DNA of 39,411 nucleotides from Terriglobia bacterium (GTDB lineage: Bacteria; Acidobacteriota; Terriglobia; Acidiferrales; UBA7541): NCBI GenBank assembly GCA_020073585.1, contig JAIQEV010000036.1:1-39411 (forward strand), in the 5' to 3' direction. The translations under genes were made by a program, and so were the position numbers. Below, in pieces: positions 1 through 39,411 of this stretch (the stretch's first letter is position 1; every line of letters starts with the position of its first letter). Under the pieces are notes generated by a model that saw nothing but the letters and a program-made list of their open reading frames with translations, was not told the DNA's origin and made no database searches.

Positions 1-601
1 CGCGGTCGTGCACCCCGAAGCCGTAGTTCACCGCCGCGGCCAGCGTCCCCGCGTTGCGCGCCGTCTGCACGTCTATCTCGGAATCGCCGATCAGCAGCGC
101 CTCGCGCGGCGCCGCGCCCAGTTCCTGCAGGATCCTCTGCGCGCCCAGCGGGTCGGGCTTCTTGGTCTCGAAGCTGTTCCCGCCGTACACCGCGCGGAAA
201 AATTCCGCCAGCCCCAGCTCCTCCAGGATGCGCCGGCTGATCTTAAACGGCTTGTTGGTGAGCACCGCCATGGGATAGCGCCGCAGCTCGCCCAGCGCCT
301 CGGGCACGCCCGCGTACGCCCGCGTGTGGTCCATCTTGTGCTCTTCGTAATAGCCCAGGAAAAATTCCAGCCCGCGCTTCTTCTCGTCCTCGCTCGCGCC
401 CTCGCCCAGCGCCCGCGCAATCAACTGCGGCGCGCCTGCCCCGATGTACCCCGCGATCCTCTCCTCGCTCAGCTCCCCGCGCCCCATCTCCCGCAGCATG
501 GCGTTCACGGACAGGATCAGATCCCGCTTCGAATCGATCAGCGTCCCGTCCAGATCGAAGATCAGCGCCCGCACCGCGCCCAGTTCACGTGTCGTCGTCA
601 T
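1..601 (-). CDS. gph: HAD hydrolase, phosphoglycolate phosphatase-like (3' end outside window)
   Basis: About 200 residues are visible, and the family is usually near 220, so only a short C-terminus is missing. The N-terminus carries HAD motif I as FDLDGTLID (nucleophile D16, acid D18). Later come the motif II threonine in VLTNKP, the motif III lysine in KKPDP and motif IV GDSEID. The alpha-helical cap between motifs I and II fits the phosphoglycolate phosphatase/PGMB group, cytosolic enzymes that remove phosphate from 2-phosphoglycolate or similar small phosphates. The ATG at 601 has only a weak GAAG-type ribosome site. A 17-bp palindrome starts 8 bases upstream of it. Substrate specificity cannot be read from sequence; a beta-phosphoglucomutase-like or pyrophosphatase role is the alternative. 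Confidence 0.85.
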   Translation of the reverse strand, partial: MTTTRELGAVRALIFDLDGTLIDSKRDLILSVNAMLREMGRGELSEERIAGYIGAGAPQLIARALGEGASEDEKKRGLEFFLGYYEEHKMDHTRAYAGVPEALGELRRYPMAVLTNKPFKISRRILEELGLAEFFRAVYGGNSFETKKPDPLGAQRILQELGAAPREALLIGDSEIDVQTARNAGTLAAAVNYGFGVHDR

Positions 602-608
602 TCTTCGC

Positions 609-689
609 TGACCGCTTCGCGGTCACACCTACAGTCGACCGCTTGGCTGTCGCATGTGCTAAAACCCGTTTCGCGGTCACTTCTATCAT
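609..689. repeat. Three tandem 27-bp units with a 17-bp palindrome core
   Basis: Units start at 609, 636 and 663, exactly 27 bases apart. The first holds a perfect palindrome TGACCGC-TTC-GCGGTCA (609-625). The second (636-652) has one arm mismatch and the third (663-679) is more degenerate. The same core recurs at 7600, 24424, 24451, 25894, 26476 and 26502. It lies directly upstream of the HAD gene start. Confidence 0.75.
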
Positions 690-905
690 TGTAGTCGAAT
701 CTCCTCCCCGCCACAGCCCCTCCTGCCTGCCCTCTCCGCGCAGAGAACTGCCTTCTCAAAAGGGATAGGCGTGGCACAGAACAACCGAAATCGCCGAGAC
801 GCGCCCGATGCGCGGACGGCGTGGTGTCCGGGCTACGAGATCAGCCAACGGTTCTTCACATCTCGCCATGCGGCCGGCCCGGCGCTTCCATGGCCTCCGC
901 AGGCC
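690..905. other. Spacer, no gene seen
   Basis: This lies between the 27-bp repeats and the 3' end of the isochorismatase-like gene. The open frames here lack ribosome sites and protein-like composition. I see no convincing terminator or promoter. Confidence 0.5.
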
Positions 906-1586
906 TCAGGGCTGCGGCTTTTGGATGAAGCACTGCGCCGCCGCGGAGGTCTCCACAATCGCCGCTACCATTTCCGCCAGAAGCTCCTCCGTGCTCATCA
1001 CCCTGCCAAAGAATAAGTCTATGTTCTTCAGTGTGGCCTCGTGCATGGCCGGATCAAATGACGCATTGGCATCGCTGAGAAATGCCACATAGTAGTCACG
1101 CATGAACGCAGCACGGGCCGTGGATTCACAGCAGACGTTGGTGGCGGTCCCGGTGATGATCACCGTATCCGTGTGGTGATAGCGCAGAATGGCGTCCAGG
1201 CCGGTTTCGAAAAAAGCGTCGAACTTATGCTTGACCAGCCGGTACTCGGATCCCGCTTCCTGCGGCTGGAGCATGTGGGGATACATCTCGAAGCTCGGCT
1301 CGCCCTGCCACAGAACGCGCTGCTCGCCGATGGCGGAAAACTTCTGCAGCATCAGGCCGCCATAGGGTGGCCGGTGATCCGACTGGGTCCACACGATGGG
1401 CATCCCCTGTTCGCGGCAAAAGCGGATCAGACGCTCGAGGCGCGGGACCATCGCGCGCGCCGGCGGCGTTTCAAACGGCTCGCCCTCCGCCACAAAGGCG
1501 TTCTGCATGTCGATGACGAGCAGTGCGCAACGCCGGGGGTCTACCGTGAAAAACTTTTTCCGGGATGCACGGACTTCGTGGGACAT
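906..1586 (-). CDS. Isochorismatase-family cysteine hydrolase (RutB-like)
   Basis: A 226-residue protein of the isochorismatase-like superfamily, which hydrolyses amide or ureido bonds (ureidoacrylate, N-carbamoyl compounds, nicotinamide) or vinyl ethers. The triad is visible: D26 in LLVIDMQNAF, K119 in LVKHKFDAFF and C152 in the GTATNVCCESTARAAF block. The TNVC-E-S-T-A-R signature resembles RutB and biuret or carbamoyl hydrolases more than true isochorismatases. The ATG at 1586 has GGAGG six bases upstream, which decides the start over an in-frame TTG at 1592. It is the third gene of a minus-strand unit after the TonB receptor and the broken amidase, suggesting a role with amide-bearing substrates. 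The exact substrate is unknown. Confidence 0.85.
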   Translation of the reverse strand: MSHEVRASRKKFFTVDPRRCALLVIDMQNAFVAEGEPFETPPARAMVPRLERLIRFCREQGMPIVWTQSDHRPPYGGLMLQKFSAIGEQRVLWQGEPSFEMYPHMLQPQEAGSEYRLVKHKFDAFFETGLDAILRYHHTDTVIITGTATNVCCESTARAAFMRDYYVAFLSDANASFDPAMHEATLKNIDLFFGRVMSTEELLAEMVAAIVETSAAAQCFIQKPQP

Positions 1587-1621
1587 CGGCAACCTCCAAA
1601 GGCTGGCGGCATAAACCAGAC

Positions 1622-2631
1622 TCAGCGTTCCGGCTTCTTCCAGATGCCCCGTTCGTGCATCAGGGCGATCTGGCGTTTGATGACTTTCTCCCGGTATTCA
1701 GAGTGTTTCATCGGGACGCGGTTCAAATAGAGGTTCTTGGGATAGATGGGTTTTTCATAGACGATCTGATAGAGCTCGGTGCGGATATCCTTCATCCAGT
1801 TGTCCCATTGGGCGCGGGCGCGGTGATCGCGCAGGGCTTCCACATCGATCACGCCGGCGACGTAACTCGATCCGCCGCTGTACTCGAGCTTGCCGACCTT
1901 CTGGCCCTTGTAATTGAAGATATAAGAGTGCCCGCCAAAGGTATCAATGGGCGTGGTGTCCTCAGGGAAAAGAAAATAGGTCCCCAGATTGGGCGCCAGG
2001 ATGTACATATTTGCGGGTAGGAAGCCCGGTAGACGATTTCCGCGCCATTCATCGCCAGGGCCCGCGCATTTTCCGGATACGAGCCTTCGTTGGCCATCAT
2101 GATGCCCATCCGGCCAATCTCCGTGTCTACGACCGGCCAGAAGGCCTCCAGGTTCCGCCCGTACTTTTCGATCCACCAATCGTAAATGTCATGCGGGCAG
2201 ACGGAATGCTCCACCGGATACAGCGGGGACACCTTGTAATGCTTCAGAATCACTTCGCCCTTGGGATTGAGAATGAAGCCCACGTTGAAGAAACGGTCTT
2301 TCCAGTCCGGGTGGCGCGCCTTGGCCTGGGCCATGATGAAGCAGTTCCATTCGCGAGCGATCTTGCCGATTTCGTCCGTTTCCTTGCCGGGGATATCGAT
2401 GGCGCATTTCCGCGCGTACTGCACATGGTCCATGTCGAGCACTTCGTCATTGAAGGCTTGGAGAGCGCCCTCGGGAATGGCCATCAGGCGCACGGGCAGA
2501 TCCATGGCGGAGAGCCAGTTGGCGGCTTTCACCAGATGCTTCAGATGGTCCAGATTGATCTGGATGTCCTTGCGGGAGCGAATCCCGCGGATGGTGGGCA
2601 CAAGACCGACGGCGGTATATGGCTTGATCAT
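1622..2631 (-). pseudogene. Carbon-nitrogen hydrolase (aliphatic amidase-like), frameshifted and internally deleted
   Basis: This is a close relative of the intact amidase at 7746-8846. Translation from the ATG at 2631 (AGGA site upstream) matches the paralogue through the MNGAEIVYR block and YP. Only two bases then replace the 57 that encode 19 residues in the paralogue, including its QNRARALD stretch. The frame shifts and matching resumes in another frame at NMYILAPN near 2013, running to 1622. The catalytic Glu (IPEG) and Lys (near KHYKVS) persist. The nucleophile Cys, present as ICMDGSFPE in the paralogue, is Ala here (MMANEGSYPE). So the gene has lost both frame and nucleophile. It sits between the TonB receptor and the isochorismatase-like gene. 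An assembly error is possible for the gap but would not explain the Cys-to-Ala change. Confidence 0.85.
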
Positions 2632-2648
2632 AGATTTTCCTGCTGATT

Positions 2649-2693
2649 CGCGCCCGGCCGGCGCAATGGAAACGGATGCGCCGGCCGGGCGCG
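2649..2693. terminator. Long perfect hairpin between TonB receptor and amidase pseudogene
   Basis: The arms 2649-2665 and 2677-2693 are perfectly complementary over 17 bp, with an 11-base loop. On the minus strand it follows the TonB receptor stop and ends about 18 bases before the amidase start. No T-run follows, so it may be a terminator, an attenuating or RNA-stabilising structure, or an operator. Confidence 0.5.
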
Positions 2694-2720
2694 GGTTCTG
2701 CTGCAGTGTTCCGGAAGTCG

Positions 2721-5700
2721 CTAAAAATTCAAGCGCAGCGACAATTGGACTTGCCGCGCCGGGCCGGCAAATTTCGGCGACCCGAAGGAGGGATTGCCAC
2801 CCGAAGACAGCGGGGGAGCAATGCCGTCCTTGTACTGCTGGGGAACCGCGGTCACGAAATCCGGCAGCCCATAGGCGTGGTCGATTTCCAGCACGTTGGC
2901 ACGGTTGAGCAGATTGAAGATCTCCGCGCTGAGCTCCACATTGACGCGTTCGTTGACGGGAATCGCCCGCTGGATGCGCAGATCCACCGTGTGGCTGGGG
3001 TCCCCTTTGTACGTATTCCGGCCGATAACCCCCACGCGGTCGGGGAATGGGAAAAGGTCGCCGTTGGTATCGAAGCCGGCAACGATGCTATAGCGTCGCG
3101 CGCTCTGCAGATTGGTGAGCACCGAGGCCTTGAAATGGCGCAGCGCGACATTCCAGGTGTCCGGGGTTTCCCCAAGGAGCGCCAGGGTGAGCCGGTGCGG
3201 GATGTTGTTATCCCCAACCGCCCGGTCCAGGTTCGAATGGACGAAATTTACCGGCACGTTGGGCAGATTGACGGTTGTCGAGATGTCAATGGACTTCGAA
3301 TAGGTGTAATTGGCCAGGAAGTCATAGTGGTGCGAGAAGGATTTGCGCACGCTGAGCGTGCCCGCATTGTAAATCGAAAATCCTCCGGGTTTCACGTACA
3401 GCACAAACCCGAAGTTGGGGTCAGTCGGGGTAAAGTACGGCGAGCAGCCGCTGGTGATGGCCGGATTGCACTGCTCCACCCCCGCACCGTTGGTTACCGG
3501 CGTCCCGTTGATGCTGTAGTAGACCGGCAGGCGCGTGGCGTGCATCCACTGGTATCCCAAAGAGACGAAGAAGTCTTTGCCGACCTGGTGTTCAATTTCC
3601 AGGCTGGCCTGCGTGGCGATGGGATTCTTGAATTTGAGCTTGGCGTACCCCAAGGGGAACTGCAACACCGGACTCGTCGTCGGATCCGGATAAATGCCGA
3701 AGTGGGTAAAATTGCTGAACCCGATGCCGCCAAACACTGGTCCCGGGGCTCCCACTACGCCGGAGGCTCCGAAGCCAATCAACTGGTTGGTGGGATCGCT
3801 GAACTCCGACAATAGCGGCTGGTTCATGTAGGTGAATTCCGAAGCGCCGATCCAGCTCACCAGCACGTCACTGAACACAAACGGCGAATTGAAGAGGCCC
3901 GCGCCGGCACGCACCACGCCCTTACCGTTGTTGAAGGAATACGCCAGGCTCGCGCGCGGCTGGATATTGCCGTAGTTGGTGGGATGGAACTTGCCCTGGA
4001 TTTTCACGTCCGCCGCGGACGGAAAGGTATCCACGTCGTAATGCAGGCCGAGAGTGACGGTCAGGTTGGGCCGCACCTTCCAATGGTCCTGGGCATACAT
4101 GGACCACAGGGTGTGCTCGAAGTTCAAGGATGTCGCGTCATTGAATTCCTGCTGTGAAGGGCCGGCGTACAGGCCCGTGGAGAAAGGCAGTGTCCGCTGC
4201 GGAATCTGCTGGCCAAAGAGCTGGCGCGGCTCGAGGAAGAGGAAAGCCAGCGCCGTACCCGGGGAAAATACGCCTTGCGGAGCGCCGGCACACCCGGACG
4301 GGCCACCAAAGAAGCAACCCGGAGAAAAGATGCCCGCCCCTGGGCTGAACAACGTGACCTGCGTATCGATCCAAACGGGCTGGATGTCGCCGCCGAATTT
4401 GAAGGTATGGTTCCCGTGCACATAGGTCAGGTTCTCGGCCGCCTGAATGCGCTGTTCCGTATACGCCCGGACGCTGCCAATGAATCCGCCCGCGGACAGC
4501 ATGTCCGGAATGGCGATGGCGGGCTCCAGGCCGGCACCCTTGGGGATGAGGTCGAACTTCCGGCGGCCGTACTGGAAAAGCGTCTCGGAGGTGAGGGTCT
4601 GAGAAAAGAGGTGCACTAGGCTGCCATAGACAGTCTGGTCGCGCACGGGGTTGTCCCGGTAGGAAGAAGGCATGCCCTCGCCCGGCGCCGCGCCGCGCAC
4701 ATTCTGCTTGCGCGAGTCGTTGAACAGGTAGGTCAGGTTGAGAAACGTCTTGTTGCTCACGATGGCGTTGCTTTTCAAGATCATCTTGTCGTAGTCATCG
4801 ATGCTTAGAAAGGAGTTCAACACCTCGGGCTGCAATCCGAGAAGTTGCTTCACCTGATTGATGCTGAGACTGCCGGGGCCGAAGCACCCTGGGTTGTCGG
4901 TGCAGCCCAGGATCAAGGAGGAGTAGATGGGTGATTCCGCCCGGCGCTGCCCTTCGTAGCCGCCGAAGAGGAACAGTTTGTCTTTCCGAATCGGCCCGCC
5001 CACCGTGCCGCCGAACTGGTTGAAGCGCAGCGTGTCAAAACCCGGGGCGGAGAGCAGGTTTTTCGCATCCATCTTGTTGTTGCGGAAAAATTCGTAGAGC
5101 GTGCCGTGCACGTCATTGGTGCCCGACTTGGTGACCGTGTTGACCACGGAACCCAGGTTGCGGCCGTTGTCCCCCGTGAAAGGGCTGTCCACGACGCGGA
5201 ATTCCTGCACCCAGTCCTGCGAGGGGCTGACGCGCTGCACGCCGGAAATGCTGGTGGTGTAGTCGATCCCGTCCAAGGAAAAGAAGGAGGTGTGGCTCTC
5301 GCGCACTCCCGCGAAGCTCAGCTTCAGCACCGTCTCCGTGAACGGCGACTGCGCCCCTACGGCCGTGCTGCGCCCGATACTCACCGAAGGCGTGAGCAGA
5401 ACGAAGTCGATAAAGTCGCGCCCGGAGATCGGCAGGTCTTTGATCTTCGGCGTGTCAATCACCTGGCTGACTTCCGCCTTCTCGGGGTCCACGGCCTGCG
5501 CGGTCTCCGTCACCTCGACGGTCTCCGCCTTCGCGGAAACTCCCAGGGAGATGGTCACCGAGGCGATCTGACCGACGGCCAGCTGAACCGTGACCGTGTG
5601 CGCCGCAAACCCGGCATGCGCCGCCGTCAGGCCATAGCTCCCTGCCGGAACGCTGGGGATGACGGCAAGGCCGCCCTCACCCGTGACCGCGGTGCGTTCG

Positions 5701-5870
5701 GCACCCGTGGCGGTGTTCTTCAGCGTCAGGCTGGCGCCGGGGACGGCCCCGCCTGACTGGTCATTCACCGTCACATTTAAGGTCGCGAACTGCTGCGCAG
5801 ACACGCTATTGGCGGAAACCAACAGCAAAAGAATCGTAACCCCAAGCAACACCAAGGAAATGCGTTGCAC
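2721..5870 (-). CDS. TonB-dependent receptor, Oar-like with carboxypeptidase-regulatory-like N-domain
   Basis: An outer-membrane receptor of about 1049 residues. A signal peptide (VLLGVTILLLLVSANSVSA, cut before QQ) is followed by a CarboxypepD_reg-like beta-sandwich at about residues 30-115 (TLNVTVNDQSGGAVPGA). Next come a plug domain (ETVEVTETAQAVD...IKDLPISGRDF, then VNTVTKSGTNDVHGTLYEFFRNN) and a long beta-barrel ending LRLNF, a typical C-terminal aromatic residue. Such receptors take up large or scarce substrates with TonB energy. I prefer the GTG at 5870 (short basic start, G-rich ribosome site); an in-frame GTG at 5888 is possible. It leads the minus-strand unit with the amidase relic and isochorismatase-like gene and is divergent from the aldehyde dehydrogenase. 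The substrate is unknown. Confidence 0.9.
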   Translation of the reverse strand: MQRISLVLLGVTILLLLVSANSVSAQQFATLNVTVNDQSGGAVPGASLTLKNTATGAERTAVTGEGGLAVIPSVPAGSYGLTAAHAGFAAHTVTVQLAVGQIASVTISLGVSAKAETVEVTETAQAVDPEKAEVSQVIDTPKIKDLPISGRDFIDFVLLTPSVSIGRSTAVGAQSPFTETVLKLSFAGVRESHTSFFSLDGIDYTTSISGVQRVSPSQDWVQEFRVVDSPFTGDNGRNLGSVVNTVTKSGTNDVHGTLYEFFRNNKMDAKNLLSAPGFDTLRFNQFGGTVGGPIRKDKLFLFGGYEGQRRAESPIYSSLILGCTDNPGCFGPGSLSINQVKQLLGLQPEVLNSFLSIDDYDKMILKSNAIVSNKTFLNLTYLFNDSRKQNVRGAAPGEGMPSSYRDNPVRDQTVYGSLVHLFSQTLTSETLFQYGRRKFDLIPKGAGLEPAIAIPDMLSAGGFIGSVRAYTEQRIQAAENLTYVHGNHTFKFGGDIQPVWIDTQVTLFSPGAGIFSPGCFFGGPSGCAGAPQGVFSPGTALAFLFLEPRQLFGQQIPQRTLPFSTGLYAGPSQQEFNDATSLNFEHTLWSMYAQDHWKVRPNLTVTLGLHYDVDTFPSAADVKIQGKFHPTNYGNIQPRASLAYSFNNGKGVVRAGAGLFNSPFVFSDVLVSWIGASEFTYMNQPLLSEFSDPTNQLIGFGASGVVGAPGPVFGGIGFSNFTHFGIYPDPTTSPVLQFPLGYAKLKFKNPIATQASLEIEHQVGKDFFVSLGYQWMHATRLPVYYSINGTPVTNGAGVEQCNPAITSGCSPYFTPTDPNFGFVLYVKPGGFSIYNAGTLSVRKSFSHHYDFLANYTYSKSIDISTTVNLPNVPVNFVHSNLDRAVGDNNIPHRLTLALLGETPDTWNVALRHFKASVLTNLQSARRYSIVAGFDTNGDLFPFPDRVGVIGRNTYKGDPSHTVDLRIQRAIPVNERVNVELSAEIFNLLNRANVLEIDHAYGLPDFVTAVPQQYKDGIAPPLSSGGNPSFGSPKFAGPARQVQLSLRLNF

Positions 5871-6036
5871 GTTCCCCCCATCCAGCACCTAAAATTTGAC
5901 GGAGACTAACACCACCCGCTTGCTGCGTCAACAAAGTCTTTCCTCCCGAGCCTGCCCGTGGGGCGGAAAACTACTGGAAGTTCAAAACGGATTCTGTATA
6001 GTTTCGCGATACCTTTCGAAAGTCCGGAGGACGGCC

Positions 6037-7518
6037 ATGAACCAGTTTGCGGCACTCAATAAGCAGTACATCGGCGGAGTATGGCGCGACGGGGCGAGCC
6101 AGAAGACGCTGACAGACAGGAATCCGTACAACGGGAAGCCCATCACCGAATTCAAGCTGGCGACTCTTGCGGACCTCGATGCGGCCTATCGCGCGGCAGC
6201 GGCGGCACAGAAGGTCTGGGCGGCGGTCAATCCCTTCGAAAAACGCGCCATCCTCGAGAAGGCGATCACCTTCGTGGAGCAGAACGAAGGCGACATCACC
6301 GACATGATCATCGAGGAGCTCGGCGGCACGCGCCTCAAGGCCTTTTTTGAAATCGGCCTGGTGAAAAACATCATCAAGGAATCCGCCACCTTCCCCCTGC
6401 GCATGACCGGCGAGATCCTGCCCTCCACAGTCGAAGGCAAGGAAAACAGGCTTTACCGCATCCCGGTCGGGGTCGTGGGGGTCATTAGCCCGTTCAACTT
6501 CCCCTTCTTCCTGAGCATGCGCTCGGTGGCCCCGGCGCTGGGTGCGGGCAATGGTGTGGTCCTCAAGCCGCACGACGATACGGCCATCACCGGCGGCACG
6601 CTGGTCGCCCGGATCTTCGAAGCGGCGGGCATCCCCAAGGGCCTGTTGAACGTGGTCATCGCCGACATCGCGGAAATCGGAAACAACTTCGTCGAGCACC
6701 CCATTCCCCGCGTCATCTCTTTCACCGGTTCGGAAGGCGTCGGCCGGCGCATCGGAGAATCCGCGGGCCGCTGCCTGAAGAAAGCGATTCTGGAGCTGGG
6801 CGGCAACAGCGCCTTCATCATTCTTCCGGATGCCGATCTGGACTATGCCCTCAATGCCGCGGTCTTCAGCCGCTTCACGCACCAGGGGCAGATCTGCATG
6901 TCCGCCAACCGCATCCTCGTGCATCGCAGCCTCTACCAACAATTCTTAGAGAAATATGTGCAGCGGGTTTCCGGGCTCAAAGTGGGCGATCCGCGAGATC
7001 CTCAGACCGATATTGGCCCGCTGATGAACAAGGCCCAGGCCGATACCCTCGCCCGGCAGATCCAGAAGGGCGTGGACGAAGGCGCCAAGCCGGTGCTGCG
7101 CGGCAAAGCGGAAGGCAACCTGGTGTCCCCGACGATCTTTGCCGATGTGCAGCCCGAGATGTACGTCGCGCAGAATGAGCTATTCGGCCCCGCCGTGTGC
7201 GTCATGCCCTTCGATACCGAAGAAGAGGCCATCGCTATCGCCAACAACAGTCCGTACGGGTTGAGCGGAGCCATTCATACGCGCAACCTGGAGCATGGCG
7301 CCGAACTGGCCAAAGAGATCGACTCCGGCATGATCCACGTCAATGACGGCACCATCAGCGACGAACCCACGATTGCCTTTGGAGGCGAAAAAGCTTCGGG
7401 CATCGGACGGCTCAATGGCCGCTGGGCGCTGGAGGAGTTCACCACTCTGAAGTGGATCTCCGTGCAACGCACGCACCGGCACTACCCATTTGAAGTGGCC
7501 GAAGTTTCCGGTTCGTAA
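6037..7518 (+). CDS. NAD(P)-dependent aldehyde dehydrogenase (vanillin/benzaldehyde type)
   Basis: A 493-residue ALDH-superfamily enzyme oxidising an aldehyde to a carboxylate in the cytosol. The general base E253 lies in LELGGN and the nucleophile C287 in HQGQICMSANR. The NELFGPAVCVMPF motif and the C-terminal FGGEKASGIGRLNG motif are present. The latter and the GVISPFNFPFFLSMRSVAPALGAGN block resemble vanillin, benzaldehyde and related aromatic aldehyde dehydrogenases more than betaine or succinate-semialdehyde enzymes. The ATG at 6037 has GGAGG at 6026-6030, six bases upstream. The frame is open further upstream but without a ribosome site. The 166-base spacer to the TonB receptor is a likely divergent promoter region. 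Confidence 0.9.
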   Translation: MNQFAALNKQYIGGVWRDGASQKTLTDRNPYNGKPITEFKLATLADLDAAYRAAAAAQKVWAAVNPFEKRAILEKAITFVEQNEGDITDMIIEELGGTRLKAFFEIGLVKNIIKESATFPLRMTGEILPSTVEGKENRLYRIPVGVVGVISPFNFPFFLSMRSVAPALGAGNGVVLKPHDDTAITGGTLVARIFEAAGIPKGLLNVVIADIAEIGNNFVEHPIPRVISFTGSEGVGRRIGESAGRCLKKAILELGGNSAFIILPDADLDYALNAAVFSRFTHQGQICMSANRILVHRSLYQQFLEKYVQRVSGLKVGDPRDPQTDIGPLMNKAQADTLARQIQKGVDEGAKPVLRGKAEGNLVSPTIFADVQPEMYVAQNELFGPAVCVMPFDTEEEAIAIANNSPYGLSGAIHTRNLEHGAELAKEIDSGMIHVNDGTISDEPTIAFGGEKASGIGRLNGRWALEEFTTLKWISVQRTHRHYPFEVAEVSGS

Positions 7519-7599
7519 AGGTTCTGGCAGGTACAACCTCCGGAACGGAGCGTCCGAGGGCTCACGCAGTGTGCCGCAGGCGGCCCGTCATTATTGCTG

Positions 7600-7616
7600 T
7601 GACCGCCAAGCGGTCA
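7600..7616. repeat. 17-bp palindrome TGACCGC-CAA-GCGGTCA
   Basis: A perfect 7-3-7 palindrome in the spacer between the aldehyde dehydrogenase and amidase genes. It belongs to the family seen at 609 and elsewhere. Single copy here. Confidence 0.75.
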
Positions 7617-7745
7617 ACTTCTTGACGGGGCATGCTTTCGGGTGTTGAATACTCGTCACCCGGCGCATCCCGGCGCGCCTCGGAAGGCGCACTCACCGGC
7701 GTCCCGGTTTCAGCGCATGCTGTCGACCCCTCAAGGAGGATCGTC

Positions 7746-8846
7746 ATGATCGAGCAATATATGGCTCTCGCGCTCCAGCCCACCATGCGGGGCTGCACCA
7801 AACGCTCGGAAGTCGAGGTCAACATCCGGCATATCTCGGACCTGATCGACGCTTCCATCTGGCTCAGCTCCATTGACCTGCCCGTACGCCTGATCTGTAT
7901 TCCGGAAGGCTGCCTGCAGGGCTTCACCGACGAGGTCTTCGACTGGGATCACGAAAAATACGTGGAGGAGATGGCCCTGGACATCCCCGGCCCGGAGACG
8001 GAGATGCTGGGGCGCAAAGCCAGGCAGCACAACGCTTACATCATCGCCCAGGCCAAGATCAAGCATCCCGAGTTTCCCAGGAAGTTCTTCAACGGCGCCT
8101 TCATCATCGCGCCGACGGGCAAGGTGATTTATAAATACCACAAGCTCCAGGTCTTCGCCCGCGAGCACTCGACCGTGCCCCACGACGTGTGGGACAAGTG
8201 GGTCGAACTCTACGGCGACGGCCTCGATTCCTTCTTTCCCGTGGCCGATACGGAGATCGGGCGCATCGGCTGCGTAATCTGCATGGACGGTTCCTTCCCG
8301 GAAACGGCCCGCGGCATGGCCATGAACGGCGCCGAAATCCTTTACCGCCCCGCGTATCCCGAACCCTATGTCGCCAACGGCCTCTGGGAGGTGCAGAACC
8401 GCGCCCGCGCCCTGGACAATACCTGCTACGTGGTGGCGCCGAATCCCGCCAACTACTACCTCATGCAGGATTCCAAAGACGCACTGGATACTTTCGGCGG
8501 CAAATCCATGATCGTGGACTATCAGGGCCGCGTGCTTTCTCAGCACGAGTACGGCGCGGGGCCTTCCTACGCCGGAGCGATCATTGACATCGAGGCCCTG
8601 CGGCAGTACCGCACGCGCTCGCTGTGGGGGAACTGGCTCCGCGATTTGCGCACCGAACAGTTCCGCTGCATCTACGAAAAACCCCTCTACCCGAAAAACC
8701 TCGGCCTGAAGAAGCATCCCGGCCGGCATGCGGATCATGACGCCATACGGCATCGCGTGTTGGCAGAGATGGTGGAGAGGGGCATCTACCGGCGCCCCGC
8801 CAAAACCAAAACCCAGCCGAAGACCGAAGAGGTTCCGGCCGACTGA
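7746..8846 (+). CDS. Carbon-nitrogen hydrolase (aliphatic amidase/formamidase-like)
   Basis: A 366-residue nitrilase-superfamily enzyme with the full Glu-Lys-Cys triad: E54 in CIPEGCLQ, K133 in YKYHKLQ and C179 in GCVICMDGSFPE. The long C-terminal extension (GNWLRDLRTEQFRCIYEKPLYPKN) and overall layout resemble AmiE/AmiF, which release ammonia from short amides, but the protein is diverged and could act on a larger amide or nitrile. AAGGAGG lies six bases before the ATG at 7746. The K/P/T/E-rich tail is low complexity. It is the intact paralogue of the relic at 1622-2631. Its place beside an aldehyde dehydrogenase and a two-component monooxygenase suggests hydrolysis of an amide intermediate in the same pathway. 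Confidence 0.88.
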   Translation: MIEQYMALALQPTMRGCTKRSEVEVNIRHISDLIDASIWLSSIDLPVRLICIPEGCLQGFTDEVFDWDHEKYVEEMALDIPGPETEMLGRKARQHNAYIIAQAKIKHPEFPRKFFNGAFIIAPTGKVIYKYHKLQVFAREHSTVPHDVWDKWVELYGDGLDSFFPVADTEIGRIGCVICMDGSFPETARGMAMNGAEILYRPAYPEPYVANGLWEVQNRARALDNTCYVVAPNPANYYLMQDSKDALDTFGGKSMIVDYQGRVLSQHEYGAGPSYAGAIIDIEALRQYRTRSLWGNWLRDLRTEQFRCIYEKPLYPKNLGLKKHPGRHADHDAIRHRVLAEMVERGIYRRPAKTKTQPKTEEVPAD

Positions 8847-8901
8847 CCGGGCGGGCGCGGAGATCGCCGCCGCTCTCGCGCAGTGGTGAATTCTCGCGGG
8901 T

Positions 8902-8941
8902 TCCAGGAAGGGACAGCCGTGGCGGCTTGCCGCTTCCTGGA
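8902..8941. terminator. Nested hairpin between convergent genes
   Basis: A 9-bp perfect outer stem (8902-8910 with 8933-8941) encloses a second stem, AGCCG-TGG-CGGCT. It lies between the 3' ends of the amidase (plus) and flavin reductase (minus), so it probably acts in both directions. No strong T-run. Confidence 0.5.
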
Positions 8942-8958
8942 CAGCGGAATGGCGCGCC

Positions 8959-9471
8959 TTATTCCGGAAAATCGGGATGCGGCGTCAAGCTGCAATAGCG
9001 CCCGGAGTGGAACAGCAGAGGTTTTTCCTCGGACCGGAGGTATTCCTCCACCTGCCCCAGAAAAATGACGTGATCGCCGCCGTCAAATTGTCCCACGTTC
9101 CGGCAAACCAACTGGGCCGCGACTCCCTTCAAGCGCGGCACACCGGCCTTCCCTTCCTCCAGCTCAACCCCTGCAAACCGGTCGGGAACCTGCGAGGCAA
9201 ACTGCCGGGACAGGCCGTGTTGTCCGGCCGCCAGAATATTGATCGCGAAATGGCTGGCCTCTTGAAAGGCTGCCAGGCTCGGCGATTGCCGGACGAGACA
9301 CCAGAGTACCAGCGGCGGCTGGAGAGAAACGGAAGTAAAGGAGTTGACGGTCAGGCCGATGAAGCGGCCGTCCTGGCCCCGGGTGGTGACCACGGTGACG
9401 CCCGTGGCGAACTGCCCGAGCGTGCGGCGGTAATCCTTCGGGTCGAAGTCCTCGGCTGCAGTGCTCTTCAT
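8959..9471 (-). CDS. Flavin reductase (StyB/HpaC-like) of a two-component monooxygenase
   Basis: A 170-residue flavin-reductase-like FMN-binding domain protein. The family core is clear: RRTLGQFATGVTVVTTR, GLTVNSFTSVSLQPPLVLWCL, then ASHFAINIL, FAGVELEEGKAGVP and GDHVIFLGQVEEY. Such enzymes use NAD(P)H to make free reduced flavin for a partner oxygenase. The ATG at 9471 lies 8 bases after the SDR stop, so the two genes form an operon; the frame runs further upstream only inside the SDR gene. The StyA-like oxygenase starts 974 bases away on the opposite strand and is the likely partner, as in styrene (StyA-StyB) and indole monooxygenases. Pairing is inferred from family and proximity. Confidence 0.85.
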   Translation of the reverse strand: MKSTAAEDFDPKDYRRTLGQFATGVTVVTTRGQDGRFIGLTVNSFTSVSLQPPLVLWCLVRQSPSLAAFQEASHFAINILAAGQHGLSRQFASQVPDRFAGVELEEGKAGVPRLKGVAAQLVCRNVGQFDGGDHVIFLGQVEEYLRSEEKPLLFHSGRYCSLTPHPDFPE

Positions 9472-9478
9472 ATCTTCG

Positions 9479-10267
9479 CTATTCCGCCAGCTTCGGAATC
9501 GCCTCTTCAGCGCGTTCCGGACCCATGGCGGCATAGCCGCCGTCCACGGCAAGATCCGTCCCGGTGATGAACGAGGCATGGCTGGAACAGAGGAAAACAA
9601 CAGCCTGCGCTACTTCTTCCGGGTTGCCGATGCGTCCCAGCAGATGAAAGGGAGCACCCACGCTGTCGGCCTTCGCGCGATTGTTCTTGCTCAGCTCGGC
9701 AATAACCTTCGACCAGGTCCAGCCAGGGGAGACGGAGTTGACGCGGATCTTGTCCCCGGCCAGGTCCATGGCCTCGTTGCGCGTCAACTGCAGCGTCGCC
9801 GCCTTGCTGACCGGGTAGAGCCAGCGGCCATGCTGCGCCACCTTCGCGCTGATGCTGCCGAAATTCACCACCGCGCCGCCGCCCCGCTGGACCATGTGCG
9901 GGCGCACGGCCTTCAGCATCATCACCCCGCCGACAACGTTGATGTTGTAGCTGTCCAGCCAATCCTGCCGCGAGGCGTTCAGTCCGCCATCCACGTAGAC
10001 GCAGGCCACGTTGACCAGGAAATCGATACCGCCGAACGCCGCGATGGTCTGCTCGACACAAACGGCGATCTGCTTGTCGTCGCCCAGATCCGTGCGGATG
10101 AAGCGCACGCCTTCGGAGAGTTCGCCGGCAATGGCCTGGCCGCCCGCCGCGTCGATATCCGCCACAACTACCTTCGTGCCTTCCCGATGAAAGGCCCGGA
10201 CCACGTGGGCGCCAATCATCGTTCCGCCGCCCGTGACGATGGCGACCTTCCCTTTCAGACCTTCCAT
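9479..10267 (-). CDS. Short-chain dehydrogenase/reductase
   Basis: A 262-residue classical SDR. The NAD(P)-binding motif TGGGTMIG starts at residue 12. The catalytic set includes S138 (FGSIS), Y151 and K155 (YPVSK), followed by RVNSVSPGWTWS and a C-terminal ITGTDLAVDGGYA. D38 after the second beta-strand (VVVADID) suggests NAD rather than NADP. The usual NNAG is replaced by NVAC. A strong GGGGGAGG site precedes the ATG at 10267. It is the first gene of the SDR-flavin reductase unit, divergent from the StyA-like gene. In indole and styrene routes an SDR oxidises a diol, hydroxyl or epoxide-derived product; that role here is inference. Confidence 0.88.
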   Translation of the reverse strand: MEGLKGKVAIVTGGGTMIGAHVVRAFHREGTKVVVADIDAAGGQAIAGELSEGVRFIRTDLGDDKQIAVCVEQTIAAFGGIDFLVNVACVYVDGGLNASRQDWLDSYNINVVGGVMMLKAVRPHMVQRGGGAVVNFGSISAKVAQHGRWLYPVSKAATLQLTRNEAMDLAGDKIRVNSVSPGWTWSKVIAELSKNNRAKADSVGAPFHLLGRIGNPEEVAQAVVFLCSSHASFITGTDLAVDGGYAAMGPERAEEAIPKLAE

Positions 10268-10307
10268 GACGGCCTCCCCCTGTGAATTCTCCGGCCTATT
10301 CCAGAGC

Positions 10308-10335
10308 TTGTTTTTTCCGGCGCAGATACTATCAT
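10308..10335 (+). promoter_or_regulatory. Candidate promoter for the StyA-like gene
   Basis: TTGTTT (10308-10313), a 16-base spacer and TATCAT (10330-10335) form a reasonable sigma70-like promoter in the 177-base spacer between divergent SDR and oxygenase genes. This is pattern matching only. Confidence 0.35.
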
Positions 10336-10444
10336 ATGGCCCCGCTGCAAAGAACGGGCGGTGTCGCCCGCTGGACAGCAACCAGAAAACGCAGGGGAAG
10401 CGCGCGGAATCATCGCAAAGCGGCCGGTAAAAAAGGAGCATTCC

Positions 10445-11674
10445 ATGAGGAAGATCGCCATCGTCGGCGCGGGACAGGCGGGCTTGCAGTTGGCTCTCGG
10501 TCTCCAGCAGAAGGGTTATGCCGTCACCGTCGTCTCCAGCCGCACTCCCCAGCAGATCCGCGCCGGCCGCGTCAGCTCCAGCCAGTTTATGTTTGACAGT
10601 TCTCTGCAGATCGAGCGGGACCTGGGCATCAACTTTTGGGAGAAGGAGTGCCCGACGACCGAGGGGATCGGCTTTTCGATTCCCGGGCCGGATGGCGGCC
10701 GCGCTCTGTTCTGGGAAGCGAAGCTGGACCATTACGGCCAGTCCATCGACCAGCGCGTCAAGTTTGCCGGCTGGCTCGAAGAGTTTGCCAAGCGCGGCGG
10801 TCAAATCATCTACAAGGAAGCCAGCGCTCAGGACCTCGAGGAGTATGCCAGGAGCCACGACCTCGTGATTGTGGCCGCCGGCAAAGGGGAGATCAATCAA
10901 CTCTTCACGCGCGACACCGCACGCTCCACCTTCGATCAGCCCATGCGTGCCCTGGCGCTGACCTATGTCAAGAAGATGGTGCCCCGCAAGGCCTTCACCG
11001 CCGTGGCCTTCAGCCTCATCCCCGGGCTCGGCGAATATTTCGTCTTCCCGGCGCTGACCGTCAGCGGCCCCTGCGAGATCATGGTCTTCGAGGGAGTCCC
11101 CGGCGGCCCCATGGATTGCTGGCAGGATGTAAAGACGCCGCAGCAGCATCTCCAGCGCAGCAAGGAGATCCTGGCTAAGTTTCTGCCGTGGGAAGCGGAG
11201 CGCTGCCAGGAGATCGAACTCACCGACGACAACGGCATTCTCGCGGGCAGATTCGCGCCCACCATCCGCAAACCGGTCTGCAAACTGCCCTCCGGGAAGA
11301 CCATCCTGGGCATGGGCGACGTGGTGGTGCTCAACGATCCGATCACCGGGCAGGGCGCGAATACGGCGTGCAAGTGCGCAAAAGTCTATATGGACTGCAT
11401 CCTGGAACGCGGCGGCAAACCGTTCGATGCCGGCTGGATGCAGCAGACCTTCGAGACCTTCTACAGCTATGCGCAGTGGGTGGCCAAGTGGACGAATTCG
11501 CTGCTGACCCCGCCGCCGCCCCAGGTGCTGCAGCTGATGGGTGCGGCTTCGCAGATTCCCAAGCTGGCCAGCCTCATTTCCAACGGCTTCAACAACCCGC
11601 CCGCTTACAACCCCTGGTGGTTTGACGCGGCGGAAGCCGAGAAGCTGATCAAGCGCCTGCAGGCGGACAATTAG
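10445..11674 (+). CDS. FAD-dependent monooxygenase, styrene/indole monooxygenase-like (StyA family)
   Basis: A 409-residue flavoprotein, close to the StyA length. The dinucleotide motif GAGQAG at residues 8-13 sits in MRKIAIVGAGQAGLQLALGL, a start typical of StyA-type enzymes. Also present are the VSSRTPQQIRAGRVSSSQ segment, VKFAGWLEEFAKRGG, DLVIVAAGKGEI, and a later flavin-site motif with GDVVVLNDPITGQGANTACK. Members use reduced FAD from a separate reductase to epoxidise styrene or oxidise indole. AAGGAG lies six bases before the ATG. It is followed 53 bases later by the AhpD-like gene, probably co-transcribed, and is divergent from the SDR and flavin reductase. The substrate is unknown. 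Confidence 0.88.
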   Translation: MRKIAIVGAGQAGLQLALGLQQKGYAVTVVSSRTPQQIRAGRVSSSQFMFDSSLQIERDLGINFWEKECPTTEGIGFSIPGPDGGRALFWEAKLDHYGQSIDQRVKFAGWLEEFAKRGGQIIYKEASAQDLEEYARSHDLVIVAAGKGEINQLFTRDTARSTFDQPMRALALTYVKKMVPRKAFTAVAFSLIPGLGEYFVFPALTVSGPCEIMVFEGVPGGPMDCWQDVKTPQQHLQRSKEILAKFLPWEAERCQEIELTDDNGILAGRFAPTIRKPVCKLPSGKTILGMGDVVVLNDPITGQGANTACKCAKVYMDCILERGGKPFDAGWMQQTFETFYSYAQWVAKWTNSLLTPPPPQVLQLMGAASQIPKLASLISNGFNNPPAYNPWWFDAAEAEKLIKRLQADN

Positions 11675-11727
11675 CCCCTGCCGCGGAAGCAATTTTAAAA
11701 TCGCCTGCCCGCCGGGGGAGGTACACC

Positions 11728-12318
11728 ATGGCTTTGGTAAAGATCGTGAAGCCCGAGATGGTCGATGATCCCGTCGTCCGCGAGATTTTTGACTGGGTCA
11801 CGCGGATGGAAGGCGCGGTCCCGAATCACTTCTATGTCGAAATGAACTTCCCGGAGTTCTTCAAGGCCAAGTTGGGAGCCACCAAGGTACTCTGGCAGAT
11901 GGGCGAACTGACCCTGGATGAAATCCAGTACGTGGGGATTGCCGTTTCCAAGGCCAACGGCTGTCCCTATTGCACCGCGGCGTTCTGCACGATTCTGAAC
12001 TACGGTCTGAATGCCGGGGAAGATCAGGTAAAGAGATTCGTGGTGGAGATGGAAAACGCGCTCTCCGATCCGCGGCAGAAGTGCATCGTCACTTTCGCTC
12101 TGAAAGTGAACGCCACGCCCGCGAACATCACCGAAGAGGACATCGCCGGCCTCCGCCGCATCGGCTTGACCGACAAGGGCATCGTGCAACTGATCCACCT
12201 GGTGAGCGATTTCGCCTCCTACAACCGCCTCAATCTCGCTGTGCGCACGGATTACGACTACCGTGATCTTTGGCGCCATCTTGCTTTCGGTGATAAGAGT
12301 CCCCGGGCAGGACACTAG
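11728..12318 (+). CDS. Carboxymuconolactone decarboxylase/AhpD-family protein
   Basis: A 196-residue protein of the AhpD-like fold. The core LTLDEIQYVGIAVSKANGCPYCTAAFC holds a CPYC redox pair typical of AhpD-type alkylhydroperoxidase reductases. True carboxymuconolactone decarboxylases usually lack this pair. GGGGGAGG precedes the ATG. It directly follows the StyA-like gene, so it may detoxify peroxide leaking from uncoupled flavin oxygenation, or act on a ring-cleavage product; both are inferences. After its stop the sequence passes at once into an integrase remnant. Confidence 0.8.
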   Translation: MALVKIVKPEMVDDPVVREIFDWVTRMEGAVPNHFYVEMNFPEFFKAKLGATKVLWQMGELTLDEIQYVGIAVSKANGCPYCTAAFCTILNYGLNAGEDQVKRFVVEMENALSDPRQKCIVTFALKVNATPANITEEDIAGLRRIGLTDKGIVQLIHLVSDFASYNRLNLAVRTDYDYRDLWRHLAFGDKSPRAGH

Positions 12319-12328
12319 GCCCTTTTGG

Positions 12329-12586
12329 GACGGTTTGAATATCTCAATCGCCCGGTCCTGGGTGGAAGGTAATGTGGAAGATACAAAGACGGAAGGTTCC
12401 GCAAAGCCGCTTCCCATGGACCGTGATCTAGCGGCCATCCTTCGGCAACACCGAGAGAGAACGAAGGCCATTGATTCGGAATGGATCTTTGCCAACCCGG
12501 AAACAGGAATTCCGTATTGGCCGAGTAAGATTCGTGAGAATCATTTGGCTCCCGCCGGCATGGCAGCCGGCGCAAAACGTACCGGC
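12329..12586 (+). pseudogene. Tyrosine recombinase (phage integrase) fragment
   Basis: An 86-codon stretch with no start encodes a recognisable piece of a site-specific integrase catalytic domain: RSWVEGNVEDTKTEG, then KPLPMDRDLAAILRQHR, EWIFANPETG, PYWPSKIREN and PAGMAAG. In family members the catalytic HxxR and Tyr follow, but here the sequence diverges before reaching them. Both ends are therefore missing. It lies 27 bases left of the left copy of a 62-bp direct repeat, so it likely marks a past integration event. Confidence 0.7.
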
Positions 12587-12612
12587 TGCGCGCGCAATCT
12601 CGGCGGTTTTGG

Positions 12613-12674
12613 CATTCTTTCCGCAGGAGAGAATGCGGAATTTCGAACACTTTTCCACAGCCCATTCGAATACC
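12613..12674 (+). repeat. Left copy of 62-bp direct repeat
   Basis: 58 of 62 bases match 15903-15964, and the last 38 are identical. The repeat contains two TTCGAA hexamers and a TTTTCCACA motif. The two copies bracket the restriction-modification genes. Confidence 0.8.
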
Positions 12675-13308
12675 GCTCCCCGCCACTCTATCGAGGCCCA
12701 CCCCCTCTGCCCTTGTGGCACAGCCAACCTCCGCCCCATTGCTTGCGCATTTAGCAAGCGATGAATCCTGGCTGTGCTCTTTGCGCTTCAGCTCTTGTGG
12801 CACAGCCATTCCTGACTGTGCTCTTCATCCTGCCGCCTCTTTACCCTGGCCCACCCTCATCCCGCCACCCCCACGCCCGTCATTTGCGTCTCTTGCATCC
12901 CGGACGGTCTTGCGGGACCGAACGAATGTGAGGAACCGCTGCCCCTTCGCCCGCGCCGTTGGCGGGCGAAGAATCTCTCTTCGCTTGTGACATTTATGAC
13001 GGACCTCTGCCCCATCGCCCGCGTTCGTCTTGACCAATGAATCTCTCTGTGCGACTGGCCCACCCTCCTCTCGCGCTCCGTCCCCGTAGGGGCACGGCAT
13101 GCCGTGCCCGCTCTTGTCGGGACGCCATGCCCCGAACAGCAGTCGGGGCCGTGCCCGCTCTTCTCTTCCGCCGCGTCGCCTGGTGCTATCCTCTCCTCGC
13201 TCGTCGCCGTCAAGAAGAAACGCGATGAACCACACAAAGAATGCGCCCCCCGCCAATAAATTGCTTCGTTTGAGGAACGCGCTAAATCGTGGATAATGAC
13301 GCTTGCCA
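12675..13308. other. Noncoding, hairpin-rich spacer
   Basis: No credible gene. It holds a direct repeat of CTTGTGGCACAGCCA (12712 and 12794) with matching inverted GGCTGTGC/CTGTGC segments, a hairpin GCTTGC-N7-GCAAGC near 12741-12759, and a palindrome at 13090-13109. Open frames across it on both strands are rich in Arg, Pro and Ser and look like shadows of repeats. Confidence 0.5.
13090..13109. repeat. Perfect 20-bp palindrome GGGCACGGCATGCCGTGCCC
   Basis: Self-complementary across its full length, in the hairpin-rich spacer upstream of the methyltransferase. A partial related block (CCGTGCCCGCTCTT) occurs at 13102 and again near 13152. Confidence 0.7.
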
Positions 13309-14322
13309 ATGCATGCAACGGCCACAAGGAAACTTCTTCAGGGTCCGCCGGCCGAAGAGTCTTTAGACCTCGCCGCGTATGTTCCGGAAGGCTTGGGGGA
13401 TCTGCAAAACCCCCAAACGGCGATTCCGCGCATTGCAAAAAATCCGGACGCCATGCAGAAAATTGAACGGGCCGTGCATTCGGTTCCCACCAAGCATCAT
13501 CTCTATCTTGGCGATGCGCGAAAGATGGCGGCTCTGAAGGCCGAGAGCGTGCATCTGGTCCTTACCTCTCCGCCGTATTGGACGCTCAAGGAATACCGGG
13601 ACACCAAAGGGCAGTTAGGTCATGTCGAGGACTACGAAAAATTTCTCGAGGAGCTGGATAAAGTTTGGACTCAATGCTACCGGGCGTTGGTTCCGGGAGG
13701 CCGCCTGATCTGCGTCGTTGGTGATGTCTGCCTTTCGCGCCGGGAAAATGGCGGCCGGCACACCGTTGTTCCATTGCATTCGTCCATCCAGGAACATTGC
13801 CGCAAGCTCGGGTTTGACAACTTGGCCCCGATCATTTGGCACAAGATTTCGAATGCCGCCTACGAAGTCGAGAATGGCTCGGGCTTTCTTGGAAAGCCCT
13901 ATGAGCCGAATGCGGTCATCAAGAATGATATCGAATTTATTCTGATGGAACGCAAGCCGGGCGGATACCGCAGCCCCGATCTCTCTACAAAGATTCTGAG
14001 CACCATCTCTGCGGAGAACCACAAGAAGTGGTTCCAGCAGATCTGGAGCGGCGTGACGGGAGCCTCAACCAAGCGGCACCCTGCCCCCTATCCCCTCGAG
14101 CTTGCCGAAAGACTCGTCCGCATGTTCAGTTTTGCCGGCGATACGGTTCTCGACCCCTTCATGGGCACCGGCACTACCACGGTCGCAGCGGCAAAATGGG
14201 GCCGCAAGAGCATTGGATTCGAGATCGACGAGCACTACTACAAGTTGGCCCAAAAACGCATTTCCGAAGAGACCTCCTCGCTTTTCAGCGTCGCGGAAAT
14301 CCTTTCCGCAGTGGCCAGGTAA
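13309..14322 (+). CDS. DNA methyltransferase, beta class (TSPPYW), of a type II R-M system
   Basis: A 337-residue AdoMet-dependent DNA amino-methyltransferase. The catalytic motif IV TSPPYW (residues 86-91) comes before the AdoMet-binding motif I DPFMGTGTT (282-290), the order that defines the beta class. SPPY suggests N4-cytosine methylation, with N6-adenine possible. FEIDEHYYKLAQKR after motif I is typical. The start at 13309 has no strong ribosome site, so the N-terminus is uncertain. The restriction gene begins 8 bases after the stop. Third codon positions look less GC-rich than in the flanking catabolic genes. It should protect the site cut by its neighbour, presumably CTCGAG; sites of that sequence occur in the window, including near 13644 within this gene. 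Confidence 0.88.
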   Translation: MHATATRKLLQGPPAEESLDLAAYVPEGLGDLQNPQTAIPRIAKNPDAMQKIERAVHSVPTKHHLYLGDARKMAALKAESVHLVLTSPPYWTLKEYRDTKGQLGHVEDYEKFLEELDKVWTQCYRALVPGGRLICVVGDVCLSRRENGGRHTVVPLHSSIQEHCRKLGFDNLAPIIWHKISNAAYEVENGSGFLGKPYEPNAVIKNDIEFILMERKPGGYRSPDLSTKILSTISAENHKKWFQQIWSGVTGASTKRHPAPYPLELAERLVRMFSFAGDTVLDPFMGTGTTTVAAAKWGRKSIGFEIDEHYYKLAQKRISEETSSLFSVAEILSAVAR

Positions 14323-14330
14323 ATCTCCGA

Positions 14331-15065
14331 ATGGCTCTCCATCCCAAGCTGGAAAAGCGGCTTCGCAGGGCCATCCAGCACTTCTGGACCACTCGCAAAA
14401 CCCAAGCCCGGAAGCAGGGTTCTAAGACTGGCTCGCGCGACGCTGGCGCAAGAACGGCCGTGACCGGCGGGCGTCAGATGGACGGTTTTATAGCCCTGGT
14501 GCGGGACTTCCTCTGCGAAAATGGTCTCCCCAAGGCCCACGTCTACTGCGAAAAGCGAGTGGAACTTCCCGGGTGGTACCGCCCCGAAAAGAAATGGGAT
14601 CTCTTGATCGTGGCGGACGGACAGTTCTTGGCTGGCATCGAATTCAAATCTCAGGTCGGCTCCTTCGGAAATAATTACAATAACCGGACTGAGGAAGCCA
14701 TTGGGAGCGCTACTGACATTTGGGCAGCGTATCGCGAGGGAGCTTTCAAGCCCTCTGCCCGTCCTTGGTTGGGCTACATGATGCTTTTGGAAGAGGCGCC
14801 GGACTCCACTCGGCCAGTCCGGGCGCAGGAACCGCACTTCAAGGTCTTTCCGGAATTCCAGGACTCGTCCTACGCGAAGCGCTATGAAATTCTCCTGACC
14901 AAACTCGTGCGCGAAAGATTCTATGACTCCGCATGCTTTTTGCTCTCCGACGCCCAAAAGGGGCCCAAAGGAAATTATCGGGAGCCAGCCGCTGAATTAA
15001 CCTTCGAGAACTTCATGGCATCCCTATTGGCGCGCGCAATTTCCGCGGCAAAGACCAAGAAGTAA
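14331..15065 (+). CDS. Type II restriction endonuclease, XhoI/PaeR7I family
   Basis: A 244-residue protein, close in size to PaeR7I. The XhoI-family landmarks are strong: AIQHFWTTR, DAGARTAVTGGRQMDGF, ELPGWYRPEKKWDLLIV, IEFKSQVGSFGNNYNNRTEEA and SATDIWAAYREGAF. The PD-(D/E)xK nuclease residues are probably D90 and E104-x-K106. Known family members recognise CTCGAG, so this one probably cuts there. The ATG at 14331 is 8 bases after the methyltransferase stop, giving a compact R-M operon. Low-GC codon use and flanking direct repeats point to horizontal transfer. Confidence 0.88.
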   Translation: MALHPKLEKRLRRAIQHFWTTRKTQARKQGSKTGSRDAGARTAVTGGRQMDGFIALVRDFLCENGLPKAHVYCEKRVELPGWYRPEKKWDLLIVADGQFLAGIEFKSQVGSFGNNYNNRTEEAIGSATDIWAAYREGAFKPSARPWLGYMMLLEEAPDSTRPVRAQEPHFKVFPEFQDSSYAKRYEILLTKLVRERFYDSACFLLSDAQKGPKGNYREPAAELTFENFMASLLARAISAAKTKK

Positions 15066-15105
15066 CTCGCCTCCTAACATCTGTGCGCCGGACGCATGAG
15101 GTACC

Positions 15106-15160
15106 CTTAACGAGTGAGCAAGATCGGAGGTGGCCTTCGCTCTTATCGAGGGCCACCCGC
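15106..15160. repeat. Hairpin element, copy 1 (3' of the restriction gene)
   Basis: The shared core GCAAGATCGG-(A)-GGTGGC is followed by a loop containing TTCG and by GGCCACCC. The stem is GGTGGCC/GGCCACC. A related copy in the same orientation lies at 23173-23227. Confidence 0.6.
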
Positions 15161-15234
15161 CGGACTTGTTGATTTTTTAACCTGTCCTGTTAAGCTTTGG
15201 CTGTCGTTACTCCTTTTTAACGCAGGGGCTAGCC

Positions 15235-15876
15235 TTGTCCCAAGTTATCAGCATCGTCGTGTCGACCCTGGCGTTGGCCATTTCAGTGGCCACGGCATGG
15301 TTGACCTTATTCCGGCGTGGGACGGTCCGGATGACGCAGCCCACTACGATCTACTTCGGGGCAGACGATTCGGCTAGTCCCTCTCCGAAAGTCTATCTTC
15401 GGACTCTGCTTTACAGCACGGCAAAGCGTGGCCAGATCATCGAGAGCATGTTCGTGAAACTCCGCCGTGGGGAATCAATCCAGACGTTCAATATTTGGGT
15501 ATACGGTGAAGACTCCTTGGCCCGTGGGAGCGGGTTATACGTCGGGGAAAACGGCGTGACTTGCAATCACCACTTCCTGCTGCCCGCAGATGGCACTAAG
15601 TTCGACTTCCTGCCAGGTGAATACAAAGTGGAAGTGTACGCGTCGCTGGTCGGTGAGAGGCAACCACTCCTGCTTTACGTCACCGGTCTGTCGGTATCTG
15701 AGCAGACTGCGAAGCAACTCCAGGATAGGGAGTACGGAGTCTATTTCGACTGGGGGCCAGACTCCGGACACTACCACGCGCATGTTCGTATGCGCCCGAA
15801 CCCGAAGTCGTTGCCGGAGTTCTTCGAGGCAGCTCTTCGCAACCCCGCTCTTCAGTCGAAAGAGGTCTCCGAGTAG
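15235..15876 (+). CDS. Membrane-anchored protein of unknown function
   Basis: 213 residues starting with TTG at 15235; an AGGGG element about six bases upstream supports it and no in-frame ATG precedes the membrane segment. One N-terminal helix (about residues 4-25, VISIVVSTLALAISVATAWLTLF) is followed by RRGTVRMTQPTTIYF and a soluble region. That region has a conserved feel (LLYSTAKRGQIIESMFVKLRRGE, NIWVYGEDSLARGSGLYVGENGVTCNHHFLLP, YFDWGPDSGHYHAH) and looks beta-rich. I do not recognise a named domain. It is the last gene inside the direct-repeat-bounded segment with the R-M pair, so it may be cargo of that island. Confidence 0.7.
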   Translation: MSQVISIVVSTLALAISVATAWLTLFRRGTVRMTQPTTIYFGADDSASPSPKVYLRTLLYSTAKRGQIIESMFVKLRRGESIQTFNIWVYGEDSLARGSGLYVGENGVTCNHHFLLPADGTKFDFLPGEYKVEVYASLVGERQPLLLYVTGLSVSEQTAKQLQDREYGVYFDWGPDSGHYHAHVRMRPNPKSLPEFFEAALRNPALQSKEVSE

Positions 15877-15902
15877 AACTGTCCGTTGTGAAGCCGCGTG
15901 CC

Positions 15903-15964
15903 CATTCTTTCCGCAGGAAAGGGTGGGGAATTTCGAACACTTTTCCACAGCCCATTCGAATACC
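15903..15964 (+). repeat. Right copy of 62-bp direct repeat
   Basis: Matches 12613-12674 at 58 of 62 positions, offset 3290 bases. It starts 27 bases after the stop of the membrane-anchored orphan. The spacer from 15965 to 16464 contains the heptamer array and no gene. Confidence 0.8.
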
Positions 15965-16155
15965 AGTCACTACTACTAAATAATATTGACGTGCAGTACC
16001 TCCTGAAGTATACTTTTTTCAGTTCCAGCGCGGAGGTGACGGAGCCACACTCCTTGTCCGCGCAACCTCTGCCCCATCCATTCTTCCACCCCACCCGCGC
16101 CTCCGCGGAGCACGCCTCCCAGCCAACTCCTTTCTTTTCTGCTCTTGCGCCCCAC

Positions 16156-16211
16156 GAGTCACCAGTCACGAGTCACAAGTCACGAACCACCAGTCACGCG
16201 TCACGAACCAC
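16156..16211. repeat. Eight tandem heptamers (NNGTCAC type)
   Basis: Units read GAGTCAC, CAGTCAC, GAGTCAC, AAGTCAC, GAACCAC, CAGTCAC, GCGTCAC, GAACCAC with no gaps. A shorter array of the same type is at 31004-31031. It lies about 250 bases upstream of the DUF1015 gene. Confidence 0.8.
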
Positions 16212-16464
16212 TTTGTTTTCAACCTCTTGCGCACTCTTTGCGCTGACGGTAAACTCCAAGCTCTTTAGAATCAATCACTACCGCACTCTTTTGCGTCGCA
16301 CGGCGGGGGTGGGGGGTAGACCTGCTTTTTCTAACCCCGCTCCTTCTACCAAAGATCTCTTCCGGCTCCAGCCGCGCCATGCCGCTTCTACCCTTTCGCG
16401 AATCGCCGGCTTCTCGCGTAAAATGGTTGGTTCGTCGCCGTACCCCATTCGGATCGGAGAACTT

Positions 16465-17811
16465 ATGGCCCAGGTCTACCCATTTCGCGCCTACCGCTAC
16501 AACCCGGCAAAGGTCCCCTTCAGCCGCGCCCTCACCCAGCCCTACGACAAAATCTCCCCGCAGATGCAGGAGAAGTATTACGCCACGGACCCCCACAATC
16601 TGGTCGCCGTCGAGAAGGGCCGCGTCTTCCCGGACGATACGCCGCAGGACAACGTCTACACGCGCGCCGCTGCGGCGCTGGGCTCCTGGCTGACGGAGAG
16701 TGTCGTGGTGCCGGACCCTGCGCCGGCCTTCTACGCCTACGCCCAGGAATACACCGTCCCGGGCGCCAGCGAGCGCCGCACCCGCTGGGGTTTCATCGGC
16801 GCGGGCAAGCTCGAGGAGTACGAGGCCGGAGTGGTCTTCCGCCACGAGCGCACGCTCTCCGGACCCAAGGCCGACCGCCTCGAGCTGCTGCGCCACACGC
16901 AGACCCACACCGGCCAGCTCTTCATGCTCTATTCCGACGCGCAGCGCCGCATTGACGCCATTCTCCAGGAAGCCGCGGCGGCCGCGCCCCCGGCCACGGA
17001 AGTCCGCGATGAATACGACGTGCTGCACCGCCTCTGGCCGGTCTCCGATCCCGCGCGCATCGCGGAGATCCAGCGCGTGATGGCCGCGCAGAAGCTGGTG
17101 ATCGCCGACGGCCACCACCGCTACGAGACCGCGCTCAACTACCGCAACGAGTGCCGCGCCCGCGCCGGCGCCGTCTCTCCCGACGCGCCCTACGAGCGCG
17201 TGATGATGACCTTCGTCAACACCGAGGCGGAAGGCCTGCTGGTTCTGCCGACGCACCGCGTGGTGGCCAACCTGCGCGATTTTTCCTGGGAAGCGTTCCG
17301 CCGGCATCTCGAGCCCTGGTTTGAGATGCAGGCCTTTGCCTTCACCGCGGACGCCGAGCGCCGCGAAGCGCGCGAGGTCTTTCTGAAGCGCCTGGCGGCG
17401 AATCACGCGCGGCGCGCCATCGGCGTGTATGCCGGCGCGGCGGCGCCAACCCGCGCCTACTATCTCCTCACATTGCGCAAAGGCGCGGATCTGGCCGGCC
17501 TGCTGAAGGGGGATTCCCCGCTGCAGCGCGAGCTGGACGTCATCTTGCTGCATCACGGGATACTCGAGGCGGGCCTGGGCATTACCCAGCAGGCCGTTTC
17601 CGCGGAAGCCAACCTCACCTATGAGCGCGAAGCGGCAACGGCGCTGGACGCCGTGGACCGCGGCGCGGCGCAGCTCGCCTTTCTGCTGAATCCCGTGGAC
17701 GTTGCGCAGGTGATGCGCGTGGCCACCGCCGGCGAGGTTATGCCGCAGAAATCCACGGATTTTTTCCCCAAGCTGCTGAGCGGCATCACCATGTACCGTC
17801 TGAAGGCCTGA
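16465..17811 (+). CDS. DUF1015 family protein
   Basis: A 448-residue protein with hallmarks of the DUF1015 family: an N-terminal VYPFRAYRYNP...QPYDKISPQMQEKYYA, LSGPKADRLELLRHTQTHTGQLFMLYSD in the middle, then LVIADGHHRYETALNYRNE and MMTFVNTEAEGLLVLPTHRVV. The family is widespread and uncharacterised; the HHRYETA motif is its most conserved part and could bind ligand or metal. The ATG at 16465 has GGAGA four bases upstream; the longer open frame to 15898 crosses repeats and is not coding. Strong GC-rich codon use marks a return to core-like sequence. No operon partner: the next gene is convergent. Confidence 0.85.
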   Translation: MAQVYPFRAYRYNPAKVPFSRALTQPYDKISPQMQEKYYATDPHNLVAVEKGRVFPDDTPQDNVYTRAAAALGSWLTESVVVPDPAPAFYAYAQEYTVPGASERRTRWGFIGAGKLEEYEAGVVFRHERTLSGPKADRLELLRHTQTHTGQLFMLYSDAQRRIDAILQEAAAAAPPATEVRDEYDVLHRLWPVSDPARIAEIQRVMAAQKLVIADGHHRYETALNYRNECRARAGAVSPDAPYERVMMTFVNTEAEGLLVLPTHRVVANLRDFSWEAFRRHLEPWFEMQAFAFTADAERREAREVFLKRLAANHARRAIGVYAGAAAPTRAYYLLTLRKGADLAGLLKGDSPLQRELDVILLHHGILEAGLGITQQAVSAEANLTYEREAATALDAVDRGAAQLAFLLNPVDVAQVMRVATAGEVMPQKSTDFFPKLLSGITMYRLKA

Positions 17812-17833
17812 GTGCGCTGCGGAAAATGCAAGA

Positions 17834-17853
17834 GGGCACGCGCGTGCGTGCCC
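17834..17853. terminator. Hairpin between convergent DUF1015 and STAS genes
   Basis: A perfect 8-bp stem GGGCACGC/GCGTGCCC with loop GCGT. It is placed 22 bases after one stop and 70 bases from the other. There is no T-run, so termination strength is uncertain. Confidence 0.5.
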
Positions 17854-17923
17854 CCGGTGCCAAATGGAAACGATGGACAACGATGAAAAACGACGGAGCC
17901 CGGACGGCAGCGCCGGGCGCGGC

Positions 17924-18268
17924 CTACTTGAAGCTGGCCACCGCCGCGGCTTCCGTGTCCGAAACGTCGAACACCGTCAGCAGCTTGGTGATCTGCAGCA
18001 CTTCCTGGAACTTCGAGCCCAGGTGGCAGAGCTTCATCGTGGCCCCCTGCGTTCTCGCGCTGTGATGCGCGGCCACCAGCGTGCCCAAGCCGGCGCTGTC
18101 GATGAACGTGATGTTGTTCATGTTCAGCACGATCTTCTTCTTGCCCGCGGCGACCATGCTCTTCACCTTCTCGCGCAGGGCGTTGCTTTCCTCGCCGAGA
18201 ACAATGCGCCCGTCCAGCGCCACCACTTCCACTCCGTTTACATCGCGGTTCGTCATCTTTAGTGCCAC
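17924..18268 (-). CDS. STAS-domain anti-sigma factor antagonist
   Basis: A 114-residue single STAS domain protein. The phosphorylation-site motif FIDSAGLGTLVAAH places the conserved Ser at residue 58. In SpoIIAA/RsbV-type switches a kinase phosphorylates this residue, and the unphosphorylated form binds the anti-sigma kinase, freeing the sigma factor. GAGGAGG eight bases upstream supports the GTG start at 18268 over an internal ATG at 18256. No anti-sigma kinase or sigma gene is next to it, so its partner is elsewhere. The small zinc ribbon gene ends 72 bases upstream on the same strand. Confidence 0.88.
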   Translation of the reverse strand: MALKMTNRDVNGVEVVALDGRIVLGEESNALREKVKSMVAAGKKKIVLNMNNITFIDSAGLGTLVAAHHSARTQGATMKLCHLGSKFQEVLQITKLLTVFDVSDTEAAAVASFK

Positions 18269-18340
18269 GGTCGTTTCCTCCTCGTCGGTTTCGATTCAGG
18301 GTGGCCCCGGCGGCGCCTCGTGCCGCGAGCCGCATGCGCT

Positions 18341-18538
18341 TCAGTAGTAGTCCGAGCAGGACATATAGTAGCCGCAGACCGGACAGACCAGCTTGCAGCG
18401 GCGCGCTCCCAGCCGCTGCGAGCAGACCGGACAGTAGCAGGAGGCATCTTCCTGCGGCGTCACCGGCTTCTGGTCCGCCGCAGCCAGTGCGGGCTCCGAA
18501 TTCACTGCGCGATCCACAGCCCGAAGTTTATAACACAT
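18341..18538 (-). CDS. Small double zinc-ribbon-like protein
   Basis: About 65 residues from the ATG at 18538; no clear ribosome site, so the start may lie further in, for example at an in-frame GTG. The C-terminal half carries CYCPVCSQRLGARRC and LVCPVCGYYMSCSDYY, a cluster of paired cysteines typical of a zinc ribbon or rubredoxin-like knuckle. The N-terminal half is low complexity (Ala/Pro/Glu). It lies 143 bases downstream of the cation efflux gene on the same strand. It may bind zinc; no function can be assigned. Confidence 0.6.
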   Translation of the reverse strand: MCYKLRAVDRAVNSEPALAAADQKPVTPQEDASCYCPVCSQRLGARRCKLVCPVCGYYMSCSDYY

Positions 18539-18639
18539 CCGCAATGCGTGGGGGAAGAAGCCGCGCGGGGGCTCGCGGGGCTGGCTTTGGCGCGGGCGGG
18601 GCGCGCGGGCCGCGGGGGATGCCGACCGCTTTGTGGTAA

Positions 18640-18654
18640 CAATTAAGTTAATTG
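18640..18654. promoter_or_regulatory. Palindrome CAATTAA-G-TTAATTG, candidate operator
   Basis: A perfect 7-1-7 AT-rich palindrome in otherwise very GC-rich sequence. It lies 27 bases past the cation efflux stop and about 100 bases upstream of the small zinc ribbon gene. It could be an operator or promoter element for the latter. Inference only. Confidence 0.35.
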
Positions 18655-18681
18655 ATTCTCAGTGAAACTAGAACGGTGGGG

Positions 18682-19659
18682 TTACAGCCGGGGCGGGGAA
18701 ACCGGCTTGGGCATGACGTAGCCGGATTGCGCGGGCAGGCCGGCGCGCTCGAACTGCACGGTGCTGTGTTGAATCCGGAATTCTTTTTGCAGCTTTTCTT
18801 GAATGGCCTGCAGCAGGCGCTCGCTCTCCTCCATGTGCATGTCGGGGATGCGCACATGAACGCTCAGCAGGGTGTAGCCGCCGCCGAGCGTCCAGATGTG
18901 GATGTCGTGGACCTCGCGCACGCCGGGAATGGAGAGAATCGCGCGGGCCACGTCGGCCACGCGGGTTCCCGCGGGCCGCCCTTCGAGCAGGATGTGCGCG
19001 GACTCGCGCAGAATGCCGATGCTGGACCACAGCACCAGCGCGCCGATGCCCAGGCCGAGCACCGGGTCGATCCAGTTGGCGCCGGTGCGGTGAATCAGGA
19101 AAGCGCCGGCGAGAATAGCGATATTGGAAAGGGCGTCGCCGAAATTGTGCACCAGGATGCTGCGCAGGTTGAGGTCGCTGCGCCCGCGCACCAGGGCCAG
19201 GGTGATCCCGCCGTTGACGCCCAGGGCCAGCAGCGAGGTCCACACCATCCAGCTTTCCACCACGGCGACCGGAGCGCGCAGGCGCTCGATCGCCGCATAG
19301 CCCAGCCACAGCGCCAGCAGGAAGAGCACCAGGGAGTTGGTGAAGGCCGCGAGGATGCTGGCGCGCTGGTAGCCGAAGGTGCGCTCCTGGTCGGCGGGCC
19401 GCTGGGCCCAGCGCATGGCCAGCCAGGAGATGCCCAGAGTGGGCACGTCGGAAAGATTGTGCACGGCGTCGTTGAGCAGCGCGACGGAATGGCCCAGCAG
19501 GCCGCCGGCAATCTCCGCGGCCACCAGGCCGAGGGTGGCGGCCATGGCCCAGGCCAGGGTCGCGGGCCGCAGGCCGTGGGCGTGAACATGCGCATGGTCC
19601 GGCTCGTGGGAATGGCCATGTTCATGGCCATGCGCGCCGGCGTGGTCGTGAAGATGCAC
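18682..19659 (-). CDS. Cation diffusion facilitator (Zn2+/Co2+ efflux, CzcD/ZitB-like)
   Basis: A 325-residue inner-membrane CDF transporter. A His-rich head (12 His in the first 28 residues) is followed by six predicted membrane helices. Transport-site pairs are H67/D71 in DAVHNLSDV (helix 2) and H171/D175 in VHNFGDALSN (helix 5), the HD-HD pattern linked to zinc or cobalt selectivity. The cytosolic C-terminal domain (GVREVHDIHIWTLGGGYTLLSVHVRIPD) has the usual metal-sensing fold. The start is GTG at 19659; a nearby ATG is out of frame. These pumps export metal in exchange for protons. The MBL gene upstream is divergent. Confidence 0.92.
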   Translation of the reverse strand: MHLHDHAGAHGHEHGHSHEPDHAHVHAHGLRPATLAWAMAATLGLVAAEIAGGLLGHSVALLNDAVHNLSDVPTLGISWLAMRWAQRPADQERTFGYQRASILAAFTNSLVLFLLALWLGYAAIERLRAPVAVVESWMVWTSLLALGVNGGITLALVRGRSDLNLRSILVHNFGDALSNIAILAGAFLIHRTGANWIDPVLGLGIGALVLWSSIGILRESAHILLEGRPAGTRVADVARAILSIPGVREVHDIHIWTLGGGYTLLSVHVRIPDMHMEESERLLQAIQEKLQKEFRIQHSTVQFERAGLPAQSGYVMPKPVSPPRL

Positions 19660-19865
19660 GGCTTCATTCTACTCATTCCGGGATGGCGGCGCAGCCCTGC
19701 GCATCGCGTAGTGGGCAGTTTGACACTTCCGGACGGGGTTGTGATTGACGCTTTCGCCTGCTGCTGCCTACCATCGAGGTAGACGGCACGCTCCGCGTAC
19801 CCTGCGGAAAGCCGGAAGGGGAGCGTGTGTGGCCCGGGCAAACCCCCAGGCTGCGCGCGCACACG

Positions 19866-21032
19866 ATGAGTTTTCCGATCGCCAAACTGAGCTTCTGGGG
19901 GGTGCGCGGCTCGACCCCCACGGTGGATCCGGCCACCTGGCGTTATGGCGGAAACACGCCTTGCCTGGAATTAATCGCTCCGGACGGCACGCAATTCATC
20001 CTGGATTGCGGCACGGGCTTGCGCATGCTGGGCAGCCGCTGGGTCGGCCCGAATGGGTCGCGCACCGCGGAAACGCACATCCTCGTCACTCACTATCACT
20101 GGGACCATATTCAAGGGCTGCCGTTTTTCGCGCCGCTGTACGTGGAGAACAACGAATTTCATTTCTACAGCTTCCGCTCGAAGTTTCTGGGGCGCGACAG
20201 CCTGAAGCAGGTCTTCGAGGCCCAGATGGCGCTGCCCTATTTTCCCGTGGACCTTTCGGCCATGAGCGCCAAGCGCACCTTCCGGGAACTCGCGGGCGGG
20301 GAATCGTTTGCGATTCGCGACAGCAAGATCACCGCGCGCTGGCTCAATCATCCCCAGGGCAGCCTGGGCTACCGCTTCGAGACCCCCGCGGGCACCATCG
20401 TCTATGCCACGGACAACGAGCCCGGCAATCCGGAGCTGGACAAGAGCCTGCGGGAGCTGGCCGAGGGCGCGGACATCCTCATCAATGACGCGCAATACAC
20501 GCCCGAGCAACTGGCCACCACGCGGCGCGGCTGGGGTCATTCGTCGTGGCTCGAAGGCGTGCGCCTGGCCCGCGAGGCCGGGGTGAAGACGCTGGTGCTG
20601 TTTCATCACGACCCGGACTCCACCGACCGCATGGTGGACAACCTGCTGCGGCAGGCCCGCGACCAGTTCGAATCGGTGTTCGCCGCCAGCGAGGGCATGG
20701 TCATGTCCCTGGACGGGAAAAGCCACGTGGATATTCACCTGCCGGGAACGCGCACCGCGCTGCGCCGCGAGGCGCAGTTCCGCGCCCTGGTTAGCGGGAC
20801 CACCGCGGACGGGCAGAGGTTCGAGGAAGAGACCGTGGTCCGCGATCTCTCGCTGCAGGGCGCGCTCATCGTCCTCAATCACAGCCCCAAGCTGCAGTCC
20901 GAGCTGCAGGTGACCATGGAGACGCCGGGGGACGAGGGCGTGCGCTCCATGCGCCTGCGCGGCTACGTGGTGCGCATCGAAAACGACAAGGAAAAAGGGC
21001 ACTCCTCGGTCGGCGTCGTCTTCACCGACTGA
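19866..21032 (+). CDS. Metallo-beta-lactamase-fold hydrolase fused to a PilZ-like domain
   Basis: 388 residues in two parts. Residues about 8-285 form an MBL domain starting LSFWGVRGSTPTVD, with the metal motif H76-Y-H78-W-D80-H81, later ATDNE and LINDAQYT, and a VLFHHDP segment. This layout is seen in cyclic-nucleotide phosphodiesterase-like and RNase Z-like MBL proteins. From about residue 295 a PilZ-like domain follows: RREAQFR (300-306), then D327-L-S329-L-Q-G332, matching the R-x3/4-R and D/N-x-S-x-x-G signature that binds cyclic di-GMP. If functional, hydrolysis could be gated by this messenger. The family-like N-terminus supports the ATG at 19866. An in-frame GTG at 19827 with a GGAAGG site would add 13 residues. 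Confidence 0.82.
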   Translation: MSFPIAKLSFWGVRGSTPTVDPATWRYGGNTPCLELIAPDGTQFILDCGTGLRMLGSRWVGPNGSRTAETHILVTHYHWDHIQGLPFFAPLYVENNEFHFYSFRSKFLGRDSLKQVFEAQMALPYFPVDLSAMSAKRTFRELAGGESFAIRDSKITARWLNHPQGSLGYRFETPAGTIVYATDNEPGNPELDKSLRELAEGADILINDAQYTPEQLATTRRGWGHSSWLEGVRLAREAGVKTLVLFHHDPDSTDRMVDNLLRQARDQFESVFAASEGMVMSLDGKSHVDIHLPGTRTALRREAQFRALVSGTTADGQRFEEETVVRDLSLQGALIVLNHSPKLQSELQVTMETPGDEGVRSMRLRGYVVRIENDKEKGHSSVGVVFTD

Positions 21033-21160
21033 CTCCTTCCCGCCTCCTGCTTCCTCTTCGGCTATCTTTATCTTTGCCGTGGTTTTGTCGCGTCGGCCTC
21101 TTGAGTCTGCGCGTGATGGTTTCCGTATCCGTGGTGCCGCTGCAATTGTTTCCGCATCGG

Positions 21161-21202
21161 AAAAAAACCAGGACCCACCCTTGCAAACCCCGCAAGGATG
21201 GG
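21161..21202 (-). terminator. Rho-independent terminator for the ATPase/Toprim-like operon
   Basis: Read on the minus strand, an 11-bp stem (CCCATCCTTGC with GCAAGGGTGGG, one G-T pair) and a 7-base loop are followed six bases later by seven T. It lies 28 bases after the stop of the gene at 21230. Confidence 0.7.
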
Positions 21203-21229
21203 CCACCCGCCTGCCGGAACATATGGTTC

Positions 21230-21832
21230 TTAGTCGGCATCCGGTACATCCGACAGGAGCTGTTTGATCGTTCGGTGGAACTTTTCAAATGAATCCGCAC
21301 GAAGTGCCAATTGCATATCGAACAGACTAGCCAGAGTTGGCTGGTCCAAACTTGCGGAGTAACCCCTATTACCTTGCATCCTCTCGGTTAGCCATTCCTT
21401 TGCGCCCCGAATGTCCTCTGGATTAACTGGTGCCTCCAGCCCGGTTGGCAAACCAATTTGATCAGCGAGCGATTCTGCCGCTGCGATAAACCACGCCTCG
21501 AATTCACGCTTGGCTATAATCACGGCTATAGGCAAATCGTTCCGGGCATTTGCTGCGCGCTTCAATAGTGCAGGGCCGATCTGCGCCGGGCAATCATCGT
21601 CACCGTCGAGGACGACGATAATCCCACCCCGACCAGAGATTTTGCGAGCGGCAAACTCCACGGCTCTCTCTAATTCTCCCGGTTTTATCAACTTGCTTCT
21701 TGGAGTTCGGATCGCAGTAACAACGTCCACAATCACGGGCGGCACAATCTGGCCTGCTATGCGCCGGACGACGATGGGCACCGCTTCGGCGTCTCCATGT
21801 CCTTCAACTACGCATGCAATCCGTCTAGCCAT
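21230..21832 (-). CDS. DUF4276-like protein with Toprim-type acidic motif
   Basis: A 200-residue protein. The N-terminal CVVEGHGDAEAVPIVVRRI gives E10, and IIVVLDGDDDCP gives D76 and D78. A Glu followed by a DxD pair after a hydrophobic strand is the pattern of Toprim nuclease domains, and the sequence resembles DUF4276. FEAWFIAAAESLA and the GAKEWLTERM region are also family-like. Its ATG shares one base with the ATPase stop (TAATG), so translation is coupled. Toprim plus ABC-type ATPase gene pairs are known from OLD-like, PARIS and Rlo-type phage defence, so it is probably the effector. Third codon positions are AT-richer than in the flanks, suggesting transfer. Nuclease activity is inferred. 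Confidence 0.75.
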   Translation of the reverse strand: MARRIACVVEGHGDAEAVPIVVRRIAGQIVPPVIVDVVTAIRTPRSKLIKPGELERAVEFAARKISGRGGIIVVLDGDDDCPAQIGPALLKRAANARNDLPIAVIIAKREFEAWFIAAAESLADQIGLPTGLEAPVNPEDIRGAKEWLTERMQGNRGYSASLDQPTLASLFDMQLALRADSFEKFHRTIKQLLSDVPDAD

Positions 21833-23064
21833 TAGCTATCCCGGCCCTCGAATAGCTTCGTTTGGCTTTCAGGAGACTTACCCACTTTAGGTTTCTCCGG
21901 AATAAGCTGATTGAGGCGAAGTAGTTCGCCCGCGGTGTAAAGCCTATCTCGCAATGCGGACCTACCCGTATTATCAAGCGGCCCGATCTCAGTGACTCCG
22001 CCTATTGAAATCACCGCGAGGATCGAATCCGTATCAAGATCTTCATCGTCCAGGAGGTCAGGGCTGTGACTTGTCACCACAACTTGAGTCTTTCGACTCG
22101 CATCCCGCAGACTGTCGAGCAAGACTCCGGCGGCCGCGGGATGTAGTGCCACCTCAGGCTCCTCGATTCCTACCAGGCGCACCTTTCGCTTCCCGCCGTT
22201 GCTTGCCTGAAACAAGGCCACAAGGATTCCTAACGATCGGAGAGTCCCGTCGGACATATTTGCAGCCAAAAATCGCCATGGATCTGGTGAACCTGCGACC
22301 TGTTGCCGAAACTCCAAAGTCACGCGGGGTCCGACAACTTTCTCATCGACGCCGTACACGCCGGGCACAACCTTCCCGAGGTACTCCTCGATTCGGCGTT
22401 TCGCTTCTCCGTCATGCAGTGCCAATTGACCAAGTACGCTGGCGATATTGCTGCCCTCCCTTTCGAGGAGGTCGCCCGCATCTGGAGGCTGCAGGTCTCG
22501 AATTCGAGCTGGATTTAGACTGTAGAATCCCATCCGCGAGAACGCATCATAAAGGTGGACAAATTCCGGAAGTCCCGACGCGTTCACAAGATAGAGTCTG
22601 TCAGACGCTGCAGCGGGTACAACAGAAACACTCGACGTTACCCGTCCGTTCCGAACTGTAAAAGATGCAGTGCGAGATGGCCCCTCGATACTGCCGACAG
22701 TGTGGATTTCACAATTTTCCTCTTGGACTTCGTAGCCGCCGCCGGTACGTGAGCCAATCCTGAAGCCGTAATGCCCTTCGACGCCCTCATCTAACTGAAA
22801 CTCCAATCGGAGAGAAAAATGAGTTGGATGCCCCCCTGACCGGCGACGAACCTCTTTGATGCCGCCTCTTTCTCTCAGAGCGTGGTCCAAGGACGTTCGC
22901 AGGGAGTCGGTAACAAATCGCAAGGCATCGAGAAAGTTGCTCTTGCCAGCCCCGTTCGGTCCCACCAAAAAAGTCAGGGGTCGCAGGGATACTTCGCAGT
23001 CAGCGATGCTCTTGTAATTCTTTAAGATGACTTTCTTCAGAAAGCTGGATGAAGGAGGCTTCAT
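21832..23064 (-). CDS. AAA/ABC-type ATPase (RecF/OLD-like) of a two-gene defence-like module
   Basis: A 410-residue ATPase. Walker A is GPNGAGKS (35-42), preceded by LKNYKSIADCEVSLRPLTFLV, typical of AAA_21/RecF-like proteins. The signature region is NMSDGTLRSLGILVAL. Walker B is RLVGIEEPEVALHP. VVVTSHSPDLLDD supplies the switch His. The insert between Walker A and the signature lacks a long coiled coil. AGGAG four bases before the ATG at 23064 decides this start over a TTG at 23076. It is coupled to the Toprim-like gene. Related ATPases sense invasion and hold or activate a toxic partner; that role here is inference. A hairpin element similar to one beside the R-M operon lies upstream at 23173-23227. 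Confidence 0.85.
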   Translation of the reverse strand: MKPPSSSFLKKVILKNYKSIADCEVSLRPLTFLVGPNGAGKSNFLDALRFVTDSLRTSLDHALRERGGIKEVRRRSGGHPTHFSLRLEFQLDEGVEGHYGFRIGSRTGGGYEVQEENCEIHTVGSIEGPSRTASFTVRNGRVTSSVSVVPAAASDRLYLVNASGLPEFVHLYDAFSRMGFYSLNPARIRDLQPPDAGDLLEREGSNIASVLGQLALHDGEAKRRIEEYLGKVVPGVYGVDEKVVGPRVTLEFRQQVAGSPDPWRFLAANMSDGTLRSLGILVALFQASNGGKRKVRLVGIEEPEVALHPAAAGVLLDSLRDASRKTQVVVTSHSPDLLDDEDLDTDSILAVISIGGVTEIGPLDNTGRSALRDRLYTAGELLRLNQLIPEKPKVGKSPESQTKLFEGRDS

Positions 23065-23172
23065 TCGACTCCTCAAACTCTCGCTAGTGTAGCAGGCCTG
23101 GCGGGTGGCACACTCTCAAAATGAGTAGCGAAATAGAGTAGTCCTCACACTGTCAACGAAGAGAGCTGGATC

Positions 23173-23227
23173 CTAACTGAGCGGGCAAGATCGGGGTGGC
23201 ATTCGATGCGAGCGAAGGCCACCCCCA
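23173..23227. repeat. Hairpin element, copy 2 (upstream of the ATPase)
   Basis: The shared core GGGCAAGATCGG-GGTGGC, a TTCG/CGAA inner stem and GGCCACCC form a hairpin related to 15106-15160. It lies 109 bases before the ATPase start. Confidence 0.6.
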
Positions 23228-23277
23228 GTCATAACTCTTGACCCTGAGCCATTCACGCTTCCTCTGCTGCGCTGCGT

Positions 23278-23306
23278 TCGACAAGAACTATCCGAGTTGA
23301 TACAAA
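23278..23306 (+). promoter_or_regulatory. Candidate extended -10 promoter before the truncated exporter copy
   Basis: TCGACA, a 17-base spacer ending TGA, and TACAAA. The TGATACAAATT core is repeated upstream of the intact exporter at 24488-24498. Confidence 0.35.
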
Positions 23307-23361
23307 TTTCGCCGGGATATTCAGCGCCCGAGAGCTTGCCGCGCGAAAAGAGAGGGAGAAC

Positions 23362-23449
23362 ATGGCTCGAATCCGGATAGCGGCGCGATGATCGATCTCG
23401 CCACAGGGATTTTCTCTTCTTTGCCGGGATGCCGGCGGCGCGTTCAACG
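23362..23449 (+). pseudogene. Truncated copy of the TauE/SafE gene start with its leader ORF
   Basis: Upstream sequence (TGATACAAATT at 23298), a 9-codon ORF MARIRIAAR (23362-23391) and the first codons MIDLATGIF of an exporter match the intact locus at 24488-24650. After two single-base deletions the frame is lost, and similarity ends near 23449. The ATGA overlap between the leader ORF and exporter start is kept. The spacer 23065-23361 holds the hairpin element and no other gene. Confidence 0.65.
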
Positions 23450-23833
23450 GCGCATCGCGGCCGAAGCCGCTCGTTTTGTTCCCTGCGGGGATGGCCGCTT
23501 TTTCGTGCGCAAGGCGGCGCGAGTGGAGCGGACCTGGAAGCGCACGCCTTCCGCGTGCTGCAAATAGGCGACGATCTGAAACAGATTGCGGTCGGTCGGA
23601 TTCCCATTGAGGCCAAACATCTGGTGAAGAGTCTTTACGTGGAGCCTGGTGTGCGCGGCCAGCTTGGGAAAACCGAGAGTGGCATTGATGTAGCCACGCA
23701 ACAGCTCATTGCCGAGCGGCACATCGCCAGAGAGAAGGATTTCGACAGTCTCGCTCAGAAGGGCCTTGCGAAAGGCGGGGTCGCGCTTCGCGCGTGCTTG
23801 AATGGTTTCCCTGAAATCTCGTGTCAATGCCAT
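23444..23833 (-). CDS. HTH antidote-like transcriptional regulator (addiction-module type)
   Basis: A 129-residue protein resembling small HTH proteins annotated as probable addiction module antidotes. ALTRDFRETIQARAKRDPAFRKALLSETVEILLSGD is a helical N-terminus; GNELLRGYINATLGFPKLAAHTRLHVKTLHQMFGLNGNPTDRNLFQIVAYLQ is the DNA-binding part. AGGA about seven bases upstream supports the ATG at 23833. The basic tail (TKKRPSPQGTKRAASAAMRR) is extra, and its last codons and stop lie inside the truncated exporter copy, so the 3' end was probably reset by that rearrangement. No toxin gene is adjacent, so it may be an orphan. Confidence 0.75.
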   Translation of the reverse strand: MALTRDFRETIQARAKRDPAFRKALLSETVEILLSGDVPLGNELLRGYINATLGFPKLAAHTRLHVKTLHQMFGLNGNPTDRNLFQIVAYLQHAEGVRFQVRSTRAALRTKKRPSPQGTKRAASAAMRR

Positions 23834-24058
23834 CTTCTATTCCTCATTTCTTTTCTGCTGCTTCTCAAAGATACCGAAGATCCGGCCCGCGACAGAGCAT
23901 TAGAATCGGCACTCCTGCACTTGCGAGTTCTGCGTGACTTCTTTTTGCACCGGAAGGCGAAATACGTTTGCTTGGTTTGCAGCTACGGGGACAATAGTTC
24001 GTTTTCGTGAAATGAACTCGTAAATATCCATAAGAGCGCATCTCGTAAATACAAAAAC

Positions 24059-24312
24059 CAAAGAGAGATTCCTCGCTTCGCTCGGAATGACGGTATTTGG
24101 TTAGTCGTCCGGGCGTTTATGAGAAAGCTTGAAATGGCGGTATTTGGTTAGTCGTCCTGGCGTTTATGAGAAAGCTTGAAATGACGGTATTTGGTTAGTC
24201 GTCCTGGCGTTTATGAGAAAGCTTCAAAGAGAGATTCCTCGCTTCGCTCGGAATGACGGTATTTGGTTAGTCGTCCGGGCGTTTATGAGAAAGCTTGAAA
24301 TGGCGCTCATCG
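24059..24312. repeat. Tandem array of 47-bp units with a 28-bp spacer unit
   Basis: 47-bp units start at 24087, 24134, 24181 (shortened to 44) and 24253, with a partial fifth at 24300. Each begins ATGRCGGTATTTGG and ends GAGAAAGCTT. A 28-bp block (CAAAGAGAGATTCC...CTCGGA) precedes the first unit at 24059 and the fourth at 24225, giving a 166-bp higher-order repeat. The rest of the 23834-24553 spacer shows no gene apart from the palindromes at 24424. Confidence 0.85.
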
Positions 24313-24423
24313 AAAAGTGCGACTGCCGAAGGCATGTGAGGGGGTGCGCTCAGGGGTGCACTCAGGGGTGGGCGGGGGCGTCCAGGATTTCGCGAACCTT
24401 TGTTAGCAGGACGTCGCGGGGCA

Positions 24424-24467
24424 TGACCGCTGCGCGGTCAGGCATGCGGTTGACCGCTGCGCGGCCG
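24424..24467. repeat. Two 17-bp palindromes spaced 27 bp
   Basis: TGACCGC-TGC-GCGGTCA at 24424-24440 and TGACCGC-TGC-GCGGCCG at 24451-24467. The period equals that of the array at 609. Confidence 0.75.
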
Positions 24468-24553
24468 CGCGTGCAGAGGTTCGGATGTGATACAAATTCC
24501 GGCTGGTGCGAGCCAAGCACCGGATGTTTGCCGCCAGAGAGCGGAAGGAGTCT

Positions 24554-24583
24554 ATGCCTCGAACCCGGGTACAAACACGATGA
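24554..24583 (+). CDS. 9-codon leader ORF coupled to the exporter gene
   Basis: ATG at 24554 has a strong GGAAGGAG site four bases upstream and encodes MPRTRVQTR, ending in TGA that overlaps the exporter ATG (ATGA). The exporter itself has no good ribosome site, so its translation probably depends on this mini-ORF. The diverged copy at 23362 keeps length, Arg positions and overlap. Confidence 0.5.
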   Translation: MPRTRVQTR

Positions 24584-25350
24584 TCGATCTCTCCACGGGA
24601 ATTTTTCTCTTTTTTGCCGGGATGCTCGGCGGCGCGCTCAACGCGGTCGCCGGCGGGGGCAGCTTCGTGGCCTTTCCCGCGCTGCTCTTCACGGGAGTTC
24701 CGCCGATACCGGCGAATGCCACCAATACCGTCTCGCTGTGGGTGGGCGTGGGAGCCAGCGCGCGGGCCTACCGCCGGCACCTGAACATTTCGCGGCGGGT
24801 GCTGGCGCCGCTGCTGGCGGTGAGCGTCATCGGCGGGCTGACGGGGGCGCTGGTGCTGATCAAGACGCCGGCGCACACCTTTCTGCGCACGCTGCCCTGG
24901 CTGATGCTGGGAGCGACGTGCTTGTTCACCTTCGGCAAGCACCTGACGCGCATGCTGGCGGTGGAGGTTGCGCAGGAGCCCAGCAGCGCCGCCATCGCCG
25001 GAGCCTGCCTCTTCGAGCTGTTCGTGGCCGTTTACGGCGGGTACTTCGGCGGGGGAATGGGCATCATGACCCTGGCCATGCTGGCGACGCTGGGGATGAG
25101 CGACATCAACGCCATGAATGCGCTGAAGGTTACGCTGGGCGGAGCCATCAACGGGGTGGCCACCGTCACCTTCATCGCCACGCGCATCATCTACTGGCCG
25201 CAGGGCGTGATCATGACCGCGGGAGCGATCTTCGGCGGATACATGAGCGCGCACTACGCGCAGCAGCTGCCGCAGGCGTGGATCCGCGCCTTCGTGATCC
25301 TCACCGGGCTGGCCATGAGCATCTACTTCTTCCTGAAAGCCTACGCGTAG
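24580..25350 (+). CDS. TauE/SafE family membrane permease (TSUP)
   Basis: A 256-residue inner-membrane protein with about seven to eight helices. The N-terminal repeat has GMLGGALNAVAGGGSFVAFPALLFTGVPPIPANATNTVSLW, and the C-terminal repeat has GYFGGGMGIMTLAMLATLGMSDINAMNALKVTLGGAING. These paired Gly-rich motifs define the TauE/SafE family, which moves sulfite, sulfoacetate or other anions. The ATG at 24580 overlaps the stop of the leader ORF. A truncated copy lies at 23388. The hairpin at 25356-25388 follows. The substrate is unknown. Confidence 0.88.
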   Translation: MIDLSTGIFLFFAGMLGGALNAVAGGGSFVAFPALLFTGVPPIPANATNTVSLWVGVGASARAYRRHLNISRRVLAPLLAVSVIGGLTGALVLIKTPAHTFLRTLPWLMLGATCLFTFGKHLTRMLAVEVAQEPSSAAIAGACLFELFVAVYGGYFGGGMGIMTLAMLATLGMSDINAMNALKVTLGGAINGVATVTFIATRIIYWPQGVIMTAGAIFGGYMSAHYAQQLPQAWIRAFVILTGLAMSIYFFLKAYA

Positions 25351-25355
25351 GCGGC

Positions 25356-25388
25356 GGGCAGGAGCCGTTCGCGGACGGGGGCCTGCCC
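25356..25388. terminator. Hairpin between convergent exporter and cytochrome genes
   Basis: Outer stem GGGCAGG/CCTGCCC with an inner CCG-TTCG-CGG stem, placed between two converging stops. No T-run. Confidence 0.45.
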
Positions 25389-25394
25389 GATGGT

Positions 25395-25856
25395 TCATTT
25401 CACCTGCAGTGTTTCGATGTATTCCGTCAGATTACGGATGCGCAGTTGAACCATGGCCGCATTCGTCCCGTGCACAGGAGACGTCGCCAAGAGCCGCCCC
25501 CAGATGGGCATCTCCAGCGTGCCATGGGCCGGAGCGGGCTTTTCTGTCCCGAAGCGCAAGACCGCGGCAACGCGCTCGGCGGGGTATTTGCCCTCATGGT
25601 CCCTGGTCAGCATGGTCAAGTCCGGAGGCGGCGCCTTCAATTCGGAAGCGGCCGGACCGTCGCCTTTGCCTTGCTTGCCGTGGCAGACGGCGCAATATTC
25701 CTTGTACATTTCCTCACCGGAATCCGCCGCAGTGGGTTTGATGGGGACTTTCTTGATGATCTTCTGTGGCGGGGTCTCGGTGGACGGCTGTTGGGACCAA
25801 GCCGCAAGAGCCAGAACCGTAAAGATAAGCAATCCCAGGAATCCGATGCGTCTCAT
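25395..25856 (-). CDS. Exported class I cytochrome c
   Basis: A 153-residue secreted monoheme cytochrome. The signal sequence (residues 1-21, LLIFTVLALAAWS) is followed by the heme motif C55-A-V-C58-H59 and a probable axial M116 in EMPIWG. A GKGDGP loop after the heme is typical. The KKVPIKPT linker after the signal may act as a flexible tether. GAGGAGG six bases before the ATG at 25856 is a strong ribosome site. It probably carries electrons in the periplasm; no oxidase or dehydrogenase partner lies next to it. Confidence 0.9.
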   Translation of the reverse strand: MRRIGFLGLLIFTVLALAAWSQQPSTETPPQKIIKKVPIKPTAADSGEEMYKEYCAVCHGKQGKGDGPAASELKAPPPDLTMLTRDHEGKYPAERVAAVLRFGTEKPAPAHGTLEMPIWGRLLATSPVHGTNAAMVQLRIRNLTEYIETLQVK

Positions 25857-25893
25857 GATGTACCTCCTCGAGTGCTGTTGCAGTTGTGCGGGA

Positions 25894-25910
25894 TGACCAC
25901 TGCGCGGTCA
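25894..25910. repeat. 17-bp palindrome TGACCAC-TGC-GCGGTCA
   Basis: A near-perfect member of the TGACCGC family, upstream of the cytochrome c gene. The following spacer to 26162 also holds a hairpin GCGGCCCC-ACAGC-GGGGCCGC (25934-25954) and no supported gene. Confidence 0.65.
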
Positions 25911-26162
25911 CACGTGAAATAGCGAAGGGATGCGCGGCCCCACAGCGGGGCCGCAGGAGAAGTTCATACCCATTTGGGTTCGCAGTCTGTGACCTGCATC
26001 ACGCCGCCGCGTGCCCCGGCCGGGTCGCACCGTGCCGTGCGCTGCGCAAGATGGCTACGAAAAGTAATTCCCGGACCGGCACTGGAAAAACCAGCAGCAA
26101 GGGGGTGTCGCTCCATGAGCGGGAAGAGGCTGGCGGAAGCGGGTGCGGTCCAGGGAGCGGGG

Positions 26163-26408
26163 CTATTTCAGGCTGGCGATCTTTTTGTTGAGGTGTTCGA
26201 GCGCGGCTTCGAGGGTCGTGCGGTAGCGGGGATTCGCGGCGGTTTCGAGGTCCTTCAGGACTTTCTTGCGGGAGAGTTCCAGGACCTCCCGTTCGCGCTG
26301 CAATTGGAGTTGCGCCTTAGCCTCGGCCGCCTGGCCGGAGGGCACTTCCTTCGCCCGAGAGGATTCGATCTGTTCTTCCACGGATTTGCTTTCCCAACCC
26401 CGAGCCAT
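26163..26408 (-). CDS. Small conserved helical protein of unknown function
   Basis: 81 residues from the ATG at 26408. The start MARGWESKSVEEQIESSRAK is followed by a charged, heptad-like helix (AKAQLQLQREREVLELSRKKVLKDL) and RYRTTLEAALEHLNKKIASLK. The whole chain looks alpha-helical and coiled-coil-like with no membrane or signal segment. The ribosome site is weak. I do not know a function; composition and clean codon use argue that it is real. It follows a terminator hairpin and is likely transcribed alone. Confidence 0.65.
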   Translation of the reverse strand: MARGWESKSVEEQIESSRAKEVPSGQAAEAKAQLQLQREREVLELSRKKVLKDLETAANPRYRTTLEAALEHLNKKIASLK

Positions 26409-26424
26409 GAATAGATTGTGACAC

Positions 26425-26444
26425 AAAAATAGCCCCGCCGGGGC
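26425..26444 (-). terminator. Short GC hairpin with T-run
   Basis: On the minus strand GCCCCGGCGGGGC is followed by TATTTTT. It lies 80 bases after the stop of the membrane protein gene at 26524 and just before the start of the small gene at 26408. Confidence 0.6.
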
Positions 26445-26475
26445 ATAAACATGCACCTGGTGACATTGTTTTGCG

Positions 26476-26518
26476 TGACCGCAAGCGGTCAACCTTTTGC
26501 GTGACCGCGAAGCGGTGA
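26476..26518. repeat. Two palindromes of the TGACCGC family, spaced 26 bp
   Basis: TGACCGC-AA-GCGGTCA (26476-26491) and TGACCGC-GAA-GCGGTGA (26502-26518). The first has a 2-base loop, which explains the spacing of 26 rather than 27. Confidence 0.75.
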
Positions 26519-26523
26519 ACTCC

Positions 26524-27192
26524 TCAGGCGCCGGCGGCGCGGCTGCGCGGCCGCGGGGGATTTTCCGGGGTTTGCTGGGGGACGGGAAGCGGGGAGCGCA
26601 GCAAGCCGCGGATGGCAGCAGCCGCAAGATCGGCGAGTTGCGCGGCAAAAAAGCCGTGGTAGGAAAATTCGGCGGCCTGCTCGAGCCATTCGATGCGCAG
26701 ACGCGCCGCATGGCCGGCGGGAAGCACGCGGACGGCGCGGATCTCCGCGGAAGGAATCACCAGCAGCGGGCGCAGGCCGCGGTCGAGCGCCCAGATGCGC
26801 TCCGCGCCCAGGAAAAGCTGCACGGCGGTGGGAAGGGCGTTGCCCGGCTGGTAGTCGCCGCCGTTGACCACCACCAGAGCGCGCAGCTCGCGGGCCTTGT
26901 CGTCCAGCGAGAGGTCCTGCCGCGCGGGAGGCAGAAGCACGGCCGCAAGAAACAGGCACAGGCCGGTAACCGAGAGCAGCCAGCTATTCCACAGGCCGAG
27001 GGGTACAACGACGAGCGCGGCGCCGAAAACGCCGAGGGCCACGCGGAGGGCGAACCAGGAGCGCGGATCGCGGCGCAGGCGCAGCAGCCTGGGCAGGAGC
27101 AGCACGAGGGCGAAGAGCGCGGCCACGGCGAGGCGTTTCAGCGTGGCGGGAGATCCCGCCGCTGGCTTTTCCGCTGCTGGGTTTTCGTTCAT
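26524..27192 (-). CDS. Two-helix membrane protein of unknown function
   Basis: 222 residues from the ATG at 27192. Two or three N-terminal membrane helices (about residues 19-36 and 47-87) are followed by a cytosolic domain, ELRALVVVNGGDYQPGNALPTAVQLFLGAERIWALDRGLRPLLVIPSAEIRAVRVLPAG, reminiscent of a PH-like fold. The Pro/Arg-rich tail is low complexity. It starts 13 bases after the carboxymuconolactone-decarboxylase-like gene, so the two are probably co-transcribed. No family is recognised with confidence. Confidence 0.7.
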   Translation of the reverse strand: MNENPAAEKPAAGSPATLKRLAVAALFALVLLLPRLLRLRRDPRSWFALRVALGVFGAALVVVPLGLWNSWLLSVTGLCLFLAAVLLPPARQDLSLDDKARELRALVVVNGGDYQPGNALPTAVQLFLGAERIWALDRGLRPLLVIPSAEIRAVRVLPAGHAARLRIEWLEQAAEFSYHGFFAAQLADLAAAAIRGLLRSPLPVPQQTPENPPRPRSRAAGA

Positions 27193-27205
27193 GCGTTTGC
27201 ACTGC

Positions 27206-27556
27206 TCAGGGTTGCAGGCCGGGGATGTCGCGCATGCGCGCAAAGGCGCGGCGCACGTGGGGGATGGTGATGGAGCCGCCGACGATGAGCGCGACGTTGA
27301 GGGCGTCGATGATTTCGTCGCGGGTCCAGCCCACTTCGCCGCAGCGCACCAGATGATAGGTGATGCAGTCGTCGCAGCGCAGGACCATGGAGGCAGTGAG
27401 GCCGAGGAGTTCCTTGGTCTTAACCGGGAGAGGGCCCGGTTCGTAGGCCTGGTGGTCGAGTGCGAAGAAGCGCTTGATGCCGAGATGGCCGCAGCCGAGG
27501 ATCTCTTCGTTGAGGTCGGCGCGGAATTTCTGGAAGTCGTCGAGGCGGTCGGCCAT
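27206..27556 (-). CDS. Carboxymuconolactone decarboxylase-like protein
   Basis: A 116-residue AhpD-fold protein. KTKELLGLTASMVLRCDDCITYHLVRCGEVGWTRDEIIDALNVALIVGG shows the CxxC plus His arrangement (C-D-D-C-I-T-Y-H) typical of small peroxidase-like members of this family. GGAGG six bases before the ATG at 27556 is a strong site. It is not close in sequence to the larger relative at 11728. It probably forms a homo-oligomer and reduces peroxides or acts as a thiol-disulfide protein. Confidence 0.87.
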   Translation of the reverse strand: MADRLDDFQKFRADLNEEILGCGHLGIKRFFALDHQAYEPGPLPVKTKELLGLTASMVLRCDDCITYHLVRCGEVGWTRDEIIDALNVALIVGGSITIPHVRRAFARMRDIPGLQP

Positions 27557-27636
27557 GTTTCCTCCGGGAGAGTTCGGGCGCGGGGGTGGCGCCGGCTGCA
27601 GTGCTCATTATGTACCAAAACCGGCGGCGGCCCGGG

Positions 27637-29184
27637 CTAGAGGTCGCTGGAGGCGGCGAGCGCTTTTTGCGCCAACTCCCGAGCGCCGGGTTTGCCGGCG
27701 AGGACCAACTGGGCCCATTCCGCGCCGATGCGGGAAAGGCGGATGGCTTCGGAGGTCTGCGATTCGGGGCCGCCGGAATCGGCGTTGCCGAAGAAGATGC
27801 GGTCCAGGGGCTGGGCGGCGGCGATGCGGTTCCCGGTGTATTGCCCGGGCACGGTCATGAACATGGGATGTCCGCGGCGGTAGAGGCGGAGCTCGCGGGG
27901 ATTGACGTTGTGCTCGGGCCGGAGCTTCTGGAAATCGGCGAGGACGCGGGCGGCGAGAGCCTTGCATCCGGTTTCCTCGAGAAGCGTGGAGCGTTGGCTT
28001 GGCGGAAGCGGAGTGTAGAAGGTGAGGATGTTGTGCTTCTGGGTGTAGCCGGGGGAGTTGCGCACGGTCCAGTCGGCGACGACGAAATCGGTGAAGGAAT
28101 TTCCGGGGCACCAGGTGTCGTAGGCGCGGTTGTAGACGGGCTGGTCGAAGATGGCGTTGACGACGGGGTAGGGGGCGTAGCGGATGCGGTGCATGGCCGC
28201 CAGTTGCGGGGCGGGGAGGCCGGTGAGGAGGCGCGCGGCGATGAATTTGGGGGCGCAGAAGAGCACGGTCTTGGCCGCCACGGTGAGGAGCCGGCCCGCG
28301 CGGAGATAGGTGACGCGCACGTCGTCCTTGCCGGGGACCACGGCAACGACGGTGGCGCCGCCAAGCAGGCGCTCGTGGTGCTGCGGGCGGAGGAGTTCGA
28401 CGAGCTTGTGGGTGATGCAGCCGAGGCCGCCGGGTAGGATTACGCGGAGATCTTCCTCGCCGCCGCCGATGCTCTGCAGCTCGGAGACGCCCATGAGCGC
28501 GGAAGTTTCCGCGGTGGTGGCGCCCCAGTTGGAGGGCCCGTAGGCGTCCCACCACTGGGTAATTTCGGGAGCGTAGCCCGCGGTGTATTTGCCGAAGGGC
28601 TCGCGGTCCAGTTCCAGGAAGCGTTCGCGCAGGTTGATCTTGCGCACGGAGTCGCGGAATTTCCGGAAGCTTTCGCGGACTTCCTTGGGGTAGGGGAGCT
28701 GCTCGAGGCCCGCGCGCCAGGTTTCCGGAACCCACGCGCCGTTGACGATGGTGGGATCGGGATTGCTGACGGGCAGAAGTTTCATGCCCAGCTCGCGGGA
28801 AAGCTGGTCGCCCTCGTCATCCTTCCAGGCGAAGGCCGAGCCGGTGGCGAAGGGCTGGCCGAGGTACTCCTCCTGGTAGGCGTTGCCGCCGAAGTGCTCT
28901 TCCTTTTCGAGCAGGAGGAAATCCTCGCCGCGCAGGAAGTAGGCTGCGGAAAGGCCGGCGACGCCGCCGCCAATAATAAGGATGGCGGTTTTGCGGGTGG
29001 CCTCGGGGCGGGCGAAGTGGCGGCCGTCGCGCAGGCTGTGGCAGACGTCGAAATGTTCACCGTGGACGCCGGGAGTTGGTGCGCCCGCGGGATCCGCCGC
29101 CAGGAGGGTCAGGTCGAGGGGGCAGCCGGCGGCTACCGAACCGGCAACGACGAATTTGATGAAGTCGCGGCGCGAGGCGGTCAT
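27637..29184 (-). CDS. Tat-exported FAD-dependent amine oxidase-like protein
   Basis: A 515-residue flavoprotein. The twin-arginine start MTASRRDFIKFVVAGSVAAG marks export of a folded cofactor-loaded protein. The FAD motif is AILIIGGGVAGLSAAYFL (G72, G74, G77), followed by LLLEKEEHFGGNAY. The C-terminus has RIFFGNADSGGPESQTSEAIRLSRIGAEWA, as in the amine oxidase/protoporphyrinogen oxidase group. GGGAGA before the ATG at 29184. The YtcJ-like gene lies 85 bases upstream on the same strand, separated by a long hairpin. It might oxidise an amine in the periplasm; the substrate is unknown and a desaturase role is also possible. Confidence 0.85.
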   Translation of the reverse strand: MTASRRDFIKFVVAGSVAAGCPLDLTLLAADPAGAPTPGVHGEHFDVCHSLRDGRHFARPEATRKTAILIIGGGVAGLSAAYFLRGEDFLLLEKEEHFGGNAYQEEYLGQPFATGSAFAWKDDEGDQLSRELGMKLLPVSNPDPTIVNGAWVPETWRAGLEQLPYPKEVRESFRKFRDSVRKINLRERFLELDREPFGKYTAGYAPEITQWWDAYGPSNWGATTAETSALMGVSELQSIGGGEEDLRVILPGGLGCITHKLVELLRPQHHERLLGGATVVAVVPGKDDVRVTYLRAGRLLTVAAKTVLFCAPKFIAARLLTGLPAPQLAAMHRIRYAPYPVVNAIFDQPVYNRAYDTWCPGNSFTDFVVADWTVRNSPGYTQKHNILTFYTPLPPSQRSTLLEETGCKALAARVLADFQKLRPEHNVNPRELRLYRRGHPMFMTVPGQYTGNRIAAAQPLDRIFFGNADSGGPESQTSEAIRLSRIGAEWAQLVLAGKPGARELAQKALAASSDL

Positions 29185-29217
29185 GTCGTAGTTCTCCCGA
29201 AAAAAGATGAGGGGCTG

Positions 29218-29252
29218 CCGGCAAGGTCCCGGCCTGGCCGGGACCTTGCCGG
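29218..29252. terminator. 35-bp perfect inverted repeat between YtcJ-like and oxidase genes
   Basis: 17-bp arms (29218-29234 and 29236-29252) are fully complementary around one base. On the minus strand a run of six T follows 12 bases later. It probably ends the YtcJ-like transcript. Confidence 0.6.
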
Positions 29253-29269
29253 GATAAATGCCGTCCGTG

Positions 29270-30982
29270 CTACTGGTGCTGATAGACGACTTGGCCGGCG
29301 ACGATGGTGGTCAGCACCGAGGTTTCGGCGATTTTGTGGGCGTCGATCTCGAAGGGGTTTTGCGACAGGATGATGAGATCGGCAAGTTTGCCGGGTTCGA
29401 GCGAGCCTTCGGTTTTTTCGCGGCGGCCGGCGAAGGCGGCGTCGAGGGTGTAGCCGCGGATGGTTTCGGCGACGGAAAGCCTTTGCGCGGGGACGAAGCC
29501 ATCCGGGGGAGCGCCTTCGGTGGTCTGCCGGGTGACCGCGGTTTGCACGCCGATCCAGGGATCGAGAGTGACGACGGGCCAGTCGCTGCCGAAGGTGTAG
29601 CGGCCGCCGGCCTGGGCGATGCTGCGCCAGGACCAGGCGCGGGAGGCGCGGTCGGGGCCGGCGTTGTGCGCCCAGATCTCCAGGGTGTCCGCGTCGGGGT
29701 AGGAGTGCAAGGGCTGCATGCTGGCGATGACGCCGAGTTTGCCGAAGCGCGGGATGTCCGCGGCGGCGACGGTTTCGATGTGCTCGATGCGCGGGCGGCG
29801 GTCGTGCGTGTGATTCACCTTCGCGGCGTTTTCGTAGGCGTCGAGGGCGGTGCGCACGGCAAGCTCGCCGATGGAGTGGGTGAAGAGCTGCAGGCCGCGC
29901 TTGTCGAGTTCGGCGACGGCGGCGCGGTATTTGGCGGGATCCCAGAAGAGCTTGCCCTGCACGGAAGGGTCGTCGCTGTAGGGAGTGAGCATGGCCGCGG
30001 TGTGAGCTTCGACGACGCCGTCGAGCATGAACTTCACGACATCGGTGTCCATCCACTCGTCGTGGAATTTCTTGCGCGCGGTTTCGATGGCCTCGAGGTC
30101 CTGGGGGCGGAGTTCCGGGGGATCCAGGAAGTAGGAGATGGTGAAACGCAGGGTGAGATCGCCGTGGCGGCGCAGTTCATCGTAGAGGTCGAGTTCCGGG
30201 AAGTCGCCGCCGGCGCTATGCACGCGGGTCAGGCCGTGCGCGTTGGCCCAGTGGATGCCGGCGCGCAGGGCGGCCAGTTTTTCGGCGCGCGTGGGCTTGG
30301 GCACTACCCTGGCGACCAGCGCCTGCGCTTCTTCCTTCAGCGCGCCGGTGGCTTCGCCGGTTTGCGGGTCGCGGACAATGCTGCCGTTGGGCGGGTCGGG
30401 GGTTTCGCGGGTGATGCCGGCGAGGGCCAGGGCTTTGGAATTGGCCCAGTAGGTGTGGCCGTCAAAGCCTTCGATGAAAACGGGGCGGTCGGGGAAGATT
30501 TCGTCGAGATATTTTTTGTGCGGGAGGGCCACGGCGCCGAACATGGCGTAGTTCCAGCCGCGGCCGAGGACCCAGCCGGTGCCGGGATGCTGGGCGGCGT
30601 ATGCGCGGAGGCGCTGCTGGATGTCCGCGGGATCTTTCGCGCCTTCGAGGTTGACGCGGCCGAGGCTGAAGGAGCCGTCGAGGAAATGGATGTGGGAGTC
30701 CACGAAGCCGGGAAGGACGAGGCGGCCCTGGGCGTCGATGATTTTGGTGCCCGCGCCGCGAAGCTTGCCGACTTCCGCGTCGGAGCCGACGGCGACGATC
30801 TTGCCGGCGCGGATGGCCACGGCCTCGGCCCACGGCTGGCCGGCGTTGAGGGTATAGACGCGGGCGTGCACGACGACGGTGTCCGCTACCGGAGTTTTCG
30901 CGGATTGCGCGCGCGCCGCGGGGGAGAGGGTAAAGAACGAAGCCAGAACCAGGATGGCGGAAAAGAAACGCGTGGTCTTCAC
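29270..30982 (-). CDS. YtcJ-like amidohydrolase (exported)
   Basis: A protein of about 570 residues with a signal peptide (RFFSAILVLASFFTLSPAARA) and an amidohydrolase/YtcJ fold. Markers are DTVVVHARVYTLN at the first beta domain, the metal motif GFVDSHIHFLDG, GRGWNY, DGHTYWANSKAL, FMLDGVVEAHTAAML, IEHIETV, FGSDWPV and a closing KLADLIILSQNPFEI. Family members include N-substituted formamide deformylase. The start is one of two GTG codons; the one at 30982 has GAGG five bases upstream, better than 30988. It lies 63 bases after the regulator on the same strand. It probably hydrolyses an amide or formamide outside the cytoplasm. Confidence 0.88.
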   Translation of the reverse strand: MKTTRFFSAILVLASFFTLSPAARAQSAKTPVADTVVVHARVYTLNAGQPWAEAVAIRAGKIVAVGSDAEVGKLRGAGTKIIDAQGRLVLPGFVDSHIHFLDGSFSLGRVNLEGAKDPADIQQRLRAYAAQHPGTGWVLGRGWNYAMFGAVALPHKKYLDEIFPDRPVFIEGFDGHTYWANSKALALAGITRETPDPPNGSIVRDPQTGEATGALKEEAQALVARVVPKPTRAEKLAALRAGIHWANAHGLTRVHSAGGDFPELDLYDELRRHGDLTLRFTISYFLDPPELRPQDLEAIETARKKFHDEWMDTDVVKFMLDGVVEAHTAAMLTPYSDDPSVQGKLFWDPAKYRAAVAELDKRGLQLFTHSIGELAVRTALDAYENAAKVNHTHDRRPRIEHIETVAAADIPRFGKLGVIASMQPLHSYPDADTLEIWAHNAGPDRASRAWSWRSIAQAGGRYTFGSDWPVVTLDPWIGVQTAVTRQTTEGAPPDGFVPAQRLSVAETIRGYTLDAAFAGRREKTEGSLEPGKLADLIILSQNPFEIDAHKIAETSVLTTIVAGQVVYQHQ

Positions 30983-31003
30983 GGGCACCTCAGGGTTGAG
31001 TTT

Positions 31004-31031
31004 GTATCACGATTCACGGGTCACGAACCAT
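31004..31031. repeat. Four heptamers (GNNTCAC type)
   Basis: GTATCAC, GATTCAC, GGGTCAC, GAACCAT, in the gap between the regulator stop and the YtcJ-like start. Same type as 16156-16211. Confidence 0.6.
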
Positions 31032-31045
31032 GAATGAGAGCATCT

Positions 31046-31882
31046 TCAGAATGTGGGCGGCGTATTGATCCACAGCAGCATGGTTTCGCGCTTGCCGGGA
31101 TTTTTCCAGCGGTGCGGGGTGGCGCTTTCGAAATAGAGGCTGTCGCCGGGCCGCAGGCGGTAGTGCTCGTGCTCGTTGAGCCAGATTTCCAGTTCGCCCT
31201 TGAGAATGTGCAGGAACTCTTCGCCTTCGTGGGCATAGGATTCGCCGCTGCCGCCGCCGGGCTTGAGGCGGAAGAGGTGCGGCTCCATGGCAGTGTTGCC
31301 CCAGGCGAGAAGCTCCATGCGCACGCCGGGCGCGGTCTCCAGGACTTTGCGCTGTGCGGGGCGCACCAGGCGGGGATTGTCGCCGACGGGGGCGAAGAGA
31401 GAAAGGATGTTGGTGCGGTAGAAGCGGGCGATGCGGCGCAGGGTGGAAACGGAGGCGCGCATCTGGCCGCGTTCGAGGGCGCTGAGGAAGCCGGCGGAAA
31501 CTCCGGTGGCGCGGGCCACCGCAGCCAGGGAGAGGCCGCGGCGGATGCGCAGGCGGCGGAAGCGCTGGCCGGGAAGGGCGGCGCTGTCGGCGGGAGCGGT
31601 GAGCACGCCCTGGCGCTTGAGGACGTGGACGATGGCGGCGGGGTTGAGGCCGCGAGCGCGGCGGAGAAAAATGGCGCGCTGCAGGAGGCGCACGTCGCTC
31701 TCGGAGTACAGGCGGTACTTGCTGCGGGTGCGCTGGGGAGCGATGAGGCCGAGGGCTTCCCAGGCGCGCAGAGCGGAGGAGGAGATGCCCAGGCGTTTGG
31801 CGACGGCGCTGATGCGCAAGGGCTTGCCGGGGGCGGCGGGGCGCCCGGGGTTTCGCGAATTCTTTGTGCTTGACACGGGCAC
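31046..31882 (-). CDS. MerR-XRE-cupin triple-domain transcriptional regulator
   Basis: 278 residues with three regions. Residues about 22-90 are a MerR-type HTH (LRISAVAKRLGISSSALRAWEALGLI, then YRLYSESDVRLLQRAIFLRRARGLN). Residues about 108-163 are an XRE HTH (LRIRRGLSLAAVARATGVSAGFLSALERGQMRAS). Residues about 190-275 are a cupin (EPHLFRLKPGGGSGESYAHEGEEFLHILKGELEIW, then LRPGDSLYFESATPHRWKN). XRE-cupin regulators such as PuuR control amine and other catabolic genes by sensing a ligand in the cupin; an added MerR domain is unusual. The start is GTG at 31882 or 31876. It is divergent from the TonB receptor with an 89-base spacer carrying a good promoter. Confidence 0.88.
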   Translation of the reverse strand: MPVSSTKNSRNPGRPAAPGKPLRISAVAKRLGISSSALRAWEALGLIAPQRTRSKYRLYSESDVRLLQRAIFLRRARGLNPAAIVHVLKRQGVLTAPADSAALPGQRFRRLRIRRGLSLAAVARATGVSAGFLSALERGQMRASVSTLRRIARFYRTNILSLFAPVGDNPRLVRPAQRKVLETAPGVRMELLAWGNTAMEPHLFRLKPGGGSGESYAHEGEEFLHILKGELEIWLNEHEHYRLRPGDSLYFESATPHRWKNPGKRETMLLWINTPPTF

Positions 31883-31893
31883 CGGCTTTCTCT

Positions 31894-31933
31894 AACCTTC
31901 CCAGATTATAGTAAGGTTTCAGGGGTGCGGCAA
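31894..31933 (-). promoter_or_regulatory. Promoter and overlapping operator-like dyad for the regulator
   Basis: On the minus strand TTGCCG (31933-31928), a 17-base spacer and a perfect TATAAT (31910-31905). An inverted repeat AACCTT-N13-AAGGTT (31894-31918) surrounds the -10 box, as expected for autoregulation. It may also affect the divergent receptor gene. Confidence 0.6.
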
Positions 31934-31971
31934 TAGCGATTTCAAAGCTTCTTGGGGGAGGGGTTACATCC

Positions 31972-34900
31972 ATGAGTTTGCTGAACAAAGTTTTTCAACA
32001 CATTGCGAAGTTGGTTTCTTTTTCGCCGGCAGCGGTGCTGCTGGTTGCGTTGCTGGCGCCGCCGCTGGCGCACGCGCAGAGCACCGGCGGGCGCATCCGC
32101 GGGACGGTGCTGGACGCGAGCGGCGGATCGGTGGCCGCAGCCACGGTCATTCTGACCAATGAGGCGACGGGCGCGAAGCGCGACGCGCAGAGCAGCGGCA
32201 CCGGCGAGTACATGTTTCTGGAAGTGCCGGTGGGCAGCTACCAGGTGGAAGTGCAGATGACGGGCTTCAAGAAGTATCTGCGCAAGGGCATTGTGCTGCA
32301 GTTGAACGAAGTGCTTTCGCTGGACATCACGCTGCAGGTGGGCGGCTCGGCCGAGACGGTGGAAGTGACCGGAGCGCCGCCGCTGGTGGATACGACGTCG
32401 ACGCAACTGGGCGCGGTGGTGAATGAGCGGTCGGTGAGCCAGCTCCCGCTGGCGCAGCGCGACACCTATCAATTGCTGTCGCTGCAGCCGGGCGTGCAGT
32501 CCACCCTGGGCGTGGACAATGTATTTGGCAGCGATAAGGCCGGCGTGGTCAGCGTGAACGGCGGGCGCGGGCGGGACAACAACTTCACCGTGAACGGCGG
32601 CGACGGCAACGACCAGTTCGCCAATCTCCCGGCCGTTCAGCCCTCCCCGGACGCCATCGCGGAATTCCGCATGCTGACCAACACGTTCGACGCAGAATAC
32701 GGGCGCAATTCGGGCGCGGTGATCAACGTGGTGACCAAGTCGGGCACCAACGACTGGCACGGGAATCTATATGACTACTTCCGCAACAAGAACCTGAACG
32801 CCAAAGGCTTTTTCGATTCCTCGAAACTCGATTATCTGCAGAATCAGTTTGGGGCGACCTTCGGAGGGCCGATCAAGAAGGACAAGACTTTTTTCTTCGC
32901 TACCTATGAGGGAGACCGCATTCGCAAGGGTAGTTCCTCGGACACGGTGACGGTTCCCACAGGCCCCGAACGCACCGGAGATTTTTCCGGCGGAATACCT
33001 TTTGCCGGAACCTTGTCCAATGCCAGTATTTTGAATAATCGTCCCGGTTGCCTCACCGCGCTGGGTTTCGGAGCTCCCATTGCGGATGGCACGGCATATT
33101 CGGCGATCTTTCCCACGAATGTGATTCCAACGGCTTGCATGGACCAGACCGCCCAGGATCTGATGACCTTGGTGCCCACCGCCAACCGTCCGGACGGAAC
33201 CTGGCAGGGAGTGCCGCTGGGGCACGAGCGCAGCAACCAGTTCACCGTAAAGATGGACCAGGAACTGACGAGCAAGCAGCACCTCACGGGCTACTACTAT
33301 TTCACGCAGCACTATCTGGCCAAGCCGTTCGCGCGGTTCCAGGCGGGCGGCGCGAACCTTCCCGGGTTCGGCGACCTCACCGATGAGCGCACCCAGCAGC
33401 TGAACATCAGCCATACCTGGCAGTTGGGGAGCAGCGGGGTCAATGAGGCCCGGTTTACGTTCTTCCGCGAGGGGCAGGGGACCTATCTGCACCCGCAGCA
33501 CACCAGCCTGGTTCAGAATTCGTGTCCGGGCGTCGTAACTTCCGACTGTTTCATCGATCCGAGCAATCCGAACAATACGAACAATACGAGCCTGGGCGTC
33601 TATCCGGGTCTCGACGCCACTCATGAAGGGCTGCCCTTTGTTTCCATTTCCGGCGGGTTCTCGATGGGCAATAACTTCGAAGGCGAACTCCCGCAAAAGG
33701 GCAATACCTTCCAGTTCTCGGACAGCTATGGGAAAGTGATCGGCAAGCACAGTCTGAAGTTCGGCGGCGATTTCCGCATCCAGCAGTTCGACCAGAGACT
33801 CTATTTTGACGTCAATGGCGCTTTCTATCTGTATGGAGGCGGTCCGAACGACCCGATGTATCAGAACCTTTACCCGAACTTCCTTCTGGGGCTGAGCGAC
33901 AACTACATTCAGGGTTCGGCGCAGGATGAACTGGTGCGCAGCAAAGCCGCCTATCTGTTCGCGCAGGACAGCTGGAGTATCACACCCAGTTTAACGCTGA
34001 ATTATGGCGTTCGCTGGGAGCTGAATACCCCGCTGACGGACAAAGGCAAGAAGGTGCAGACGTTCCATCCCGGGCAGAACTCGACGATCTATCCGTGTAG
34101 CATAGCCACGACGAACCCGCTCTACGCTCTCAATGGCAATAGCTCCAACTGCGACACGGCCGGGGTAACCCCGACGGGTGTGGTTGTGCCCGGGGATGCC
34201 GGGGTGCCGAATGGGCTGACCGATACCTATTACAAGGCCTTTGCGCCGCGGATCGGCCTGGCCTGGAGCCCCAGTTCCAAGGAAGGCTTCCTGGGCAAAC
34301 TCTTTGGAGGTCCCGGAAAGACCAGCGTGCGCGCAGGGTTTGGGATGTTCTACAACCCGATCGAACAGCTGGTCCTCGAGCAGTTCAGCGCCGAGCCGCC
34401 GTTTGGGGGAAGCACGAGCATTTATAACACCATGTTCAGCCTGCCGTTCCAGTATCAGGATGGGACGAGCGCTCCCAACCCCTTCAACGGCATCCTCAAT
34501 CCGCCCCGCGGCACGCCCGTGGATTGGTCCGTCTTCCGGCCCATGCTGTTCTACGGACAGTGGCCCGCGAAGATGCGGCCGCAATACGCCGAGCAGTACA
34601 ACCTGACGATTCAGCGGGAGATCGTGAAGGATCTCGTCTTCCAGATCTCCTATGTTGGCCGGCAGGGACATCGCCTGCTGGCGACGCGGGACCTGAATCC
34701 CGGCAACGCGCAGACGTGCCTCGACCTGGCCAACATCGCGGCCGCGAATCCGAACGATGTGCTGAGCTATAACGGAGGACCGCAAGCGAACTGTGCGCAG
34801 TGGAGCGCGGACAATTCGTATTTCGTCCCCGCCGGAACGACGATTCCCGCGGGCGGGTTGCACCTGCCGTACGGGCCGACCGGGCCGACGTTGATTCCTG

Positions 34901-35757
34901 CCGGCACGGTTGTCGGTGCCCAGGGCATCACGCTGGTGGGCATCCGGCCGTATTCTTCGCCGAACTGCGCGCCGCTGACCGGGGTGGGTTGCCCGATCGA
35001 CAGCACTCCAGTTATAACGAGCATTTTTTCGCAGGATACGATGGCGAGCTCGTCGTACAATTCGCTGCAGACCAGTCTGGAAAAGCGCTTCTCGCACGGC
35101 CTGCAGTTTCAGGCGTCCTACACGTTCGGGAAGTCGCTGGACTACGCGTCCACGTTCGAAAGCCTGGTGGATCCGTACAACATGGCGCGGAACCGCTCGC
35201 TCTCGATTTTTGACGCGCGGCACCGCTTCGTCTTCAGCTACTACTGGGAGTTGCCGATACCGAAGTATCAGGGGTTTGCGGGCAAGGCGTTCAACGGGTG
35301 GTCGCTGTCCGGGATTACCCAGTTTCAGACCGGTTTCCCGATCCGCATCACGTCGCAGGATGACATGGAGCTGCAGGGCAGCTTCGACTTCGAGATGCCC
35401 GGACAGCCGAACTTTGCAGCGGGCGCGGTTTTCAAGGCTACGGATCCGCGCATTAACGGCTATGGGTTCGATCCCAGCACGTTTACGAACAGCACGGTAG
35501 CACTCGGCACGATCGGCAACGCGCCGCGGACTATCTGCTGCGGGCCTAGCTCCTTCAACACCGACCTGGGATTCCAGAAGCAAATCCCGGTGAATGAGCG
35601 CGTCCGGTTCGAATTCCGCGGTGACTTCATGAACGTTTTCAATCACACGCAGTTCATGCAGCCGGATGGCAACATCACGGACGGGCCGGATTTCGGGCGG
35701 GTCAAGCGCGCGCGCGAGCCACGGCTGGTGCAGTTCGCTTTGAAGATGTATTTCTAG
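31972..35757 (+). CDS. TonB-dependent receptor, Oar-like with carboxypeptidase-regulatory-like N-domain
   Basis: A 1261-residue outer-membrane receptor. A signal peptide ends near LAHAQS (about residue 37). The CarboxypepD_reg-like domain follows (GGRIRGTVLDASGGSVAAATVIL...GTGEYMFLEVPVGSYQVEV). Next is a plug domain (ETVEVTGAPPLVDTTSTQLGAVV...VINVVTKSGTNDWHGNLYDYFRNKN) and a long barrel ending FALKMYF. GGGGGAGGGG lies upstream of the ATG. It is divergent from the MerR-XRE-cupin regulator, which is a likely controller, and followed by a strong terminator, then the aminotransferase, permease and aldehyde dehydrogenase genes. It resembles the receptor at 2721 in layout but is longer. The ligand is unknown. 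Confidence 0.92.
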   Translation: MSLLNKVFQHIAKLVSFSPAAVLLVALLAPPLAHAQSTGGRIRGTVLDASGGSVAAATVILTNEATGAKRDAQSSGTGEYMFLEVPVGSYQVEVQMTGFKKYLRKGIVLQLNEVLSLDITLQVGGSAETVEVTGAPPLVDTTSTQLGAVVNERSVSQLPLAQRDTYQLLSLQPGVQSTLGVDNVFGSDKAGVVSVNGGRGRDNNFTVNGGDGNDQFANLPAVQPSPDAIAEFRMLTNTFDAEYGRNSGAVINVVTKSGTNDWHGNLYDYFRNKNLNAKGFFDSSKLDYLQNQFGATFGGPIKKDKTFFFATYEGDRIRKGSSSDTVTVPTGPERTGDFSGGIPFAGTLSNASILNNRPGCLTALGFGAPIADGTAYSAIFPTNVIPTACMDQTAQDLMTLVPTANRPDGTWQGVPLGHERSNQFTVKMDQELTSKQHLTGYYYFTQHYLAKPFARFQAGGANLPGFGDLTDERTQQLNISHTWQLGSSGVNEARFTFFREGQGTYLHPQHTSLVQNSCPGVVTSDCFIDPSNPNNTNNTSLGVYPGLDATHEGLPFVSISGGFSMGNNFEGELPQKGNTFQFSDSYGKVIGKHSLKFGGDFRIQQFDQRLYFDVNGAFYLYGGGPNDPMYQNLYPNFLLGLSDNYIQGSAQDELVRSKAAYLFAQDSWSITPSLTLNYGVRWELNTPLTDKGKKVQTFHPGQNSTIYPCSIATTNPLYALNGNSSNCDTAGVTPTGVVVPGDAGVPNGLTDTYYKAFAPRIGLAWSPSSKEGFLGKLFGGPGKTSVRAGFGMFYNPIEQLVLEQFSAEPPFGGSTSIYNTMFSLPFQYQDGTSAPNPFNGILNPPRGTPVDWSVFRPMLFYGQWPAKMRPQYAEQYNLTIQREIVKDLVFQISYVGRQGHRLLATRDLNPGNAQTCLDLANIAAANPNDVLSYNGGPQANCAQWSADNSYFVPAGTTIPAGGLHLPYGPTGPTLIPAGTVVGAQGITLVGIRPYSSPNCAPLTGVGCPIDSTPVITSIFSQDTMASSSYNSLQTSLEKRFSHGLQFQASYTFGKSLDYASTFESLVDPYNMARNRSLSIFDARHRFVFSYYWELPIPKYQGFAGKAFNGWSLSGITQFQTGFPIRITSQDDMELQGSFDFEMPGQPNFAAGAVFKATDPRINGYGFDPSTFTNSTVALGTIGNAPRTICCGPSSFNTDLGFQKQIPVNERVRFEFRGDFMNVFNHTQFMQPDGNITDGPDFGRVKRAREPRLVQFALKMYF

Positions 35758-35810
35758 AGAGGGAACGGCCGGCCGGGAAATCTGCAAGACCGGCAGGAAC
35801 TGAATGGAGA

Positions 35811-35842
35811 CGAGGCGGGCCGGAAAAGGCCCGTCTCGTTTC
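35811..35842 (+). terminator. Terminator after the TonB receptor
   Basis: An 11-bp stem (35811-35821 with 35828-35838, one G-T pair) with loop GGAAAA, followed by TTTCTC. Confidence 0.65.
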
Positions 35843-35993
35843 TCCCGCCCAGCGGGACAAGCCGAAAATAATGACGATGGTTGGGGAACCCTTCGGGGAA
35901 ACGTCTCAATCACGCCCTGCGAAGCCAACGCCGCAGAACAAATTTGAAAACTGACCGCAGGGAAGAGACCTGTAAACACCACGGAGCAAGAAA

Positions 35994-37373
<1,380 letters not shown>

Positions 37374-37397
37374 GCAGCGCCCCAACGGGAGACCCAC

Positions 37398-38834
37398 ATG
37401 GCAAACGAGGTCACATCGGCAGAGTCGCAGCCGCAACTGCGGCGTGTGCTCGGACGGGGTGACCTCGTTCTGCTGTTCGTGGTCGCCGTCTTCAATCTGA
37501 ACGTCCTGCCGTCCATTGCCGCCAACGGGGGAGTCACCGTCTGGCTGTGGATCATTTCGCTGGCGCTTTTCTTCTGGCCGCAGGGCATCGCGGTGATCGA
37601 ACTGGGGCACCGCTATCCGGGGGAAGGCGGCGTGTACCTGTGGGCCAAGGAGGTCTTCGGCGATTTCCACGGATTCCTTTCCGGGTGGTGCTACTGGACG
37701 AACAACATGATGTACGTGCCGACGGTGATGCTGTACTTCGTAGGGGTTTCGGTCTTCGTATTCGGCAGCGGGCATCAGGGGCTGGCGGACAACAAGGCGT
37801 TTGCGCTGGGCGCGTCGGTGGCGCTGCTGGCGGTGCTGGTGGTGCTGAACGTGGTGGGCCTGGGAGTGGGGAAGTGGATCAACAACCTGGGCGGGATTGG
37901 AACGACGGTGGCGGCCGGCCTGCTGATCGGACTGGGCATCATCGTGGGCCTGAAGTTCGGGGTGCATATTTCCGCCGCGGACTTCCGCATTCCGGCCAAC
38001 CCGCGCTTCGTGCTGAATTCCTTCGGAGTGATCTGCTTCGGACTGGTGGGGCTGGAGCTGGCTTCGGTGATGGGCGATGAGATCGAGGATCCCCGGCGCA
38101 CGCTGCCGGGAGCGGTGGCCTGGGGCGGCGTGATTTCGGGGATTCTGTATATCGGGGCGACGCTGACGCTGCTGGTGGCGGTGAGCCGCGACGAGATCAG
38201 CGTGCTGCAGGGCATCGTGCAGGCAGTGAGCCACATGGCCAGCCGCGTCGGGGTGGGCTGGATCGTGGCGCCGTTTGCTCTGATGCTGAGCATCTCCATC
38301 GCGGGAATCGGCTCGGCGTGGCTGGGGGGCTCGGCGCGGATTCCGTTTGTCGCGGGGCTCGATTCCTACATGCCGGCGTGGCTGGGGAAAGTGCATGCGA
38401 AGTACGGCACGCCGTATGCGGCGCTGATCGTGCACGCGGCGGTGTCGTTGATTCTGGTGGTGCTGAATTTCGTGCTGGTGGGCTCGAGCGTGCAGGAATC
38501 GTTTCAGCGGCTGCTCTCGCTGGCGGTGGTGCTGCAACTGGTGCCGTTTCTGTACATGTTCGGGGCGCTGCTGAAGATCGCCTGGCGCGAGCCCGTGGCC
38601 ACGGGGTATTACAGCCGCACGACGCTGTTTCTGGCGGGAGGGAGCGGGCTGCTCACGACCACGCTGGGCATCGCGCTGGCGTTCTTTCCCGCGGCGCAGA
38701 TCACCTCGATTGTCTCTTACGAGGTGTGGATGATCGGCGGGACGCTGTTTTTTATCGGCTTGGCGGCTTTTTTCTTCTTCGTGTACGGGCGGCGCAAGGC
38801 GGCGAAGGCCGCGGCATCCACACCGGCGGTCTAG
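37398..38834 (+). CDS. APC superfamily amino acid/amine permease
   Basis: A 478-residue inner-membrane transporter with about 12 hydrophobic helices. The family pattern is visible: LGRGDLVLLFVVAVFNLNVLPSIAANGG in helix 1, ELGHRYPGEGGVYLWAKEVFGDFHGFLSGWCYW, FGLVGLELASVMGDEIEDPRRTLPGA, and GSARIPFVAGLDSYMPAWLGKVHAKYGTPYAALIVH. This is the APC/YfnA-PotE type for amino acids or polyamines. GGGAG precedes the ATG. It is sandwiched between an aminotransferase (24 bases) and an aldehyde dehydrogenase (44 bases), so it probably imports the substrate that these two degrade. Confidence 0.9.
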   Translation: MANEVTSAESQPQLRRVLGRGDLVLLFVVAVFNLNVLPSIAANGGVTVWLWIISLALFFWPQGIAVIELGHRYPGEGGVYLWAKEVFGDFHGFLSGWCYWTNNMMYVPTVMLYFVGVSVFVFGSGHQGLADNKAFALGASVALLAVLVVLNVVGLGVGKWINNLGGIGTTVAAGLLIGLGIIVGLKFGVHISAADFRIPANPRFVLNSFGVICFGLVGLELASVMGDEIEDPRRTLPGAVAWGGVISGILYIGATLTLLVAVSRDEISVLQGIVQAVSHMASRVGVGWIVAPFALMLSISIAGIGSAWLGGSARIPFVAGLDSYMPAWLGKVHAKYGTPYAALIVHAAVSLILVVLNFVLVGSSVQESFQRLLSLAVVLQLVPFLYMFGALLKIAWREPVATGYYSRTTLFLAGGSGLLTTTLGIALAFFPAAQITSIVSYEVWMIGGTLFFIGLAAFFFFVYGRRKAAKAAASTPAV

Positions 38835-38878
38835 CGCGGCGCGGCACGGCACGGGAATTGCGGATTCGGGAGGATGGT

Positions 38879-39411
38879 ATGGCAGCAAGCGGAAAGAACG
38901 ATGTGCGCAGCTACCGGAACTACATCAATGGGCAATGGGTGGGCGGCGCGGCGGACGAGACCTTCCCGGTCTATGACCCGTCGAGCGAAGAGGTGATCGC
39001 GCGGGTGGCCGTAGCCAGCAGCGCGGACGTGGACCGCGCGGTGAACGCGGCGCGCACCGCGTTCGAGACCGGCCCCTGGCCGCAGACCACGCCGCAGGAC
39101 CGCGGGCGCTTGCTCTTCAAGCTGGCCGACAAGATCCGGCAGAACGCCGCGCTGCTCGCGGAGCTGGAGGCGCGCAACACCGGCAAGCCCATCGTCGAAG
39201 CGGAATACGACATCGCCGACACGGCCACGTGTTTCGAGTATTACGGCGGGCTGGCCAACAAGATCATGGGCCAGGTGCTGCCGGTTCCGGCGAACGCGCT
39301 GAGCTTCACGTTGAAGGAGCCGGTGGGCGTCGCGGGGCAGATCATTCCGTGGAACTACCCGCTGATGATGGCGGCGTGGAAGCTGGCGCCGGCGCTGGCC
39401 GCGGGCTGCAC
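38879..39411 (+). CDS. Aldehyde dehydrogenase (betaine/aminoaldehyde type), 5' part
   Basis: 177 residues are visible and the gene continues past the window end. The N-terminal ALDH domain is clear: YRNYINGQWVGGAADETFPVYDPSSEEVIARVAVASSADVDRAVNAARTAFETGPW, then EARNTGKPIVEAEYDIADTATCFEYYGGLANK and the oxyanion-region motif GVAGQIIPWNYPLMMAAWKLAPALAAGC. This block is typical of betaine aldehyde and aminoaldehyde dehydrogenases. The catalytic Cys and Glu lie outside. GGGAGG is five bases before the ATG at 38879; the ATG at 38874 is out of frame. With the permease and aminotransferase it fits amine breakdown through an aldehyde. Confidence 0.92.
   Translation, partial: MAASGKNDVRSYRNYINGQWVGGAADETFPVYDPSSEEVIARVAVASSADVDRAVNAARTAFETGPWPQTTPQDRGRLLFKLADKIRQNAALLAELEARNTGKPIVEAEYDIADTATCFEYYGGLANKIMGQVLPVPANALSFTLKEPVGVAGQIIPWNYPLMMAAWKLAPALAAGC

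Follow-up and report, generated by a model that had tools for sequence, protein, structure and literature searches.

Short upstream ORFs (uORFs) that deliver ribosomes have been described (PMC12548453, PMC4633059). In the RTGA-coupled small ORFs of mycobacteria, the TGA of the short ORF overlaps the next start, an arrangement suggested to boost initiation at the second gene (Shell et al. 2015, PMC4633059). Leaderless genes form a second point of reference, as they have a −10 element beside the start codon and no Shine–Dalgarno sequence (SD) (Zheng et al. 2011, PMC3160421; for Deinococcus-Thermus, PMC12340547); for the Acidobacteria, an average of 13.3% leaderless genes was predicted from three genomes (PMC3160421). 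In M. smegmatis, TTG is reported to be ineffective as a leaderless start (PMC4633059), and in E. coli to be far less efficient, the loss being smaller in natural mRNAs than in artificial ones (PMC9031893).

The window, by which we mean the whole 39,411-nt stretch of DNA that was analysed, carries a TauE/SafE family gene preceded by a nine-codon mini-ORF. Our preferred reading, to which we assign a probability of roughly 0.6, is that the mini-ORF is a ribosome-loading uORF for a TauE start that has no SD and that it replaces a leaderless-type arrangement. Coupling through a ribosome-loading mini-ORF is already known; what stands out more is that this gene appears to have used a leaderless-type TTG start earlier. 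A literature search on TauE sulfite exporters and leader peptides returned nothing relevant, and no title among the matches listed dealt with a leaderless-to-mini-ORF switch.

Results

Anatomy of the mini-ORF and the TauE gene

The peptide MPRTRVQTR, its nine codons and its ATGA overlap with the exporter gene, first described in a sequence-only reading of this DNA, were recovered at the same coordinates (Table 1), the TGA of the mini-ORF overlapping the TauE ATG at 24580. The TauE protein scores 128.9 bits against PF01925, above the Pfam gathering cut-off of 32.6, which places it in this family, and all NCBIfam models fall below their own cut-offs. It had also been proposed that the only good ribosome site in this region belongs to the mini-ORF, and this is the case: an AAGGAG precedes the mini-ORF, and no SD of at least 4 nt at a spacing of 4–10 nt was found before the TauE ATG in the window. 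The next likely gene 3′ of TauE (25395–25856, by our reading) is encoded on the other strand. TauE thus appears to be monocistronic, with the mini-ORF as the presumed first ORF of its transcript.

Table 1. Positions in the window of the mini-ORF, its signals, the TauE gene and the diverged copy
Feature	Position	Strand	Details
Mini-ORF, MPRTRVQTR*	24554–24583	+	ATG at 24554, nine sense codons, TGA at 24581–24583
SD of the mini-ORF, AAGGAG	24545–24550	+	Spacing of 3 nt to its ATG (short)
TauE/SafE family gene	24580–25350	+	256 aa; PF01925, E = 3.2e-37
Distal promoter-like site, with TGATACAAAT	24467–24497	+	TG at 24488–24489, −10 hexamer TACAAA at 24491–24496; no clear −35
Remnant of start-proximal −10 box, GGGTACAAA	24567–24575	+	Within the mini-ORF, in the register of leaderless-type relatives; 3.9 bits
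Diverged copy	23272–23449	+	Promoter-like site, SD GGGAG, MARIRIAAR* at 23362–23391, truncated and frameshifted TauE 5′ end

A mini-ORF in each member of a three-species clade

In a midpoint-rooted tree of 65 TauE proteins, the window protein (genome G000, the window species) forms one clade with those of genomes G009 (94% amino acid identity) and G008 (75%), with support of 100/99; the forks around the clade have support of 96/87 and 81/83. All three members carry an SD-led mini-ORF that ends in ATGA on TauE, of 9 codons in G000 and G009 and 12 codons in G008, with the peptides MPRTRVQTR, MARMRIAAR and MEMTIPARVPSR, respectively, the last translated by eye from a TTG that lies 6 nt behind its SD. 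Both hallmarks of a coupled uORF are present: the stop overlaps the downstream start (ATGA in G000, G009, G008 and the diverged window copy), and the short ORF has a ribosome signal of its own (AAGGAG, AAGGAG and AGGAG in G000, G009 and G008) with none before TauE. A search of the G008 genome with the DNA of either window leader gave no match, and window-like leader DNA occurs in only 2 of 36 genomes of the genus, G000 and G009.

Among the 103 upstream regions that do not belong to the clade, a uORF turned up in 8 when the scan was relaxed to at most 45 codons and an SD of at least 4 nt, and one of at most 15 codons in 3 (L057, L032 and L069), all three of which overlap a start-proximal promoter box of the kind described below; L069, one of these and a leaderless-type relative, has a nine-codon ATG mini-ORF with AAGG overlapping its promoter. 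The alignment of homologous upstream regions that the sequence-only reading had called for thus upholds its "conserved" leader ORF for the three-species clade and not beyond it, nor for the sequence of the peptide. The supply of ribosomes by coupling, one of its two suggestions for the leader, is favored by an SD-less TauE start on which an SD-led mini-ORF ends in 3 of 3 clade members, G008 included.

The frequency at which such a mini-ORF would arise by chance was estimated by holding the TauE start fixed and shuffling the dinucleotides of the 90 nt upstream in 20,000 trials, with mini-ORFs of 5–15 codons counted. With a 5-nt SD, 1.0% (window), 1.2% (G009) and 1.2% (G008) of the shuffles gave a mini-ORF, and with a 4-nt SD 3.3%, 4.4% and 4.9%. 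In a sample of 192 called genes, from 280 kb of G009 (without the TauE locus) and the window, uORFs of at most 20 codons ending in NTGA numbered 5 under a strict SD definition, one of them the present mini-ORF, against 0.99 expected, and 7 against 4.35 under a loose one; the gene calls behind these counts, like those behind the codon usage and candidate-start scans below, come from a simple script. It is rather improbable that the mini-ORF is a product of chance and that TauE is initiated alone, be it on a leadered mRNA without an SD or at an in-frame GTG (24487). That GTG exists, and SD-less TauE starts are the rule in the set examined, yet the GTG overlies the distal −10 box, and although shuffles yield a mini-ORF in 1–5% of cases, 3 of 3 clade members carry one. 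An N-terminal extension of TauE from the GTG was rejected, as neither G009 nor G008 offers an in-frame equivalent. Conservation of the mini-ORF is limited to a three-species clade and hence represents few independent events, and the shuffle probabilities of 1–5% are modest.

Leaderless-type TTG starts in the TauE relatives

Relatives of TauE were collected from 101 genomes, 62 of which had a match at E = 1e-20, in 66 places; 51 of these places were taken, 50 with a usable match, and the other 15 include mostly the most distant ones. Of 36 genomes of the genus, 26 had a match at 1e-70, and a contig search gave 66 loci. The resulting upstream set held 119 loci, of which 118 matched (L132 did not) and one, L046, was dropped for its short upstream region, and comprised 106 distinct upstreams, which are distinct sequences rather than independent species; the identities of L114–L133 derive from short stretches.

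The motif TG[AG]TANA is found at −11 to −14 from the codon-1 position in 49 of the 106 upstreams, against a background of 0.0013 per 12-nt window, and in 47 of the 62 at ≥55% identity. A TTG or GTG follows 14–17 nt after the box in 48 of the 49; the start is TTG in 47 and GTG in 1, and in the remaining upstream neither codon 1 nor codon 2 is a start. The TTG stands in a TTGA context in 41 of 47 cases, and an SD precedes it in none of the 47, SD absence being the rule for TauE starts in the upstream set. When the 49 sequences are aligned on the box, a weak TTG[GA]-like element appears about 21 nt upstream of it, where a −35 would be. Differences between aligned sequences are flat over the three codon positions ahead of the TTG (0.54, 0.54 and 0.56 for codons −4 to 1) and coding-like behind it (0.25, 0.21 and 0.57 for codons 3–14), and in 19 of 47 relatives the TTG is the sole possible start between the upstream stop and codon 10. 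By position, these TauE relatives have the layout of leaderless genes, with a −10 box placed for transcription to start at the start codon and no SD. If the extended −10 is taken as TG-n-TANANN, the predicted transcription start falls on the TTG or beside it, and we refer to this layout as leaderless-type. It is kept in TauE orthologues of several Acidobacteriota lineages (for example L012, L016 and L052). In the TauE tree, leaderless-type members lie on both sides of the mini-ORF clade, and the near neighbors L028 and L031 have neither box nor mini-ORF.

Leaderless starts are not a genome-wide habit: an extended −10 lies 13–18 nt before the start in 1 of 757 candidates from the G009 stretches and the window. 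In 400 kb of G022, a leaderless-type relative with 279 called genes in this stretch, an extended −10 at 13–17 nt occurs in only 5 of 1251 candidate starts, TauE included, which is no more than at neighboring distances and makes the TauE layout exceptional in this genome. We also rejected a mini-ORF beginning with GTG (GTG ATA CAC ... TGA) in the leaderless-type relatives; its frame is not kept from one relative to another, and its GTG overlies the −10 box.

Promoter-like sites upstream of TauE in the clade

A promoter matrix built from the family was applied to the 250 nt upstream of the window TauE, where its top match, at 10.9 bits, is the distal site at −92. The top matches in G009 and G008 are at −90 (3.3 bits) and −69 (4.5 bits), respectively; G009 has a second match of 3.0 bits at −136, the diverged window copy scores −0.2 bits, and TG[AG]TANA is absent from the G008 distal site. 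Leave-one-out scores of the relatives range from 6.5 to 29.1 bits (median 20.2, 48 sites), and only the window distal site falls within this range, with those of G009, G008 and the diverged copy below it. TG[AG]TANA beyond −60 is present in G000 and G009 and in 2 of 104 other upstreams (L122 at −98 and L071 at −79).

The DNA itself shows the proximal box in many relatives and that this box is degraded or missing in the clade, as it shows the anatomy of the locus and the mini-ORFs of all three clade members. In the register of the leaderless-type relatives, the matrix scores are 3.9 bits for the window, −11.7 for G009 and −20.2 for G008. The window box is partly degraded, having lost the T of the extended −10 TG, and its decay is incomplete: GGTACA in this register scores above 99.9% of the background, which lies under 1.2 bits. 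This box, inside the mini-ORF (GGGTACAAACACG-ATG), may still be working, in which case TauE would be expressed from a leaderless mRNA with its ATG near +1, leaving the mini-ORF untranscribed or as a minor second route. The leaderless-type layout is, moreover, the commonest among the relatives examined (49 of 106). We nevertheless consider a working proximal promoter unlikely, if the least unlikely of the alternatives, as it would have to act without that T beside a distal site of 10.9 bits, would rely on a register that is degraded in G009 and G008, and would leave the SD and the ATGA as coincidences.

Drift of the leader peptide

Between the window and G009, the mini-ORF differs by five nonsynonymous and no synonymous codons out of eight (8 of 24 internal positions), whereas TauE differs at 49 of 768 positions (93.6% nucleotide identity), with 29 synonymous and 16 nonsynonymous codons. 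The peptide therefore drifts, and the ATG, length, frame, SD and overlap stay. What the window mini-ORF, its diverged copy and the G009 mini-ORF share are R3, R5 and R9, encoded by CGA, CGG and CGA; when the G008 peptide is aligned from its end, only R-V and the final R are common to it and the others. Neither a kept peptide nor a run of critical codons, as would be expected of a regulatory leader peptide, is seen, and only scattered arginines are retained.

The second earlier suggestion, that ribosomes stall or slow at rare arginine codons of the leader and thereby control TauE, draws on these constant codons and on the scarcity of CGA, which accounts for 278 of 6363 arginine codons (4.4%) in the called genes. 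The final arginine codon must end in A, as the ATGA overlap requires it, and the codons of Arg5 and residue 6 (CGG-GTA for Arg-Val, CGG-ATA for Arg-Ile) are in register with the TGGTA or TGATA of the relatives' −10 box. The use of CGA in the mini-ORF looks like unselected sequence, though its decoding may be slow. Single-sequence folds of the leaders are no better than those of shuffled sequences (z = 0.65 and 0.79 for the window, −0.01 for G008 and 1.34 for the diverged copy), and no Rfam family matches window positions 23000–25000. Taken with the codon differences and the near-complete change of the peptide in G008, these results make arginine-dependent stalling very improbable.

The diverged copy and the neighborhood

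The sequence-only reading had further pointed to a diverged, truncated copy at 23362 that encodes a nine-codon peptide with the same overlap. We find this copy (W1) as described, with MARIRIAAR* and ATGA on a truncated, frameshifted TauE, of which the first codons remain with one-base gaps. The leader of W1 is 91% identical to that of G009, and the intact window leader (W2) is 78% identical to W1 over the matched stretch, although the TauE behind W2 has 93.6% nucleotide identity to that of G009; the copies would fit an older duplication followed by loss and exchange. As support for the mini-ORF, W1 is weak evidence of selection, because of the pseudogene behind it and its closeness to the leader of G009; the G008 mini-ORF carries more weight. 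G009 also has a stray leader remnant without TauE (L111, C3:255203–255321), 81% identical to W1, in which the start of the mini-ORF is lost.

Adjoining the TauE copies in the window (21230–23076, minus strand) are genes for an AAA ATPase (PADLOC HEC-01A, 545 bits) and a DUF4276 protein (HEC-01B, 230 bits), a candidate anti-phage defense pair; in G009, a gene that by eye is LysR-regulator-like lies upstream of the TauE leader instead. Between the truncated and intact TauE copies are a 129-aa ORF (23444–23833, minus strand), small and antitoxin- or HTH-like by eye, with no Pfam or PADLOC match, and a repeat region (24059–24474) of four overlapping 81-nt direct repeats, two identical and two at 72–74%, with spacings of 47, 47 and 72, and then two 24-nt TGACCGCTGCGCG repeats. 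The sequence around the 24-nt repeats has five short matches elsewhere in the genome.

Discussion

In the ribosome-loading reading, transcription from a promoter some 90 nt before TauE would place about 50 nt of leader ahead of the mini-ORF, the start of transcription being predicted from the distal site. A ribosome would bind the AAGGAG, translate nine codons and terminate on the TGA inside the ATGA, and would then reinitiate on the overlapping TauE AUG, which is without an SD. The peptide is probably disposable, and position, SD, frame and overlap would be what matters. In the earlier state, an extended −10 would have stood directly before a TTG, usually as TTGA, so that the TGA of the overlap already existed and initiation could do without an SD. 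Because the ancestral TTGA pre-forms the TGA, any upstream frame ending there would have been coupled at once. On this reading, the leaderless-type layout would have come first and the mini-ORF-led one later. More tentative, and in our view slightly short of an even chance, is the full proposal that one orthologous gene switched its mode of initiation within the genus, from a leaderless-type UUG to an SD-led mini-ORF lying over the old −10 box, with its TGA pre-formed by the ancestral TTGA.

If true, this would be a before-and-after case of a ribosome-loading mini-ORF that arises as a gene once leaderless acquires a 5′ leader. It would offer a readable route to the origin of coupled uORFs. It would also present an unusually conserved leaderless-type TTG start in the Acidobacteriota that is directly testable. 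The case would show, too, that a seemingly conserved arginine pattern in a leader peptide can be left over from an earlier promoter box.

The TauE mini-ORF resembles the RTGA-coupled small ORFs of mycobacteria in its overlap. The mycobacterial small ORFs that were analysed for coupling, 23 of 220 of which were coupled, begin leaderless with RTG (PMC4633059), whereas the mini-ORF here is SD-led and it is the relatives of the downstream gene that look leaderless. With termination–reinitiation at gene pairs joined by ATGA (Huber et al. 2019, PMC6728339) and the uORFs reviewed in PMC12548453, the locus shares the ATGA overlap, a short ORF that would serve only to deliver the ribosome and, as proposed here, reinitiation at an SD-less start; unlike in those systems, the upstream member has 9–12 codons, encodes a drifting peptide and is not an annotated gene. 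As with the Cys-rich small ORF upstream of cysA2 in mycobacteria (PMC4633059), a short coding leader precedes the gene, but the peptide is kept there and not in the TauE mini-ORF. The boxed TauE upstreams, finally, share with the leaderless genes of PMC3160421 and PMC12340547 a −10 beside the start and the lack of an SD, and differ from them in starting with TTG.
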